Shown here: one piece after another, positions 1 to 64,000 of the stretch
Position numbering within the stretch: the first letter of the stretch is position 1
Layout of the letters: the number at the start of each line of letters is the position of its first letter
Source of the DNA: Desulfobacteraceae bacterium
GTDB taxonomy: Bacteria; Desulfobacterota; DSM-4660; Desulfatiglandales; Desulfatiglandaceae
Assembly: GCA_030613055.1 (NCBI GenBank)
Contig: JAUWMR010000021.1
Location: 1-64,000 of the forward strand
Length of the DNA: 64,000 bases
Direction of reading: 5' to 3'
Translations under genes and position numbers: made by a program
The notes under the pieces: model-generated
What the model was told of the DNA's origin: nothing
Databases searched by the model: none
What the model saw: only the letters and a program-made list of their open reading frames with translations

Positions 1-382
1 TTCGTATGACTTTTGCCATACTTTCAACTCTTTGAAATTCTTTAGCATTTTTATCCGCCTGTTCTGTGGAGGATCACTCGAACCCTTGAATCCTTGACCC
101 CTTGTACCCTCTGGGATAAAGCCTGCTCAATTCGAGATAACCCATCCATTTTGCCTTAATTAACTGCAACTAATCGGGAGATAATCCCAAAAAATTAACT
201 AAAATTAGTTGTTTAGTCAAGAAAAACAGAACGCTTTTTGAGCGAATCCCCCTGTCCCCATATTGTGTCTGCCAATCCAGGTTAATTCCTTGACAAAGTG
301 ACGCATTAAAAATAATCTCGTTGCCTTTAACATCCGAAATATTTCAGAAATTCCTGAAAACTTGTACCAGGAGAACCTATCC
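1..382. other. Non-coding left edge, contains two repeat copies
   Basis: No credible gene is seen before the IHF/HU-like gene. Positions 75-112 match, in inverted orientation and at 33 of 38 bases, a stretch at 8835-8872 upstream of recA. Positions 195-244 carry a 50-bp repeat also found near 40.5 kb. The open frame on the minus strand here has no homology I recognise and overlaps the repeat. Confidence 0.5.
195..244 (+). repeat. 50-bp dispersed repeat, copy 1
   Basis: This stretch matches 40491-40540 at 46 of 50 bases in the same orientation. It starts with an AACTAA/TTAGTT-rich partly palindromic part and ends with a small hairpin (CGCT, loop TTTTG, AGCG). It lies about 140 bp upstream of the IHF/HU-like gene. 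Function is unknown; it may be the end of a mobile element or a shared regulatory or attachment site. Confidence 0.7.
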
Positions 383-664
383 ATGACCGTCACAAAAGAA
401 CATCTCACAAATTCTATTTACGAGCAATCTGGTTGCTCTAAAAATAAATCAATCCAACTGGTTGAATCTATATTGGAAATCATGAAAGAGACCCTTGAAA
501 ACGGTGAAGATGTTATGATATCCAGATTTGGGAAATTCTGTGTTAAGGACAAGAGTGAGAGGAGGGGAAGAAACCCAGCTACGGGGGGGGATATGATGTT
601 GGGGGCGAAACGGATTGTGATCTTTAGGTGTTCGGGGGTGTTGAGGGAGAAGATAAATAAGTGA
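383..664 (+). CDS. IHF/HU-family DNA-binding protein (IHF-alpha-like)
   Basis: A 93-residue histone-like protein expected to bend DNA as a dimer. The helical N-terminal half runs to about residue 45. The ISRFGKF segment follows, then the beta-arm with the GRNPATG motif, whose proline intercalates into DNA in IHF and HU. The ATG at 383 is preferred over upstream codons because AGGAGA lies 10 bp before it and the protein then begins TVTKEHL, like known IHF-alpha starts. The TGA stop overlaps the GTG start of the next gene, so the two are probably co-transcribed. Assignment to IHF-alpha rather than HU is tentative. Confidence 0.88.
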   Translation: MTVTKEHLTNSIYEQSGCSKNKSIQLVESILEIMKETLENGEDVMISRFGKFCVKDKSERRGRNPATGGDMMLGAKRIVIFRCSGVLREKINK

Positions 665-1302
665 GCGATAAGTCGACAGAACAACCCAATAATAATTGGG
701 GGCCACTCGGGATAATTTCTGTTTTGATCGGTGTTGTAAGTTGGTTTATAGGGGGAATGCTTTCTTTAGGCATAGGAATGGTCGCTGTCGCTCTTGGATT
801 TATTGGCAACAAGAAGCATCAAAAATTGTCTCTAACAGGAATGATATTTGGCGCGTTCTCTGTGCTTTTTGTAAACCTGATGAACCTTGGGATCGTCCCG
901 ATTCCCTCTTCCCTCGAATCTGACAAATCACATATCATTAATTCAATTAATGCGTCCATTCGGGCGTTTGAAGTCCTGAAAAACAAAAAGCTCAAAGATC
1001 AAGAGAGAGAAAAATTAATAAGTCACTGCGGAGATGCGCTTCAAGAGGCAGGGATGGTAAATATTGTAGAGATTGAGAGGCAGGTCCCTGGATTTAGATC
1101 TCATTATAAAGACGAATTTATGAAGGGAATGGAATCGCTCATTGAAGGTTATGAGAATTCTGATTTCTCAAAAAAAATTAAAGGTGGTCTATTGTTAGAT
1201 AAGTGGGCAATATGGAATAGAGAAAACAATAAGAGCCTGGGAAAGATCAAAGAGCCAGCACCATCCTTAGTTGCCTTTATAGGAGGAGTAATAATCCGTT
1301 GA
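661..1302 (+). CDS. Small membrane protein with C-terminal soluble domain, unknown function
   Basis: 213 residues beginning at GTG, which overlaps the preceding stop codon (GTGA). The N-terminal third is hydrophobic and glycine-rich, with about three membrane segments between residues 14 and 78, resembling DUF4190-type proteins. The remaining 130 residues are hydrophilic and lysine-rich with no motif I recognise. The stop-start overlap suggests translation coupling to the IHF-like gene. No function can be given. Confidence 0.65.
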   Translation: MSDKSTEQPNNNWGPLGIISVLIGVVSWFIGGMLSLGIGMVAVALGFIGNKKHQKLSLTGMIFGAFSVLFVNLMNLGIVPIPSSLESDKSHIINSINASIRAFEVLKNKKLKDQEREKLISHCGDALQEAGMVNIVEIERQVPGFRSHYKDEFMKGMESLIEGYENSDFSKKIKGGLLLDKWAIWNRENNKSLGKIKEPAPSLVAFIGGVIIR

Positions 1303-1332
1303 TGATAACAAAATGAAATCGAACTCCCGATA

Positions 1333-2040
1333 TCAATCCGGGTCTTTTTTCATGGATTCAAGCACGCCGACCATTTGCGGGTTATTAGTGGTTGCCGGCT
1401 GAGTTTCGGTCTTCCGCTCAACGTCGATCTGTTTGTCTATAACTTCGTTATCTAATTTGAAAATCGCTAAGTCCTCTGTTACAAATTGTGCTTCTTTTTT
1501 GATAAACTCAATGGCCTTCTCAACATCCTTCCTTGCATCCGGATCTTCAACGTGGTTTATTGCCTCTTCAAGCGCCAGGGTAAGTATCTCATAGTTATTT
1601 CTGATACGAGATATAAGGTAAGAAAGCCCGTCAATCATATGATTAATTTTTTCCTTTTCACTGGTCATGTAATCGCCCTCGCGAAGACTTACCTTTTGTG
1701 TCAAATCCCCTACCAATAAACGTTTAAAGGTATTGGCAAAGTTCCTGAGGGGTCCAAAAATTCGGTGTGTAAATCGGACTTGATGCAAGGAAACAAGGAT
1801 AAATACAATTGCGACAACCGGAATAAGTCGTTTTATTGTCACAAGAAAATTTTGCGCGGCCCTATGCTGGATGCCTAAATCATGCGACATATACATATCA
1901 AACACAAAAGGATATAGAATCACTCCGGCAGTGATGAAAACAACTAAAAACATATAAATTAAATTAGTGAAAATGATCTTGAACTGAAGATTCCTTTTGA
2001 TAAGATAGTTTCTCAGTTTCCTTTTATTCCCGCTTGACAT
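1333..2040 (-). CDS. Membrane protein with HAMP domain
   Basis: 235 residues. Two membrane segments (about 20-46 and 72-92) enclose a short extracytoplasmic loop. A HAMP linker follows (about 93-145), with GPL at its start and the usual amphipathic helices. The C-terminal 90 residues are predicted helical and end without a kinase, cyclase or methyl-accepting domain. It therefore resembles the sensor half of a signalling protein that must pass its signal to a partner. A good ribosome site (AGAGGTG) precedes the ATG. The neighbouring minus-strand gene is another membrane signalling protein, but a 190-bp gap separates them. Confidence 0.75.
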   Translation of the reverse strand: MSSGNKRKLRNYLIKRNLQFKIIFTNLIYMFLVVFITAGVILYPFVFDMYMSHDLGIQHRAAQNFLVTIKRLIPVVAIVFILVSLHQVRFTHRIFGPLRNFANTFKRLLVGDLTQKVSLREGDYMTSEKEKINHMIDGLSYLISRIRNNYEILTLALEEAINHVEDPDARKDVEKAIEFIKKEAQFVTEDLAIFKLDNEVIDKQIDVERKTETQPATTNNPQMVGVLESMKKDPD

Positions 2041-2096
2041 TTTTTCACCTCTTTTTCGTTATGCAGTTTTAACCCGGAATCCGAATCCAGCCTCAA

Positions 2097-2137
2097 GGTT
2101 CAAGACGCAAGATCTTTACCTTATGCCTTACGCCTTG
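2097..2137 (+). repeat. 41-bp dispersed repeat, copy 1
   Basis: This stretch in the spacer upstream of the HAMP gene matches 57333-57373 in the same orientation. The last 23 bases (TTTACCTTATGCC through CGCCTTG) are identical. It is an imperfect run of short CCTTA(T/C)GCC units. Confidence 0.6.
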
Positions 2138-2233
2138 GGCCTTTAGCCATTTAAATAGTTTCCTAACTTTGTGTTTATAATCTGGCCCTCTTGGCCCCGC
2201 AGTATATGGTTTGTATTTTAAACTTTACATATC

Positions 2234-3535
2234 TTAAAACCGGAATCGTCTCAGTGTTTCCTCGTTTATGTCAAACTGGTTCTTCAGCTTATCCACATCC
2301 ATCTGAAAAAGCAGCCAACCCAGAAACTCATCCCCTTTTCTCATTTCAAACGCAATTTCAACTTCTCTTGCACCCATCGGGTGATGTGTGCCGGTCCGAT
2401 ACAGGGTGAGAACCTTATGCGTGGATTTCTTGCTACTATGAAAGGTAATATGTCTGTAGCTGCTACCTACTAATATATCCACACTTTTGCCATTTTTCAG
2501 GGAAAAGGCGGCAAACACCTTTTTACCTTTTCCGAGAAGGACGATTCCCTTGTAGGGGGCTAAGGTATCATCATGTAACTTAATAAACTCCTCCATTAAA
2601 TATGCAATTCTTTTACCGCTCTTTTTTTCAAAAGGATCGGTCAACATTGATTTAAGCAAAAGGGAATCCTTTGCCAGTTGATCTCTCAGGGCCTGTTGTT
2701 TAATACCGATGATGTGTGCTCTGGATGAAAAATGAGGATATGCCAAAACAAGGACAAGGGTCATCATCCCAATAAACAGGGCAGAGGCAATCAACCAAAA
2801 ACGCCCTCTTTGGTGTTTTGTTTTCAGGGCCTGAATCTCAGTGACATCCCGGTTTAAGGAAAGAAAACCTTTATATCTATAATGGCCGTCAAAAAGCGCG
2901 GTTGTGCTGGCAGAAATAAAGCGGATCCCTTTGTTTGGATTTCTTACCTTGAAGATCCTTTCTGTTACGGAACGTTTGAACTGTATCTCCTCAAGGAATT
3001 CTTTGTACGCTTCCGGCTCCGCAAAAACCTCCTCTGCCGAACTTCGCTGCATTTGTGTCCAGGTCCTCCCAAAAAGGTCTTCGGCCCCGGTATTCCATGC
3101 TATGATTTTGCCCTCACTGTCCGCCGCGACGACGGCGTCCGGTAATTGGTCACAAAACTCTTTAAGCACATAATACGACTGGGTTGTTATATCGAGCCTT
3201 TGCGCCAGAATCCTGGTTAAATCCCATGACAGGGATGGAAATTCCTCCCAGAACCAGTATATTTTTTCCTTGGGGATGCGGATTGCCTCCCCATCGCTTT
3301 TTGCTTTTACAGTGACTGTTCTTTCGATTCCGAGGAAAAAGGATACCTCCCCAAAAGTTGAACCTCTTTTACTAACCTCAAATATCTGTTTATTCCCTTT
3401 GCGGATTTCCAGATCGCCTGAGACCAGTATATATAGTTCCTGGGAGCTATCTCCCTCATAATAGAGGATGTCCCCTTCCTTGAAAAGGCACATATATTCG
3501 TCTACAGCAGGGCTATTTATAATTTCTTCAAGCAT
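2234..3535 (-). CDS. Cyclic-nucleotide-binding/PAS membrane sensor protein
   Basis: 433 residues. Residues 1-115 form a cNMP-binding barrel (FKEGDILYYEGD; GEVSFFLG). Residues 130-235 form a PAS domain (LPDAVVAADSEGKIIAWN). A single membrane helix lies at about 246-268. The last 165 residues would be outside the cytoplasm and resemble a small-molecule sensor region. The order is unusual: the known sensory modules are cytoplasmic and N-terminal, and no kinase, cyclase or DNA-binding output is visible. It may act by protein contact with the nearby HAMP protein, which is a guess. The family call for the first two domains is firm; the role is unknown. Confidence 0.8.
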   Translation of the reverse strand: MLEEIINSPAVDEYMCLFKEGDILYYEGDSSQELYILVSGDLEIRKGNKQIFEVSKRGSTFGEVSFFLGIERTVTVKAKSDGEAIRIPKEKIYWFWEEFPSLSWDLTRILAQRLDITTQSYYVLKEFCDQLPDAVVAADSEGKIIAWNTGAEDLFGRTWTQMQRSSAEEVFAEPEAYKEFLEEIQFKRSVTERIFKVRNPNKGIRFISASTTALFDGHYRYKGFLSLNRDVTEIQALKTKHQRGRFWLIASALFIGMMTLVLVLAYPHFSSRAHIIGIKQQALRDQLAKDSLLLKSMLTDPFEKKSGKRIAYLMEEFIKLHDDTLAPYKGIVLLGKGKKVFAAFSLKNGKSVDILVGSSYRHITFHSSKKSTHKVLTLYRTGTHHPMGAREVEIAFEMRKGDEFLGWLLFQMDVDKLKNQFDINEETLRRFRF

Positions 3536-3621
3536 CGAGTTTTATTATATAATAATCCTGGCTAAAAATCTAATATTCTTGCCGATTATACGTCATATTA
3601 TTGACACATGTCCGGCGTGTA

Positions 3622-3822
3622 TTACGTCCAGGAAAATCTCTTTGATCCATTTTCTGAGCAAACGGCAATCCCTTTATCACTGGTAAAGCTTACATGGTTT
3701 TGAAGGTTTTTCGCTTTATTATCGCCACATTTGGGACAGACAAAAGGTGCATCATCAACAATCAAAAACAATTTTTTAAATGAATAGGCACACTTCTGAC
3801 ATTTATACTCATATAGAAGCAT
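3622..3822 (-). CDS. FmdB-type zinc-ribbon protein
   Basis: 66 residues. Two CxxC pairs (CQKC at about 8 and CPKC at about 34) build a zinc ribbon. The start YEYKCQKC is typical of the FmdB family of putative regulatory zinc ribbons. AAGGGG precedes the ATG. The C-terminal 25 residues are not conserved in the family as I know it. The function of the family is not established. Confidence 0.75.
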   Translation of the reverse strand: MLLYEYKCQKCAYSFKKLFLIVDDAPFVCPKCGDNKAKNLQNHVSFTSDKGIAVCSENGSKRFSWT

Positions 3823-4005
3823 AGCAATCCCCTTTGTTTTATTTTATTTATTCAGCGGGTAAACGCGAAAAACCGTTTATAAGGAGTTCAATATTGTTTA
3901 TTATGAAATAATTATGCAAAATCAGGGCCGAATAATATTTTGCAAGATTTTTTGTTTTTAGGTCCGGAAAATGCTATCAACACAATATTTTTAAATGATA
4001 ATGAC

Positions 4006-5001
4006 ATGCACTTATCTCATACAACGCAGCACAAGGATCCAGACAAATCCTTGAAGAATAACAAGCAATATTACGAAGACTGTCGCCTGTGTCCACGTAA
4101 CTGCGGGATCAACCGTGTTGTTGGCAGGGAAAATTCCGAGGTCGGTTTTTGCGGAGAAACGGACCGGCTCAGGGTGGCTTACATGGGACCTCATTTTGGT
4201 GAAGAACCCCCGCTCACAGGTGACAACGGTTCAGGAACTGTCTTTTTTACGGGATGTTCCCTTAGATGCTCTTTCTGCCAGAATCATCAGATATCACATC
4301 GGGGTGTGGGTGTTTATATGGGACTGGAGGAATTGTTCCTGCGTGTGGAAGAGATGATCAGGAACAATCACGTCCACAATATAAATTTTGTGACACCGGA
4401 TCATTTTTTTCCGCACGTATTCAGACTGGTTTCTCATTTGCGTAAAAAGGGTTTTGATCTTCCCATGGTCTATAATCTCTCAGGCTATCAGTCAAAGGAG
4501 ATATTGAAGATCGCTGATGACTATAGTGATATATACCTTCCTGATTTTAAATACTCGGACCCGTCCCTGGCAGCAAGACTTTCCGCATGCAGGGATTATC
4601 CTCAAGTAGCTCTTAAGGCTATTTCGGAAATGGTCCGGCAAAAGGGCTTTCTTGATATCAGTTCGACAAACAGCGTTTTGGCCAAAAAGGGGGTTCTTGT
4701 AAGGCACCTGATACTGCCAGGCAATGTGGATAATTCGATCAATGCCCTGACAACGCTTTTTACGGAATTTGGCAGCGGCCTGCCGGTAAGTCTGATGTCC
4801 CAGTACTGTCCCGTACTTGATCATGATGGCAGTGATCTAAACCGATTCGTATCAGAAGATGAGTTTGATCTGGTCTATTCCCACGTAAGGGACCTGGGTT
4901 TTGAATGCCTTTTTGTTCAGTTTCCCGAACGGGATCAATCGAGCCGGACGGAGAGCTCCCTCTTCTTACCCGACTTCACTCAGGGCAAGCCGTTTAAATA
5001 A
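4006..5001 (+). CDS. Radical SAM protein, PflA-activating-enzyme-like
   Basis: About 331 residues from ATG 4006; an upstream in-frame TTG at 3940 would add 22 residues, but neither start has a clear ribosome site. The N-terminus has a CRLCPRNCGINR cysteine cluster. The radical SAM site is CSLRCSFC (CxxxCxxC), which binds the 4Fe-4S cluster that cleaves S-adenosylmethionine. The layout matches the uncharacterised PflA-related radical SAM family found in many anaerobes, often called putative pyruvate formate-lyase activating enzymes. No glycyl-radical enzyme is adjacent, so the true substrate is unknown. Confidence 0.85.
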   Translation: MHLSHTTQHKDPDKSLKNNKQYYEDCRLCPRNCGINRVVGRENSEVGFCGETDRLRVAYMGPHFGEEPPLTGDNGSGTVFFTGCSLRCSFCQNHQISHRGVGVYMGLEELFLRVEEMIRNNHVHNINFVTPDHFFPHVFRLVSHLRKKGFDLPMVYNLSGYQSKEILKIADDYSDIYLPDFKYSDPSLAARLSACRDYPQVALKAISEMVRQKGFLDISSTNSVLAKKGVLVRHLILPGNVDNSINALTTLFTEFGSGLPVSLMSQYCPVLDHDGSDLNRFVSEDEFDLVYSHVRDLGFECLFVQFPERDQSSRTESSLFLPDFTQGKPFK

Positions 5002-5077
5002 TTCCGGCTGTACTTCAAGACCGGGGGATAAGCCAAGCTTTCGTAAAGCTTTCAAGTTTGTCCTAACACTTCTTCTG

Positions 5078-5106
5078 TTGACATAAATACAGGTTTTTGT
5101 TAAAAA
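5078..5106 (+). promoter_or_regulatory. Candidate sigma-70 promoter upstream of larC
   Basis: TTGACA (5078-5083) is followed after 17 bp by TAAAAA (5101-5106), 37 bp before the larC start. The -35 is perfect and the -10 matches four of six consensus bases. This is a sequence prediction only. Confidence 0.4.
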
Positions 5107-5142
5107 AATCAGATTGTTGCAAATAATAAAAGGAATTTAAAC

Positions 5143-6306
5143 ATGAAAACTGCATACCTCGACTGCTTTTCCGGCATCAGCGGCGATATGTTCTTAGGCG
5201 CCCTGTTGGATGCGGGGCTTTCCTTTGACGAACTGTGCCGGAAACTTAAGACCCTTCCCATAGACGGTTATCACCTTGAGATAAGAAAAGAAACGCGAAA
5301 CCAGATCTCAGGGACCCGGTTCGTGGTAACACTTGAAAAAAAGGACAGCCCCCACAGAAACCTTGAGGCCGTCAGGGAGATCATAGATCACGGAAGCTTT
5401 AGCAGGGCAGTCAAAAAGAAGTGCGTGGAGATATTTGAGACCCTCGCAAGGGTGGAAGGAAAGGCCCACAACCTGCCGCCTGAGGAAGTTCATTTTCACG
5501 AGATCGGTGCGGTGGATTCTATAATTGATATTGTAGGCACGGTCTATGGAGTGGAACTTTTAGGCATCCAGGAACTGTTTGTTTCCGCCCTTCCCCTTGG
5601 TTCAGGTTTTGCCGAGACTGCCCACGGCAGGATTCCGATTCCTTCACCTGCAACGGTTTCTCTTTTGGAGGGCGTCCCTGTTTTTGATTCGGGCCTTAAG
5701 TATGAAATGGTCACACCCACCGGGGCTGCCCTGGCAAAGGGACTTGCCGGTTCCTTTGGAGACATGCCTCCCATGGTAATAAGGAATATCGGGTATGGCG
5801 CAGGGAAGAGAGACCTTCCTGACAGGCCCAACCTGCTTCGAATAATGATCGGGGATTTGCAATCTGAAGGTAAGACAGATACGGTAGTTATTCTTGAAAC
5901 GAATCTGGACGATATAAATCCTGAATGGCTTGGATATCTCATGGATCGCTTGTTTGATGCCGGGGCACTGGATGTGGTTTTTTCCCCCGTCCAGATGAAA
6001 AAAAACCGCCCCGGCGTCCAGGTAGAGATAATGGGCCGCCCGGAACAGAAAGATGTACTGATGGAGATCCTGTTCATGGAAAGCACCACCCTTGGCATCC
6101 GGTTCCGGTACAGTCAAAGGAAGGTGCTTAAAAGATCTGTGACAGAAATTGACAGTCCCTGGGGAAAGATACGTGTAAAGGAGGTAACAAACGCGGATGG
6201 AGCATCCTTTTTCATGCCGGAATATGAGGCATGCCGGAAAATTGCCTTGAAAAACAAACTGCCATTGAAGACAATATACTACTGGGTTATAGGATTAAAT
6301 AAATGA
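5143..6306 (+). CDS. larC: Nickel-pincer cofactor biosynthesis protein LarC
   Basis: 387 residues, the full length of the LarC (DUF111) family. LarC is the cyclometallase that inserts nickel into the pincer nucleotide made by LarB and LarE. Diagnostic segments are the start YLDCFSGISGDMFLGALLD, the HFHEIGAVDSIIDI block near 125 and the LETNLDDINPEWLGY block near 250 that opens the C-terminal domain. In some bacteria LarC is split and joined by programmed frameshift; here it is one open frame. LarB, LarE and a lactate racemase are not in the window, so the enzyme served by the cofactor is unknown. AAAGGA lies upstream of the ATG. Confidence 0.93.
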   Translation: MKTAYLDCFSGISGDMFLGALLDAGLSFDELCRKLKTLPIDGYHLEIRKETRNQISGTRFVVTLEKKDSPHRNLEAVREIIDHGSFSRAVKKKCVEIFETLARVEGKAHNLPPEEVHFHEIGAVDSIIDIVGTVYGVELLGIQELFVSALPLGSGFAETAHGRIPIPSPATVSLLEGVPVFDSGLKYEMVTPTGAALAKGLAGSFGDMPPMVIRNIGYGAGKRDLPDRPNLLRIMIGDLQSEGKTDTVVILETNLDDINPEWLGYLMDRLFDAGALDVVFSPVQMKKNRPGVQVEIMGRPEQKDVLMEILFMESTTLGIRFRYSQRKVLKRSVTEIDSPWGKIRVKEVTNADGASFFMPEYEACRKIALKNKLPLKTIYYWVIGLNK

Positions 6307-6369
6307 AACCCTAACGTTGCATAAACAATACGACTAAAAAAATAAAGTGAGGTAACCAATACCTGCTTG

Positions 6370-6882
6370 ATGTCAAAATTACAATCTGATAATTTTTCCC
6401 TTAAGGAGACCTTCAGAAAATCTGATTTTTCTGGAAAGATCGCCCTGGTCCTTTCGACCTGGTTCGGCACCGGCCTCTTGCCTGTCGCCCCGGGCACTTT
6501 TGGGACACTGGCTACGGTGCCTGTCGTCCTCGGGTTAAGTTGTCTTGGAATCTGGTACAGTGTCTTCGCCCTGATAACCATCACGGGCATTGCTGTATGG
6601 TCCTCAAATCTTAGCCGGCAACTGCTGGGCCGAAATGATCCGTCAGAGGTGGTCATTGATGAAGTTGCCGGCTTTTTAGTCACCATGTTCCTTTTGCCGC
6701 GTGCCTGGCTGCCCCTCTGTTCAGGCTTTATTCTGTTCCGGTTTTTTGACATCCTAAAGCCCTATCCCATAAAAAAGGTTGAAAGGCTAAAAGGGGGATA
6801 CGGGATCGTTATGGATGACCTGTTAGCAGGCTTGTACGCACATCTTGGCGTGAGGATAATCCTTTTTTTTATAATAACCTGA
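6370..6882 (+). CDS. pgpA: Phosphatidylglycerophosphatase A
   Basis: 170 residues from ATG 6370 (a TTG one codon upstream is also possible). It removes phosphate from phosphatidylglycerophosphate to give phosphatidylglycerol at the inner membrane. Family signatures are the GLLPVAPGTFGTL segment, the EVVIDEVAGFLVTM segment with acidic catalytic residues, and the FRFFDILKPYPI and GYGIVMDDLLAGLYA segments. Three to four hydrophobic segments are present. It is followed by cinA, an arrangement often seen in Desulfobacterota. Confidence 0.92.
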   Translation: MSKLQSDNFSLKETFRKSDFSGKIALVLSTWFGTGLLPVAPGTFGTLATVPVVLGLSCLGIWYSVFALITITGIAVWSSNLSRQLLGRNDPSEVVIDEVAGFLVTMFLLPRAWLPLCSGFILFRFFDILKPYPIKKVERLKGGYGIVMDDLLAGLYAHLGVRIILFFIIT

Positions 6883-6961
6883 TTTAAGGGCTCAAAAATG
6901 CAACAGAAAGCCACAGGTTTGCCACACACGGATCGAGTGGCCCCCTAAATACACGGATTTT

Positions 6962-8218
6962 ATGCACGGCGAAATTATAACAATAGGTAACGAACTCACT
7001 TCGGGCAGGACCCTTAATCTAAACGCCTGGTATGCGGCCGGGAGACTCACTGCTTCGGGACTGCATGTAACCCGTATTACATCTGTGGGAGATAATTATC
7101 AAATGATCTCCGAGGCAGTGAAAAGGGCGGTAAGGACATCCCGTTTTGTTATAGCAACCGGTGGGCTCGGCTCAACTGATGACGACATAACCAATGAAAT
7201 TGTCGCAAAGGCCCTGAAAAGGCCCCTCTGCCTGGACCGGCAAATGTTCGAAAAGATAAAAAGCCACGTTGATTCCCGGGGAATAGAGATGTCACCCTCT
7301 CTTGAGAAGATGGCTCGGGTTCCGGAGGGTTCCAAAATGCTCAATCCCGAAGGCAATGCCTGTGGGTTCTCCCTCGTGGAAAAGGAGGTGCGCCTCTATT
7401 TTCTTCCAGGGGTTCCGGATCAAATGAGGTATCTTCTTGATAAGTTTGTGCTGCCTGAAGTCTTGACCCTTTATAAGACCCTCCCTGTTATGAGACAGAG
7501 AATCCTTAAGCTGTATGGTCTTAATGAGCCTGAAATTGCCGAGATTTTCAAAAAACTCCATGGAAAAACCAGGGACATCGTGTTAGGATATTATCCCCAT
7601 TTTCCCGAAAACCACATCACTATCAGCCTGCGCGGTAAAGATGAGCCGACGGTCATTAAAGAACTGGACAGGGTTGAAAAGGAGATAAGATACCTGGTAG
7701 GATCTTATATATTTGCAGATGGAAATCAGGACATGGAAGATGTGGTTGGCCGGATGCTTATAGACCAAAACCTGACCATCTCTGTTGCCGAATCATGCAC
7801 CGGTGGTATGATCGGTCACAGGCTCACGAATGTATCCGGCAGTTCAGGGTATTTCCGGGGCGGGGTTGTGGTGTACAGCAACCAGGCCAAGTCCGATCTT
7901 CTCCACGTCAACCAGTATACTCTTGAAAAATACGGCGCAGTAAGTGATAAGACAGTAAGAGAAATGGCATGTGGTGTCCGGGAATATGTCAAAACAGATC
8001 TCGGCCTTGCGGTAACGGGTATTGCCGGTCCTGAAGGCGGGACAGAAGACAAACCCGTGGGAACCGTTTATATCGGGCTTGCCACGAAAAGTGATACTTC
8101 CTCAGGCAGGTATCGCTTCTGGGGCAACCGGGAACAGGTCAGGTCAAATACAGCTATGATGGCCTTAGACTGGGTAAGAAGGCATGTGAATGGAGATTCG
8201 TTCCTTCCTGGCATTTGA
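6962..8218 (+). CDS. cinA: CinA-family nicotinamide-nucleotide amidase / ADP-ribose pyrophosphatase
   Basis: 418 residues with both CinA modules. The N-terminal MoCF-like domain contains ATGGLGSTDDDITNEI. The C-terminal amidase domain contains VAESCTGGMIGHRLT and VTGIAGPEGGTEDKPVGTVYIG. The family deamidates nicotinamide mononucleotide for pyridine-nucleotide recycling, and some members also hydrolyse ADP-ribose. Its end overlaps the next gene by 29 bp, pointing to co-expression with thpR and perhaps recA, the cinA-thpR-recA order common in bacteria. Confidence 0.93.
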   Translation: MHGEIITIGNELTSGRTLNLNAWYAAGRLTASGLHVTRITSVGDNYQMISEAVKRAVRTSRFVIATGGLGSTDDDITNEIVAKALKRPLCLDRQMFEKIKSHVDSRGIEMSPSLEKMARVPEGSKMLNPEGNACGFSLVEKEVRLYFLPGVPDQMRYLLDKFVLPEVLTLYKTLPVMRQRILKLYGLNEPEIAEIFKKLHGKTRDIVLGYYPHFPENHITISLRGKDEPTVIKELDRVEKEIRYLVGSYIFADGNQDMEDVVGRMLIDQNLTISVAESCTGGMIGHRLTNVSGSSGYFRGGVVVYSNQAKSDLLHVNQYTLEKYGAVSDKTVREMACGVREYVKTDLGLAVTGIAGPEGGTEDKPVGTVYIGLATKSDTSSGRYRFWGNREQVRSNTAMMALDWVRRHVNGDSFLPGI

Positions 8219-8765
8219 ACTGCCTGCGGAGATCAGGGCGGTCATTTCCCGCACCCTGGGGGAGATGAAAAAATTTCCCCTGGATGTCCGATGGGTCAAG
8301 GCGGACAATATACACCTTACAATTGTCTTTTTGGGAAACATCCCTGAACACGATCTCGGGCCGATAGGGAAGGCGGTTTCAAAGGTTTGCCAGCGATATG
8401 GGCCTTTTGCTGTCTCATTGAAGGAAAGTGGTGTTTTCGGAAGCAGGCGAAATCCGAGGGTCCTGTGGATTGGATTAGACGGGGATATTAAAAGGATGGC
8501 CTATTTCAGGGACTCGCTTACAAAACACCTTAAACCCTTTGGGATAAAGGAGGAAAAGCGCCGGTTCAAGCCTCATTTGACCCTCGCGAGATTCCGGAAG
8601 GGCGCAAGGCGAGGTACGTATCCGGATGACCTTTTGTCAACGTATGCAGGAATTACCAGTCCCGAGTATTACGTAGAAGAACTGGTTTTGTTTAAAAGCG
8701 ACCTGAAGCCGGGCGGGGCTGCCTATTCCAGGCTGGCTGCATGGCCTCTTATTGGAACTTATTAG
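8190..8765 (+). CDS. thpR: RNA 2',3'-cyclic phosphodiesterase (2H family)
   Basis: 191 residues. The two HxTx motifs that define the 2H phosphoesterase fold are present: HLTIVFLGN at about residue 46 and HLTLARF at about 130. Members open 2',3'-cyclic phosphates on RNA and were first described as 2'-5' RNA ligases. The gene starts inside the end of cinA and leads toward recA. Physiological role in bacteria is unclear. Confidence 0.92.
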   Translation: MEIRSFLAFELPAEIRAVISRTLGEMKKFPLDVRWVKADNIHLTIVFLGNIPEHDLGPIGKAVSKVCQRYGPFAVSLKESGVFGSRRNPRVLWIGLDGDIKRMAYFRDSLTKHLKPFGIKEEKRRFKPHLTLARFRKGARRGTYPDDLLSTYAGITSPEYYVEELVLFKSDLKPGGAAYSRLAAWPLIGTY

Positions 8766-8834
8766 CAGGTATATGCTTCCAGAAAAGAATTTGGTAAAAT
8801 AATTGGATCATCTCCAAATTGGTTGGTGATTCTG

Positions 8835-8872
8835 AGAGGATTCAAGGGGCCAAGGATTCAAGGATTCCAGTG
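8835..8872 (-). repeat. GAATCCTTG-type repeat, copy 2
   Basis: The reverse complement of this stretch matches positions 75-112 at 33 of 38 bases. It consists of short CCTTGAATCCTTGACC-like units and sits in the thpR-recA spacer. It is likely one member of a low-complexity intergenic repeat family. Confidence 0.55.
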
Positions 8873-8940
8873 AGTTGCTCCAAAAACATTTTGCGATTCT
8901 AACATAATTTAAGCTGACTTACAAAAGGAGGTATAGATAT

Positions 8941-9972
8941 ATGGACAGAGACAGAGCGGTCGAACAGGCCATTTCTCAGATAGAAAAGCAATTCGGTCGG
9001 GGTTCCATAATGAAAATGGGCGAGGAAGAGATCATAGAAATTCCATCTATTTCCACGGGATCGCTTGCCCTGGACCTTGCACTCGGAATTGGTGGTGTTC
9101 CGAAAGGCAGGGTTATGGAAATCTATGGGCCCGAGTCCTCGGGAAAGACAACGCTGGCCCTGCATATTGCCGCCGAGGCCCAGGTAAGGGAGGGGATGGT
9201 GGCATTCGTGGATGCCGAACATGCTTTAGACGTGGGCTATGCCAGAAAGATCGGCGTTGACGTAGACACCCTGCTTGTCTCACAACCCGACACAGGCGAA
9301 CAGGCATTGGATATCACAGAGATCCTTGTCAGAAGCGGTGCCATTGATGTTTTAATCATCGATTCAGTTGCCGCGCTTGTACCAAGGGCCGAGATTGAGG
9401 GGGATATGGGCGACCACCATATGGGCCTCCAGGCCAGACTGATGTCCCAGGCCTTAAGGAAGCTCACCGCGGTAATCAGTAAATCCATGACCTGCGTCAT
9501 ATTCATAAACCAGATCAGGATGAAAATCGGCGTCATGTTCGGAAATCCCGAGACCACCACAGGAGGCAATGCGCTCAAGTTCTACTCGACCGTACGTCTT
9601 GATATACGGCGGATTGGCGCTATCAAGGATGGTGATCAGGTTGTGGGAAACAGGACTCGTGTAAAAGTTGTAAAAAATAAAATCGCTCCGCCTTTTAAAG
9701 AAGCAGAGTTCGATATTATTTATGGACATGGAATTTCCAAGGAGGGCGATGTTCTTGATTTAGGGGTTTCTTTGGGCGTGGTTGATAAAAGCGGTGCATG
9801 GTATTCCTTCGGAGATGAGAGGATTGGCCAGGGCAGGGAGAACGTAAAAGGTTTTTTGGTCGAAAATAGAGATATAATGGATAAGATTAAAGATTCAATC
9901 CTCGAAAAAACCGGGCTTAAGGAGAGAAGGGAAAAGGTAAAGGATAAGGAAGAGGAAAAACCAAAAAAATAA
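8941..9972 (+). CDS. recA: Recombinase RecA
   Basis: 343 residues. The N-terminus [19 protein letters not shown], the Walker [12 protein letters not shown] near residue 66, the Walker B region LIIDSVAAL and the loop L2 region [17 protein letters not shown] are all intact. It carries strand exchange and activates LexA self-cleavage. A strong AAAGGAGGT lies 8 bp before the ATG. I see no LexA-type CTGT-N8-ACAG operator in the 175-bp spacer. No recX follows; alaS is next, separated by a fragment of a mobile element. Confidence 0.98.
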
Positions 9973-9979
9973 TTTTTGT

Positions 9980-10034
9980 GTAACACTTTAGCCCTTTGAA
10001 AACAGGACCGGGACATGGGGCTCTCTTTTTTAGG
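9980..10034 (+). mobile_element. Terminal fragment of the 0.33-kb inverted-repeat element
   Basis: This stretch between recA and alaS matches the left end of the element at 51288-51614. Its first 23 bases match the terminal inverted repeat at about 21 positions, and the similarity continues through ACCGGGACATGGGG and the following CTCTCTTTTTT. It stops at about 10034, so only one end remains. Confidence 0.75.
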
Positions 10035-10060
10035 AAACGTCTATAAACACGGATAAAACC

Positions 10061-12703
10061 ATGACTTTCAGAGAAATCAGACAAAAGTTCCTGGCATACT
10101 TCAAGACCCACGGACATGAGCTTGTGGAAAGCGCTTCCCTGATTCCCAAGGATGATCCCACTTTGTTGTTTACAAATGCTGGAATGGTACAGTTCAAGAG
10201 GCTTTTTCTTGGGGAGGAAAAAAGAGGCTATACCAGGGCCGCAACCTCCCAGAAATGCGTGCGGGCAGGAGGAAAACACAATGATCTTGAAAACGTGGGT
10301 TACACACCGAGACACCATACGTTTTTTGAGATGCTCGGAAATTTCTCCTTTGGAGATTACTTCAAGGAAGAGGCCATCACATGGGCCTGGGAACTGCTGA
10401 CAGAAGGCTATGACCTGCCAATGGAAAGGCTGTATGTTTCGGTGTATGAAAACGATGAGGAAGCATACAGGATATGGGAGACCAAAATTGGCATCCCCGC
10501 AGAGCGTATTGTCCGCCTGGGTGAAAAGGATAACTTCTGGGCCATGGGTGAAACAGGGCCCTGCGGTCCATGTTCTGAGATTCATATTGACCAGGGCGCT
10601 TCAATGGGCTGTGGCAAACCTGAATGCGCGCCCGGTTGCGACTGTGATAGATACTTAGAGATATGGAACCTGGTTTTTACTCAGTTTGATCGGGGGGCAG
10701 ACGGAAAGCTAACACCGCTTCCCAGGCCGAATATTGATACGGGCATGGGCCTTGAGAGGATTACTGCCGCAGTTCAGGGTGTTACCTCCAATTATGATAC
10801 AGACCTTTTTAAAGACCTCATAGATCGGATAGAAAACTTGTCAGAACAAAAATATGGCGCGAACAAAAAGCAGGATGTGGCCTTCCGGGTTATCTCTGAC
10901 CACGCGCGTGCAACCACTTTTCTGATCGGTGACGGTATCTTCCCCTCAAATGAGGGAAGAGGCTACACATTAAGGCGCATCATCCGTAGGGCGATTCGGT
11001 TCGGACAGGTTCTTGGCCTTAATGACCCTTTTCTCCGTCTAATTTGCACAGAGGTCATTGAAATAATGGGTCAGGATTATAAAGAACTGGCCCAATCAAG
11101 GGATTTTATTGAAGGTGTTGTGGATAGCGAGGAAAAAAGATTTGCTGATACACTTCATTACAGCATGAGGGTGCTCAACGAAGAGATTGAAGCAATAAAG
11201 TCAAAAGGCGGTGACACAATCCCCGGGGAAGTAGCTTTCAAGCTTTACGATACATATGGATTGTCCGTGGATATCGTTGAGGATGTGGCCCGTGACGAAA
11301 ACCTCCATATAGACATGCAGGGATTTGACATGGCCATGTCCAGACAGAGGTCCCTATCCCAGGAGTCCTGGAAAGGAAGTGGCGAGGAAGAAATACCGGA
11401 GGCCTTACGCAGCCTTATGGCGCGTGATATCACCAGTCGTTTTTTGGGTTATGAAACCCTTGTTTTGGGCGCAGAGGTGGCAGCAATACTTGTAAACGGG
11501 GAAGAAACCTCATCGGTTGAACCAGGAGTCCAGGCAGAAGTGATACTGGATCAAACGCCCTTTTACGGCAAAGCCGGCGGACAGGCCGGGGATATTGGAT
11601 GGTTCCTGCATGGAAGGATGAGATTTCGCGTCACTGACACACTCAAGTACAGCCAGGATCTTATCGTCCACCAGGGTAACGTGGAAGCAGGAACCCTTTC
11701 CGTCGGCGATCAGGTGGAAGCGCGGGTAGATGAAGAAAAAAGAAAGGCCACCGCCACAAACCACTCTGCCACGCACCTTCTTCATGCAGTGCTCCGGGAA
11801 GTGTTAGGCGATCATGTAAAACAGGCAGGGTCCCTGGTTTCACCGGACAGGCTTCGCTTTGACTTCAGCCATTTTACACGGGTAGACCCTGAAAAGCTGG
11901 TAGAAATCGAACGCCTTGTCAACAAACATATCCGTGACAACCTGCCGCTTGATACGACGGAAACCTCCAAGGAAGAGGCCATGAAAACCGGGGCAATGGC
12001 CATTTTTGAAGAGAGATATGGTAAGAGGGTCAGGCTTGTCCGGATTGGCGATGGTATCAGCATGGAATTGTGCGGAGGAACCCATACGGAGCGTACCGGT
12101 GATATTGGTCTTTTTCGGATTGTAAGCGAAAGCGCGGTCGCGGCCAATGTGCGACGTATAGAGGCATTAACCGGCGAAGAAGCTCTTCAATATGACCAGA
12201 GACAAAGCTATGAACTTCGACATGCGGCGTCGCTTTTGAAAACAACTCCCGATAAAGTGGGAGATCGGCTCGCCCGGTTCATAAATGAGTCTAAAGAAAA
12301 GGAAAAAGAACTTGAGTCTCTAAAAGGGAGGCTTCTTTCAAAAAAAACCGGAGATCTTATCACGGGTGTAAAAGACATAGGCGGCATCAAGGTACTTGCA
12401 AGAGAAGTTGAAGTAGCTTCCCCGAAAGAGCTTCGAGAGTCGGCAGACAGAATAAAAGACAAACTACACTCGGGAATTATACTTCTGGGTGCAAGACATG
12501 AGGGCAAGGTAATGCTCATCTGTTCTGTTACCAAGGATCTGGTGGGCCGATTCAAGGCTGGAGATATTATCAAGCGATTGTCAAAAATAGTGGATGGAAA
12601 AGGTGGCGGACGCCCGGATATGGCACAGGGCGGAGGGAGCAAACCTGAAAACTTGGAGAAAGCGCTTGAAGCCCTGGATAACCTAATCAAAGGGGTGAAT
12701 TAA
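10061..12703 (+). CDS. alaS: Alanyl-tRNA synthetase
   Basis: 880 residues, full length. The class II catalytic domain has TNAGMVQFK and KCVRAGGKHNDLENVG. The editing domain has HSATHLLHAVLREVL and CGGTH, the zinc-binding residues that clear mischarged Ser and Gly. The C-terminal C-Ala domain ends with GGGRPDMAQGGG. The last 21 bp overlap the convergent bamD gene. The leader includes the remnant of the dispersed mobile element. Confidence 0.98.
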   Translation: MTFREIRQKFLAYFKTHGHELVESASLIPKDDPTLLFTNAGMVQFKRLFLGEEKRGYTRAATSQKCVRAGGKHNDLENVGYTPRHHTFFEMLGNFSFGDYFKEEAITWAWELLTEGYDLPMERLYVSVYENDEEAYRIWETKIGIPAERIVRLGEKDNFWAMGETGPCGPCSEIHIDQGASMGCGKPECAPGCDCDRYLEIWNLVFTQFDRGADGKLTPLPRPNIDTGMGLERITAAVQGVTSNYDTDLFKDLIDRIENLSEQKYGANKKQDVAFRVISDHARATTFLIGDGIFPSNEGRGYTLRRIIRRAIRFGQVLGLNDPFLRLICTEVIEIMGQDYKELAQSRDFIEGVVDSEEKRFADTLHYSMRVLNEEIEAIKSKGGDTIPGEVAFKLYDTYGLSVDIVEDVARDENLHIDMQGFDMAMSRQRSLSQESWKGSGEEEIPEALRSLMARDITSRFLGYETLVLGAEVAAILVNGEETSSVEPGVQAEVILDQTPFYGKAGGQAGDIGWFLHGRMRFRVTDTLKYSQDLIVHQGNVEAGTLSVGDQVEARVDEEKRKATATNHSATHLLHAVLREVLGDHVKQAGSLVSPDRLRFDFSHFTRVDPEKLVEIERLVNKHIRDNLPLDTTETSKEEAMKTGAMAIFEERYGKRVRLVRIGDGISMELCGGTHTERTGDIGLFRIVSESAVAANVRRIEALTGEEALQYDQRQSYELRHAASLLKTTPDKVGDRLARFINESKEKEKELESLKGRLLSKKTGDLITGVKDIGGIKVLAREVEVASPKELRESADRIKDKLHSGIILLGARHEGKVMLICSVTKDLVGRFKAGDIIKRLSKIVDGKGGGRPDMAQGGGSKPENLEKALEALDNLIKGVN

Positions 12704-13429
12704 CCTGTACCAGAAGGAGTTTTTCCTTTCCTTTATCCTTTCCTGTCTCATTTCCTCTGCGGGCAGTCTTTCCTTGCATTTTTTCAGGTATTCAAGGGCC
12801 TCATGATACTGACCAAAATCAGGGTAGTTTTCGATGATATAGCGATACCGGTCCAAGGCCGCCCGGTATTTTCTTCTTTTATAATAATAATGCCCTACAT
12901 ACAGTTCATATTCCGATAACTTTATGTAACACTCCCTTGTTTTCCGGCGTCCCTTGTTGGCATATTCACTTCTCGGGAACCTTTTGACCAGCCGCTCAAA
13001 TTCATTTTTGGCCAGAAGCGTGTGTGCCTGCGCTCTATCAATAGTACTCACCTGGCTGAAATGACACATACCCTTATGGTAAATCACATAGGGTACATTC
13101 TTGTTCTTGGGATGCAATCTCTCAAATTCATCGTAGGCTTCAAAGGCTTCATCATATTTCTCATTTCTATAAAAGGCCTCGGCCATCTTGAGTTCGGCCT
13201 CTACGGCGAACTCGCTGTAGGGATACCTGTCCTTCAGTTTTTCAAAAATTTCGGTAGCTTCGTCATACCATCCCTTTTCCATTCTTTCCGTCCCATCGTC
13301 CATGAGCTCGGACGGGGAACGATCTTCTTCTTCCCCGAAAAACTTGTCATATAATGCACAACCATTGAGAAAAAAGACAAACAAAACAGGGAGAAAAAGC
13401 CATTTTGCAATGTTTAAGGATTTTTTCAT
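12683..13429 (-). CDS. bamD: Outer-membrane assembly lipoprotein BamD
   Basis: 248 residues. A lipoprotein signal peptide ends at LNGC (cysteine at about 26). TPR-like helical repeats fill the rest: GWYDEATEIFEKLKDRYPYSEFA, EKYDEAFEAYDEFERLHP and RYRYIIENYPDFGQYHEAL are the clearest. This is the YfiO/BamD pattern. BamD is the essential lipoprotein partner of BamA, so the cell has a canonical outer membrane. Start at ATG 13429. The gene lies 12 bp downstream of trxB on the same strand and overlaps alaS tail to tail. Confidence 0.93.
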   Translation of the reverse strand: MKKSLNIAKWLFLPVLFVFFLNGCALYDKFFGEEEDRSPSELMDDGTERMEKGWYDEATEIFEKLKDRYPYSEFAVEAELKMAEAFYRNEKYDEAFEAYDEFERLHPKNKNVPYVIYHKGMCHFSQVSTIDRAQAHTLLAKNEFERLVKRFPRSEYANKGRRKTRECYIKLSEYELYVGHYYYKRRKYRAALDRYRYIIENYPDFGQYHEALEYLKKCKERLPAEEMRQERIKERKNSFWYRLIHPFD

Positions 13430-13441
13430 AATCAGGTCACT

Positions 13442-14356
13442 CTATTTTTGGCTGTCAATATATTTTTCAGCAGCAAATGCTGCTGTAGCGCCTTCACCCA
13501 CGGCCGTGGATATCTGGCGAAGAAGCTTTGATCGGATATCGCCCGCTACAAATAGACCCGGCACAGAGGTCTCCATATCATTATTAGCAATAACAAAACC
13601 TCGTTCATCGAGTTTTACAAAGTCCTTTACCAGTTCATTATTGGGGTTTGTGCCGATAAAGACAAAGACCCCCTGAACAGGGAGACGGAATTCCTTATCC
13701 GTTTTCACATTCTTCAGATCTATCCCCTCTACTCCTGACTCACCAACGATTCGGCTCGCGATAGAGTCCCATACAAATTCAATTTTTTCCTCGGCGAAAG
13801 CCCGCTCCTGGAGTAGTTTAGTGGCTCTCAGCTCATCCCGCCTGTGTATGACATGAATTTTACCGGCAAACCGGGCCAGAAAGAGGGCCTCCTCTATGGC
13901 CGTGTCTCCGCCACCAACGAGTGCAACCTCCTGGTCCCTGTAAAAGGGTCCATCACAGGTAGCGCAGTAGGAAACCCCTTTGCCTGTCAACATGGATTCA
14001 CCCTCAATCCCCAGCTTTTGAGGAGTCGCACCGCACGCCAGGATCAGGGCCCTGGCCTCCAGTTCCCCCCTGTCGGTAACTACCGTCTTAATTTCACTGT
14101 TAAATTTTAATCGGGCAACCTCCTGGTTTTCAATCTTAAGACCAAATCTTTCGGCCTGGCGTTTCATTCTGTCAACCAGCTCAAACCCTGAAATTCCTTC
14201 AACAAAACCCGGATAATTTTCCACCCGGTCCGTGGTAAGGACCTGCCCACCGGGCGCAAGTCTTTCCAGCAGGAGAGTTTTAAGGCGTGCCCTGGCAGCA
14301 TAAATTCCTGCAGTAAGTCCAGCAGGACCAGCACCTATTATAATTAAATCTTCCAC
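13442..14356 (-). CDS. trxB: Thioredoxin reductase
   Basis: 304 residues from a GTG start. FAD site GAGPAG at the N-terminus, redox-active CATC near 134, NADPH site VGGGDTAIEEAL, and the C-terminal FVAGDIRSK FAD segment are present. It reduces the thioredoxin encoded just upstream (trxA at 14433-14756). Together with bamD the three genes form a minus-strand run. Confidence 0.96.
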   Translation of the reverse strand: MEDLIIIGAGPAGLTAGIYAARARLKTLLLERLAPGGQVLTTDRVENYPGFVEGISGFELVDRMKRQAERFGLKIENQEVARLKFNSEIKTVVTDRGELEARALILACGATPQKLGIEGESMLTGKGVSYCATCDGPFYRDQEVALVGGGDTAIEEALFLARFAGKIHVIHRRDELRATKLLQERAFAEEKIEFVWDSIASRIVGESGVEGIDLKNVKTDKEFRLPVQGVFVFIGTNPNNELVKDFVKLDERGFVIANNDMETSVPGLFVAGDIRSKLLRQISTAVGEGATAAFAAEKYIDSQK

Positions 14357-14432
14357 AACAAAAATTCCACGATCACACGATCAAAGGATATTATTTTTGA
14401 GATCAAAATACACAATTAACGTCTCGGAAACT

Positions 14433-14756
14433 TTAGAGCAGTTTCTTCAGCTCTTCTTCTATGTGGCCTTTGGGATGGGCACCTATAATCGTCTGAGCCA
14501 CCTCTCCACCCTTGAACAGGATAAGGGTAGGAATATTTCGGATACCGAACCTTCCGGGTGTATTACGGTTTCCATCTACGTCCATGGAGCCAATTTTTAT
14601 CCTGCCTTTATACTCCTGGGCCAATTCCTCCACTGCGGGCGATACCATTTTGCATGGACCACACCATTCAGCCCAGAAATCAACCATGGCCGGTATATCT
14701 GAATTCATGATTTCTTCATCAAAATTATTATCCGTCACCTCTAATACATCAGACAT
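14433..14756 (-). CDS. trxA: Thioredoxin
   Basis: 107 residues with the WAEWCGPCK active site near residue 32 and the cis-proline segment RNIPTLILFKGG. AGGAGAAAAAAT leads into ATG 14756. It lies immediately upstream of trxB on the same strand, so both members of the thioredoxin system are probably made together. Confidence 0.97.
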   Translation of the reverse strand: MSDVLEVTDNNFDEEIMNSDIPAMVDFWAEWCGPCKMVSPAVEELAQEYKGRIKIGSMDVDGNRNTPGRFGIRNIPTLILFKGGEVAQTIIGAHPKGHIEEELKKLL

Positions 14757-14933
14757 ATTTTTTCTCCTTTACGCCAGCTATTTTCTTTTGTGAAATAAGT
14801 TAATACTGTCCAAATCCTTTGTCAACTCAAAGGCATTTGAGCAATAATACTTCCCTAATAAAAACCATTTGGGGTGTTACCAAGGGAAAACAGATGGTCC
14901 AGGTGAGCACCACAGACATCCTATTCGGCTAAT

Positions 14934-15584
14934 TTACTTCTTCTTTGATGGTGTCAAATCAGGGGGATAGATATATTTGGGATCCATCTGGTAGGTCCAG
15001 GGAAGCCCCCACCACTGCCATCCGTTATGTCGCCTGTGGTTAAAACCATAGGCCTTATTTCTTTTTGCAAGCTGCCTGTAGAATTTATTCCTGTTACTGT
15101 CTTTAAAAAAGGGAAATTCTGCTCCTTCAAAACCATCATTCACATTATACGCGTTTTTGAAACCGGCGGCGATAAGATCCTTAGCTGCGAGTTCACTTCG
15201 GACCCCATCACGGGAAATAATGAGCAAATTGTCGGTTTTTTTAAATACCTTACTTATTTCTTCAACAAAAGATTTATTCTTGTCATTGAATAGATACCCG
15301 CGTTTTTCATCATTTTCACCAAACTCTTTGGTCATAAACATATATGGAAACAGGTATGCATTGACTGGATGTCCCACAAACTGGTATTCAGCCCGTGTCC
15401 TGACATCAATAAGATAGGTATTGGGTACAGTGTTAAGCATATCGTACGCTTCAATACTCAAGATACGTTTTAGCTCCTGTGCGTAACTTTGTCCCACAGA
15501 AAAAAATACGAAGCCGGCGATAATAATGACGACTGCAAAATACGCGTATAAAATCTTTTTCTTCATGACGTTAGTTTTTAACAT
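14934..15584 (-). CDS. Membrane-anchored rhodanese-like protein, active-site Cys absent
   Basis: 216 residues from ATG 15584; an ATG six codons in (15566) is also possible. An N-terminal hydrophobic segment (about 10-30) acts as signal or anchor. The rhodanese fold is recognised from YLIDVRTRAEYQFVGHP and from the ISRDGVRSELAAKDLIAAGF segment. In active rhodaneses that loop reads CRxGxR; here the cysteine position is serine (codon at 15213-15215). Sulfur transfer by the usual persulfide is therefore not expected. The C-terminal 60 residues are rich in aromatic and basic residues with a GWQWWGLPW stretch. It may bind rather than transfer sulfur or oxyanions. Confidence 0.8.
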   Translation of the reverse strand: MLKTNVMKKKILYAYFAVVIIIAGFVFFSVGQSYAQELKRILSIEAYDMLNTVPNTYLIDVRTRAEYQFVGHPVNAYLFPYMFMTKEFGENDEKRGYLFNDKNKSFVEEISKVFKKTDNLLIISRDGVRSELAAKDLIAAGFKNAYNVNDGFEGAEFPFFKDSNRNKFYRQLAKRNKAYGFNHRRHNGWQWWGLPWTYQMDPKYIYPPDLTPSKKK

Positions 15585-15807
15585 ATGTATTATTCCGTAT
15601 CCTGATAAAATTTATCGAGGGCAAATCTTCGAAGTAAGCAGATACTGCTTCTAATATTCCAATAGCTGGTTATTTGTCAATGAAAAATATGAACCTCAAA
15701 ACAACTGCCTTGACATTAATTTCGAGAATGCTTAATATCTGTCGCCATTTATGAGGTCCGGATGCTGTTTATATTAATGGAATACACATTCAACAGGTGA
15801 TTTTCTT

Positions 15808-16917
15808 ATGTCTACTACAAAAGTTTATTTTTCGGACCTCAGGGCATCCGCAAAAGAGAATCTTTTGTCCAAAATGGTGAGGCTTTTAGACGCCGGAGAT
15901 CTCCGGGATATCGTTACACCCCGGGGACTGATTGCTATTAAGCTCCACTTTGGAGAAAAGGGTAATACGGCTTTTATTCGACCTCTTTTCCTGCGGAGGA
16001 TCGCGGACAGGGTTAAGGAATTGGGAGCCTCCCCTTTTTTGACCGATGCCAATACCCTTTATGCCGGGACAAGGAGCGACAGTGTCTCCCATCTGCAAAC
16101 AGCCATACAGAATGGTTTTGCATACTCAGTGGTTAACGCCCCGATTATCATTGCCGATGGCATCAGGGGCGCCTCCTTTTCAATGGTGAAGATCGACCAG
16201 GAAATCATAAAAACAGCCTATTTGGGAAAGGAGATCGTTGAATCGGATGCCCTGATCAGCGTGGCCCATTTCAAAGGGCATGAATTATCCGGATTCGGAG
16301 GCACAATAAAAAATTTAGGGATGGGATGTGCAGCCAGAAAAGGAAAACTGGAGCAGCACTCTGGTTTGTCTCCGAAGGTCAAGCGAAAAAAATGTGCTGG
16401 ATGCGGAGAATGCATTGAGCACTGTGCGCAAAATGCGATCTCGCTGATTGAGGATAAAGCAGTGATCGATCCCAAAAGATGTGTAGGATGCGGGGAATGC
16501 ATACTGATCTGCCAACAGGGAGCGATAAATGTTCAATGGAGTTCGGATATAGCAATTTTCCAGAAAAAGATGGTTGAATACTCCTTTGCCGTGCTGAAGG
16601 GAAAACAGGGTAAGGCATTGTTTGTAAATTTTTTGACTAACATTTCACCGGCCTGCGACTGTTATGGTCACAGCGATGCCCCGATTGTCCCGGATATTGG
16701 GATTATGGTCTCCAAGGATCCCGTGGCCATCGACCAGGCATCAGCGGATATGGTCAACCTCAGAACAGCTGCTGAGAATTCGAGCCTTGGGGCATCTGGT
16801 ACCCCTGGTGAAGACAAATTCCGGAACCTGTACCCTAATATAGACTGGACAATTCAATTGGAGTACGCTGAAAAAATTGGTTTAGGTAGACGCAAATACG
16901 AGCTGGTTACAATATAA
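15808..16917 (+). CDS. DUF362 domain protein with two 4Fe-4S ferredoxin clusters
   Basis: 369 residues. The DUF362 core surrounds an inserted ferredoxin module: CAGCGECIEHC at about 194 and CVGCGECILIC at about 223 give two 4Fe-4S sites. The family is common in anaerobes and is thought to act in electron transfer or metal-centre assembly, without proven substrate. ATG 15808 follows ACAGGTGA. It is 24 bp upstream of the ABC ATPase gene on the same strand, but functional coupling is not evident. Confidence 0.88.
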   Translation: MSTTKVYFSDLRASAKENLLSKMVRLLDAGDLRDIVTPRGLIAIKLHFGEKGNTAFIRPLFLRRIADRVKELGASPFLTDANTLYAGTRSDSVSHLQTAIQNGFAYSVVNAPIIIADGIRGASFSMVKIDQEIIKTAYLGKEIVESDALISVAHFKGHELSGFGGTIKNLGMGCAARKGKLEQHSGLSPKVKRKKCAGCGECIEHCAQNAISLIEDKAVIDPKRCVGCGECILICQQGAINVQWSSDIAIFQKKMVEYSFAVLKGKQGKALFVNFLTNISPACDCYGHSDAPIVPDIGIMVSKDPVAIDQASADMVNLRTAAENSSLGASGTPGEDKFRNLYPNIDWTIQLEYAEKIGLGRRKYELVTI

Positions 16918-16941
16918 ATAGAAATCAATGCAGGAGCCCAA

Positions 16942-17889
16942 ATGATCATTGCAGAAGAACTGACCAAGTATTATGGATTGAAACCTGCTATCCAGGAAGT
17001 GTCATTCCATGTGAATAAAGGTGAGATAGTGGCTTTTCTTGGGCCGAATGGTGCGGGAAAGACCACAATTTTAAGGATTCTTACCTGCTTCATGTCTCCC
17101 ACTTCCGGAAAGGTCCTTGTCGATGGACTGGACAGCCGTACCGATTCCCTGGATGTCAGGAAGCGAATCGGGTTTTTACCGGAAAATGTGCCCCTTTACA
17201 ATGATCTGTCAATAAACCGCTTTCTGGCATTTTCCGGCTCCGTGAAGGGCCTTAAAGGGGAAAAACTGAAGGATGAAATTGAAAGAACAACACTCATCTG
17301 CGGGCTGGCTGACCAGCGGGACAGGTTGATCAAGTATCTTTCAAAGGGCTTAAAGCAGAGAGTGGGATTGGCCCAGGCCCTTTTAAATGATCCGCCTATC
17401 CTTATATTAGACGAGCCAACCACTGGACTGGATCCAGCTCAGATAATAGAAATTCGTGAACTGATTAAAAATTTAGGAGGAGAAAGGACAGTCCTGCTGA
17501 GCACCCATATCCTGCCGGAGGTAAGCCAGCTTTGCCACCGGGTTATTATTATAAACAAGGGCATAATCATTGCGGAGGACACTCCTGATAACCTTTCGGA
17601 AAATATCCAGAAAAAGAAGGGCTTGCGGACGCTCATACGTATTGATGGCCCTCAGGCAGATGTGAGAAACAAGCTCTTGTCAATCGAGGGCGTCTCACAG
17701 GTCGTAGAAGGGGAGAACAAAGGGGAATTTATGGTTAAGAGTGTTTCCGATGACAAAATAAGGCCAATAATCGCCAAAACCATAGTGGAATCCAATTGGG
17801 GACTTGTGGAAATGCGATCAAAAGATATCAGCCTGGAAGAGGTTTTCGTTCAATTAGTCACTGAGGAAAAGGGAGATGTGGAATCATGA
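16942..17889 (+). CDS. ABC transporter ATP-binding protein (GldA-like)
   Basis: 315 residues. Walker A GPNGAGKTT near 38, signature LSKGLKQRVGLAQALL, Walker B LILDEPTTGLDP and H-loop STHILPEV are intact. A C-terminal extension of about 80 residues is typical of ABC-2 exporters. The ATGA overlap with the permease, and the two following genes, match the gldA-gldF-gldG-DUF4340 layout described in gliding Bacteroidota and found widely outside them. The exported substrate is unknown. Confidence 0.9.
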   Translation: MIIAEELTKYYGLKPAIQEVSFHVNKGEIVAFLGPNGAGKTTILRILTCFMSPTSGKVLVDGLDSRTDSLDVRKRIGFLPENVPLYNDLSINRFLAFSGSVKGLKGEKLKDEIERTTLICGLADQRDRLIKYLSKGLKQRVGLAQALLNDPPILILDEPTTGLDPAQIIEIRELIKNLGGERTVLLSTHILPEVSQLCHRVIIINKGIIIAEDTPDNLSENIQKKKGLRTLIRIDGPQADVRNKLLSIEGVSQVVEGENKGEFMVKSVSDDKIRPIIAKTIVESNWGLVEMRSKDISLEEVFVQLVTEEKGDVES

Positions 17890-18656
17890 GACAGATTGCC
17901 GCTATTTTCAAAAAGGAATTGTCTATTTCATTTTCATCGCCAATATTTTATGCTGCTACCTTTATATTTTTAGTCATATCCGGATATTTTTTCTTTAGCA
18001 ACATTGCTGTTTTTAATGATTACAGTTTACGTGCGGCGAGCAACCCTTATCTTTCCGATAGACTAAACCTGTCGGATATGGTCGTTAAACCCTTTTTCGG
18101 GGACCTCTCCATAATCCTGCTTCTCATGCTTCCCCTGATTACCATGAGACTGTATGCCGAAGAGAAAAAGGAGGGAACCATTGAGCTTCTTTTTACGTAC
18201 CCGATCTCTGATTTGGCCACCCTTACGGGCAAATTCTGCGCAACCCTTGTAGTCCTTCTTGCCATGTTAGGGGGCACCATTCCATATTTAATTATCCTGG
18301 AGATCTTCGGCACTCCGGAATGGGGAGTTATCCTTTCAGGGTATCTCGGCATCATCCTGATGGGGGGGAGTTTTATTTCACTTGGCATCTTTACCTCATC
18401 TTTGACAGAAAACCAGATCGTAGCCGCTGTCCTGAGTTTCGGGGCGCTCCTGTTGCTCTGGATGTTCGGGTGGGCCAGGGCAATTGCTGGACCGGAATTG
18501 GGTAGGATACTGGAACATATCTCCTTAGTAAAACATTTAGATTCCTTTGCGAGAGGACTCATAGACAGCAGGGATCTTGTGTTTTACTTTTCGTTCATTT
18601 TCTTCTGGCTTTTTTTGACACTCAGGTTCTTGAATTCACGGTACTGGAGAGGATAG
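17886..18656 (+). CDS. ABC-2 type permease (GldF-like)
   Basis: 256 residues with about six membrane segments, the first at 20-42. The RLYAEEKKEGTIELLFTYPIS segment is the conserved cytoplasmic loop of this exporter family. The ATG overlaps the stop of the ATPase gene, and GldG-like and DUF4340 proteins follow without gaps. The four gene products probably form one membrane complex. Confidence 0.88.
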   Translation: MRQIAAIFKKELSISFSSPIFYAATFIFLVISGYFFFSNIAVFNDYSLRAASNPYLSDRLNLSDMVVKPFFGDLSIILLLMLPLITMRLYAEEKKEGTIELLFTYPISDLATLTGKFCATLVVLLAMLGGTIPYLIILEIFGTPEWGVILSGYLGIILMGGSFISLGIFTSSLTENQIVAAVLSFGALLLLWMFGWARAIAGPELGRILEHISLVKHLDSFARGLIDSRDLVFYFSFIFFWLFLTLRFLNSRYWRG

Positions 18657-18660
18657 CACT

Positions 18661-20076
18661 ATGGACAAAGGAGAAAAAAAACTGAAATTAAAGAGTTCCT
18701 CCAACATGACGGCAGCCATACTCCTGGTCCTGGTTTTACTTGTATTCGCGACCTTGCTGAGTGAGAGGCACTATTTCAGATGGGATCTTACATCTACGGA
18801 TGAACATTCACTCTCGGATAAGACGATCCAGGTCCTAAAAAATGTCAAGACCCCAGTCACAATCAAGGCCTTTGTCCGTGCGGGATTTCAGGAAGCTGAA
18901 GATGCCAAAAGGCTTCTTTCAGCTTACCGTTACAAGGCCCCAACCATTACTTACGAACTGATTGATCCGGAAAAAAATCCCGCTATTACCCGTCGCTACA
19001 ATGTAAAATCCATCAACACATTCGTGTTGGAGGGTTTTAATCGATCGCAGACTATCAAAATCGCGGACGAAGAGCACGTCACCAATGCCCTCATCCGGCT
19101 TATTGAGAGCAATATCCAGAAAGTCTACTGGCTCACCGGTCACGGAGAGCGGCCCTTCAAAGGAACAGGGCCGGAGAGCTTAGGTATGATGCATGATACT
19201 TTAGGCAAAGAAAACTATGAATTTCTGGAACTAAACCTCACGCAAAAAGACATTCCCCCGGACACTTCTCTTGTAATTGTGGCGGCTCCTGTTAAGCAGC
19301 TTTTTCCCGCGGAAATCACAAGTCTCAGGAAATACCTGAACCGGGGCGGCAGGGTGATGCTCTTTCTTGAACCTTTTTATGATGGCGGTTTACAGGCTTT
19401 CCTTAAAAGCTACGGGATACTGATCACCGATGATATTATCGTGGATAAGATGAGCCGCGTCATGGGGGGAGACTATCTGCTCCCAATGGTGGCCAATTAT
19501 GGCAATCACGAGATTACCAGGGATTTCAGGTTGACCTCTCTCTTTGAAATGGCAAGGTCAGTGCAACCGGCAGATGAACCGAATGAAAATACCACAGTGA
19601 TTGCTCTGGCATTTACCTCTCCCAACTCCTGGTCCGAAACCGACCGCCAGTCCCTTGACACCGGAAGGGTACAATTCGACAAGAATGACAGGCAGGGGCC
19701 TATCTCCCTGGCCGCTATCGCGGAAATCGAACCACCTGTCAAAAAGGTGAGTACAGAAAAGGACAGCAAGGACAGCAAGAAAAACGAAGCGGATAATATC
19801 AACGGCAAGGGGAAGCTTGTTGTCTTTGGCGATGTGGACTTTGCCAGCAACAAACGCCTTAAATTAGCGGGAAATGAGGACTTCATTACCAACACAATCA
19901 ACTATATTGTTGGAAGAGGTAACCTGATTACCATCAAGAAAAAACACAAGCCTGTTGAACCGCTCGTTCTGACTCAGGCGCATGCCAGGTTAGCCTTCTG
20001 GATCCCGGTAGTTATCATGCCTCTTCTGGTTCTTGTTTCTGGCATCGTGATCTGGTATCGGAGGAGATCCCGTTGA
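18661..20076 (+). CDS. GldG-family ABC transporter auxiliary protein
   Basis: 471 residues. Membrane helices lie near both ends (about 16-34 and 442-464). The large region between them is extracytoplasmic and carries the GldG features: RWDLTSTDEHSLSDKT after the first helix, YWLTGHGE near 156, and LNRGGRVMLFLEP near 225. A lysine- and serine-rich linker near 365-385 is probably flexible. It likely works with the permease as a periplasmic partner. Confidence 0.88.
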   Translation: MDKGEKKLKLKSSSNMTAAILLVLVLLVFATLLSERHYFRWDLTSTDEHSLSDKTIQVLKNVKTPVTIKAFVRAGFQEAEDAKRLLSAYRYKAPTITYELIDPEKNPAITRRYNVKSINTFVLEGFNRSQTIKIADEEHVTNALIRLIESNIQKVYWLTGHGERPFKGTGPESLGMMHDTLGKENYEFLELNLTQKDIPPDTSLVIVAAPVKQLFPAEITSLRKYLNRGGRVMLFLEPFYDGGLQAFLKSYGILITDDIIVDKMSRVMGGDYLLPMVANYGNHEITRDFRLTSLFEMARSVQPADEPNENTTVIALAFTSPNSWSETDRQSLDTGRVQFDKNDRQGPISLAAIAEIEPPVKKVSTEKDSKDSKKNEADNINGKGKLVVFGDVDFASNKRLKLAGNEDFITNTINYIVGRGNLITIKKKHKPVEPLVLTQAHARLAFWIPVVIMPLLVLVSGIVIWYRRRSR

Positions 20077-21038
20077 AATACAGGGCCACTATACTGTATC
20101 TTGTTGCGGCCCTTATCCTTGCGGGCATTTATTTCTATGATGTCCATAAGGAAAAAAAGGAGGATGAGGCACAAATAACAGCCAAGGGATTATTAGATAT
20201 TTCTTCGGATCAATTAGACGAGATAATACTGACAAGGGGAACGCAGACCATCAGGCTTCAAAAAGGAACTGAACCTGATAAAAGAAAATGGAAGATTACA
20301 GATCCAGTCCACGCACCGGCCGATAGACTCGAAATTGAGGATCTGAAAACCCGGCTTGTCAATATGAAGTATGACAGGATCATCGCCGAGGATGCGGCGG
20401 ACTTAACCCGGTTTGGTCTTGAACAACCTGTATTCAGCATTAATTATAAGGCCGGCGCGAAAAGCGGAAAACTCTCTTTTGGAAGCAAAACACCTCTTGA
20501 AGACGGGCATTATGTCCGAAAAGGCGATGAAAAAAAGATTTATCTTGTTGCGTGGGCCGACAAAAATGTCCCTGATAAGACCCTCTTTGAGTTAAGAGAC
20601 AAAAGGCTTTTTTCGCTCCCGGGTGAAAAGATCAAACGATTAATCATTGTCAGTCAAAAAGTAAGCTTGACCCTGATAAAAAAAGAAGGGCAATGGCTTT
20701 TAGAAGATGACCAGGATTTTAAAATCGATGGGAAAAGGGTAGAATCAATTCTAAGGAAGTTCTCCTGGGCGGAAGCTTCTTCCTTTGAAAAGGAGACCGC
20801 TGATGACCTTAGCCCCTTTGGCCTCGACAGACCCAGGGCCGTGATTATTCTGTCTGACGGTGAAAAAAGCGAAGAGATCCAGTTCGGCGATCCCTCTAAG
20901 AAAAACAACAAAATTTATGCTAAAATAAAGGGGAAACCTCAGATAGTAACTGTTGATAAATGGTTGTTGAGTGACCTCCCGCAAAACAGAGACGATATTA
21001 AAGAAGATGAACCGGAAAAGGTAAAAGAAAAAAGGTAA
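20073..21038 (+). CDS. DUF4340 domain protein, fourth gene of the ABC operon
   Basis: 321 residues beginning at TTG (20073), which overlaps the preceding TGA; GGAGGAGA lies 7 bp before it and supports this start. One N-terminal membrane helix is followed by repeated beta-rich units, such as the FGLEQPVFSINYKAG and FGLDRPRAVIILSDG segments, typical of DUF4340. Family members accompany GldG-type proteins. The C-terminus is highly charged. Function unknown. Confidence 0.85.
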   Translation: MKYRATILYLVAALILAGIYFYDVHKEKKEDEAQITAKGLLDISSDQLDEIILTRGTQTIRLQKGTEPDKRKWKITDPVHAPADRLEIEDLKTRLVNMKYDRIIAEDAADLTRFGLEQPVFSINYKAGAKSGKLSFGSKTPLEDGHYVRKGDEKKIYLVAWADKNVPDKTLFELRDKRLFSLPGEKIKRLIIVSQKVSLTLIKKEGQWLLEDDQDFKIDGKRVESILRKFSWAEASSFEKETADDLSPFGLDRPRAVIILSDGEKSEEIQFGDPSKKNNKIYAKIKGKPQIVTVDKWLLSDLPQNRDDIKEDEPEKVKEKR

Positions 21039-21066
21039 CAGCTTAATAAGACGGGGCATTGGGTCC

Positions 21067-21160
21067 TGGATTCCCGCCTACGCGGGAATGACAGGCGCGC
21101 ATAACCTATCCCCGTCTTCGCGAGCACATGTTGCGTCATTCCCGCGTAGGCGGGAATCCA
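21067..21160. repeat. REP pair (BIME-like), ATTCCCGC family
   Basis: Two exact 26-bp inverted copies, 21067-21092 and 21135-21160, are separated by 42 bp. Each is itself a hairpin (ATTCCCGC, short loop, GCGGGAAT). Related units lie at 33234-33259 and 40362-40431. The pair sits between the ABC operon and ilvE and could act as a transcript end or mRNA-stability element. Confidence 0.9.
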
Positions 21161-21252
21161 TAGAAGTCGGTGAACCAAAGGGATTACCGCAACTTATTGA
21201 GCAGATACCGAAAAAAGCAAGCCCAATTGATTTTTGTGAGAAGGAGTGAATT

Positions 21253-22353
21253 ATGGAAATACAAATAACCCAGGCTGCACCCGGCCAGCTGAAATCAAAA
21301 CCTACCGACGAATCCAAACTCGGATTCGGAGAAATTTTGTCAGACCATATGTTCCAAATGGACTTTGAGTCGGAAAAAGGGTGGTTCAATGCCTGCATCA
21401 GGCCCTATGGTGATATCTCAATCGATCCTGCTGCCATGGGAATTCACTACGGTCAGGAGATATTTGAAGGGCTCAAGGCCTATAATGCTAAAGACGGGGA
21501 CATTTGTCTTTTCAGAGCGAAAGAAAACTTCAAAAGGTTCAACCGTTCTGCCACGAGGCTCTGCATGCCGGAAGTGGATGTAGACTTTACCATGGAGGGA
21601 CTGAAAAAACTTATATTATTAGACAGAGAGTGGATACCCAAAACCGAAGGGACATCCCTGTATATCAGACCGACCATGATTGCAACTGAACCGCACTTAG
21701 GTGTTCGACCTTCCAATAACTATATCTTTTTCATCATTATTGGGCCGGTGGGGGCCTACTACAAGGAAGGCCTGAATCCCGTAAAAATTTATGTAGAGGA
21801 CAAATACGTTCGCGCCGCCGTGGGAGGAACCGGCGAGATAAAAACAGCAGGAAATTATGCTGCCAGCCTGCTGGCCGCTGAAGAGGCCAAGGAAAAAGGT
21901 TTTACCCAGGTTTTATGGCTGGATGCGGCGGAGCGAAAGTATGTCGAGGAAGTGGGTACTATGAACATGGTTTTTATAATTGACGACGAGGCAATCACCG
22001 CCCCACTTACGGGGAGCATCCTGCCGGGCATCACAAGGGATTCCGTCATCACGATTTTAAAGGACTGGGGCACAAAGGTTTCAGAGCGAAATCTCTCTAT
22101 TGACGAAGTAATCGAGGCCGCAAAGAATGGTAGATTGAAGGAGGCATTCGGCACAGGCACGGCCGCTGTGATCTCGCCGGTAGGACAGATTACCTACAAA
22201 GGGGAAGACCACATCGTGGCAGGCGGAAAGATGGGGGAGCTTTCCCAGAGGCTTTACGATGAAATCGTTGGCATACAATACGGGACAAAACCTGATCCCT
22301 ATGGATGGGTGGAACAAATCGATACGGAAAAAGTTGAGTTTTCAAATAGTTGA
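21253..22353 (+). CDS. ilvE: Branched-chain amino acid aminotransferase
   Basis: 366 residues, fold-type IV PLP enzyme. EIKTAGNYAASL carries the PLP lysine, and EEVGTMNMVF and PLTGSILPGITRDSV are the conserved substrate and cofactor segments. It converts 2-keto acids and glutamate to Val, Leu and Ile and the reverse. AAGGAGTGA precedes ATG 21253. It belongs to the longer class of IlvE proteins. It follows a REP pair, so it is probably transcribed separately from the ABC operon. Confidence 0.94.
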   Translation: MEIQITQAAPGQLKSKPTDESKLGFGEILSDHMFQMDFESEKGWFNACIRPYGDISIDPAAMGIHYGQEIFEGLKAYNAKDGDICLFRAKENFKRFNRSATRLCMPEVDVDFTMEGLKKLILLDREWIPKTEGTSLYIRPTMIATEPHLGVRPSNNYIFFIIIGPVGAYYKEGLNPVKIYVEDKYVRAAVGGTGEIKTAGNYAASLLAAEEAKEKGFTQVLWLDAAERKYVEEVGTMNMVFIIDDEAITAPLTGSILPGITRDSVITILKDWGTKVSERNLSIDEVIEAAKNGRLKEAFGTGTAAVISPVGQITYKGEDHIVAGGKMGELSQRLYDEIVGIQYGTKPDPYGWVEQIDTEKVEFSNS

Positions 22354-22404
22354 GCAGTCGAGTGGTGGCCAAATCAATGCCCCAACAAATCATGAGATAT
22401 TCAT

Positions 22405-23451
22405 ATGATCCCTACAATTGAATGGCACGGTAAACATATACGCATGATTGACCAGCGGAAGATCCCCTCTAAGATAGAATGGTTTATCTGCAGGGGATAT
22501 AAAGACGTTATCAGGGGGATTCAACGCATGGTCATCCGTGGCGCGCCTGCTATTGGTGTGGCGGCCGCTATGGGCCTGGCAATGGGCGCAAGCTCTATCA
22601 GGGCAAATTCCTATGCTGTTTTCAGAAAGAAATTAAAAAAAATAGCAGGTGAAATGCTACTGGCCCGCCCTACTGCCGTAAATCTAAGGTGGGCTGTCGA
22701 AAGAATGACAGGCCTGGTGGAGACCATGGCAGCGCGCCCTGTGGATGATATTAAATCGGCCCTTAGAAAAGAATCCGAAAAAATCTTAGAAGAAGATATT
22801 GAGATCAACCGGCAAATGGGTAATAACGGACAAAGCCTTGTCCCGGACGGGGCGACTATCCTGACCCACTGCAATGCAGGTTCATTAGCCACCGGGGGTT
22901 ATGGGACGGCATTGGGAGTAATACGGGCAGCCCGTGAAAACAGTAAGAAGATAAAAGTTATTGCAGACGAAACCAGGCCGTGGCTTCAGGGCCTCAGGCT
23001 CACGGCCTTTGAATTGATGGAAGAAGGCATCCCTGTATCTGTAATTGCCGATAACGCGGCAGGCTCCCTGATGAGGCAGAAAAGGATTGACCTCGTTATT
23101 ACCGGCGCTGACAGGATCGCGGCAAACGGAGACGTGGCAAACAAGATTGGCACCTACCAGGTAGCCGTACTTGCCAGGACGAATAAAATCCCTTTTTATG
23201 TGGCCGCGCCTCTTTCCACTATTGATCCCACCGTAAAAAATGGAGACCTGATCCCGGTGGAAGAAAGGGATCCTGAAGAAATACGCCGGTTTGGCAGGCT
23301 TGAGATTGTACCTGCAAGGGTCCATGTCCTTAATCCTGCATTTGACATAACTCCTGCCAGATATGTGACGGCCATCATTACTGAGAAGGGTGTAATTACC
23401 CCACCGTACAGGCAGGGCATCAAGAATTTATTTACATCAGCGCGTCTTTGA
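22405..23451 (+). CDS. mtnA: S-methyl-5-thioribose-1-phosphate isomerase
   Basis: 348 residues. RGAPAIGVAAAMGLA near 48, the catalytic cysteine in HCNAGSLATGGYGTALGVI, and the catalytic aspartate in ITGADRIAANGDVANKIGTYQ are all present. It isomerises methylthioribose-1-phosphate in methionine salvage; close homologues can also act on 5-deoxyribose-1-phosphate. No other salvage gene is adjacent. The last 20 bp overlap the convergent SYLF lipoprotein gene. Confidence 0.93.
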   Translation: MIPTIEWHGKHIRMIDQRKIPSKIEWFICRGYKDVIRGIQRMVIRGAPAIGVAAAMGLAMGASSIRANSYAVFRKKLKKIAGEMLLARPTAVNLRWAVERMTGLVETMAARPVDDIKSALRKESEKILEEDIEINRQMGNNGQSLVPDGATILTHCNAGSLATGGYGTALGVIRAARENSKKIKVIADETRPWLQGLRLTAFELMEEGIPVSVIADNAAGSLMRQKRIDLVITGADRIAANGDVANKIGTYQVAVLARTNKIPFYVAAPLSTIDPTVKNGDLIPVEERDPEEIRRFGRLEIVPARVHVLNPAFDITPARYVTAIITEKGVITPPYRQGIKNLFTSARL

Positions 23452-24118
23452 GCACATTAGCGTCGGGATTATCTAACTCCCGCCTGAAAATAATATCTCT
23501 TGGCGTTGCCTTTGTGCCGTAATAGGATTTATTCAAAGAATTGCGTACCTTTATGACTCCTCCTTCTATGGAAAGGCCGGCATATACTCCGCCCACGTCA
23601 GCAAAGTAGTATATATCCTTGAACATCGTGACTGAGGACAACTCCCCTTTTGCGCCGGATGTCCCCGCTGCGATACTCCCGTCCACGCTTAAGGTCATCC
23701 CACTGTCAATTGCGGCGTCCAACACAATCTCATTCATAAAAACCAGCATCAGGGTTGTTTCCTGAATGCCTGCCTGAAATCCCCAGCTCACTTCGGCCAG
23801 GGAATAAAAGGCCGGGGCGCTCCAGACGCCGTCTTCGTCTCTGGCCAATAACACACCGTTACCGCCCTTGCCGCCGTACATAAGACTGGCCTTCAGGAGG
23901 CCGGGAAAGATCAGTACTCCTTTGGCGTGCTGAAGATAGTAGTCAAGCAGTCCGGCTTCAGGATTGCACCGTAAGGAATCAACCGCGGCTGCCGCCTTTT
24001 CTACTAATGCCTGTTCATAAGACTTCGGCTCGGAAGGGAAACGTATCTTAGTCGCATAGCAACCCGACAAAACACAGAGGATAATAAGAGGAGTTATGCA
24101 GGCAAATATCCTTTTCAT
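23432..24118 (-). CDS. SYLF-domain (Ysc84-like) lipoprotein
   Basis: 228 residues. The signal peptide ends in LSGC at about 20, giving a lipid-anchored protein. The SYLF features are the HAKGVLIFPGLLKASLMYGGKGGNGVLLAR segment, WSAPAFYSLAEVSWGFQAG and the C-terminal YAGLSIEGGVI. In eukaryotes SYLF domains bind phosphoinositides; in bacteria the role is unknown and probably envelope-related. AGGAATGAT precedes the ATG. Confidence 0.88.
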   Translation of the reverse strand: MKRIFACITPLIILCVLSGCYATKIRFPSEPKSYEQALVEKAAAAVDSLRCNPEAGLLDYYLQHAKGVLIFPGLLKASLMYGGKGGNGVLLARDEDGVWSAPAFYSLAEVSWGFQAGIQETTLMLVFMNEIVLDAAIDSGMTLSVDGSIAAGTSGAKGELSSVTMFKDIYYFADVGGVYAGLSIEGGVIKVRNSLNKSYYGTKATPRDIIFRRELDNPDANVLKDALM

Positions 24119-24144
24119 ATCATTCCTTTATTTTTATAGGAAGA

Positions 24145-24618
24145 CTATTTGAGACCAAGACTCAGCCTGTAAGCCCAGTTCAGCACAAACAGCACGGTAA
24201 CTAAAAAAATGGCCCTGCGACCAAGGCCCGGCCGCAATCGCAGGAAACGGCCACGTGTAATCCGAATACCAAGCAACAAACCTGTTGTGTTCCATGCAAA
24301 AACGAGGGCGACACCGGCATACACAAGGCAGGCCAGAGGGCAGTTGTGTATGGCAAAGGACCAGTCGCCACCTGCCATTGCCCAGAACGACCGGGTAAAA
24401 CCGCAAAATGGACACGGATAACCTGTGAGCCAGAGAAACGTACACTGTTTTATTGGTACGATATCGCATGAAACCCACTCTGACAGAAATAATGCTATTC
24501 CCGTCACAAGGGCAAAGGGCAGATGCAGTCCCACCACATCCCAGTATGAGCAAGGTCGTGTCCAGGAGAAAAAGGGAGAAGGACTGATCTCGATTTGCCG
24601 CTCGGCGGTAATATCCAT
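24145..24618 (-). CDS. DUF2752 membrane protein
   Basis: 157 residues with about three membrane segments. The CPFCGFTRSFWAMA motif defines DUF2752. The gene lies 9 bp downstream of the next minus-strand membrane protein gene, so the pair is probably one operon. Function of the family is unknown. Confidence 0.82.
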   Translation of the reverse strand: MDITAERQIEISPSPFFSWTRPCSYWDVVGLHLPFALVTGIALFLSEWVSCDIVPIKQCTFLWLTGYPCPFCGFTRSFWAMAGGDWSFAIHNCPLACLVYAGVALVFAWNTTGLLLGIRITRGRFLRLRPGLGRRAIFLVTVLFVLNWAYRLSLGLK

Positions 24619-24627
24619 GAGAAACGG

Positions 24628-25296
24628 TTACCCCTGTGAAGGAGTTTCGCCGCCATTGTCTGTCTCCTGGGGCGGCGTTTCTTCGGTGACAGCCGGTGTA
24701 CTGACGCCGCTAAAGATGTCACGGTATGCCACGGTCAGGATACATGCCTGAATAGGGACAGTTAAAAAGACGCCGATACCGCAGGCAATCGCCCCTATAC
24801 TGGCAATAATGCTTGAGACCGCGAAGAGACCTAAAAATGGCCAGAAATTTGTTTTGACCCTCTCAAAGCTCTCCATGGAGGCGGGCCAGAACTCCATCTG
24901 CTCATCCACGATCAGGAACAGCCCGAACATCAGAAATGACTGGATCACATAGACCACGAAGACGCTGGCAAATGGCCCGACACAGGGCACGAGGCCAAGT
25001 AAAAATGATACCACAATAAGGACAACTGCCCATACAAGGATAAACAGAAAGGAATTCAGAAAATATTCAAACCCTTTGAACACGTCCCCGACTTCGGGCT
25101 TGGGTTCCTGTTTATCGAACAGTCTCAAGGTAATCAGCAGAAAGCCGGCCATCATCGGACCGGCAAGGATACCCAGTGTTACCACGCTGAGTATCCCGGC
25201 TATTAGCGAGGCTAACACAAGGATTCCGAAGTTTTCCTTATACAGGTTGAATCCGTTCTCGATCCACTCACCGAACTTGACCTCAATTTTTTCCAT
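24628..25296 (-). CDS. Polytopic membrane protein, glycerophosphodiesterase-membrane-domain-like
   Basis: 222 residues with five to six membrane segments in glycine- and valine-rich stretches between 20 and 195. The start GEWIENGFNLYKENF and the later SFERVKTNFWPFLGLF repeat resemble membrane proteins of the YciC/DUF975 type. The C-terminal 25 residues are an acidic, proline-rich tail. AGGAGGGATGAG leads into the ATG. Operon with DUF2752. No function can be assigned. Confidence 0.75.
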   Translation of the reverse strand: MEKIEVKFGEWIENGFNLYKENFGILVLASLIAGILSVVTLGILAGPMMAGFLLITLRLFDKQEPKPEVGDVFKGFEYFLNSFLFILVWAVVLIVVSFLLGLVPCVGPFASVFVVYVIQSFLMFGLFLIVDEQMEFWPASMESFERVKTNFWPFLGLFAVSSIIASIGAIACGIGVFLTVPIQACILTVAYRDIFSGVSTPAVTEETPPQETDNGGETPSQG

Positions 25297-25411
25297 CTCA
25301 TCCCTCCTATTATGATGTTTATTGTCTGTTTTACGAGAATATGCGTGGTCTACTCATCAAGCCATACCTGCTCAAGATGCCCCAATCTCTGATGGGTGAG
25401 ATACTCTCCTT

Positions 25412-26098
25412 CTAAATTACATATATCTTATCGCTTGGACCTTTAAAAAGGATCATATGACAATCATACAAGAACCTCAATAATATTTTGATCTTTTTGA
25501 TGTCAGCAAACGGCCCCGGTAATGAAGTGAAGCCCCCTTCGGCTCCATGGTTCGTACGCCAATAATAAAGCTGACAATCCAATCTCTTATAGTAAATGGA
25601 AGCCATAAGCTGGCAGATCACAAACTGTTCAAAACGGTGCCCGAAAATTTTAGGATTCAGTTGATCCGTCAAGGTATGGGCAAGAGTATTCGTTACCCCG
25701 GTATCAAAAAAATAGTAACGGGGATGAGAAACCAGCCTCCTTCGTGCACTTTTGGTCCAGGCGGGAAGTCTAAAGGCCAGGAATGTATCTTCAAGAATCT
25801 GGTAATATTCTTTAGCCGTTTTTACCGACACGGAGCATTCTCTTGCAATATTATTGAAATTAACGGTTTCGCCGTCATTTGCCGCAGCAATATCCAGAAA
25901 CTGCGCAAAAGGTCCAATGTTGCGGACCAACCCCTCGGCTGCAATTTCTTCTTTTAGATAGGTTTCAGTATAAGATCTCAAAAACTCTTGTGAGTCCTCT
26001 TCACGAGATCGCCACAATACAGGAAGCGTCCCTATTTTAAGGGCCTTATCAAGATCAAACTGGCCCCCGAGTTCAGTAAAAGTTAAAGGAAGGAAAAA
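25412..26098 (-). pseudogene. Remnant of an AAA ATPase with DUF4143 domain
   Basis: Only the C-terminal half of an archaeal-type AAA_14/DUF4143 ATPase remains. Recognisable pieces are FDLDKALKIGTLPVLW, LRSYTETYLKEEIAAEGLVRN, YYQILEDTFLAFRLPAW and FEQFVICQL. The frame is open from just after a TGA at 26099-26101 with no plausible start at that end. The P-loop half is gone; the MBL gene lies 48 bp away. After YYWRTNHGAE the family motif for the nuclease-like end breaks off, suggesting an additional internal deletion. Such ATPases are often mobile and frequently decayed. Confidence 0.75.
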
Positions 26099-26145
26099 TC
26101 ACAATATATAGTGGTTCTATTGCCAGAACATCGCAAAAATACGAC

Positions 26146-26802
26146 CTAATTTTGAAAAAAGGGATTGTGTTGCTTTTCGCGGCCGACAGTGGTGACGGGG
26201 CCGTGCCCGGGGAGGACAAGGGTGTCATCGGAAAGCGTGAATATTTTATTGCGGATGTTTTGAAGAAGAAGCTCCATATTCCCACCGGGGAAATCAGTCC
26301 GGCCGATGCTTCCGGTAAACAACGCATCACCGCAGATCACCAGCTTTCTTTTTTCCCTGCCGCCTTCCATTTCCATCTCGCCCTCGAAAACAAAGCCCAG
26401 GCTCGCCGGCGAATGACCGCGCAGATCAATGACCTCAAAACGGATCGATCCCACTTCAACAACATCTCCTTCCTGTATAAACTGAGATGCCTCTGAATTG
26501 GTCGCGGAGCTTCCCCAATAAGCTGCCCTGTCACTGGTCGCCCCGAGTGCCGGGGCCTCATCTCTGTGGCACAGGATGGGAGCTGCTGTGACCTCCTGGA
26601 GTCTTTTGTTCCCGCCGACGTGGTCCCAGTGGGTGTGAGTATTAATGATATATTTTACCTTCAAACCGTCCCGGGAAAGATCTAACAGAATTTTGTCCAC
26701 GTCTCCGCCCGGATCAAAGACCGCGGCTTCTTTTGTATCTTCATCTCCGACAATATAGCAACTGACCAGCAGGGGTCCGGTTTCCAATATTTTTAAGATC
26801 AT
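26146..26802 (-). CDS. Metallo-beta-lactamase-fold hydrolase (glyoxalase II-like)
   Basis: 218 residues. THTHWDHVGG gives the HxHxDH metal site; GDALFTGSIGRTDFPGG and LPGHGPVTTVGREK supply further metal ligands. ATG 26802 with GGAAAGGA upstream is preferred over a TTG seven codons earlier. The family includes hydroxyacylglutathione hydrolases and persulfide dioxygenases; without a partner gene the substrate is not clear. Confidence 0.9.
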   Translation of the reverse strand: MILKILETGPLLVSCYIVGDEDTKEAAVFDPGGDVDKILLDLSRDGLKVKYIINTHTHWDHVGGNKRLQEVTAAPILCHRDEAPALGATSDRAAYWGSSATNSEASQFIQEGDVVEVGSIRFEVIDLRGHSPASLGFVFEGEMEMEGGREKRKLVICGDALFTGSIGRTDFPGGNMELLLQNIRNKIFTLSDDTLVLPGHGPVTTVGREKQHNPFFQN

Positions 26803-26955
26803 ATCTATTCCTTTCCGAAGCAATTTGAATAATAAAGATCAATAATAATTGACAGAGCTTTACTATTGAGTGAGGGAATATAGAAATAAAGGCGTTAATG
26901 TGTCAAGGCAAAAGGGCCCTTAAGGACATAGTCAATGGAAGGCTCAATCACATAA

Positions 26956-27573
26956 TCAGGTTATTACAGCCGTTATGCCGGTGCTAACCTGGTATAGACC
27001 GAACACTAAGAGGGCCACAGCGGTTATACCCATCAAAATTCGACTAACCCTTTTATCAACCCTGCCTGCCGTGGCAAAAATGATAATCAACGCGGCAAGA
27101 GAGCATACAAAGGTGCCAAAAAAACCAGCGATAAAACTGATGCCAAACCCGGCTGATTCCCGCCAGCCTGTGAGTATAATAGGGACCCCGACCACACTCC
27201 AGAATATATAAGGGTTGGGGTTTAACGCGTTCATAACAACGGCATTTAAAAAGGTCTGCCGGCCTGCTTCACTGGATGGCTCAAGTGCTGGAGCCGGGTT
27301 TTTAAAAGTTAAAAAGCCTTCCCGGGATAAATACAGGATAAAAAGACCCCCGGCAATTCTAAGAATGTCAAGGAACCATGCTGGTGTCTGAGTGAGCACA
27401 AATAAAACCAGTCCAATAACAGGACCATCTGTAACCAGGGGCGCGAGGGCCGCCGGTAGCGTACGCTTCCACCCGTTTTTCAGGGCCTGCGAAAGCAAAA
27501 AGGCCTGAAACGGCCCGGGCATGATTGTAGCAGACAGGGCCAGTGTGACCCCCTGGAGGAAATAAAAGACCAA
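26956..27573 (-). CDS. LysE-family amino acid exporter
   Basis: 205 residues with six membrane segments. The N-terminal GVTLALSATIMPGPFQAFLLSQAL is the conserved first helix and PGP motif of LysE/RhtB exporters. The start is a TTG at 27573 with GAGGTAG upstream; no ATG upstream fits. Substrate cannot be told from sequence. Confidence 0.87.
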   Translation of the reverse strand: MVFYFLQGVTLALSATIMPGPFQAFLLSQALKNGWKRTLPAALAPLVTDGPVIGLVLFVLTQTPAWFLDILRIAGGLFILYLSREGFLTFKNPAPALEPSSEAGRQTFLNAVVMNALNPNPYIFWSVVGVPIILTGWRESAGFGISFIAGFFGTFVCSLAALIIIFATAGRVDKRVSRILMGITAVALLVFGLYQVSTGITAVIT

Positions 27574-27633
27574 GGTTCTACTACCTCGCTGAGAAGATAA
27601 ACCCTACTGTTGCATAAACAACATGGCTGGCGC

Positions 27634-29232
27634 CTATTCTTCGGCGTATTCCTTTTGGGCCATCTCTGCCAGTTTGAATTTCTGGACCTTTCCGCTCCTT
27701 GTCATGGGAAAACCGGATACAATCTTGAAATACTGGGGGAGCTTTTCCGCATCCAGATAATCAATAACATGTGCGGCAAGCTCAATTAGGGAGAGTTTTG
27801 ATCCTTCCTTGAGTTTTACCCAGGCAGCGACCTCCTGTCCCTTTTCAGGGTCGGGAACACCAAAAACCTGGGCCTCGGATACTTCAGGTCGCTTGTATAT
27901 GATTTCCTCTATTTCAACCGGATTGATTTCAAGGCCATCTCTGACAATTACATCCTTGAGCCTGCCAGTAACCTTTACATACCCCTTCTCATCCATTTCC
28001 CCTAAATCGCCCGAATGGAACCACCCGTCCCGGTCAATGACTGCGGCCGTTGCAGCAGGCATCCTGTAGTATTCTTTCATCAAAAAACCCCTGGTGCACA
28101 GTTCACCCTGGGTTTCAGGGGGAAGGTCTTCGCCGGTATCCGGGTCCACTATCTTGACCTCATTGCAGGCAAGTGGCGTCCCGATGGTGGACACCCTTAA
28201 GTCAATAGGGTCATCCGGATGGGTCATGGTTATCCAGGAAGATGTCTCGGTAATGCCGTAGGCCACTGTGATATCGGATATACCTATATCCTCTACAAGC
28301 CTTTTCATCAATGCCATGGGACATGGCGACCCGCCGATAATTCCCTTTGCGAGGGACGACCACTTTTGTTTCTTGAAATCAGGGTGGTCCACCAGGGCAA
28401 TAAGCATGCTGGGCGAGCCGTAAATCGCCGTGCATTTTTCTTTATGGATGGATCTAATTACCATGGAAGGATCAAAGGTCTTGCAGGGCATCACAATGGT
28501 CGCCCCCCTGAGGAGTCCTGCCAGGGCGATGCAGGTATTTCCAAACATGTGGAAAAGGGGGAAAAACATGCAGAGCCTGTCTTCGCGTGTCACACCCTGA
28601 CGCTCTGTTGAGAACATGGATTTATTGATCAATCCCAAATGGTCGAGAACCACGCCCTTTGGCTTGCCAGTGGTTCCTGATGTGTACATAATCGCCACAG
28701 TGTCTTCAGGCCTGACCGCATCTTCCATTTTGCTCAGATCATCTGTTTCAAGTCCTTCACCCATGGCCGTCATTTCGGTCCAGGGTTGCATTTCAGGGTG
28801 GACTTCGTCGGCAATCACAAAAACGTTGTCAAGTGCGGGGATATGATCCCGTACATAAATGATGCTCTCCTCGTATTCATCATCTGCCACGCCGGTCGCG
28901 ACAATAACAGCGCTGCACCCTGACTGCTCTAAGATAAAGAGAAGGTCTTCTCGTCCTGCGCCCGGGTCAACAGGGACGGTTACAGCCCCGATCCTCGAAA
29001 GGGCAAAAAAAGATATGATCCATTCGGAAATATTCGGGGCCCAGAGTCCAACCTTATCGCCTCCCAATATGCCGGCCTTAATAAACCCCTTTGCGGCCCG
29101 CTCTATTTCCCATACCAAAAGACTGTAGTTGGTCCTGACACCTGTTTCCGAATGAATGAGTGCATGGTGATCAGGGTTTTTTTGTGCGATTTCCTCCATC
29201 ATCTGCCATATAGTCCTTCTGATAAATTCCAT
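27634..29232 (-). CDS. Acyl-CoA synthetase (AMP-forming)
   Basis: 532 residues. AMP-binding motifs YTSGTTGKPKGVV near 185 and YGITETSSW near 322, the DGWFHSGDLGEMDEKGY hinge, and RSGKVQKFK with the catalytic lysine near the C-terminus are complete. It activates a carboxylic acid to its adenylate and then the CoA thioester. The length and pattern fit medium- or long-chain fatty acid CoA ligases. AGGAGATATGATTC precedes the ATG. It stands alone, with a 400-bp spacer upstream. Confidence 0.92.
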   Translation of the reverse strand: MEFIRRTIWQMMEEIAQKNPDHHALIHSETGVRTNYSLLVWEIERAAKGFIKAGILGGDKVGLWAPNISEWIISFFALSRIGAVTVPVDPGAGREDLLFILEQSGCSAVIVATGVADDEYEESIIYVRDHIPALDNVFVIADEVHPEMQPWTEMTAMGEGLETDDLSKMEDAVRPEDTVAIMYTSGTTGKPKGVVLDHLGLINKSMFSTERQGVTREDRLCMFFPLFHMFGNTCIALAGLLRGATIVMPCKTFDPSMVIRSIHKEKCTAIYGSPSMLIALVDHPDFKKQKWSSLAKGIIGGSPCPMALMKRLVEDIGISDITVAYGITETSSWITMTHPDDPIDLRVSTIGTPLACNEVKIVDPDTGEDLPPETQGELCTRGFLMKEYYRMPAATAAVIDRDGWFHSGDLGEMDEKGYVKVTGRLKDVIVRDGLEINPVEIEEIIYKRPEVSEAQVFGVPDPEKGQEVAAWVKLKEGSKLSLIELAAHVIDYLDAEKLPQYFKIVSGFPMTRSGKVQKFKLAEMAQKEYAEE

Positions 29233-29630
29233 GAATCATATCTCCTCTTATTTACAATCTCGTAAAAAATCAGAAAAGCAACTTTTTTACGAGAGCAAAG
29301 GCCATCCTCAGGGCTTGTGGCATGCTGAAGCATGATGTGAAAACTCAACTGAGCCCTGATCACAGACCCCCACGAACTGATACAAACCATGTTATCACTG
29401 AATAGAGGATATAACAAGGTATTCGCCGTTCTTTATGATTACCCGACACGTTTCCTTAGATTTTGATTACCGACCATTTTATTTTTCATGCCTTTTGGCT
29501 TGCAGTTTTCCCGTATAAGCCGTTATATAGGCATTTTAAATGCCGGACGGATGCCAATCGCTACTCCGATAAACCGGGACTGCGGGGAGCTTCAAATGAC
29601 CGGGTTGGCGGAAAGCAGGTTCTGTTGATT
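29233..29630. other. Divergent spacer with an 11-bp inverted repeat
   Basis: This spacer lies between the acyl-CoA synthetase and ABC-F genes, which point away from each other. CTCGTAAAAAA at 29259-29269 and its exact complement at 29283-29293 form a hairpin just upstream of the synthetase start. It could be an operator or part of a 5' leader. No gene is seen. Confidence 0.5.
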
Positions 29631-31610
29631 ATGAGTCTTGTCACCATATTAAAAATTTCACTTACCTTTCCTGATAATGAGATCTTTCGTGAGATCGGGC
29701 TCCAGGTTGAGCCGGGAGATCGTATCGGTCTCGTGGGACCCAACGGGTCCGGCAAAACCACACTGCTGAGACTTCTTATCGGTGAAATTTCCGCAGACAG
29801 CGGGGAGATCAGAACCGCCAGGGGCGCGAGGATTGGTTATCTTCCACAAGACGTTCAGGAAAACCTTTCAGGGCCGCTCATCCAGGCGGTTCTGGAATCT
29901 ATTCCCGGACGGGCTCATTTGCAAAATGAATTAAATAGTGTTGAGAACGCCTTAAAAGACGTATTCCAAAAGCGGGAACAGGCCAGGTTAGCCGAAAGGC
30001 TCACTGAAATCCACCAGGATATAAACGACTTAGAGCTGCAATTTCCCCGTCATGAAGCGGAAAAGATCTTAACTGGCCTTGGCTTTGAAGTATCTGATTT
30101 TTCACGGCCCATTCCAACTTTGAGTGGGGGTTGGAAAATGCGGGCTGCATTAGCCAGCCTTCTCTATCAAAAAACTGACCTTCTATTATTGGATGAACCG
30201 ACCAATCACCTTGATATCCCGGCCATTCGATGGCTGGAACAATTTCTTAACGATTTCAAGGGAGCCATGATCCTTGTCTCCCATGACAGGGATTTTCTCA
30301 ACCGGCAGATTCGTCGCATCGTTAGCTTTGAACCGGAAGGTATGAGATCTTACAGCGGAAATTATGATTTTTACCTTAAGGCACGTGATGAGGAAAAATG
30401 GACTCTAAAAGCAAAGGCTCGAAACCGGGAGCAAAAGATAAAAGAGGCCCGGAAATTTATTGAAAGATTCCGCGCCAAGGCAACCAAAGCAAGGCAGGCC
30501 AGGAGCAAGATCAAGCTAATAAAAAAGATGGAACTTGTTGAAACCCTGCGGACGGAAAGTACGGTTCGTTTTTCTTTTCCCGATGTCCCGCGGAGCGGTA
30601 GGGAAGTGGTGTCCATCAAGGGGGTCTCAAAGGGATTCGGCGAAATCGTTCTATACAGGGACATAAACCTGACCGTGATGCGTGGAGAAAGAATAGCGAT
30701 TATCGGTCCCAACGGTTGCGGCAAAACCACCTTGCTCAGGATGGTGGCCGGTGAAACAAAAACTGATGATGGAGATATTTCCCTGGGCCACGGTGTCAGC
30801 ATGGGTTATTTTGCACAGCATCACTCGGAGATGCTTGACCCCAGAAAAACCGTGATCCAGGAAGTTTATAATGTTGTCCCTCACGGGACCACAGGTTTTG
30901 TCAGGGGTGTTTGCGGCGCGTTTTTATTTTCAGGAGGAGACGTGGACAAGGTGATAGGCTCCCTCTCGGGAGGGGAAAAAGCCCGTGTCTCGCTTGCAAA
31001 GCTCCTTGTAAAACCTGGGAATCTCATGGTGATGGATGAACCGACCAATCACCTGGACATTTCTTCTTCAGAGACATTGATCGACGCGCTAATAAAATAC
31101 AAGGGCACCCTTTTGTTTGTATCCCACAACCAGTCCTTTATCAACAGGCTGTCCACAAAGATCTGGGACATCACCGGGGGCGGGATCGAAGAATATCCGG
31201 GCAACTTAAACGAATACTATGATCATCTCGAAAGGATTGAACGGGAAACGGCCAGCGCTACAGGTGAGGATCTGCCACAGCCTGAACACAGGGTTGAAAA
31301 GCCGGCTGAAAATAAAATCAAGAATCGCAAGGCACAAAAAAGGGAAAGGGCCGAAAGACGCAAGCTGGTTCATGATACACTGAAGCCAATTGTAAAAGAG
31401 CTGGAGCGAATGGAAGATATGATTGCCGGGCTTGAAATTAGGCATAAAGAAGTGGAAAAAATGCTTGCGGACCCCGGAATTTTTAAAGATACGAAAAGGA
31501 GCGTTCCCCTGATCAATGAGTACAATGATATCAAGAAAAAACTTGAAGAGTTGATACGAAAATGGGAGCAGGACCAGGAGAGACTGGAATCCATAAAAAA
31601 AAGAATTTAG
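29631..31610 (+). CDS. ABC-F family ATPase (Uup/EttA-type)
   Basis: 659 residues from ATG 29631; the open frame extends 56 codons upstream but without family similarity. Two ABC domains lie in tandem: Walker A GPNGSGKTT and GPNGCGKTT, signatures LSGGWKMRAAL and LSGGEKARVSL. The linker of about 80 basic residues between them is the P-site tRNA interaction motif of ABC-F proteins, and a coiled-coil tail follows (about 585-659). There are no membrane segments. ABC-F proteins act on the ribosome. The stop overlaps the convergent selD end. Confidence 0.92.
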   Translation: MSLVTILKISLTFPDNEIFREIGLQVEPGDRIGLVGPNGSGKTTLLRLLIGEISADSGEIRTARGARIGYLPQDVQENLSGPLIQAVLESIPGRAHLQNELNSVENALKDVFQKREQARLAERLTEIHQDINDLELQFPRHEAEKILTGLGFEVSDFSRPIPTLSGGWKMRAALASLLYQKTDLLLLDEPTNHLDIPAIRWLEQFLNDFKGAMILVSHDRDFLNRQIRRIVSFEPEGMRSYSGNYDFYLKARDEEKWTLKAKARNREQKIKEARKFIERFRAKATKARQARSKIKLIKKMELVETLRTESTVRFSFPDVPRSGREVVSIKGVSKGFGEIVLYRDINLTVMRGERIAIIGPNGCGKTTLLRMVAGETKTDDGDISLGHGVSMGYFAQHHSEMLDPRKTVIQEVYNVVPHGTTGFVRGVCGAFLFSGGDVDKVIGSLSGGEKARVSLAKLLVKPGNLMVMDEPTNHLDISSSETLIDALIKYKGTLLFVSHNQSFINRLSTKIWDITGGGIEEYPGNLNEYYDHLERIERETASATGEDLPQPEHRVEKPAENKIKNRKAQKRERAERRKLVHDTLKPIVKELERMEDMIAGLEIRHKEVEKMLADPGIFKDTKRSVPLINEYNDIKKKLEELIRKWEQDQERLESIKKRI

Positions 31611-32674
31611 TGTTCAAAAATAATTTTGCCGGCGGGTATTGGAACAAACTCCCCGATTACAGACGTCTTTTCCATACCGCTATCCCTCAATTGAGCCACT
31701 AAGTCGGCCGCCTGCCCCGGCTTGACCGCTATGAGAAGCCCGCCGGAGGTCTGTGGATCAAAAAGGATATCCATAAGAACAGGGTCTATGGTTTCCGGAT
31801 TTGAAAGATAGTCCTGCCGAAAGCTTCTATTCCTAAGGGTTCCCGCTGGGACCATCCCCATGCCGGCAAGCTCCATGACCCGCTCTAAAAGAGGTATCTT
31901 GTGAGCAAACAGCCTGAGCCCGACCGGCGCGTCCTCTATCATTTCACAGGCGTGTCCTAAGAGCCCAAAGCCGGTTACATCGGTGCAGGCGCTCACGTCA
32001 TAGTCCCGCAGACCCTCTCCCGGTAACCGGTTCAGTGTGGTCATGACGGTTATTACATAATCAATGATTTTCTGATCGGCCAGATTACCCTTGATGGCTG
32101 TATTGATTATCCCCGTGCCGATCGGCTTTGTGATGATCAACTGGTCACCGGCCCGCGCGCCCCGGTTTGTAAAAATACGATCAGGGTGAATCGTGCCGGT
32201 TATTGAAAGACCGTACTTGAGCTCTTCATCTTCTACGCTGTGCCCACCCACCAGAAAGGCTCCTGCCTCCTTGATCTTATCCAGCCCCCCGTTTAATATC
32301 TCGTTCAGAATAGAGGCCTCCATACTTTTTATGGGAAAGCAGATAATATTCATGGCCGTCAGGGGAACGCCCCCCATGGCATAGACATCGCTTAACGCGT
32401 TTGCGGCCGCAATCTGCCCAAAAGCGTAAGGATCATCAACGATGGGGGTAAAAAAATCGAGCGTCTGGATGATGGCAAGATCATCCCTTAATCGGAAGAC
32501 ACCCGCGTCATCGCAGGTCTCAAGACCAACGAGTAAATCGTGATGTTTCGGTATATCAAGACCGCAGAGGGCCCTATCCAGGTCTCCCGGACCCAGTTTG
32601 GAAGCTCACCCCGACCCTGAAACCGTCTCGGTCAGTCGTTTTTTGTCTTTTTTAAGTATGTTCAGATCATTCAT
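31607..32674 (-). CDS. selD: Selenide, water dikinase SelD containing selenocysteine
   Basis: 355 residues if the in-frame TGA at 32606-32608 (codon 23) is read as selenocysteine. The protein starts MNDLNILKKDKK and reaches SGSG-Sec-ASKLGPGDL, exactly the catalytic Cys/Sec position of SelD. It continues with TCDDAGVFRL, ANALSDVYAMGG, ACTDVTGFGLLGHACEM and DPQTSGGLLIAV, all intact. SelD makes selenophosphate from selenide and ATP, the selenium donor for Sec-tRNA. The GAGGTAAT ribosome site precedes ATG 32674, 8 bp after the stop of the cNMP-binding gene. Conventional gene callers would start it late, near 32377. It overlaps the ABC-F stop by 4 bp. Confidence 0.95.
32578..32608 (-). promoter_or_regulatory. 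Predicted bacterial SECIS hairpin of selD
   Basis: Downstream of the TGA (32608-32606) and a 9-nt spacer, a 7-bp stem (CTGGGTC at 32596-32590 with GACCTGG at 32584-32578, two G-U pairs) closes a 5-nt CGGGA loop. Position and size fit a bacterial SECIS, where SelB binds the loop and recruits Sec-tRNA. Structure is predicted by eye. Confidence 0.7.
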
Positions 32675-32682
32675 TCAGTGTA

Positions 32683-33087
32683 TTACCTCGCTTTAGTGGC
32701 CATGGAACATATTTTTTCGGTCGTTTCCTCAAGTCTCAATATAAGTGATTTAATAAGGCCCTTTAGCTGTGGTGAGATCATCTCGTAGTCTCTGAGGATT
32801 TGTGAAGTATCCAGAACTCCAAGGCGAACCGGTCCCTCTGCAATAATGGACGCGCTTCGAACCCCCTTGCCAGGCTCTAACAGCAGCTTTTCGCCAAAAA
32901 TGTCTCCTTCTTTGAGCGTAAATATGTTAATAACAGTGCCATTTGGCGTGCGCTTCTTTACTTTCAACTGCCCTTCGAGAACAATATAAATCCACTCTCC
33001 TTTGCTACCTTCTTCGATAACAACTGTCTTATCAGAATATGCCTCCTCGTCTGCCACATATGCATACACTAACTGGTCAATGGCCAT
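32683..33087 (-). CDS. Stand-alone cyclic-nucleotide-binding domain protein
   Basis: 134 residues comprising only a Crp-type cNMP barrel (VVIEEGSKGEWIYIVLEGQLKV; LKEGDIFGEKLLL; SASIIAEGPVRLGVL) and a C-terminal helix. No helix-turn-helix is present, so it is not a transcription factor. It is encoded 8 bp upstream of selD and probably shares its transcript. The cNMP-plus-PilZ gene upstream in the same direction suggests a shared signalling theme. Role unknown. Confidence 0.85.
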   Translation of the reverse strand: MAIDQLVYAYVADEEAYSDKTVVIEEGSKGEWIYIVLEGQLKVKKRTPNGTVINIFTLKEGDIFGEKLLLEPGKGVRSASIIAEGPVRLGVLDTSQILRDYEMISPQLKGLIKSLILRLEETTEKICSMATKAR

Positions 33088-33173
33088 CTTTGAAAATCCC
33101 CTTTATTCCCTTGAATAACGAATGTTGTAATAGTTCACCTATTATTAACCTGGTAATTTAATATACGAAAACC

Positions 33174-33259
33174 GTCATGCCGGACTTGATCCCCGTTGAT
33201 CACGGAATCTTCGACCGGCATCCAGTGCAATTCTGGATTCCCGCCTTCGCGGGAATGAC
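33174..33259. repeat. Compound palindromic repeat including one ATTCCCGC REP unit
   Basis: The left part opens with GTCATGCCGGACTTGATCC and closes with CCGGCATCCAG, a frequent intergenic palindrome. It runs into a REP unit (33234-33259) matching those at 21067 and 40362 with a different loop. It lies in the spacer between two cNMP-binding genes. Confidence 0.8.
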
Positions 33260-33298
33260 TTTCTTTAGTGTATTTAGTTGCCGGAGTAATAAAAGACC

Positions 33299-33368
33299 TT
33301 TAGACAGGATAACTGTTTTGATTTACAAGATTAAAACAGTCCGGTTCATCCTGTTCATCCTGTCTAAA
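33299..33368. repeat. Long inverted repeat (TTTAGACAGGAT family)
   Basis: TTTAGACAGGAT at 33299-33310 pairs with ATCCTGTCTAAA at 33357-33368. An inner CTGTTTT/AAAACAG pair lies between them. The whole can fold into one long stem and follows the compound REP repeat. Possible transcription end for the upstream minus-strand gene, or a small dispersed repeat. Confidence 0.65.
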
Positions 33369-33421
33369 AAATACTTGAATAAATGTACGAATATATGTTT
33401 GGGTTTCCAGGCTTTTACAGG

Positions 33422-34195
33422 TCATGATCTCAAGAAAAAACCGAGTGTTTTGTTGTGTTCACCACTAATATCGGTTAACTGCATGCCTAAAAAAAGCATT
33501 CCAGGGGCGCGATCGCTTCTTACGGAGGCGATTTTGGTTTTAAAGTCCAGTTTTTTACCGGATGGGAGGACCATGCTGATATAGAATCTGTCACCGATCT
33601 TATGTGAAAAACTTATCGCATTTTTCGACCCGACTTCCAATCCTACGCCCTGAAGACTGATGTCTTTAATCCGGCCCCCCAAGCGGACCTTTGGCGATGA
33701 ATCAACAGGGCGATAAACACATTCCTGGTCCAGATTTTTTCTGTAATATATTCTCCGGGAGGCCCCTGGCTCTTTCTTTTCCCCCTTATCTATTACCTGC
33801 TCTTTTTTCGCAGAAAACTTTCCTACAAGCTGGTTCATCCAAACGAGGCGTTTTATAACCTGGTTGACTATATATTTTATAATCGGGGGCATCTGCTCGT
33901 ATTCCTTTATGAGCGTAGAAGGATGCCACACCTCTAATTCAGAATCCTCAAGGGCCCTGACAGAGGCAGAGCGCGGCTCAGTGCCCCTGTTCAGGAATGT
34001 CATTTCACCTATAATCTCACCACGGCCGAGGGTGGCTAAAGGAATTTCTCTATCTCCGCCTTCATTAAAAATTCCCACCTTGCCCTTGACAATCTTATAG
34101 ATAGAGACGCCATAGTCGCCTTGTTTTATAATCAGATCTCCTTTTTTGTAATTAAGGCGAATGATTGGGGGTATTTTTCCTTGATTAGCGGCCAT
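33422..34195 (-). CDS. Protein with cNMP-binding domain and C-terminal PilZ domain
   Basis: 257 residues. A cNMP barrel occupies about 10-110 (KKGDLIIKQGDYGVSIYKI; GRGEIIGEMTFLNRG). A linker leads to a PilZ domain from about 146: RRIYYRK gives the RxxxR switch and DISLQGVGLE gives the DxSxxG motif that binds c-di-GMP. One protein could thus read both a cyclic mononucleotide and c-di-GMP. No output domain is visible, so it probably acts through contacts with another protein. The start is ATG 34195. Confidence 0.88.
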   Translation of the reverse strand: MAANQGKIPPIIRLNYKKGDLIIKQGDYGVSIYKIVKGKVGIFNEGGDREIPLATLGRGEIIGEMTFLNRGTEPRSASVRALEDSELEVWHPSTLIKEYEQMPPIIKYIVNQVIKRLVWMNQLVGKFSAKKEQVIDKGEKKEPGASRRIYYRKNLDQECVYRPVDSSPKVRLGGRIKDISLQGVGLEVGSKNAISFSHKIGDRFYISMVLPSGKKLDFKTKIASVRSDRAPGMLFLGMQLTDISGEHNKTLGFFLRS

Positions 34196-34399
34196 TTTTT
34201 CTTCTGCCTTTTTTTCTAATTCTTTAAGATTATTTTTTTTATCAGTTTTTTGTTAATAAGTCACCAATTTTTTTACACATTTCTATTCTATTCAACTAAC
34301 CCGGCGCCGTAATATAAAAATATCTGCAAAATCAAAAATATTGTGCTAACAAAATGCGTATTCAGTGTATCTTTAACTAAAGCGGAGTGGAATCCTGAA

Positions 34400-37288
34400 G
34401 TGAAAATTTATGATTTCGTTCAATCCATAAAAAGACATCCAGAATTCAGACACGCGTTTGTATCCCATCGGCATTTGCCCCCCCGCCAGCCGGTTTTCGG
34501 CACGCCACTCCACTTTCATGAAGATATTTCCAGGACAATGAGACATCTCGGCCTCCAAAAGCTATACAGTCATCAGGTAGAGGCCGTTGAGCATTTAAGG
34601 CGTGGAGCCAACGTCCTGGTCGCCACACCGACTGCCAGCGGCAAAAGTCTTATCTACAATCTGATGGTATTGGAGGAAATATTAAAAAATAATCATGCCA
34701 GGGCCCTGTACATTTTTCCCTTAAAGGCGCTTGAACAGGACCAGTTCAAAAACCTTGGCGTGTGGTTAAAAGGAATCAAAGAGGAAAGGATAACCGCGGA
34801 GATTTATGATGGGGACACAACCCCTTACATGAGAAAAAAGATCCGTACCCATATGCCTCATGTGCTTTTTACCAATCCGGATATGCTCCATCGCGGTATT
34901 CTTGCGCATCATCAGAACTGGGAACCCCTTCTTAAAAATCTGTCTTTTGTCATCTTAGATGAAATACATACTTATCGAGGTATCTTCGGATCACACATCA
35001 ACCAGATTCTATGCAGGTTGAAAAGGCTGTGCCATCCCTTTGGCGCCAGTCCGCGTTTTGTGTTGCTGTCGGCGACTGTCAGCAACCCGAAGGAATTTGG
35101 AGAGAGCCTGATCGGCGAAGAGATGGAAGTGGTTCAATCCATGGGCGCACCAAGGTCGGACCGGCATTTTATCTTCCTGAATCCTGAAGTCAGCCCCAAT
35201 TTCTCCGCGGCAAGGCTCTTTGTTTACTGCATCCGTCAGGGCTTTAGAACCATCGCCTTTACCCAGTCGAGAAAGGTTACCGAGCTGATGCATGTCTGGG
35301 TTTCCCAGCTTTCACCCGATCTAAAGGAGAAGATTAGTTCATACCGCGCCGGTTTCATGCCAGGGGAGAGAAGACAGATTGAAAAAAAACTGGCCAGCGG
35401 TGATCTCATTGGCGTGATCTCTACAAGCGCGCTGGAGATGGGCATTGATATCGGTTATCTTGATATCTGCCTCCTGGTGGGTTATCCCGGCACTATTATC
35501 AACACCTGGCAGAGGGGGGGGCGCGTTGGTCGCGCAGGCAGGGAATCTGCCATTATCCTCCTGGCCAAGCCGGATGCCCTGGATCAGTATTTTATGAAAC
35601 ACCCGGATGATTTTTTTACAAGATCCTTTGAGGCGGCGGTCCTTGACCCCTGCAACCCATATGTGGTTGAGGCACATCTGCCCTGTGCGGCAGCGGAGAG
35701 ACCTATTACCCTTAATGACGAGAAATACTGGCCGAAAAAACTCCCAAACCACCTTGAAAAACTTGAAAAGGATGGAACATTAATCAGGACCGCCGAAGGA
35801 GAGCCTGCCTGGTTCGCCTCAAAACGAAATCCCCAGCTTCATGTAAATATCCGCTCATCCGGGGAGACCTACACGATCTTTGAAAAAGAGACAGGGCAGG
35901 CAATTGGCAGTGTAGACGGGATCAGGGCATTTAAGGAATGTCATCCAGGGGCCATTTATCTCCACAGGGCACATCAATATCTGGTTGATCGTCTGGTAAT
36001 TGAGAAAAAAGACGTTGTTGTTCGCAGAACCGACCTCAAATATTTTACCCGAATCCGGAGTGAGAAAGAAACCGAGATCCTTAAGATCCATCGAAGTAAG
36101 CCAAAGGCCCAGTTTCTGGTACGCGAAGGTGATCTAAAGGTAACAGAGGTCATTACGGGGTATGAAAAAAGGGCCCTGCCGGGACAGGAGTTAATGGGCG
36201 TTTTTGACCTGGACCTGCCTCCCCAGACCTTTGAAACGGTAGGCTTCTGGGTAGAAATTGAGCCCGTCCTGAAAGACTATGTGGAGAAAAAGGGCCTCCA
36301 TTTTATGGGCGGCATCCATGCTATTGAACATGCGACCATAGGTATTTTTCCGCTTTTCGTCCTTTGTGACCGGAATGACATCGGCGGCATATGTTACCCC
36401 CACCATCCTCAGGTGGGGAAAAGCGCCATTTTCATCTACGATGGGTATCCCGGCGGGGTGGGACTTGCCCAGCACGGATTTGAGATCGTATATGAATTGC
36501 TTGAAAAGACCCTGACAATTATAAAAGAATGTGAATGTGAAGAAGGGTGCCCGTCGTGCATCCATTCGCCAAAGTGCGGTTCGGGGAATAAACCGTTAGA
36601 CAAGCAGGCCGCACTTCTCATCCTTGAAGGTCTTTTGGGGCATATCCCCTTAAGCAGGATTTCAAAGGGAAATGAGATTAAACCGGAGGTGTCAGTTGCG
36701 GAGGATGAACCCGTGCCTGAAGTAAATAAAGAACCCAGGCTTATCTATTTTGACCTGGAAACACAAAAAATCGCACTGGACGTGGGTGGATGGAAAAACA
36801 CACACCTGATGGGGATATCTGTGGCAGTAATCTTTGACTCTTCTGAAGATAGTTTTCATGCCTTTGAAGAAGACAAGATTGACGCGCTTTTTGATTATCT
36901 CGATAAGGCTGATCTGATAATCGGATTCAACATAAAGAAATTTGACTACAAGGTTTTAGGCGCCTATACAGCAAGGGACTTAAAGGCCCTGCCCACTTTT
37001 GATATATTAGAGGACATTTACAGGCGATTAGGCTTCCGGTTGAGCCTGGACCATCTTGCTACAGAGACACTGAACCAGGGGAAAACGGCCGACGGGCTTC
37101 AGGCAGTAGAATGGTTCCGGCAGGGGGAAATGGAGAAATTGACCGAATATTGCAGGCAGGATGTCAAGGTCACCCGGGATCTGTTCCTGTATGGCCTTGA
37201 AAAAGGACATCTTATCTACAGGGAAAAACGGTCAGGGAGAAGGTTGAGGCTCCTGGTCGACTGGAAACTTAGTGATTTGACTGGTTGA
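34400..37288 (+). CDS. MrfA-like DEAH helicase fused to MrfB-like RNase H-fold exonuclease
   Basis: About 962 residues from GTG 34400; an upstream GTG (34343) would add 19 residues unlike the family. Helicase motifs: ATPTASGKS (Walker A) near 95, LDEIHTYRG (DEIH box), LLSATVSNP, and QRGGRVGRAGR (motif VI). The DUF1998 region ends with CECEEGCPSCIHSPKCG, the zinc site of MrfA/YprA. From about residue 785 follows a DEDD-type nuclease: IYFDLETQ, IIGFNIKKFDY and YCRQDV hold the acidic residues, as in Bacillus YprB/MrfB. In Bacillus MrfA and MrfB are separate proteins in one excision pathway for mitomycin damage; here they are one chain. Confidence 0.87.
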   Translation: MKIYDFVQSIKRHPEFRHAFVSHRHLPPRQPVFGTPLHFHEDISRTMRHLGLQKLYSHQVEAVEHLRRGANVLVATPTASGKSLIYNLMVLEEILKNNHARALYIFPLKALEQDQFKNLGVWLKGIKEERITAEIYDGDTTPYMRKKIRTHMPHVLFTNPDMLHRGILAHHQNWEPLLKNLSFVILDEIHTYRGIFGSHINQILCRLKRLCHPFGASPRFVLLSATVSNPKEFGESLIGEEMEVVQSMGAPRSDRHFIFLNPEVSPNFSAARLFVYCIRQGFRTIAFTQSRKVTELMHVWVSQLSPDLKEKISSYRAGFMPGERRQIEKKLASGDLIGVISTSALEMGIDIGYLDICLLVGYPGTIINTWQRGGRVGRAGRESAIILLAKPDALDQYFMKHPDDFFTRSFEAAVLDPCNPYVVEAHLPCAAAERPITLNDEKYWPKKLPNHLEKLEKDGTLIRTAEGEPAWFASKRNPQLHVNIRSSGETYTIFEKETGQAIGSVDGIRAFKECHPGAIYLHRAHQYLVDRLVIEKKDVVVRRTDLKYFTRIRSEKETEILKIHRSKPKAQFLVREGDLKVTEVITGYEKRALPGQELMGVFDLDLPPQTFETVGFWVEIEPVLKDYVEKKGLHFMGGIHAIEHATIGIFPLFVLCDRNDIGGICYPHHPQVGKSAIFIYDGYPGGVGLAQHGFEIVYELLEKTLTIIKECECEEGCPSCIHSPKCGSGNKPLDKQAALLILEGLLGHIPLSRISKGNEIKPEVSVAEDEPVPEVNKEPRLIYFDLETQKIALDVGGWKNTHLMGISVAVIFDSSEDSFHAFEEDKIDALFDYLDKADLIIGFNIKKFDYKVLGAYTARDLKALPTFDILEDIYRRLGFRLSLDHLATETLNQGKTADGLQAVEWFRQGEMEKLTEYCRQDVKVTRDLFLYGLEKGHLIYREKRSGRRLRLLVDWKLSDLTG

Positions 37289-37459
37289 GTGGTCAATTAG
37301 TTGAGTAGTTGAGTAGTTACTGTTTGCAGGTTGCCGACTATTCGCTGCTCGTTACCGGTTTTGGGTCTCGATCTTCAATTTACACTGAACCAAAATAATT
37401 TCGGAACCTTAGTTCACTTTAGTCACTTTAGGCATTTTAGCTCACTTTAGTCACTTATT

Positions 37460-37828
37460 ATGAGAACATTTGAATGTAAAATGTGCGGGGAATGCTGTTA
37501 TGGTGAAGGCGGCATTTTTCTTGAGCCCGGGGAAATTGAAGGAATCGCGCGTTTTTTGGAAATGACCCGGGATGAATATATTTCCGGGTTCTGTGAAAAA
37601 AGACATGGCCGCGTGGAACTCAAGACAGGGCCGGACGGGTTCTGTATCTTTTTTGACCCGAAAAAGAGCTGCCTGATCCACCCTGTCAAACCCGGGCGTT
37701 GTTCCCTCTGGCCCTTTTGCCCTGCCATCGTGAATGATAAAGAAAACTGGGAGCTGGCAAAAGATGCGTGTCCGGGTATCAATCCGGATTGTTCCTTTGA
37801 TGAGTTTGTAAGGCAGTTTAAGGAGTAA
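37460..37828 (+). CDS. YkgJ-family cysteine cluster protein
   Basis: 122 residues. CKMCGECCYG at the N-terminus and the later cysteines (CIFFD, CLIHPVKPGRCSLWPFCP, ACPG) are the YkgJ/UPF0153 cluster, likely to bind zinc or an iron-sulfur centre. The stop codon lies within a 41-bp dispersed repeat (37824-37864). Function of the family is unknown. Confidence 0.85.
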   Translation: MRTFECKMCGECCYGEGGIFLEPGEIEGIARFLEMTRDEYISGFCEKRHGRVELKTGPDGFCIFFDPKKSCLIHPVKPGRCSLWPFCPAIVNDKENWELAKDACPGINPDCSFDEFVRQFKE

Positions 37829-37864
37829 AGAATCCACGCCCATCGAAGATCCCGCTATGCGGGG
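37824..37864 (+). repeat. 41-bp dispersed repeat, copy 1
   Basis: Identical but for one base to 47730-47770 in the same orientation. It ends with the hairpin CCCGC-TAT-GCGGG. The ykgJ stop codon falls inside it. The hairpin core occurs again, inverted, at 63753-63765. Confidence 0.85.
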
Positions 37865-37907
37865 TTATCCTGTCAACTGTTTGTCATGCAGTAAAAATTG
37901 CGTTAAG

Positions 37908-38654
37908 ATGAATCTGCTGAGGAATCTTATTAATATTATCTATCCCCCTCGCTGTCTTGTATGCGGGGAATTCCTTCTTGAGGATTCCATCAGAGATAAA
38001 AACGGGGGAAATTCTTTTTGCCCGGCCTGTTTTACCGGCTTTAGCAGGATTACGTCTCCCAGGTGCCCCATGTGCGCCAGGCCTTTCGTCACGGAAAGTG
38101 GAGAGGACCATCTCTGCGAAGCGTGTTTGAGGAAAAGACCCAATTTTGACGCGGCCGGCGCGCCCTATCTTTATGACGGGCCCCTGATGACCGCCATTCA
38201 CAGCTTCAAATACGGCTCAAGAAGTTATATCGGCGATTCTTTAGGCCCGCTTCTAGCGCAGTTCGCCTGCGGCTGGCTCAGGGAATCCGGCAATTTGTTG
38301 ACCATGCCGGTTCCACTCCATCCTAAGAGACTGCGGGAGAGGGGTTTTAACCAGAGCCTGCTCCTTGCAATGCATGTTGTCAGGAGACTTAATACGGAAC
38401 TGGACTTTTTATCCTTAAGAAGGATAAGGTATACAGCACCACAGACAGGTCTCGGAAAGGACGAGAGGCGAAAAAATGTCCGGAAGGCATTTCAGGTTAT
38501 AAATCCAGAGGATGTTAAGGGAAAAACGGTTCTTTTGGTGGATGACGTGTTTACCACGGGAAACACCCTGAACGAATGCGCCCGTGTGCTTAAAAAGGCA
38601 GGGTGCGAGAAGGTCTTTTGCCTGATCCTGGCAAGGGCGGGAAATAGGGTTTAG
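37908..38654 (+). CDS. ComF-family phosphoribosyltransferase-like protein
   Basis: About 248 residues from ATG 37908 (an ATG 17 codons earlier lies over the repeat and lacks family similarity). An N-terminal zinc-finger part has CLVCG, CPACF, CPMC and CEAC pairs. The C-terminal phosphoribosyltransferase domain has VLLVDDVFTTGNTLNEC, the PRPP-binding loop. ComF proteins help DNA uptake in competent bacteria; elsewhere the role is unclear. rfaE2 follows after 4 bp. Confidence 0.88.
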   Translation: MNLLRNLINIIYPPRCLVCGEFLLEDSIRDKNGGNSFCPACFTGFSRITSPRCPMCARPFVTESGEDHLCEACLRKRPNFDAAGAPYLYDGPLMTAIHSFKYGSRSYIGDSLGPLLAQFACGWLRESGNLLTMPVPLHPKRLRERGFNQSLLLAMHVVRRLNTELDFLSLRRIRYTAPQTGLGKDERRKNVRKAFQVINPEDVKGKTVLLVDDVFTTGNTLNECARVLKKAGCEKVFCLILARAGNRV

Positions 38655-38658
38655 ATAG

Positions 38659-39150
38659 ATGGAAACATATCGCACGAAGATAAAGACCCTGGAAGAGGCA
38701 AAAAAGGAATGTGACCGGCTCAGGGCGTCAGGGAAAAAGATAGTATTTAGCAACGGCTGCTTTGACATGCTTCATCCCGGGCATACTCGCTATCTATACA
38801 CCGCACGGGAATTAGGGGATCACCTGATTGTTGCCGTGAACAGCGACCGCTCTGTCAGGGTTATTAAAGGCCCCCAAAGACCTGTCTTGCCCGAGCAGGT
38901 AAGAGCGGAACTTGTAGCGGCCCTCAGTTGCGTGGACACTGTCCTTATCTTTGACGAGGATAATCCCCTCGATGTAATCCGGCACCTGTTGCCGGGTATA
39001 CTTGTTAAAGGCGGAGACTGGGAAGAAGATGATATCATAGGGTCAAATGTGGTTAAAGAGGCAGGCGGTGAAGTCAGGCGAATCCCCTTTATTTCCGGTT
39101 TTTCAACAACCGACCTTATTAAAAAAATAAGAACTCAAGTAACACTTTGA
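38659..39150 (+). CDS. rfaE2: D-glycero-beta-D-manno-heptose 1-phosphate adenylyltransferase
   Basis: 163 residues. FSNGCFDMLHPGHTRYLY gives the HxGH nucleotidyltransferase motif and VNSDRSVRVIKGPQRPV and GFSTTDLIKKI are typical of the HldE C-terminal domain. It makes ADP-heptose precursor for LPS inner core. As a separate protein it lacks the kinase half; the matching kinase would be elsewhere (a GHMP kinase at 43362 is not of the expected PfkB type). It supports a Gram-negative envelope. Confidence 0.93.
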   Translation: METYRTKIKTLEEAKKECDRLRASGKKIVFSNGCFDMLHPGHTRYLYTARELGDHLIVAVNSDRSVRVIKGPQRPVLPEQVRAELVAALSCVDTVLIFDEDNPLDVIRHLLPGILVKGGDWEEDDIIGSNVVKEAGGEVRRIPFISGFSTTDLIKKIRTQVTL

Positions 39151-39175
39151 TGAACTCGTAAACGGTCGAAAAGTA

Positions 39176-39204
39176 CGTCATTGCGAGCGTAGCGAAGCAA
39201 TCTC
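39176..39204 (+). repeat. CGTCATTGCGAGC intergenic repeat
   Basis: This stretch has the form CGTCATTGCGAGC...GAAGCAATCTC, a dispersed intergenic repeat common in many proteobacterial genomes. A short partial complement (GAGATTGC) follows at about 39230. It is the only copy seen in the window. Confidence 0.55.
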
Positions 39205-39346
39205 ATTGGCTGTAACAGATTGAAATCAGGAGATTGCGGAGCCTGGATGTTTAAAACGATATTGCCAGACCACCATATGCCTGCTATAAATATAAAATTC
39301 ATGGGACTTGAGCCCTAAGCCTTTCACCTATAAACTGTTTTTTTTT

Positions 39347-39423
39347 GCGCCCATAGCTCAGCTGGATAGAGTGACGGACTACGAATCCGTAGGTCGGGTG
39401 TTCGAATCACCCTGGGCGCACCA
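39347..39423 (+). tRNA. tRNA-Arg (anticodon ACG)
   Basis: 77 nt with encoded CCA. The acceptor stem GCGCCCA pairs with TGGGCGC. The D-arm (AGCTCAGCTGGATAGAG), the anticodon loop CTACGAA with ACG, and the T-arm GGGTGTTCGAATCACCC fold as expected. Discriminator base A. The A34 requires deamination to inosine by TadA. The open frames overlapping it on both strands are not real genes. Confidence 0.97.
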
Positions 39424-39459
39424 TGAAAATCAAAAGGGAAACTATCGAAGATCTTGTCA

Positions 39460-40179
39460 TTATCCAACCCACGGGGGCACAAGCCGCCAGGCATCCCGCA
39501 ATTCTTTATCAAGGCTTCTACATTCGGGTTCTTTTACAGCCAGAAACGACCAGTATTTCTGTGAGTGGTTCATGTGAATGGTGTGGCAGAGCTCGTGGAG
39601 AAATACATACCGAACGAGGGGCATCGGCAGAAACAGCAATTTCAGATTCAGGCTTATAGTTTTATATCGAGAACAGCTTGCCCACCGCGTTTTCTGACAT
39701 CTTACAATGGCTTTATTGAATTTGAGGGAATTATCCGCGCCAACCTGTTCAAGCCGTGAAATAAGCGTTTCCTTTGCCTTACGTGTAAGCCATCTTTTCA
39801 AGGCGGCTTTGCATGCTGCCTTATCCTGTATATTGCCTCGAATCGACAGCTGGGCGGTTCCGTCCTCGTATGCCCCCACCCAGGCGGCCTTCCCGGTTCG
39901 GTACTGAAGGCTCCAGTTTTCGCCGACAGCGGGAAGTGATATATGATCAGGCAGAATTATGTCAGATTCTTTAATCGCAAATTTGGCCTGATGCTCAATT
40001 TTTCTTTTGGCTGTTCGAATCCAGCGGTTATTTTTCCTGAGTACTTCAGGTATAAGATTCAGGTCAAACCCCTTCGGCACTATAACCTCCAGGCCGTTTT
40101 GTAATGACATCTTTAATCGGAGGTGCTTTGCTCTCGGACTTTTTCGCACCCTGTATTCAAACAATCCCAAGTTCATCAT
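39460..40179 (-). CDS. YgjP-like (DUF45) metallopeptidase
   Basis: 239 residues. The zinc motif HELCH with a third His 9-10 residues later (HELCHTIHMNHSQKYW) is the YgjP/WLM signature. RWASCSRYKTISLN is the conserved preceding strand. The N-terminus has the SPRAKHLRLKMSLQNGLEVIVP segment typical of the family. It is convergent with tRNA-Arg, 37 bp away. The family is often encoded beside restriction-modification or mobile DNA, but no such gene is directly adjacent here. Confidence 0.88.
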   Translation of the reverse strand: MMNLGLFEYRVRKSPRAKHLRLKMSLQNGLEVIVPKGFDLNLIPEVLRKNNRWIRTAKRKIEHQAKFAIKESDIILPDHISLPAVGENWSLQYRTGKAAWVGAYEDGTAQLSIRGNIQDKAACKAALKRWLTRKAKETLISRLEQVGADNSLKFNKAIVRCQKTRWASCSRYKTISLNLKLLFLPMPLVRYVFLHELCHTIHMNHSQKYWSFLAVKEPECRSLDKELRDAWRLVPPWVG

Positions 40180-40361
40180 GACTTCCCTTTGCCAGGGTTG
40201 CAGTATCGGACTTCCACGTCCCCCTCATGGATCAGATGTAGCCGGTCTTTAACATGAACGGGCAGTTAAAATGTCTTTTGGAGGGCGGGAACAAGGCCTT
40301 GGTGAAGCCGAATAGTATCTGCTCAATAAATCAGGGTAAGTGCCTTTACATACCAATCTAC

Positions 40362-40431
40362 TGGATTCCCGCTTTCGCGGGAATGACAGGCACTTATCCC
40401 ACTCCGTCATTCCCGCGAAAGCGGGAATCCA
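40362..40431. repeat. REP pair (BIME-like), ATTCCCGC family
   Basis: Two exact 26-bp inverted copies, 40362-40387 and 40406-40431, are separated by 18 bp. Each can fold into its own hairpin, or the two can pair with each other. Same family as 21067-21160. It lies 1.3 kb from a REP-associated-type transposase gene. Confidence 0.9.
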
Positions 40432-40490
40432 TAAGCTATACCCCTAAATATTGAGATGATACGCAGAATATTTTGAAAACTTAGGGAAAC

Positions 40491-40543
40491 TTAACTAAAG
40501 TTAGTTAGTTAGTCAAGAAAAACACAACGCTTTTTGAGCGTTG
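40491..40543 (+). repeat. 50-bp dispersed repeat, copy 2, with hairpin
   Basis: Matches 195-244 at 46 of 50 bases. Here the 3' hairpin is longer: CAACGCT (40525-40531), loop TTTTG, AGCGTTG (40537-40543). The 5' part is a run of TTAGTTAG units. Confidence 0.75.
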
Positions 40544-40831
40544 GTGGTTAAAGAGCAGTGACGAGTGACAAGTGAAGAGTAACGAGTTAAAAGAGGGAGG
40601 AGGTTGACCTGCGGGATTGCGCCCCAATGAAACATGTTTTGGGTTTCTCGCGGAAACACCTCCGCTCAAATTCCGGGATTTTGCGGGCTCAACTTGCATT
40701 CAGCTAATACTTCTGCTAATATATCAAGCCATTAGCAGGTTCATCTTAACACGCTATTTATTAAAGTTTTTGGTAGTAGATTTTTCAGGTGTTGTATAAT
40801 AATCAATATTATAAATAATAGCATTCCGTAG

Positions 40832-41047
40832 CTAAAGGACAGTCATACAGGTGACTTCCGGCCCGCGGCGGGCGAGGCACCCCATAAGTTTACGCCTCCC
40901 GACAAGTTCGGGATCTGCGACATGACGGTGACGGTCACGGACATCGTACCCGGGGGCTTACGCCGCGCTCTTTCAGCCGACAGCTCACTGCTGCGGCTGG
41001 AGTACATCAAAGGGTTCAACGCTTCGCGTTCTACCCTTCGGCCCTAA
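40832..41047 (+). pseudogene. GC-rich open block without start, probable remnant
   Basis: This stretch is clearly richer in G and C than its flanks. One frame is open for 71 codons from a TAG at 40829 to TAA at 41045 and reads like protein (PPDKFGICDM, GGLRRALSADSS, YIKGFNASRSTLRP), but the only ATG is at 40922. Two good hairpins lie inside: CAGCCG...CGGCTG around 40974-41000 and AAGGGT...ACCCTT near 41010-41038. It could be the end of a lost gene or a structured RNA. It ends 25 bp before the nucleotidyltransferase gene. Confidence 0.35.
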
Positions 41048-41072
41048 AGAAAAACATACAGAGAGGGAACCA

Positions 41073-41528
41073 ATGAATATCTTCGACGAATTCATAGAAA
41101 TAATAAAACATATCGAACGTGATAAACTAAGGTATGCTCTTGTTGGCGGAGTAGCAATGGCGTTTTACGCAGAAGCTCGATTCACTCAAGATATTGACCT
41201 GTTGATAGAGCCAAATGATTTCGATAAAGCCGTTCGGATTCTGGAAAAACACGGATATTTTGAATCAACAGAGCCATGGACGTTTAGAACCACTCCTTTA
41301 ACCTTGCATCGTTTTTTAAAGGTTATTGAAAATGACCAAATGATTATAGACCTTTTAGTAGCAGGAAATAAAAGGCATTTGAAAATTATTCATAACGCGC
41401 TTGAAGCCCAGGGTGAATATGGAATTGCCCGTGTAGCCGATAAATCTGACATAATTTGGTTGAAAAGAAAAAGAAATTCCCTTCAAGATCAGGCTGACAT
41501 TGAAAGGTTAGAAAATGAAAAAGATTGA
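41073..41528 (+). CDS. Nucleotidyltransferase of the AbiEii/MNT type
   Basis: 151 residues. YALVGGVAMAFYAEARFTQDIDLLIE contains the GG and DxD motifs of nucleotidyltransferases; the third acidic residue lies in IIDLLV near 90. Small proteins of this kind act as toxins or antitoxins by transferring nucleotides to tRNA or partners (AbiE, MntA). AGAGGGA precedes the ATG. A short open frame overlaps the end and could be a partner. AT-rich relative to the core genes, in line with acquisition. Confidence 0.82.
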   Translation: MNIFDEFIEIIKHIERDKLRYALVGGVAMAFYAEARFTQDIDLLIEPNDFDKAVRILEKHGYFESTEPWTFRTTPLTLHRFLKVIENDQMIIDLLVAGNKRHLKIIHNALEAQGEYGIARVADKSDIIWLKRKRNSLQDQADIERLENEKD

Positions 41529-41649
41529 AAATGTACTTAGTCAGCTTAGCAAGCTTTATGAATTCAACATGAAGCTTCACACATATACGCTGAAAAAGAT
41601 AAATAACAGACAACAAATCGTTCGAGCGGACAGCAAGAAGGTTGAGTGA
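41515..41649 (+). CDS. Small 44-residue open frame overlapping the nucleotidyltransferase
   Basis: Starts with ATG 14 bp before the end of the nucleotidyltransferase gene, with AGGTTAG just upstream, and ends at TGA 41647-41649. The product is lysine-rich and predicted helical (KKIENVLSQLSKLYEF, YTLKKINNRQQIV). It stops only 3 bp before the inverted repeat of the transposase unit, so its tail may have been cut by that insertion. It may be the second part of a two-gene module; I do not recognise it. Confidence 0.4.
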   Translation: MKKIENVLSQLSKLYEFNMKLHTYTLKKINNRQQIVRADSKKVE

Positions 41650-41652
41650 AAG

Positions 41653-42735
41653 GGGACGTTCTTCACATTTTCACTTGCAAAATATATTTAGCCATGTTAT
41701 TCATAGCATATGCCGAGACAATCACGAATAGATGCCCCAGAGGCCTTGCATCACATTATCGCAAGAGGAAATGAGAAACGAAAAATATTTGAAGATAAAT
41801 TGGATCGAAAAAAGTTTTTAGTCCGCCTTGAAGATATCCTATCCCATACCCTAACAGTTTGCTATGCATGGGCTCTTATCCCAAACCATTTTCATCTTTT
41901 GCTGCGGACAGGAACCGTTCCGATTGCTACAGTCATGCGTCGGCTGTTAACGGGATACGCGATCTACTTCAATCGCAGACACCGCCGTTATGGTCATTTA
42001 TTTCAAAATCGCTACAAATCAGTCCTTTGCCAGGAGGACCCCTATTTTTTGGAGTTGGTCCGTTATATCCATTTAAATCCATTACGCGCCAAAGTTGTTA
42101 AGGACTTAAGATCTCTTGATAAGTTCCCCTATTCAGGTCACAGTGCCTTGATGGGAAGGGTTGAACATGAATGGCAGGACACGGATTATGTATTGGAATG
42201 GTTTGGCAAGAGGGTTAAAGGGGCTCGTTCTAAGTATCGTGATTTTATAAAAGAAGGTGTGACCATGGGCAAACGGCCTGATCTTACGGGTGGTGGTTTA
42301 GTCCGTAGCGTTGGAGGATGGTTGAATCTTTTAGAGATGCGTAGAGCGAAAGTGTTTGTAAAAGGAGATGAGAGGATCTTAGGTGAAGGTGATTTTGTAG
42401 AACAAATCCTCCAAACAGCCGGGGAAGCGTTTGAGAAGAGATCTCTTTTAGTGACCCAAGGATGGGATATAGACAAAGTGGCTGAACATGTAGCCAAATT
42501 GTTGGGTATGGATGTTTCGGAGGTCTGGTCTTTAGGCAAATACAGGCATATTGTAAAGGCCCGGAGTTTACTTTGTTATTGGGCCACTAGAGAGTTGGGA
42601 ATAAGTATGGCTTCCTTGGCGGAAAGGCTTAAACTATCGCCTGCAGCCGTGACGCAGTCTGTGGAGAGGGGTGAAAGGCTTGTAAAGGAAAATCATTATC
42701 ATTTCCCCTAAAAGTGTAAATGTGAAGAACGTCCC
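41653..42735 (+). mobile_element. Transposase unit bounded by 24-bp inverted repeats
   Basis: Positions 41653-41676 and 42712-42735 are inverted copies with one mismatch, both beginning GGGACGTTCTTCACATTT when read inward. They enclose a single gene, the Y1-type transposase. No target duplication is seen. The repeats lie 33 bp upstream of the start codon and touch the stop codon. Confidence 0.82.
41710..42711 (+). CDS. Y1 (HUH) transposase, REP-associated type, with DnaA-like C-terminus
   Basis: 333 residues. The N-terminal Y1_Tnp domain has the HUH motif in IPNHFHLLLRTG near 56, LLTGYAIYFNRRHRRYGHLFQNRYKS, and YFLELVRYIHLNPLRA with the likely catalytic tyrosine. The C-terminal 100 residues resemble DnaA domain IV (VAKLLGMDVSEVW, RSLLCYWATREL, SPAAVTQSVERGER). 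Such RAYT proteins nick single-stranded DNA at REP-like hairpins and are linked to REP spreading. REP pairs occur 1.3 kb upstream and elsewhere in the window. The gene appears intact. Confidence 0.9.
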   Translation: MPRQSRIDAPEALHHIIARGNEKRKIFEDKLDRKKFLVRLEDILSHTLTVCYAWALIPNHFHLLLRTGTVPIATVMRRLLTGYAIYFNRRHRRYGHLFQNRYKSVLCQEDPYFLELVRYIHLNPLRAKVVKDLRSLDKFPYSGHSALMGRVEHEWQDTDYVLEWFGKRVKGARSKYRDFIKEGVTMGKRPDLTGGGLVRSVGGWLNLLEMRRAKVFVKGDERILGEGDFVEQILQTAGEAFEKRSLLVTQGWDIDKVAEHVAKLLGMDVSEVWSLGKYRHIVKARSLLCYWATRELGISMASLAERLKLSPAAVTQSVERGERLVKENHYHFP

Positions 42736-42757
42736 AGTAATTCAGGTGGAGTACGAT

Positions 42758-43288
42758 ATGTCCGCAAAGATAAATACAAGCGTCACCCTGCATAAAGGCA
42801 GGGTGTTTGAGCTGTTAAGAGAGAATATCACGCTGGATAATGGTGTAACCATTGACCTGGATCTTATCCGGCATCCCGGGGCCTCGGCAATCGTGCCGCT
42901 GTCTGGCAAAAACAGTCTGATAATGATTAAACAGTACCGTCATGCAGTAGGGGGTTATATCTGGGAGATTCCAGCGGGGACTTTCGATGGAGATGAAACG
43001 CCAATTGACTGCGCGAAGAGGGAACTCACCGAAGAGACGGGATTTTCCGCGAATGACTGGCACAAGCTTGGTGAAATAACGCCATTGCCCGGCTATTCAA
43101 ATGAACGCATACATATTTTTCTTGCCGCCGACCTTATCCCTGCCAGGCAAAATCTCGATAAAGATGAAATGCTCGATGTCCATGAGATAACAATGGAAAA
43201 TGCCCTTGAAATGATCCGCAAGGGCATGATTCAGGATAGCAAGACAATTTGCGGGCTATTTATTGCAGCCCAATGGCTTGATAATTAA
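42758..43288 (+). CDS. Nudix hydrolase, ADP-ribose pyrophosphatase-like
   Basis: 176 residues from ATG 42758, preceded by GGTGGAG; an upstream GTG lies inside the transposase inverted repeat. The Nudix box is complete (GTFDGDETPIDCAKRELTEE then TGF). A conserved proline-containing turn (LPGYSNERIH) 16-18 residues after the box fits ADP-ribose pyrophosphatases (NudF). The GHMP kinase follows 73 bp downstream. Confidence 0.9.
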   Translation: MSAKINTSVTLHKGRVFELLRENITLDNGVTIDLDLIRHPGASAIVPLSGKNSLIMIKQYRHAVGGYIWEIPAGTFDGDETPIDCAKRELTEETGFSANDWHKLGEITPLPGYSNERIHIFLAADLIPARQNLDKDEMLDVHEITMENALEMIRKGMIQDSKTICGLFIAAQWLDN

Positions 43289-43361
43289 CACCCGGCACCA
43301 GGCCGTCTGATTTCAGACACTCTAACGGTTTTAAAACCCCGAGGAATGAGGAGTTCGTTAC

Positions 43362-44414
43362 ATGGCTGAGTCCTTAAAACGGCTTTTAACCCAGCATCCG
43401 GTGGAGGCATCGGCCCCGTGCCGCATTGATTCCGGCGGCACATGGGATATAAAGGCGATGGCGCTCCCATTAGCAGGAGTAAATCCGACTACCGTCAACA
43501 TCGCCCTGAACCTGAGAACCTCCGTAGTCCTGACCCCCTATGAAGACGGCCGTGTGAGAATATCTTCCGAAGGCTTTTCAAAAGATGAAGATGCCTCTAT
43601 TGACAGGCTTCCCCTTGATGTGCCTTTCGGCCTTTTTTATGCTGCTGTCTCCTACTTTGGTTTTCATGGACTTGAGGTTCGCATCAGATCCCAGTCTCCG
43701 GTAAAATCCGCATTAGGTGGCTCGAGTACGGCCCTGGTGGCCCTGATCAAGGCCCTTTCAAAGATGTCGGCCAGTCTCGGTAGCAAAAACCTGTCTGCCA
43801 TGGAAATCCTGCACCTGGCATATCACCTTGAAGATGGCATAAGTGGCGGCAACTGCGGTCTTCAGGATCAGGCGGCCGCTGTTTACGGCGGGGTAAATCA
43901 ATGGAAATGGAACTATGGGCGCCAAACCGCTCCCTTCGAAAGGCATGCACTCCTGGGAAAGGAAGGGCAGAAAGAGCTTTCAGGCCGCCTTTTAGTGGCC
44001 TACAGCGGCGAAACCCACGTCTCTTCGAAGACCAACCGTGACTGGATAAAAGACTTCCTTTCAGGCCGAACAAGGGCAGGATGGATCAAGGTCAATGAAA
44101 TTGTACACAGCCTGGCGCGGGCCGTAAAAAAAATGAACTGGAAACAGGCCGCCGGTCTTCTTCGGGAAGAGGTGGCTTTGCGCAGGGAACTCACTCCCGA
44201 GGCACTGATACCGATCACCGAAAGGCTGGTGGACCAGGCGGAACATGAAGGGTGCGGGGCCAGGTTTGCAGGCGCTGGAGCAGGTGGCTCCATATGGGCC
44301 CTTGGCGAGAAGAAAAATATTGAGCGTTTAAGAAAAACCTGGAGAGACACCTTAGCCCCGGTCAAAGGTGCTATGATCCTCGATTGTGCGGTAGAACCTG
44401 AAGGAGTGAAATAA
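43362..44414 (+). CDS. GHMP-family small-molecule kinase
   Basis: 350 residues. APCRIDSGGTWDIKAM at the N-terminus, the ATP loop SPVKSALGGSSTALVALI near 110, and the C-terminal FAGAGAGGSIWAL define the GHMP superfamily. The pattern resembles heptose or galacturonate kinases more than mevalonate kinases, but the substrate cannot be stated. ATG 43362 follows ATGAGGAG. Confidence 0.85.
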   Translation: MAESLKRLLTQHPVEASAPCRIDSGGTWDIKAMALPLAGVNPTTVNIALNLRTSVVLTPYEDGRVRISSEGFSKDEDASIDRLPLDVPFGLFYAAVSYFGFHGLEVRIRSQSPVKSALGGSSTALVALIKALSKMSASLGSKNLSAMEILHLAYHLEDGISGGNCGLQDQAAAVYGGVNQWKWNYGRQTAPFERHALLGKEGQKELSGRLLVAYSGETHVSSKTNRDWIKDFLSGRTRAGWIKVNEIVHSLARAVKKMNWKQAAGLLREEVALRRELTPEALIPITERLVDQAEHEGCGARFAGAGAGGSIWALGEKKNIERLRKTWRDTLAPVKGAMILDCAVEPEGVK

Positions 44415-44444
44415 AGGTAACCCTGAACCTGTGAACGCCTGCGG

Positions 44445-44717
44445 TTAATTTTTTTGTTCTATATAAACTGGGCCAATTTCCCCTGTCTTAAAAATTCCTT
44501 TGAACTCTTTAAGCAGGGCGTTTGTCGCCTGTTCCACCATCATGATATCACCCTCGCAGACGAGGCCCATATCAAGTTTCTCAATGGCGCGATTCAACTC
44601 CTCAAACTGCTTGAGGTAATCCTGGTTGTCGTTTTCAGCACTGATGGTCTTATGCACATCGATAATTGTCCCGATGCAATTCTCTATCCTGAGCCGGTTT
44701 TTGTTCTTCAAATCCAT
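44445..44717 (-). CDS. Hypothetical 90-residue protein
   Basis: Mostly helical and charged (YLKQFEELNRAIEKLDMGLV, MMVEQATNALLKEFKGIF). No motif recognised. It is encoded 8 bp downstream of the zinc-ribbon gene at 44726 and in the same direction, at the end of the PilT-ATPase run, so it is probably co-transcribed with it. Confidence 0.65.
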   Translation of the reverse strand: MDLKNKNRLRIENCIGTIIDVHKTISAENDNQDYLKQFEELNRAIEKLDMGLVCEGDIMMVEQATNALLKEFKGIFKTGEIGPVYIEQKN

Positions 44718-44725
44718 ATTTTCAA

Positions 44726-45379
44726 TCAGGCCTTTCCTGCTTCCACAAGCGAGTCCATATAAACCTTGTAGAATCTCTCATGATCTAAGATAGCCTTTTT
44801 CATGATGGCAGTCAGTTTGTCAAGGTCCTTTTTATTTACCACTAAGTTTGCGCTCATTGCAAAGGCCATCATGTTATCCATGGTCTTAAGATTATCCCCG
44901 ATCAAGGCAAGAAAAATCTGCCTGCGAAGGGACATGGAAAGATGATTTAAAAACTGGAGGACAGGGCTTTGCTTAAGCGCGATGCCATCGAACCCGTCAT
45001 TCAGGATTACCAGGTCAAAGTGATGAAGTCTCATCTTGCCGATTGCCTCCCTCGTATTTTTGGCCCAGACAAATCTATACCCCAGCCCATCAACAGCCTG
45101 CTTTAATCTTTCAGCCTGCTGTTGTTCATTTGCCGTCACAAGGGCCAGTTTTACTCCCTCTTCGTAAAAACCGAGGGCCTCATCATCCCCGTAACTGTAT
45201 GCCTTCTCCCCGGCCCTTCCTGCGGTCGTGGCGGGCTTTTTTAACTTTTCAGGCCCACGCGTGTCTATGGTCAGTTTGTTCTTGCACTTAGGACAACTGA
45301 CAGCCACACGCTGGCCTTTCGGTATTTTTTCATCCGCTATATTGAATTCTGCCCCGCACTTCTTGCAAATGATCTCCAT
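44726..45379 (-). CDS. Zinc-ribbon protein with degenerate receiver-like domain
   Basis: 217 residues. The first 40 residues are an MJ0042-type zinc ribbon (CKKCGAEFNIADEKIPKGQ, CPKCKNKL). After a linker, residues 75-205 look like a response-regulator fold (KLALVTANEQQQAERLKQAV; HHFDLVILNDGF) that lacks the usual phosphoacceptor environment. It lies 21 bp downstream of the PilU-like gene and may regulate twitching or its ATPases. This is inference from position. Confidence 0.75.
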   Translation of the reverse strand: MEIICKKCGAEFNIADEKIPKGQRVAVSCPKCKNKLTIDTRGPEKLKKPATTAGRAGEKAYSYGDDEALGFYEEGVKLALVTANEQQQAERLKQAVDGLGYRFVWAKNTREAIGKMRLHHFDLVILNDGFDGIALKQSPVLQFLNHLSMSLRRQIFLALIGDNLKTMDNMMAFAMSANLVVNKKDLDKLTAIMKKAILDHERFYKVYMDSLVEAGKA

Positions 45380-45400
45380 ACATGGAACTCCCTGAAAAGG

Positions 45401-46576
45401 TTACACGTATTCATCCTTCTTTCCATATTCTGCGTCAAGGCTCAAATCTTCAATGGATGTTGTTTTCTCTCCTCTTTCTGCTTTTGTAATATCAATAAAT
45501 CTCCCCATTATTGCTTTTCTGCTTGCATAACTCATGGCTGTTTCCTCGGTAATGAGACCTTCTTTGAAAAGTTCTGCTATATTCTGCTCAAAGGTCATCA
45601 TGCCGAAGGGTTGACTCCCTTCAACAATATCGTAGAATGTCTTGCCTTCTGACTCACCATTTATAATGGTATCTTTGACCCTCAGATTGGATCCCATAAT
45701 CTCAAAGGCGGCCACACGGTCTCCACCCACCCTGGGCATCAGGCGCTGGCAGGCAACCCAGCGCAAAGTGTCGGCAAGCCTGATCCTTATCTGCTTTTCC
45801 TCATCCTGATCAAACATGCCTACGATCCTGTTGATTGTCTGGCCTGCATCAATGGTATGTATTGTGCTGAGCACAAGATGCCCGGTTTCCGCTGCGGAAA
45901 GACCGATTTCCACCGTCTCCCTGTCTCTCATCTCACCCACCAGGATAACTTTTGGGGCCTGCCTGAGGGCCGCCCTCAGACCGGAGGAAAAGGCATCAAA
46001 ATCCATGCCTAATTCGCGCTGGTTAAAGGTAGCCTTTTTCTGGGAGTGCATATATTCCACGGGATCCTCAAGTGTCACAACATGCACGGACAACTTTTCA
46101 TTGATCTCGTTTAAGACCGCGGCCAGGGATGTGGTTTTTCCACTTCCCGTTGCGCCCGTCACCATGATGATCCCATTCCTCTCCTCGGCCATCTTAAAAA
46201 ATGCATTGGGCAGGTTCAGCTCTTCAACAGTGGGAATCCTTGTTGCTAATTGCCGCATGACAGTAGAGTAATAGCCCTTCTGGGAGAATATATTGACCCT
46301 GAACCGGGCCTTGCCCGCTAACTGGTATGAGGCATCACACGATCCCTCCATAAGCAGTGTCCTGGTCAACCGGCGATCACCGTCGATCAGGTTGAGGGAA
46401 AAAATCTCTGCCTGAAAAGGCGTCAACACATCAATTGGAGGATTGACCGATACCGGCATTAATTGCCCACCGGACTCTACCTGAAAGGGCTTATCTACCG
46501 TGATATTGAGGTCCGAAACATTTTCATGGGACTCTAACATGGTCGTAAGAAGATAGTCTATCTGTTGTTTTCGCAT
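45401..46576 (-). CDS. PilT/PilU-type retraction ATPase
   Basis: 391 residues. Walker A GATGSGKTTSLAAV near 143, the Asp box and Walker B ILVGEMRDRETVEIG, and the His box LSTIHTIDAG are intact. It resembles PilU more than PilT. PilT and PilU hexamers drive type IV pilus retraction. It is 44 bp downstream of the pilT gene. No pilin or pilus assembly gene occurs in the window. Confidence 0.9.
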   Translation of the reverse strand: MRKQQIDYLLTTMLESHENVSDLNITVDKPFQVESGGQLMPVSVNPPIDVLTPFQAEIFSLNLIDGDRRLTRTLLMEGSCDASYQLAGKARFRVNIFSQKGYYSTVMRQLATRIPTVEELNLPNAFFKMAEERNGIIMVTGATGSGKTTSLAAVLNEINEKLSVHVVTLEDPVEYMHSQKKATFNQRELGMDFDAFSSGLRAALRQAPKVILVGEMRDRETVEIGLSAAETGHLVLSTIHTIDAGQTINRIVGMFDQDEEKQIRIRLADTLRWVACQRLMPRVGGDRVAAFEIMGSNLRVKDTIINGESEGKTFYDIVEGSQPFGMMTFEQNIAELFKEGLITEETAMSYASRKAIMGRFIDITKAERGEKTTSIEDLSLDAEYGKKDEYV

Positions 46577-46620
46577 GGCCTCGTCTCCGCACCTAAAGTG
46601 ATGAGAATATAGATTGCCGT

Positions 46621-47721
46621 TTATATTTCCGTAAAATCTTTAGGAGGGTTCTTCATAAAGGGTAAAAACCTGACTTTATCATTTGCCTTGGTGTAAGCAT
46701 CATCCACGCTGATAATTTTTTTGGTCAAAAGATCCATTATGGCATCATCTAAGCTCTGCATTCCATATTTCTTTCCTGTCTGGAGCATTGAAGGTATCTG
46801 GAATGTTTTTCCTTCACGGATAAGGTTCCTGATGGCCGGGTTGGCAATCATAATCTCAAGGGCAGCTATCCGGCCTTTTTTGTCAACACGTTTGAAAAGG
46901 GATTGCGCTACTACAGCCCTGAGACCATCTGAAAGCGTGTTCCTTATCTGTTCCTGCTGGCTTACCGGGAAGACCTCAATGATCCGGTCAACCGTCTTTG
47001 CGGCACTGGAGGTATGAAGCGTACCGAAAACAAGATGGCCTGTGGCTGATGCCTCAATCGCTAACGAAATGGTTTCAAGATCGCGCATTTCCCCCACAAG
47101 AATGATGTCAGGGTCTTCCCTGAGCGCGCCCCTTAGTGCCGCTGAAAAGGACCTGGTGTGGAAACCGACCTCTCTGTGATTTACCACGGCCTTGTCGCTT
47201 TTGTGAACAAATTCAATTGGGTCTTCAATCGTAAGAATATGTTCTTTCCGGGTTATATTGGCCTCGTGAACAATGGCGGCTAAGGTCGTGGACTTCCCGC
47301 TTCCGGTGGGACCGGTAACAAGGACCAGACCCCTCGGCAGCGTGGCTAATCTTTTGACAATCGGCGGCAGGCCTAACTGTTCGCATGTCAGTATGGTTGA
47401 CGGTATTTCCCTGAACACAGCACCTATACCGTATTTCTGCTGGAAAAAATTAGCCCTGTACCGGGCCAGTCCGGGGATCTCATAAGCAAAATCAACGTCC
47501 CCTGTCTCTTCAAACACCTTGATCTTGTCCTCTGTGGCAATTTCATAGAGCATTTTCTTCAGGCCATCATTGTCAAGGTCCTTGTATTTTACCCTTTCCA
47601 GGTCACCCTGTATCCGCAGGATAGGTTGCTGGCCCGCTATCAGGTGCAGGTCAGAAGCTCCCTGCTCATTCATAAGCTTAAAAAAAGCGTCTATCTGTGC
47701 CATATTAAGCCCTCCTGACAC
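46621..47721 (-). CDS. pilT: Type IV pilus retraction ATPase PilT
   Basis: 366 residues. Walker A GPTGSGKSTTLAAI, TIEDPIEFVH, ILVGEMRDLETISLAIEASATGHLVFGTLHTSSA and the C-terminal segment are standard PilT. The start is at ATG 47721 or the ATG six codons later (MAQIDAFFKLMNEQGASDLHL). First of a four-gene minus-strand run with PilU-like, zinc-ribbon and hypothetical genes. Confidence 0.93.
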   Translation of the reverse strand: MSGGLNMAQIDAFFKLMNEQGASDLHLIAGQQPILRIQGDLERVKYKDLDNDGLKKMLYEIATEDKIKVFEETGDVDFAYEIPGLARYRANFFQQKYGIGAVFREIPSTILTCEQLGLPPIVKRLATLPRGLVLVTGPTGSGKSTTLAAIVHEANITRKEHILTIEDPIEFVHKSDKAVVNHREVGFHTRSFSAALRGALREDPDIILVGEMRDLETISLAIEASATGHLVFGTLHTSSAAKTVDRIIEVFPVSQQEQIRNTLSDGLRAVVAQSLFKRVDKKGRIAALEIMIANPAIRNLIREGKTFQIPSMLQTGKKYGMQSLDDAIMDLLTKKIISVDDAYTKANDKVRFLPFMKNPPKDFTEI

Positions 47722-47729
47722 ATTCGAAA

Positions 47730-47770
47730 AGTAAAGAATCCACGCCCATCAAAGATCCCGCTATGCGGGG
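47730..47770 (+). repeat. 41-bp dispersed repeat, copy 2
   Basis: One base differs from 37824-37864. It lies just upstream of pilT on the opposite strand and ends with the CCCGC-TAT-GCGGG hairpin. Confidence 0.85.
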
Positions 47771-48428
47771 GAGGACATGAATTTCTATAGTGATTAAACC
47801 CAAACGAAACCCAAATGTCCTGATACCCTTAGACGACTGCTATCCATTCATAAACGAAAAACAGGCATTTGTGAATAGACATTAGTTTTACATTTCCAGA
47901 AAAAGAATTTGGAGTGTTTTCCAGATCAGAGAGAGTATAGCAAGGCACGGTTAGCAATTATTCCAAAGACTTTTTCTTAAAAATCATATTATACACAGGA
48001 GCGGGCCTTGTTCAACCTTTAAATTAAGCCCAGGCCCCAAAGATCAATTACCATGACATAAAACTGTAAGAAAATATCGTATTTGTTCACGGGGGTCGGG
48101 GATCAGGGCTCAGCAGCGCTTTCACAACTTGCTTAAGTATGCCGGAAGCCCTAAGGACAACCGTTGTCTTTCCGTAATTCATTGAAATGTTAGTCTTTCC
48201 CTGTTCCCTGGACCCTGAACCCTGTGAACTGTTACAAAATATCTATACTTATGGTTTATTTTTCTTTCTGGGTTGAGGGCTTTTTCGCGCCTCATGGTTT
48301 CTGTTGACAACGGGCATGCCATTGGCTAAAGTCCAATGAAATATGGCCTCGTGTAAGGCGATCCTTAATAACAGTGGACGCCTATACAACGAAAAGCTCT
48401 TTTAAATATTGCATTTGCATAATTTCTT

Positions 48429-48592
48429 CAGGTGGCACCGCCTGGATCTCTCGGCACGGAGACCGGGACGGTCATAAAACGCCGGAGACCTTTTGATAAA
48501 AAAAGCCGGGTTTGCTTTTACTTATCAAACAAGATAAGGTTTGAAAGTTTATTAGTTAAGGTCCTTTGGTTCCGCCGGAGGGCTTTTTTTTT
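48429..48592 (+). promoter_or_regulatory. Candidate structured leader of panB with T-box-like motif
   Basis: GGTGGCACCGCC at 48431-48442 resembles the T-box core (GGGTGGNACCGCG) that pairs with uncharged tRNA. It is followed by GC-rich hairpins (GACCGGGACGGTC near 48462) and by an intrinsic terminator 117 bp before panB. I could not find a convincing stem I or specifier loop upstream, so the T-box call is weak. An alternative is a plain terminator plus unrelated GC-rich repeat. Confidence 0.25.
48563..48592 (+). terminator. Intrinsic terminator-like hairpin upstream of panB
   Basis: CCTTTGG (48563-48569), loop TTCCG, and CCGGAGG (48575-48581) pair with two G-U pairs; GC and nine T follow. 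It points along the plus strand. Since no plus-strand gene ends nearby, it may be a leader attenuator of panB. Confidence 0.6.
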
Positions 48593-48708
48593 CAAACACC
48601 GAATGTCTAATTTTCGTGCAAACAATATATTATAGAGTTATTACAACAACTTAGCTACTCAACCACTTAACGAGGTCTAAAGAAAGGGATTTAGACAAGG
48701 AGGGCCAG

Positions 48709-49542
48709 ATGGACAGAAAAAAAGTCACTATCGCTGATTTGCAGGAGAAGAAGAAAACCGGGGAAAAAATCACAATGATGACGGCCTATGACTATACAAC
48801 GGGCATCCTGGTTGATCAGGCCGAAATTGACACCATACTGGTAGGTGATTCATTAGGGATGGTTATGTTAGGCTATGATTCCACGGTCCCTGTGACCATG
48901 GATGACATGATCCATCACTGCAAGGCGGTGTGCAGGGGGGCTAAATACAGCTTCATAATTGGCGACATGCCTTTTATGTCTTACCAGGTCAGTATCGAAA
49001 AGGCGGTGGAAAATGCGGGTCGTTTCATAAAGAAAGCCGGGTGCGACAGCGTAAAGCTCGAAGGCGGAAGCGAAATGGCGCATGTGGTCAAGGCTATCGT
49101 GGATGCGGGCGTTCCGGTCTGTGCCCACATCGGGCTCACGCCTCAAACCGCCACAAAACTGAGCGGATTCAAGGTCCAGGGCAAAGATGCCGAAAGCGCC
49201 AAAGAACTGCTGAAATCCGCAAGGGATCTGGAGGAGGCAGGGGCCTTCTGCATTGTAATGGAGTGCATACCTGACCTGTTGGCGGCGAAAATTACAAGAG
49301 AGCTTAATATCCCGACCATTGGCATTGGCGCAGGCAAGGACTGCGACGGTCAGGTCCTGGTTTATCACGATCTTGTGGGTCTTTTCGAACGCTTCACGCC
49401 TAAATTTGTAAAACAGTACATCAATCTCGCGCCCATGATAAGAGAGGCACTCATCCAATTCAGGGAAGACGTCGAAACAGGGGCCTTTCCAGGACCTGAA
49501 CACAGTTTTGCCATGAAAGAGGAAGAGGCGAAGAAGCTGTAG
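48709..49542 (+). CDS. panB: Ketopantoate hydroxymethyltransferase
   Basis: 277 residues. TAYDYTTGILVDQAEIDTILVGDSLGMV, CKAVCRGA, KLEGG and IGIGAGKDCDGQVLV are the standard PanB blocks with the Mg-binding Asp and Glu residues. It adds a hydroxymethyl group from methylene-tetrahydrofolate to 2-ketoisovalerate, the first step of pantothenate synthesis. AAGGAGGGCCAG precedes ATG. panE follows after 33 bp, giving a two-step operon. Confidence 0.96.
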   Translation: MDRKKVTIADLQEKKKTGEKITMMTAYDYTTGILVDQAEIDTILVGDSLGMVMLGYDSTVPVTMDDMIHHCKAVCRGAKYSFIIGDMPFMSYQVSIEKAVENAGRFIKKAGCDSVKLEGGSEMAHVVKAIVDAGVPVCAHIGLTPQTATKLSGFKVQGKDAESAKELLKSARDLEEAGAFCIVMECIPDLLAAKITRELNIPTIGIGAGKDCDGQVLVYHDLVGLFERFTPKFVKQYINLAPMIREALIQFREDVETGAFPGPEHSFAMKEEEAKKL

Positions 49543-49575
49543 AAATAATCAGATTGAGCGAACCGGAGAAAAGCA

Positions 49576-50520
49576 ATGCACTTCTTAATAGTAGGTCCTG
49601 GAGCTATGGGCTGCCTTTTTGCGGCACGGCTGAAAACGGCGGGCAACAAGGTCACCCTGCTTGATTACAGGCAGGACAGGGCCGAATTTCTTGAAAAGCA
49701 CGGGATCAACGTGGAAGGCGTCACAGGTGAATACAGGGTCCATGTGCCCGCGGTTACGAAAAATGTTCCCGGAAGACTTGATGTGGCTCTTATTTGCGTC
49801 AAGGCAAACCAGACCAGAACGGCAGCAGAGGGCGTCAGAAACTTGATCGGTTCTGAACCACTCATCCTTACTGTTCAAAATGGTCTGGGAAATGTGGAGA
49901 TACTCGAGGAAATATTAGGAAGAGACAGGGTTTTGGGCGGTGTTACCGCTGAAGGGGCCACGCTTTTGGACACAGGCCATGTCAGGCATGCAGGGCAGGG
50001 TGAGACGATCATCGGTTCTGAAGGGCCGCCTGAAGGCCCTGTGTCTGAGATCGCTTCCGCTTTTAATGCGGCAGGTTTTGATACAAGGACCGTAGACAAT
50101 ATTAGTGACCTTATCTGGGGCAAGCTGATTATCAATGTGGGCATAAATGCGTTGACGGCCATAACCAGACTCAAAAACGGCAGGCTGCCGGAGATAAAAG
50201 GCACGAAATCGGTCCTGAAGGAGGCGGTCAGGGAGGCAGTGACCGTAACGCAATCAAAAGGTATTCGTCTCCCTTATCCAGACCCACTTGAACGCGTTCT
50301 TGAAGTGTGCAGGGCCACGGCCGGAAATATTGCTTCCATGCTCCAGGACGTTTTGAACCAGAGGTGTACCGAGATCGCGTATATAAACGGCGCGATTGTC
50401 CGTGAAGGTGAGGCCCTGGGAATCCCCACCCCTGTCAACCGGACCCTGACCAGTATTGTGCAGGCCCTCCAGGAGACATACGACGATCAATTAGCAAACA
50501 TTAATTCCAAAACAATTTGA
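49576..50520 (+). CDS. panE: 2-Dehydropantoate 2-reductase
   Basis: 314 residues. The NADP-binding GPGAMGCLFAARL at the N-terminus, CVKANQT and TVQNGLGN segments, and the catalytic-lysine region IWGKLIINVGINALTAI are as in PanE. It reduces ketopantoate to pantoate. Directly downstream of panB; panC is not in the window. elbB starts 58 bp further on. Confidence 0.94.
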   Translation: MHFLIVGPGAMGCLFAARLKTAGNKVTLLDYRQDRAEFLEKHGINVEGVTGEYRVHVPAVTKNVPGRLDVALICVKANQTRTAAEGVRNLIGSEPLILTVQNGLGNVEILEEILGRDRVLGGVTAEGATLLDTGHVRHAGQGETIIGSEGPPEGPVSEIASAFNAAGFDTRTVDNISDLIWGKLIINVGINALTAITRLKNGRLPEIKGTKSVLKEAVREAVTVTQSKGIRLPYPDPLERVLEVCRATAGNIASMLQDVLNQRCTEIAYINGAIVREGEALGIPTPVNRTLTSIVQALQETYDDQLANINSKTI

Positions 50521-50578
50521 CATGGTGGACGGGAAAGGTAAACAGGAAGAGAGAGATAACAAAGGCGAGGAGGACATG

Positions 50579-51238
50579 ATGGCAAAAATTGGTGTACTGC
50601 TTTCTGGCTGTGGTGTGTATGATGGATCTGAAATCCACGAGGCGGTATTGACACTTTTAGCGTTAGACAGGTCAGGGGCTGAAATCATCTGCATGGCGCC
50701 TGACATTGACCAATACCACGTTATAAACCACATCACCCAGGAGGTTGCTGAGGAGAAGAGAAATGTCCTTGTTGAATCCGCCCGCATTGCCCGGGGCGAA
50801 ATTAAGGACTTAAAGGACGTGAACGCATCGGACCTTGACGGCCTGATAATACCCGGCGGATTTGGAGCGGCCAAGAACCTGAGCGATTTTGCAGTGAAGG
50901 GCCCTGAGGCTGTCGTTTTCCCGGAGGTAAAGCGGCTTCTTAATGAGATGGTCGAATCAAAAAAACCCATAGGAGCTATATGTATTGCTCCTGCCACACT
51001 GACAAAAGCACTTTCGAACAAGAATCCCGAAGTCACAATCGGAAATGATCAGGCGACAGCCTCGGCTATCGAGGCCATGGGCGGGCGGCATAAGACCTGC
51101 ACGGTGGATATGATTCACTTTGATGACAGAAACAAAATCGTGACCACGCCCGCCTACATGCTTGGACCGGGCATAAAGGATGTTGCACTGGGTATCGAGA
51201 AACTGGTAGACAGGATTCTGGAACTGGCAGGCCAATGA
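50579..51238 (+). CDS. elbB: ElbB-like class I glutamine amidotransferase-fold protein
   Basis: 219 residues from ATG 50579, which AGGAGG precedes by 5 bp; longer in-frame starts exist. GVLLSGCGVYDGSEIHEAV, LDGLIIPGGFGAAKNLSDFA and GAICIAPATL (with the nucleophile-elbow cysteine) match ElbB/YhbL. E. coli ElbB is a weak glyoxalase of unclear purpose. Could be co-transcribed with panBE. Confidence 0.9.
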   Translation: MAKIGVLLSGCGVYDGSEIHEAVLTLLALDRSGAEIICMAPDIDQYHVINHITQEVAEEKRNVLVESARIARGEIKDLKDVNASDLDGLIIPGGFGAAKNLSDFAVKGPEAVVFPEVKRLLNEMVESKKPIGAICIAPATLTKALSNKNPEVTIGNDQATASAIEAMGGRHKTCTVDMIHFDDRNKIVTTPAYMLGPGIKDVALGIEKLVDRILELAGQ

Positions 51239-51287
51239 TTGATGATTTGTGGATCAAATGCTTTTTTCAAATCATCAATCTTCAATC

Positions 51288-51614
51288 GTAATAGTTTAGC
51301 GCTTTGAAAACAGTACCGGGACATGGGGATCTCTTTTTTATAAGCCACATCACAAATTCACCTAATGCTAACAACACGCCCCCCCACCGGGGCGTAGGCC
51401 CTATGGGCCGGAGGCTGGGCTTTGACCATGGGCTCGGAAAAGGCAGTGATGGCGGCCTTAATGATGAAGATTTCTACATGGGGCTGTCCGTTGCTTGAAT
51501 TTCAGGTCCTAACTGCCGTGCCATGTAATGATGTAAGCATATGCGGCTTATAAAAAAGAGACCCCCATGCCCCTATAATCCATGATCGATATTTTCAAAG
51601 CGCTAAACTGTTAC
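51288..51614 (+). mobile_element. 0.33-kb non-autonomous element with inverted ends and 8-bp target duplication, copy A
   Basis: The ends 51288-51310 and 51592-51614 are inverted copies with one mismatch (23 bp, GTAATAGTTTAGCGCTTTG...). The repeat extends inward through an ACATGGGG.../...CCCCCATG part and an AAAAAAGAG/CTCTTTTTT part. CTTCAATC stands directly on both sides (51280-51287 and 51615-51622), an 8-bp target duplication. The interior is GC-rich and palindromic around the ACACGCCCCCCCACCGGGGC segment. No transposase is encoded, so it must be moved by an enzyme elsewhere. Confidence 0.9.
51304..51498 (+). CDS. Conserved 64-codon open frame inside element copy A
   Basis: The frame begins MKTVPGHGDLFF and contains TPPHRGVGPMGRRLGFDH. 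Copy B (57777 to 57559, minus strand) keeps the same frame open with an 8-residue net insertion, and both end MGLSVA. It overlaps the left terminal repeat, so it may be an accidental frame kept by recent common descent of the two copies. No ribosome site or known domain. Confidence 0.2.
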   Translation: MKTVPGHGDLFFISHITNSPNANNTPPHRGVGPMGRRLGFDHGLGKGSDGGLNDEDFYMGLSVA

Positions 51615-51638
51615 CTTCAATCAAAAATCGTCAATTGA

Positions 51639-53024
51639 TCAGGGGAATATTTTACCAGGATTCAGGATTCCCTTCGGATCAAACAAATTCTTGATCTTTT
51701 TCATCCATACCAGGCTTTTCCCGTGCTCGGCTTCCATGAATTTTCGTTTTCCAATACCAACGCCATGCTCGCCCGTGGCCGTTCCGCCCATTGCAAGGGC
51801 CTTTGATACAATACGTTCATTGACCTCATCTATGATGCGCCATTCTTTATCATCTCCGGTTTTTCCCATAAACAACAGGTGCAGGTTGCCGTCCCCTGCG
51901 TGACTGAAGGTATATCCCGGTATTCCTGATCTTTCGGCTTCCTGTCTGGCCATGGATATAATTTCGGGATAGCCGGAAATAGGAACGGCCGCGTCAATAA
52001 CGATGTGGGAACGACCCGGGTGATTTCGTTTTATCATTTCCGCTAACTCATGCCGGGCCTTTAGAAGATCATCCCGCTCCTTTCTTCCGATACCTGACCT
52101 GAATTCCAGACAGCCCGCAGCGCCACAAATACCGTTGACCATCTCCATGACTTCTTCCAGCTGTTTCCTGGTGGCTCCGTGAAATTCCATAATGATCGAG
52201 GGTGAAACCTTAAGACCCAAATTCTTTTCTTTGTTGATGATCGTTATACATTCAGGAGCCAGTAGTTCCAGTGACGCCGGATCAAGGCCAGACCTGATGA
52301 TTTCAAATACCGCATTGCCGGCGGCCTCCACGCTGGAAAAATTTGCTATAGCCGCGGAAAACTCCTCGGAAAGCCCCCTCAAGCGAACCGTTGCTTCCAC
52401 AACTATCCCGAGTGTTCCCTCTGACCCGACAAATAGATTGATCAGATCATACCCTGAAGAGGTCTTTGAAGAGCGTGTTCCTGTCTCTATTATCTCACCA
52501 CTTGCCAGGACAACGCATATTCTGAGTAGATTGGCCCTGGTAGAGCCGTAGCGGACGGTCCTTGTTCCGCTTGCATTATTTGCGATCATTCCGCCAATGG
52601 TGGCACGGGCTCCGGGATCAGGAGGGAAAAAAAGGCCTTTATGCCGCAACTTTTCATTGAGATCCTGGTATACGACGCCCGGTTCTACATCTGCCTGAAA
52701 ATCCGCCTCCCTGATATTAATGATCCGGTTCATCAGCTCAAAATCAAGTACTACTCCCTTGCATACCGGGATTGGATTGCCTTCCAGGCTTGTCCCTGAA
52801 CCCCATCCCGTGATTGGAATAAGATTCAGGTTCGCGTATTTTAGTATCTCAGATACCTCGGTCCTGCTAACAGGCCAGATTACTGCCTCCGGCCGTATGG
52901 AAGGATGCTGGGATTGATCTTTCGCATGAAGTTCAAGGTTTGATTCCCCGGTTGAAAACCGTTCAGGCCCCACTATGGCTTCAAGGTCTTGAATATGTCT
53001 TTTCGTCAGGCTGTTGTAATTCAT
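51639..53024 (-). CDS. FAD-linked oxidase, GlcD/D-lactate dehydrogenase type
   Basis: 461 residues. The PCMH-type FAD domain has PITGWGSGTSLEGNP and PGARATIGGMIANNASGTRTVRYGS; the C-terminal cap ends with GEHGVGIGKRKFM and PKGILNPGKIF. Members oxidise D-2-hydroxy acids such as glycolate or D-lactate. No iron-sulfur partner (GlcF type) is adjacent. It is separated from element copy A by only 24 bp. Confidence 0.9.
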   Translation of the reverse strand: MNYNSLTKRHIQDLEAIVGPERFSTGESNLELHAKDQSQHPSIRPEAVIWPVSRTEVSEILKYANLNLIPITGWGSGTSLEGNPIPVCKGVVLDFELMNRIINIREADFQADVEPGVVYQDLNEKLRHKGLFFPPDPGARATIGGMIANNASGTRTVRYGSTRANLLRICVVLASGEIIETGTRSSKTSSGYDLINLFVGSEGTLGIVVEATVRLRGLSEEFSAAIANFSSVEAAGNAVFEIIRSGLDPASLELLAPECITIINKEKNLGLKVSPSIIMEFHGATRKQLEEVMEMVNGICGAAGCLEFRSGIGRKERDDLLKARHELAEMIKRNHPGRSHIVIDAAVPISGYPEIISMARQEAERSGIPGYTFSHAGDGNLHLLFMGKTGDDKEWRIIDEVNERIVSKALAMGGTATGEHGVGIGKRKFMEAEHGKSLVWMKKIKNLFDPKGILNPGKIFP

Positions 53025-53354
53025 TGGGAGGTTTCCTTTCTTATCAAAGTTAATAAATTCGTAAAAAGCTGATAAAATTATGTGTTCAGTACGGGGGCAG
53101 TCTCTTTGCTAAAGATATACGCAATATCTTTTTGCCAGACAACAAATTTCTTTGCAAGGGTTTATATAGTGCCTGAATATGTGAACGCCTACGGTCTGTT
53201 TTAGTGCTTTTTAAGCAGGCCTTTTTGTGATAGACTGTTTTAAAAGTTACAACTTAACCCAATCTTTATATTTTTTCTTTAAAGGACGTCTTGTGGGTTC
53301 TCGAGGATAAACACCCACAAAGATGATCCCTGATGAAGTAAAGGAGGGATAGAT
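53025..53354. other. Divergent spacer with two hairpins
   Basis: Lies between the FAD-linked oxidase (minus) and the ABM gene (plus). AAAGATAT/ATATCTTT at 53111-53131 is a short palindrome. TTGTGGGT (53291-53298) and ACCCACAA (53313-53320) form a perfect 8-bp stem in the ABM leader. Near 53180 TGTGAACGCCTACGGT resembles a segment near 44430. No gene seen. Confidence 0.45.
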
Positions 53355-53642
53355 ATGGCGGTAAAAATTGTAATTAGAAGAAAAGTGCCCGGGAAAAAGG
53401 AGAAAGAATTGCTCCCTCTGCTAATTCAACTGAGGGCACTTGCTACGGCACAGCCTGGTTATATCTCCGGCGAAACCCTGAGAAACATGGATAACCCGGA
53501 GGAATACTTAGTCATCAGCACGTGGAAATCCGTGGAAAACTGGGAGGCATGGGTTTCAGCCAGAAAAAGGGCGGTGGTCCAGGAAAAAATCGACAGGATA
53601 TTGGAGGCCAAGACCGAATACAGCATTTACCTGTATGAATAA
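53355..53642 (+). CDS. Antibiotic biosynthesis monooxygenase-domain protein
   Basis: 95 residues of the ABM ferredoxin-like fold: LIQLRALATAQPGYISGETLRN, EYLVISTWKSVENWEAWVSA and the short C-terminal strand. Such small proteins can degrade haem or act as oxygenases, but many have unknown roles. AAAGGAGGGATAGAT precedes ATG. An HD-domain gene follows 13 bp after its stop. Confidence 0.85.
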   Translation: MAVKIVIRRKVPGKKEKELLPLLIQLRALATAQPGYISGETLRNMDNPEEYLVISTWKSVENWEAWVSARKRAVVQEKIDRILEAKTEYSIYLYE

Positions 53643-53655
53643 TGGGGGAAATACT

Positions 53656-54222
53656 ATGTCCTTTGGACTGAATAGGGAAGAAGCCCTTGCCCAGCTAAAG
53701 GGGTACATCCAGAATGAAAACATGATAAAGCACTGTTTGGCATCAGAAGCTGTAATGATGGCGCTGGCTGAAAGACTGGGAGAAGACAGGGCGAAATGGG
53801 GGTTGGCAGGCCTGCTGCATGACATTGATATTGAACTGGTTGAGGGTGATCTTTCCAGACATACACTTGAGGCAGAAAAGATCCTTAAGGATAAAGGCAT
53901 TGATAAAGAAATTATCCAGGCCATCAAGTTTCACAATGAAAAGGCCCACGGAGAAAAACGCACGGAAAAGTTCCATCACGCCCTGGCCGCGGGAGAGACC
54001 ATAACCGGGCTGATTATCGCAACAACGCTTGTGTATCCGGATAAGAAAATCAACAGCGTCAAACCCAAATCCATTAAAAAAAGAATGAAAGAAAAATCCT
54101 TTGCGGCGAGCGTAAATCGGGAAACTATCATGGAGTGTGAAAAGCTCGGCATGGATATTGACGAGTTTTCCCGTATATGTCTGATAGCAATGCAGGGAAT
54201 TGCGGATGATCTGGGGCTTTAA
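53656..54222 (+). CDS. HD-domain (HDIG) phosphohydrolase-like protein
   Basis: 188 residues from ATG 53656, preceded by GGGGGA; an in-frame upstream ATG at 53635 would overlap the ABM gene. EAVMMALAERLGEDRAKWGLAGLLHDIDIE has the H...HD motif, and IKFHNEKAHG and HALAAGETITGLI hold later metal ligands. Acts probably on a nucleotide; substrate unknown. Probably one operon with ABM. Confidence 0.85.
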   Translation: MSFGLNREEALAQLKGYIQNENMIKHCLASEAVMMALAERLGEDRAKWGLAGLLHDIDIELVEGDLSRHTLEAEKILKDKGIDKEIIQAIKFHNEKAHGEKRTEKFHHALAAGETITGLIIATTLVYPDKKINSVKPKSIKKRMKEKSFAASVNRETIMECEKLGMDIDEFSRICLIAMQGIADDLGL

Positions 54223-54258
54223 CCAAGAACTTAGGGGATTACATTTTTGTGATGTTTT

Positions 54259-55365
54259 TCAGGTAGAAAACATAAAACGCCGCATGCTGATGTTCATAAG
54301 GAGCCCTGTTGCCGCCATGGTTGTAATAAGAGATGATCCGCCGTAGCTGAAGAGGACTAAAGGGATCCCTACCACCGGCAGCAGTCCTATCACCATTCCC
54401 ACGTTTATCACGACCTGCCAGAAAATAAAAGCGACAATGCCTACGGCCATTATTGCCCCTAACTTGTCCTTTGAGGTTTTTGCTATATTAAGTCCCCAGA
54501 GAATTAAAAACAGATATAGCAGCAAAAGGGAAACTGAACCAATAAAACCCCACTCCTCGCCCAAAACAGAAAATGCAAAATCCGTGTGTTGTTCCGGCAG
54601 AAAGTTAAGACGCGTCTGGGTCCCCTTCAGAAAGCCCTTACCCCAAAACTGGCCCGAGCCTATTGCGATCTTGGATTGGTTGATATGATACCCTGATCCA
54701 AGAGGATCCATATCGGGCCTGATAAAAGTAAGAATTCGCGTCTTCTGGTAATCTTTCAATTGATGCCATACGAAAGGAGCCACTGAGAGTGCCAACACAA
54801 CCAGAATCACTAATGATTTCCAGTTAACTCTCGAGAACAGGATCACGCAAAAGGATGCAGCCACCAAAAGGAGGGCCGTGCCAAGATCAGGCTCCTTTAA
54901 GATCAAAATGCACGGTATCATAATTAGTAAAAACGGCTGCCAAAGCTCTCTTAAACGGTATCCCTGATGCCCGCCTCTACGGCTGTAAAACCTTGCAAGT
55001 ACCATCACAATGGCGATTTTTATCAGCTCTGATGGCTGAAAGGAAATAGGGCCAAAACTTAACCACCTCTGGGACCCGGACGTAACCTTGCCAACTAACA
55101 GTACCGCGACCAAAAGGGCTATGGTAACAAAATATGCCGGATAGGCTAATTGCTCCAGTACATTGTAGTTAAAAGTAGTCATAAAGAAAAAAACAGCAAA
55201 TCCTATAAGGTACCAGTAAACCTGTTTTATAAAGATCTGTGACCCACCAATATCTCGCACTGCGTATGTCGCGCTGTAGAGATTCAGGATGCTGATGCCT
55301 GCCAAAAGCAGGAGTATGAGTAGAAGAATCCAGTCAAAATGCTGTATCAATCTTCGATCAAACAT
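54259..55365 (-). CDS. rodA: Rod-shape peptidoglycan polymerase RodA
   Basis: 368 residues with about ten membrane segments. GSQRWLSFGPISFQPSELIKIAIVMVLARF and FLPEQHTDFAFSVLGEEWGFIG are the SEDS signature loops, including the catalytic Asp. RodA polymerises lipid II in the elongasome with PBP2, encoded just upstream. Last gene of the mre-mrd cluster. The symbol mrdB is also used. Confidence 0.95.
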   Translation of the reverse strand: MFDRRLIQHFDWILLLILLLLAGISILNLYSATYAVRDIGGSQIFIKQVYWYLIGFAVFFFMTTFNYNVLEQLAYPAYFVTIALLVAVLLVGKVTSGSQRWLSFGPISFQPSELIKIAIVMVLARFYSRRGGHQGYRLRELWQPFLLIMIPCILILKEPDLGTALLLVAASFCVILFSRVNWKSLVILVVLALSVAPFVWHQLKDYQKTRILTFIRPDMDPLGSGYHINQSKIAIGSGQFWGKGFLKGTQTRLNFLPEQHTDFAFSVLGEEWGFIGSVSLLLLYLFLILWGLNIAKTSKDKLGAIMAVGIVAFIFWQVVINVGMVIGLLPVVGIPLVLFSYGGSSLITTMAATGLLMNISMRRFMFST

Positions 55366-55469
55366 ATTCTGTCTTTCTCAGAAAAACTTGGGTTTGAAAG
55401 TTTCGTTAACTTGTTCGGGCCAAAAGTTCACCTCTCCCGGATTTAGGTGCGCGGTGCGCCGGTAATGAC

Positions 55470-57296
55470 CTACCTCCTCACGCCAAGATAGCACTTAATC
55501 ATCTTTTTTGCGATCGGGGCAGCAACTTTTCCTCCATGTCCGCTATGTTCAACAATTATCGCAAGAGCAATGCGCGGTTTGTCCGCAGGAGCGACAGCAA
55601 TGAACCAGGCATGGTCCCTGAATCGATACGGAATTTCATCATTGTTTTCCAAATCTTTTACTTTCTTGAGGCTCACAACCTGAGCAGTACCGGTCTTTCC
55701 GGCAACGGTTATGTCTTTCAACCTGGCCCTCGAACCGGTGCCACCGGGTTCATTAACCACTCCTATAAGTGCGCTTCTGACAAGTTCAAGATACTCGTCC
55801 TTGATCTTCACTTTTTTCGCTGTCGGGCTGAATTCATAAAATTTTTCAGTGCCGTTCTTACCGGCCCTTTCGGTTACCTGCGGCCTGTACAAAATACCTC
55901 CATTGAAAACGGCAGACATCAGATTGGCCATCTGGATCGGTGTAACCAGGACGAAGCTCTGGCCTATCGACGTGGAGATTGTCTCTCCGGCCTGCCATTT
56001 GATTCCGAACCTCTTTAGCTTCCATTGGCTGGTTGGAATAAGTCCGGGCTCTTCCTGACCAATATCGAATCCACTTGTCTTTCCAAGGCCGAATGCCTTT
56101 GCATAACTTGCGATTTTATCTACCCCTAACCTTTTTCCAATCTTATAAAAATAAACATCGCAGGATTCTACCAAGGCCTTATGAAAATTAACTTTTCCAT
56201 GGCCGTATTTTTTCCAGCACCGGTATTTCTGCCTGCCCAACGTGTAAACACCTTTGCAAACCAACTCCTCCTCCGGATCAATAACACCCTCGGCCAGGCC
56301 CGCTATGGCAACGATAAGTTTAAAAACGGAGCCTGGAGGGTACTGTCCGGTCAGTGCCCTGTTCTGCAAGGGATATTCTTTAGACGAGATGATTTTCTGC
56401 CAGGTCCTTTTGTCTATTCCACCAACAAACAGATTAGGATCGAAAAAAGGGCTGCTTGCTAAGGCAAGTATCTTCCCGTTATTGGGATCAAGGGCCACGA
56501 TTGCCCCTTTGTTTTCTGTAAGGGCCTTTTCTGCTATAGATTGCAGTGCTTTATCTATTGTCAGATAAACATTCGCACCGGGGATGGAGCGCTTTTTCGA
56601 AATCACCCGTAGTTTCCGGCCTGCCGCATCCACTTCTACCTGTTCCCCCCCCCGTATTCCATTTAGAAATGACTGCCATTTCCATTCCACCCCGGATTTT
56701 CCAATCAAATCCCCCTGTTTGTTGGCAGGATACTGCCCGCTTTTTAGCTGGACTTCATTTATTTCCCCCAAATAGCCAAGGAGATGAGAGGCGAGAGTCT
56801 TAAAAACATAATACCTCTGCGGTTTGATCTTAATCATGACACCTGGAAGATTGAACCGTTGGGTCTCAATAACGGCAAGTTCGCCCCGGGATATGTCTTT
56901 TTTGAGGCAAACCGGCTTAAAAGGATATTTAGGAGACGCTTCATCAAATTTTCTTTCGATCTGCTTCAATTCTATGCCTGTCAGCCAGTTCAGTTCTCTT
57001 ACAAGCTGTCCACGGTCCTGAACTCCTTCTGGAATGACATAGAGATCATAAGAAGGCCGGTTCCCCACAAGCATCTCGCCCTTACGGTCAAATATCATAC
57101 CCCTGAAAGGCAGGATATCCTGCAGATGAATGCGGTTGCTTTCTGATTTTGTCCGATAGGTCGACCCACTAACAATCTGAAGGAACCACAGTCTCAGAAT
57201 TAAAATGCCGAAAACTGCCAGGACAAACAATGTAGCTACTGTGAGCTGTTTGTTGAGGGCGCCAGTAGAAACGGCATTAAAATCTGATCTTTTCAA
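55470..57296 (-). CDS. mrdA: Penicillin-binding protein 2
   Basis: 608 residues. One N-terminal membrane helix (about 20-40), a dimerisation region, then the transpeptidase domain. QYPPGSVFK has the catalytic SxxK, ESCDVY the SxN-type motif, and GKTGTAQVV the KTG. It cross-links the glycan made by RodA. The normal mreD-mrdA spacing is interrupted by mobile element copy B and a 41-bp repeat in the 530-bp spacer upstream. Confidence 0.95.
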   Translation of the reverse strand: MKRSDFNAVSTGALNKQLTVATLFVLAVFGILILRLWFLQIVSGSTYRTKSESNRIHLQDILPFRGMIFDRKGEMLVGNRPSYDLYVIPEGVQDRGQLVRELNWLTGIELKQIERKFDEASPKYPFKPVCLKKDISRGELAVIETQRFNLPGVMIKIKPQRYYVFKTLASHLLGYLGEINEVQLKSGQYPANKQGDLIGKSGVEWKWQSFLNGIRGGEQVEVDAAGRKLRVISKKRSIPGANVYLTIDKALQSIAEKALTENKGAIVALDPNNGKILALASSPFFDPNLFVGGIDKRTWQKIISSKEYPLQNRALTGQYPPGSVFKLIVAIAGLAEGVIDPEEELVCKGVYTLGRQKYRCWKKYGHGKVNFHKALVESCDVYFYKIGKRLGVDKIASYAKAFGLGKTSGFDIGQEEPGLIPTSQWKLKRFGIKWQAGETISTSIGQSFVLVTPIQMANLMSAVFNGGILYRPQVTERAGKNGTEKFYEFSPTAKKVKIKDEYLELVRSALIGVVNEPGGTGSRARLKDITVAGKTGTAQVVSLKKVKDLENNDEIPYRFRDHAWFIAVAPADKPRIALAIIVEHSGHGGKVAAPIAKKMIKCYLGVRR

Positions 57297-57332
57297 CGTG
57301 TAACTCTCTTTCAGTTAGGGTAACCGTTCACG

Positions 57333-57373
57333 GGTTCAGGGCGCAACGTATTTACCTTATGCCTTACGCCTTG
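57333..57373 (+). repeat. 41-bp dispersed repeat (CCTTATGCC type), copy 2
   Basis: Matches 2097-2137, with the last 23 bases identical. Lies just upstream of mrdA, between it and mobile element copy B. The CCTTATGCC unit recurs once more right after it. Confidence 0.6.
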
Positions 57374-57442
57374 TGCCTTATGCCGGATAATTCCACCGCG
57401 CCACGGTAATACTCTATCCGATCTGGAAAAATTCCAAATTCT

Positions 57443-57793
57443 GTAACAGTTTATTTTTTTGAAAAAATCGATCATGGATAATAGGGGCGTGGGGATCTTT
57501 TTTTTAAAAGCCGCATATGCTTACATCATTACATGGCACGGCAGTTAGGACCTGAAATTCAAGCAACGGACAGCCCCATACGGGAATCTTCATCATTAAG
57601 ACCGCCATCCCTGCCTGCCAGCCGGACGGCAGGCAATCCTTTTCCGAGCCAATGGTCAAAGCCCAGCCTCCGGCCCATAGGGCCTACGCCCCGGTGGGGG
57701 GGCGTGTTGCTGGCATTAGGTGAATTTGTGATGCGGCTTTTAAAAAAGAGACCCCCATGTCCCGGTACTGCTTTCAAAGAGCTAAACTATTAC
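57443..57793 (-). mobile_element. 0.35-kb non-autonomous element, copy B, inside the mre/mrd cluster
   Basis: Inverted relative to copy A. Outer ends GTAACAGTTTA (57443) and TAAACTATTAC (to 57793) are complementary. CAAATTCT (57435-57442) and CAAAGTCT (57794-57801) flank it, a target duplication with one mismatch. It carries an insertion of about 25 bp, itself a palindrome (TGCCTGCC...GGCAGGCA near 57614-57637). Its minus-strand frame (57777-57559, start MKAVPGHGGLFF) is the counterpart of the frame in copy A. The element separates mreD from mrdA. Confidence 0.88.
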
Positions 57794-57827
57794 CAAAGTC
57801 TTTTTCTAAAAACGTATAGATGAGAGC

Positions 57828-58286
57828 TCATATCTGTTCTTCAGGTGCATTGCCGCTCGCTTTCAGGAAAACCGTTCTTAAACGATCAAACAGGTAAAAG
57901 AACGCTGGTGTAATCAATCCCGTAGCCACGGCTGAAAAGCCCAATACCCATATGCATGATCGTGGAACAAAAATCTCCCGGGAAAATATAATGAGCACCA
58001 TCAACAACAGGATTTCTTTCAATAAAACAGCTAAGGATATGAGGATTATCTGCCCCCTCGGGTAGTGAAGATTAACGAGCCGGGAAGTCAGATATATACA
58101 CCCAAAAACGCATAAATAAAGAAGGGTGAAAAGGCCATGGAGGCCACCAGAAAAAAGATCGATCAAAAAACCCTGCCCGAAAGCATATACGCAAGCACGT
58201 GTTCGTCCGTAGAACAGAAAAACATAGGCCGTCATAATGGTTAACAGATCCAGATCAAAAAGACCTGCTCCCATTAGATTTATCAA
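57828..58286 (-). CDS. mreD: Rod-shape-determining protein MreD
   Basis: At least 152 residues, with five membrane segments and the GFLIDLFSGGLHGLFTLLY segment typical of MreD. The start at TTG 58286 would cut the first membrane helix: in the same frame, codons upstream encode IFAWFFGVLFALTKGN, which looks like helix 1, but offer no ATG, GTG or TTG. An ATT near 58327 follows AGGAAATAGG and may be used. The true start is unresolved. It lies between mreC and mobile element copy B. Confidence 0.85.
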   Translation of the reverse strand: MINLMGAGLFDLDLLTIMTAYVFLFYGRTRACVYAFGQGFLIDLFSGGLHGLFTLLYLCVFGCIYLTSRLVNLHYPRGQIILISLAVLLKEILLLMVLIIFSREIFVPRSCIWVLGFSAVATGLITPAFFYLFDRLRTVFLKASGNAPEEQI

Positions 58287-58342
58287 ATTCCCTTTAGTCA
58301 GGGCGAAAAGAACCCCAAAAAACCACGCGAAAATATAGAAAC

Positions 58343-59194
58343 CTATTTCCTTATTTTCCGTCGATTTGATAATTTGCTCCTTTGATGTTTCAGGATTACC
58401 AGGACTTCTTCTAATTTGGAAAAATCAACAGAAGGCTTTATCTCGATGTCTTTAAAAAGCCCCCCGTTAGCCCCCTTGATTTTCACGACCTTGCCCATTG
58501 ACAGACCCTTTGGAAAAACACCTCCAAGACCAGAGGTGACTATCATGTCTCCAACTGCGACATCGCTGGATTTTACGACGTAGTCAAGGTTGCATATTTC
58601 AGTCGATAATCCTTTTACCATGCCCCTTGCCCTAGAGCGCTGGACAAGGCAGTCAACAGCACTGTTCTGGTCAATAACCAACAGGGCCTTGGCGTAATTT
58701 GGAGATACCGAGACGATTCTCCCCACTACACCACGGGCATCCACCACCGCCATGTTTAATTTTACCCCTGCCCCCCTTCCCTTATCGATAATAATTGACT
58801 TGAACCAACCGGTGGGATCAAGTCCTATTACCTGAGCGGCAAGAACCGGACGGTTGATTGTATGTTTGAATTTGAGGAGTTTCTGAAGTCTATTATTGCT
58901 TGCTAACAATTCCCGGAAGCGGAAGCTTTCTGCCTTCAGGGATTGAATTTCCTTCTTTAGCTTCCTGTTATCTTTATGCACGTTGACCAGATGGAAATAG
59001 CCTGACCAGAACTTCTCAATGATATCAGCGGTTTTTTTGATGAATTTTTGAAAGGGAGAGGCTATTTCTATAATCAATTGCTCAACAGGATTCCACGTTG
59101 GCTTTAGCCCTGAATTTGAAGAAAGCAGAAATAGTACGAAGCCTATTAAAAAAACCCATATCCAGATTTTTCGAAAGCGTATCACATATTTCAA
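58343..59194 (-). CDS. mreC: Rod-shape-determining protein MreC
   Basis: 283 residues. One membrane helix (about 10-28) is followed by a coiled coil (70-105, NRKLKKEIQSLKAESFRFRE) and the two beta-barrels of periplasmic MreC (VIGLDPTGWFKSIIIDKG; GDMIVTSGLGGVFPKGL). It links MreB to PBP2 and RodA. Lies between mreB and mreD. Confidence 0.95.
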   Translation of the reverse strand: MKYVIRFRKIWIWVFLIGFVLFLLSSNSGLKPTWNPVEQLIIEIASPFQKFIKKTADIIEKFWSGYFHLVNVHKDNRKLKKEIQSLKAESFRFRELLASNNRLQKLLKFKHTINRPVLAAQVIGLDPTGWFKSIIIDKGRGAGVKLNMAVVDARGVVGRIVSVSPNYAKALLVIDQNSAVDCLVQRSRARGMVKGLSTEICNLDYVVKSSDVAVGDMIVTSGLGGVFPKGLSMGKVVKIKGANGGLFKDIEIKPSVDFSKLEEVLVILKHQRSKLSNRRKIRK

Positions 59195-59322
59195 TGACTG
59201 AACTCATCTCCGCTTTAATCCGCGATTGCACCTCATAGTCTGCCGCGAGGCTGCAGGACCCAAAGATTGCGATATCCGGGCACACGATTCGGAAGGAAAT
59301 GATGGGATCATTCCTAATTTAA

Positions 59323-60438
<1,116 letters not shown>

Positions 60439-60443
60439 TTATC

Positions 60444-60472
60444 TTGACAAGATTTTGATCACATGTTTTAAT
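60444..60472 (+). promoter_or_regulatory. Sigma-70 promoter of rpmH
   Basis: TTGACA (60444-60449) and TTTAAT (60467-60472) are separated by 17 bp and lie 43 bp before the rpmH start. Both boxes are near consensus (six of six and five of six). One of the strongest promoters visible in the window, fitting a ribosomal protein gene. Confidence 0.7.
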
Positions 60473-60514
60473 TTAGAATTACGTCAATTTACCCATTAAG
60501 GATCTATTAGTATC

Positions 60515-60649
60515 ATGAAAAGAACATATCAACCCAGCAATTTAAAAAGAGCACGAACCCACGGCTTCAGGGCCAGAATGAAAACAAAAGGCGGCATTAA
60601 TGTGTTAAAGCGGAGAAGGGCTAAAGGACGAAAACGTTTAGCCGTCTAA
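60515..60649 (+). CDS. rpmH: Ribosomal protein bL34
   Basis: 44 residues: [20 protein letters not shown] and the following [20 protein letters not shown] are the standard bL34 sequence. Starts the rpmH-rnpA-yidD-yidC-jag cluster that is conserved across bacteria. dnaA is not on the other side; mreB is. Confidence 0.97.
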
Positions 60650-60688
60650 AATATGTACCGCATATTCGACCGATCTACCTGAATAAAA

Positions 60689-61038
60689 ATGGTTTTTTTT
60701 TCATTTCCAAAAAAAAAAGGATATTGAAACGAGCTGAATTTGTCAATCTAAATCGTTCTGGGAAACGACACCATACGAAACACTTTATAGTAATTCATAA
60801 AAAGAACGGGCTGGGTATCACGAGATTAGGGGTCACAATCAGCAAAAAGGCGGGCAATGCTGTCAAAAGAAACAGGACCAAACGACTAATCAGGGAATTC
60901 TTCAGGCTCAATAACCCCTGTTTCCCCCAAGGTTACGACATCGTCATCACAGCAAAAAAGGATGCCAGCTATTTGGATCTCCGAAAAATTACGGACGAAC
61001 TCGGAGAAATCGTCTATAATCAGACTTTCCGTGTATAG
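60689..61038 (+). CDS. rnpA: Ribonuclease P protein component, apparent frameshift at an A10 run
   Basis: From TTG 60724 the frame gives 104 residues with RIGVTISKK-type core ([26 protein letters not shown]), the RNR motif. The normal N-terminus is missing. An ATG at 60689 starts [10 protein letters not shown], the typical RnpA beginning, but runs into a stop (GGA TAT TGA) after ten As at 60709-60718. One more A would join it to [10 protein letters not shown] and give a full protein. Either the A-run is misread by one base or the cell slips on it; a TTG start is the third possibility. RnpA is the protein of RNase P, which matures tRNA 5' ends. Confidence 0.9.
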
Positions 61039-61249
61039 TATAAGATATATACTCATCTCCTCGATAGCTATATATCAACGATTCATTTCGCCCTTTTGGC
61101 CTCCTTCCTGTCGTTTTTACCCTACGTGCTCCACCTATGCCTGTCAGGCTTTTGAAAAATATGGGATTTTCAGAGGGGGGCTTTTGGCCCTTATCAGGAT
61201 CTTAAAGTGCCATCCTCTCCATCCGGGTGGTTATGATCCCCTCATTTAA
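61031..61249 (+). CDS. yidD: Membrane protein insertion efficiency factor YidD
   Basis: 72 residues from GTG 61031, overlapping the rnpA stop. [29 protein letters not shown] and [15 protein letters not shown] are the YidD signature. A longer frame upstream overlaps rnpA and is not conserved. The protein sits at the inner membrane and helps YidC-dependent insertion; yidC follows after 23 bp. Confidence 0.93.
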
Positions 61250-61272
61250 TGGTAAAATCACGGGTAATATAA

Positions 61273-62946
61273 ATGGATAAAAGAACAATACTGGCATTTA
61301 TTTTGTCTTTCATAGTACTCATTGGATGGTCTTACTTTTTCAGCCCGACACAGGATCAGACAACCAAAAAGCCTGAAACAATTGAAAAGCAAGCTCCCGG
61401 AGCGGTTTCGGAGATTACTAAACCTCCAGTCTTAACCCCGACATCCCCGTCTGAAACGGCAGAGAAAATTGTCCATAAGGAATCCCCGGCAGCAGACGAA
61501 AAAAGAATTGAAATCGATACGCCACTGTATCAGGCCGTGTTCAGCAGTGTGGGCCCTACTATAAAGAGTTTCAGGTTGAAGAAATACCGTGAAACTATTG
61601 ATCCGGATTCTCCGCTGATCGAACTTGTCAACACTGGAGAGGGCCTTGGCGATTTTTTACTGATGAACTTTCAAAATCCTTCATCAAGTCAAAAACCGAA
61701 GATTCGTTATGAGGTAGATTATGAATTCGTAAGGCTCGGCCCGGGATCTGCTCCAAAAAAACTCGTGTTCCATTCGACTACTTCAAATGGTCTTTTGATT
61801 AAACAGACCTTCCGCTTTTATCCCGATCAATACAGGATCGATCTGAATATTGATGTAGTCAACCAATCGCAAACGCCATTCCAGGGTGCCTTTACGGCAG
61901 ACTTAAACGCCATGCCACCCAAAGAAAAACAGAGCTACTATTCATATGTAGGCATGGCGATTCTTCTGGATGATAAGCTCGAAGAAGTTAAGGTAAAAAA
62001 GGAATCTGAAGAAAAAATCCTGACAGGCAAGATCGATTGGGTTGCATATGAGGATGATTTTTTTATATCGGCCGTGATTCCGGATGTGACTGCAAAAGGG
62101 GCTTTTAAGGCAAGGCTCCATCCGTCCGGGTTGTTGGAAGGGACATATCTGGGACCATCTGTTTCTCTAAACCCGTCCGAGAGGATATCATCTCCCTACA
62201 TGCTGTATTTTGGCCCCCGCGATATGGGGATTATGAAAGAGCTTGATAAAGGCCTCGAACGGGCCATTGATTTCGGTTTTTTCGACGTTATTGCCAAACC
62301 CTTACTATGGCTCCTACGGTTTTTTAACCAGCATATAAATAATTACGGGGTATCCATCATACTCCTTACAATAATAATTAAAGCCCTCTTCTGGCCACTC
62401 ACACACAAGAGCTACAAATCCATGAAGGAGATGCAGAAACTCCAGCCCCGGATGGCAAAAATCAGAGAGAAGTATAAGGATAACAAGCAGAAAATAAACC
62501 AGGAAATGATGGCCCTCTATAAAACCTATAAAGTAAATCCCATGGGCGGATGCCTTCCCATGGTTATTCAAATTCCTGTTTTTTTCGCGCTTTTCAGACT
62601 CTTAGGTAATTCCATTGAACTGCGACAGGCGCCTTTTACACTGTGGATAAATGATCTGTCGGCACCTGATCGCCTCTTTAACTTTACCGTTCCTTTTCAT
62701 GTCCCATTAATGGCACCGCCTTACGGAATACCCGTGCTTACGCTGTTGATGGGCGCCTCTATGCTTATTCAACAAAAGATGACGCCCACTCCGGGAGACC
62801 CCATGCAGGCCAAGATAATGATGTTTTTGCCTGTCATTTTCACGTTTATGTTTATTAATTTTCCGTCCGGTCTGGTTCTATACTGGTTAGTCAATAACCT
62901 CCTTTCAATAGGCCAGCAGTACCGTATCAATAAAAAGCCGGGATAG
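61273..62946 (+). CDS. yidC: Membrane protein insertase YidC
   Basis: 557 residues, Gram-negative form: N-terminal helix (about 7-22), a large periplasmic domain to about 350, then the conserved five-helix core (YGVSIILLTIIIKALFWPL; MGGCLPMVIQIPVFFALFRLL; FPSGLVLYWLVNNLLSIGQQ). It inserts and folds inner-membrane proteins. Between yidD and jag, the usual order. Confidence 0.96.
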   Translation: MDKRTILAFILSFIVLIGWSYFFSPTQDQTTKKPETIEKQAPGAVSEITKPPVLTPTSPSETAEKIVHKESPAADEKRIEIDTPLYQAVFSSVGPTIKSFRLKKYRETIDPDSPLIELVNTGEGLGDFLLMNFQNPSSSQKPKIRYEVDYEFVRLGPGSAPKKLVFHSTTSNGLLIKQTFRFYPDQYRIDLNIDVVNQSQTPFQGAFTADLNAMPPKEKQSYYSYVGMAILLDDKLEEVKVKKESEEKILTGKIDWVAYEDDFFISAVIPDVTAKGAFKARLHPSGLLEGTYLGPSVSLNPSERISSPYMLYFGPRDMGIMKELDKGLERAIDFGFFDVIAKPLLWLLRFFNQHINNYGVSIILLTIIIKALFWPLTHKSYKSMKEMQKLQPRMAKIREKYKDNKQKINQEMMALYKTYKVNPMGGCLPMVIQIPVFFALFRLLGNSIELRQAPFTLWINDLSAPDRLFNFTVPFHVPLMAPPYGIPVLTLLMGASMLIQQKMTPTPGDPMQAKIMMFLPVIFTFMFINFPSGLVLYWLVNNLLSIGQQYRINKKPG

Positions 62947-62962
62947 CATTTGGAGGACAACC

Positions 62963-63613
62963 ATGCAAACATTTGAATTTGAAGGAAAAACCACAGAAGA
63001 AGCCATTGAAAATGCCCGCCTCAAATTAAATATCCCAAAAGAAGAAATGGACTTTGAAATCATTGAACCCGGTTCCGCTGGAATCTTCGGCCTGGTTGGC
63101 GGCAGAAATGCTATGATCAAAGTCACGACCCGGGAAGAGGAACCTGATTTTTTTGAGGAAGGAAACGGATTAGCCATCGCAAAAGAGGTACTTGAAAATA
63201 TCCTGAGCCTTATTCCTATGGAAGGAACTACTGTCAATGCAAAACAGGAAGATGGCGTCATTACGCTGAACATCAAAGGTGATGAATCGGGCATTTTGAT
63301 TGGACGAAAGGGCAGAACACTTGATGCACTGCAATTTATCGTTAATAAGGTTGTGAACAAAAGCCTGGAGAGGAGGGCCCAGGTAGTTGTTGACTCGGAG
63401 AATTACCGTCAGAGAAGGAATGATTCCCTGATCCAGATGGCCTTGAGGATGGGCGACAGAGCAAAAAAGATCAGGAAACCCGTGGCAACGAATATCTTAA
63501 ATCCACATGACCGGAGAATCGTGCATTTGGCCCTCAGGGATGATGAAAAACTGGACACGAGAAGCCGTGGAGAGGGCATTTTTAAAAAGGTCCTCATTGT
63601 CCCGAAAAGATAG
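62963..63613 (+). CDS. jag: RNA-binding protein Jag/KhpB
   Basis: 216 residues. A Jag_N domain (FEFEGKTTEEAIENARLKLN) is followed by a KH domain (ESGILIGRKGRTLDALQFIVNKV) and an R3H domain (DRRIVHLALRDDEKLDTRSRG). KhpB binds many small RNAs in other bacteria and accompanies yidC. AATTGGAGGACAACC precedes ATG. mnmE would be expected next but lies outside the window if present. Confidence 0.94.
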   Translation: MQTFEFEGKTTEEAIENARLKLNIPKEEMDFEIIEPGSAGIFGLVGGRNAMIKVTTREEEPDFFEEGNGLAIAKEVLENILSLIPMEGTTVNAKQEDGVITLNIKGDESGILIGRKGRTLDALQFIVNKVVNKSLERRAQVVVDSENYRQRRNDSLIQMALRMGDRAKKIRKPVATNILNPHDRRIVHLALRDDEKLDTRSRGEGIFKKVLIVPKR

Positions 63614-64000
63614 CCGGTTTAAGCCCTAAAATTGTTCTATTTGGCTCCATTATTCAGCCCCCAATGTTAAGCAGATATCGATCTGATCAATGTTTACCCT
63701 AACGTTAACAGTATATCAGATAATTTATTTCGATTTTAAAACAATGTCCTTCCCCGCATAGCGGGAGTCAGAGCCAATCGGCTCTGCCTTTAAACCCGGC
63801 AAGGCGGGACACAAGTGCCTAAAATGCCTAAAGTTAATGAATTCTGCTATTTTAAAAATAAATACTCTATGACACCAATTAGCCGGCAAAAAGGGGCAAA
63901 CCCCTGAGGCGTTGTTTTATTAAATAGCACGCCGAAGGCGTACCACAACTTTAGGCACTTTAAACTTTAGGCATTTTAGGCACTTTTTTCTTCATAGCGC
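63614..64000. other. Non-coding right edge with short hairpins
   Basis: Contains CCCGC-ATA-GCGGG (63753-63765), the inverted core of the 41-bp repeat; CAGAGCC-AATC-GGCTCTG (63769-63786), a good hairpin; ACGCC-GAA-GGCGT (63929-63941); and a TTTAGGCACTTTA tract near the end that recurs near 37420. No gene seen. Confidence 0.5.

What the first reader, a model, noticed from the sequence alone, without database searches (positions are those of the whole stretch)
51280..51622. Complete small mobile element with inverted ends and an exact 8-bp target duplication
A 327-bp unit has 23-bp terminal inverted repeats (one mismatch) and is bordered by CTTCAATC on both sides. It encodes no transposase. This is direct evidence of a non-autonomous transposable element, and its 8-bp duplication points to a DDE transposase family that makes 8-bp duplications (for example IS1595, IS6 or ISL3 type). 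I cannot match it to a named element.
Basis: seen in the sequence. Interest (0 to 1): 0.72.

Follow-up and report, generated by a model that had tools for sequence, protein, structure and literature searches.

The report
IS66-type miniature transposon, 40-plus copies
The 327-bp unit is a real "miniature" transposon, one of at least 43 complete copies in this bacterium; its ends match full-size IS66-family jumping genes in other bacteria that carry their transposase next to a DruA-family protein, so its probable engine, missing from the host assembly itself, is identified.

Summary
In detail: a 327-bp element (51288-51614), 23-bp terminal inverted repeats (TIRs) with one mismatch, an exact 8-bp duplication CTTCAATC, no transposase. 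It is a MITE: I find 43 complete copies in the genome (294-391 bp and 68-107 bp), 12 with exact 8-bp duplications (0.02 expected) and 25 with at most one mismatch (0.29 expected). The family guess (IS1595, IS6, ISL3) is not supported. A 2364-bp element in a bacterium of the same order has the same ends (0 and 1 mismatches to the MITE consensus) around an overlapping gene pair: a DruA (DUF4338)-family protein and an IS66 transposase. Relatives in Desulfobacteraceae, Planctomycetota and Proteobacteria have the same layout and cognate ends, two with exact 8-bp duplications. The host assembly holds no IS66 transposase or DruA, so its copies look orphaned (or the helper is unassembled). The 327-bp form is the 295-bp form plus a 32-bp hairpin repeat dispersed separately across the order. 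As a MITE it is a new member of a known kind; of wider interest is the recurrent pairing of DruA-like proteins, otherwise known from anti-phage Druantia, with IS66 transposases (17 of 30 DruA loci examined), DruA being apparently replaced by an adenine methyltransferase in one element.

The parts
51280..51287 (.). target-site duplication, left copy (CTTCAATC)
   Evidence: 8-bp duplications in other copies
51288..51310 (+). left terminal inverted repeat GTAATAGTTTAGCGCTTTGAAAA
51288..51350 (+). left arm (TIR plus inner inverted repeat)
   Evidence: self-match of query 1-63 with 254-327
51351..51540 (.). core, non-coding; lies in the opposite orientation relative to the arms in 6 of 24 long copies
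51383..51414 (+). 32-bp G+C-rich hairpin repeat nested in the core (limits ambiguous by a few bases); absent from the 295-bp copies, dispersed elsewhere in the order
51541..51614 (-). right arm
51592..51614 (-). right terminal inverted repeat (GTAACAGTTTAGCGCTTTGAAAA on the - strand)
51615..51622 (.). target-site duplication, right copy (CTTCAATC)
57443..57793 (-). second complete copy in the window (351 bp, 86% identical; flanks CAAATTCT / CAAAGTCT)
9980..10002 (+). further TIR with CAGGACCGGGAC arm start; end of a degraded or partial copy

Best explanation
A MITE mobilised in trans by an IS66-family DDE transposase, most likely of the lineage whose insertion sequences encode a DruA-family (DUF4338) protein upstream of the transposase. 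Steps: the transposase recognises the 23-bp ends GTAAYANTTTAGCNCTTTGAAAA, which the MITE shares with the full-size element; it joins them to staggered target DNA; host repair leaves an 8-bp duplication. Shown: the ends, the duplications, the copy number, and that intact IS66 elements with the same ends exist in the same order. Inferred: that this transposase moved these copies. The host assembly has no IS66 transposase, so the family is probably orphaned there; the 68-107-bp forms are probably internal-deletion derivatives.
For: Copies and duplications. Partner: G048 (JAFDDT010000038.1), 2364 bp, ends GTAACAGTTTAGCTCTTTGAAAA and GTAACACTTTAGCTCTTTGAAAA, DruA ORF (PF14236, 6.8e-36) overlapping an IS66 transposase ORF (PF03050 1.9e-37; NF033517 1.6e-72). 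Relatives: Planctomycetota L115 with exact duplication AAAGAGTC, L119 with TCTCGCAA, Desulfobacteraceae L116 with identical left end, and 13 contigs of MAG CROMO_BS_46_3 (L128-L135, L137-L141) ending in the transposase with this right end. A more distant IS66 element in the host's own family (G003) ends in GTAACAGTTTAG with exact duplication GTCAGTCC. Literature: ISDge4 (IS66, ISBst12 group) has ends GTGACTACTCAGCA/GTAACTGCTCAGCA and an 8-bp repeat (PMC12898284); IS66 elements ISPpa5a and ISPpa7 are listed with 8-bp repeats (PMC3281130).
Against: No IS66 transposase or DruA gene in the host assembly; the assembly is 95.6% complete in 97 contigs and several contigs end inside copies, so a helper may be unassembled. 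The G048 element itself lacks a target duplication. Beyond the TIR the MITE shares no sequence with the full-size elements, so descent from the IS by deletion is not shown. A DUF6788-type IS66 element (G083) has a left end only two mismatches off, so the exact helper sub-lineage is less certain than the family.
Confidence: 0.85

Rival explanations
1. MITE of an IS1595, IS6 or ISL3-type transposase.
For: Those families also make 8-bp duplications (own knowledge).
Against: Full-length elements with the same ends encode IS66; the only trace of IS6 is 20 bits against a cut-off of 125. Transposases of these families were not searched for in the host genome.
Confidence: 0.03
2. The helper is a DUF6788-type IS66 element (ISBst12-like, no DruA) rather than the DruA type.
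For: G083 carries such an element with left end GTAACAGTTTAGCTCTTTGACCA, two mismatches from the MITE consensus; G003, in the host's family, has one with an exact 8-bp duplication.
Against: The last bases (ACCA against AAAA) fit worse; the G003 ends have 6 and 8 mismatches; DruA-type ends of G048 match with 0 and 1.
Confidence: 0.12
3. A dispersed structured RNA or RNA-level hairpin (riboregulator, terminator) kept by selection.
For: The strand folds into one long hairpin, z = -9.9.
Against: Inverted arms give this by construction. Within-copy arm differences (mean 4.0) are no smaller than between-copy ones (3.6), so arms do not co-vary; no Rfam family at its cut-off; precise 8-bp duplications point to transposition; the core occurs in both orientations.
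Confidence: 0.03
4. REP/BIME-type palindromic repeat moved by a RAYT (Y1 transposase).
For: Short palindromic units, mostly between genes.
Against: Precise 8-bp duplications and ends shared with a DDE-type element; RAYT elements make no such duplications (own knowledge). Only the nested 32-bp hairpin resembles a REP.
Confidence: 0.01

Closest known systems
IS66 family, ISBst12 group (ISDge4 of Deinococcus geothermalis, PMC12898284)
   Same: Ends beginning GTAAC (GTAACTGCTCAGCA), 8-bp direct repeat, a transposase of about 450 aa (449; here 456)
   Different: Here the full-size partner carries a DruA-family gene before the transposase, and the window element carries no gene
Bacterial MITEs such as MITEPsy1 (100 bp, P. 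syringae, PMC3189936)
   Same: Small, geneless, multi-copy, TIRs matching a full-size IS, target duplication
   Different: MITEPsy1 makes a 4-bp duplication and is tied to ISPsy2; here 8 bp and IS66; here no helper is seen in the host
Druantia DruA (DUF4338, PF14236); called a GNAT-like acetyltransferase domain in PMC10853773
   Same: The partner element's first protein matches PF14236 strongly
   Different: It lies in an IS between TIRs with a transposase, not in a defence operon; PADLOC models do not match it
REP-like palindromes
   Same: The nested 32-bp hairpin is short, palindromic and dispersed in 38 of 85 genomes of the order (host included)
   Different: It is only a passenger in some MITE copies; its own mobility was not studied

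Membership tests
MITE (miniature inverted-repeat transposable element) | short, no transposase gene | tested here: met
   327 bp; no transposase ORF
MITE (miniature inverted-repeat transposable element) | terminal inverted repeats shared among copies | tested here: met
MITE (miniature inverted-repeat transposable element) | multiple copies with distinct target duplications | tested here: met
   43 complete copies; 12 exact and 13 one-mismatch 8-bp duplications
MITE (miniature inverted-repeat transposable element) | ends shared with an autonomous element | tested here: met
   G048 0 and 1 mismatches of 23 to the MITE consensus
MITE (miniature inverted-repeat transposable element) | movement by that element's transposase | not testable with these tools
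   needs a transposition assay
IS66 family (the proposed full-size partner) | IS66 DDE transposase | tested here: met
   PF03050 129.7 bits, NF033517 244.7 bits, both over cut-off
IS66 family (the proposed full-size partner) | ends beginning GTAA and 8-bp duplication | tested here: met
   L115 AAAGAGTC with GTAA ends; L084 GTCAGTCC with GTAA ends; L119 TCTCGCAA but with GTGTC ends; G048 itself has GTAA ends but lacks a duplication
IS66 family (the proposed full-size partner) | accessory genes tnpA/tnpB of the three-gene IS66 type | tested here: not met
   a DruA-family ORF stands there instead; single-ORF ISBst12 members exist (PMC12898284), so this feature does not define the whole family
IS1595 / IS6 / ISL3 | transposase of that family between the same ends | tested here: not met
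   the elements found with these ends encode IS66; IS6 model only 20 bits of 125
Structured RNA gene | known family or co-variation of arms | tested here: not met
REP/RAYT repeat | no target duplication | tested here: not met

The most novel reading that the evidence does not exclude
The MITE belongs to a transposon lineage in which a GNAT-like DruA protein (or, in one element, an N6-adenine methyltransferase in its place) is a functional partner of the IS66 transposase, for example by modifying DNA at the ends or target; DruA of the Druantia defence system would then be one domesticated branch of a transposon accessory family.
Probability: 0.25. Interest if true: 0.68.

Novelty: new member of a known kind. 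Interest (0 to 1): 0.42.

Why it matters
It turns an unnamed repeat into a family with a likely engine: more than 40 apparently orphan copies of an IS66-type MITE in one genome, and the same ends in 21 of 61 genomes searched (host included). IS66 transposition is described in the literature as insufficiently characterised (PMC12898284); 68-71-bp natural elements with intact 8-bp duplications are near-minimal substrates for testing it. The recurrent pairing of DruA-like proteins with IS66 transposases gives a lead on what the DruA family, known from Druantia, originally did.

Tried and rejected
Long-range TIR pairs in the host genome (C66, 4.2 kb; C71, 1.25 kb) as full-size elements: ordinary host genes lie between, so these are separate remnants. 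The 948-bp pair in G046 (L072): no transposase ORF, another non-autonomous form that shares a piece of the core. Short pairs ending at an internal ATCATTAC/GTAATGAT site: judged spurious and dropped from the count. Core as RNA: no Rfam family at its cut-off. Plasmid and phage collections: no match. A hand-written pair count failed on length and was not repeated because answers the question. The class search returned the same 85 genomes as the order search. A scan of viral contigs for DruA relatives gave three loci that were not pursued.

Full report
1. Observation. The sequence at 51280-51622 is as described: CTTCAATC, a 327-bp unit with 23-bp terminal inverted repeats differing at one position, CTTCAATC. 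The arms remain complementary well beyond 23 bp (63 against 74 bp). It sits between two convergent genes (ORFs 50522-51238 + and 51639-53024 -), 49 bp after one stop codon and, leaving out one duplication copy, 16 bp from the other.

2. Copies. BLASTN over the host assembly (4.26 Mb, 97 contigs) gives 92 matching pieces, including complete copies of about 72-93% identity. The TIR pattern is found 107 times with up to three mismatches and never when read backwards. I fetched the places and paired the ends: after removal of spurious internal pairs, 43 complete elements, 18 of 68-107 bp and 25 of 294-391 bp. Twelve have an exact 8-bp duplication against 0.02 expected from re-pairing flanks of different copies; 25 have at most one mismatch against 0.29; no exact repeat is 4-7 bp long. 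Duplicated sites are 78% A+T. By a crude ORF test 35 of 43 lie between genes. The window holds a second complete copy (57443-57793) and a lone end (9980-10002). For the window copy the closest other full-length copy is 93% identical, and many duplications have decayed: this is not a very recent burst (inference).

3. The engine. Searching 61 genomes for the TIR (21 positive, host included, 17 of 40 genera) showed one facing pair 2364 bp apart in G048, a genome of the same order (contig JAFDDT010000038.1, a Deltaproteobacteria MAG). Between the ends lie two overlapping ORFs: a 292-aa protein of Pfam DruA (PF14236, 6.8e-36; also a sub-threshold match to Mom, 9.4e-4) and an IS66 transposase of about 456 aa (PF03050, zf-IS66, NF033517). 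A scan of 84,980 genomes found 31 loci encoding relatives. Their ends follow the transposase: 0-3 mismatches to the MITE consensus in the near clade (G048, Planctomycetota L115, Desulfobacteraceae L116, CROMO_BS_46_3 L128/L129, Syntrophaceae L142, L122, and G059) and 7-8 in the more distant proteobacterial ones (L118, L119). L115 and L119 have exact 8-bp duplications, AAAGAGTC and TCTCGCAA; G048 has none. A divergent IS66 element with a DUF6788-like gene in the host's own family (G003) also ends in GTAACAGTTTAG with duplication GTCAGTCC. The published ISDge4 (IS66, ISBst12 group) has GTAAC-type ends and an 8-bp repeat (PMC12898284). I therefore assign the MITE to IS66 with high confidence and to the DruA-type sub-lineage with moderate confidence.

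4. The host has no such engine in its assembly: PF03050 absent (control genomes rang), the partner transposase absent, DruA absent by profile (where no control rang) and by alignment (where other genomes rang). Because several contigs end inside copies (L010, L014, L028), an unassembled helper cannot be excluded.

5. Anatomy of the copies. The 295-bp form is a pair of palindromic arms around a non-coding core. The 327-bp form, that of the window, is the 295-bp form plus 32 bp, CCCACCGGGGCGTAGGCCCTATGGGCCGGAGG, at a fixed place in the core. Hairpins of this kind, without the MITE, occur in 38 of 85 genomes of the order (host included), often many times, so the MITE seems to have picked up another repeat and copied it along. 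Further short inserts account for other lengths. In 6 of 24 long copies the core is inverted relative to the arms, as expected if recombination between the inner inverted repeats flips it (inference). The 68-107-bp forms keep both ends with little between, several with exact duplications; whether these short elements were themselves inserted or arose by deletion after insertion is not resolved.

6. Alternatives. An RNA gene is disfavoured: no Rfam family at its cut-off, no co-variation of arms, core in both orientations. The strong hairpin (z = -9.9) follows from the inverted arms. IS1595, IS6 and ISL3 are disfavoured because the full-size elements found with these ends carry IS66 transposases.

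7. Wider point. A profile of the DruA-like proteins matched 54 of 395 genomes of the phylum. In 17 of the 30 loci fetched an IS66-type ORF stands beside the DruA ORF (the profile match is weak, 1e-8 to 1e-14, in four of them, one of which, L174, Pfam confirms). Two longer proteins carry DruA fused to other transposase domains: DDE_5 (PF13546) in L193 and Tnp_DNA_bind (PF14706) in L191. In L118 the place of DruA is taken by a protein with a weak but above-cut-off D12 N6-adenine methyltransferase match, supported by type II methyltransferase models (3.8e-23). DUF4338 has been called a GNAT domain (PMC10853773). Full-text searches found three papers that name DUF4338 and none that also names IS66; subscription literature was not searchable, so I make no claim of priority. 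A DNA-modifying partner of the IS66 transposase is a reasonable but untested hypothesis.

8. Verdict. Observation confirmed, transposon reading confirmed, family corrected from IS1595/IS6/ISL3 to IS66. New member of a known kind, with an interesting side lead.

Noticed in passing
51383-51414; related loci L146-L163: A 32-bp G+C-rich hairpin repeat (CCCACCGGGGCGTAGGCCCTATGGGCCGGAGG) nested in the MITE has relatives, without the MITE, dispersed in 38 of 85 genomes of the order (host included): a possible REP-like element of its own.
   Followed up: partly
L011, L022, L026, L027, L029, L042 (host genome copies): The MITE core is inverted relative to its arms in 6 of 24 long copies, suggesting recombination between the inner inverted repeats.
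   Followed up: partly
L071:736-2971, L114-L122, L167-L189: DruA (DUF4338)-family genes sit next to IS66 transposase genes in 17 of 30 DruA loci of the phylum; other DruA proteins are fused to DDE_5 or Tnp_DNA_bind transposase domains.
   Followed up: partly
L118:2743-3498: In one IS66 element the DruA gene is apparently replaced by a D12-type N6-adenine DNA methyltransferase gene.
   Followed up: partly
host copies L015, L020, L022, L023, L025; L006, L012, L017, L025, L066: Other short G+C-rich inserts (CCCCGATAGCGGGATCTACGCTACGCTCCGAA; GCCTGCCGTCCGGCTGGCAGGCAG-like) explain further length differences among MITE copies.
   Followed up: no
L072 (G046:C129:475-1422): A 948-bp non-autonomous element with the same ends and a shared piece of the core in another family of the order.
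   Followed up: no
L128-L135, L137-L141 (MAG CROMO_BS_46_3): Thirteen contigs end in the 3' part of a DruA-clade IS66 transposase with this right TIR and different flanks: a high-copy full-size IS in one genome.
   Followed up: no
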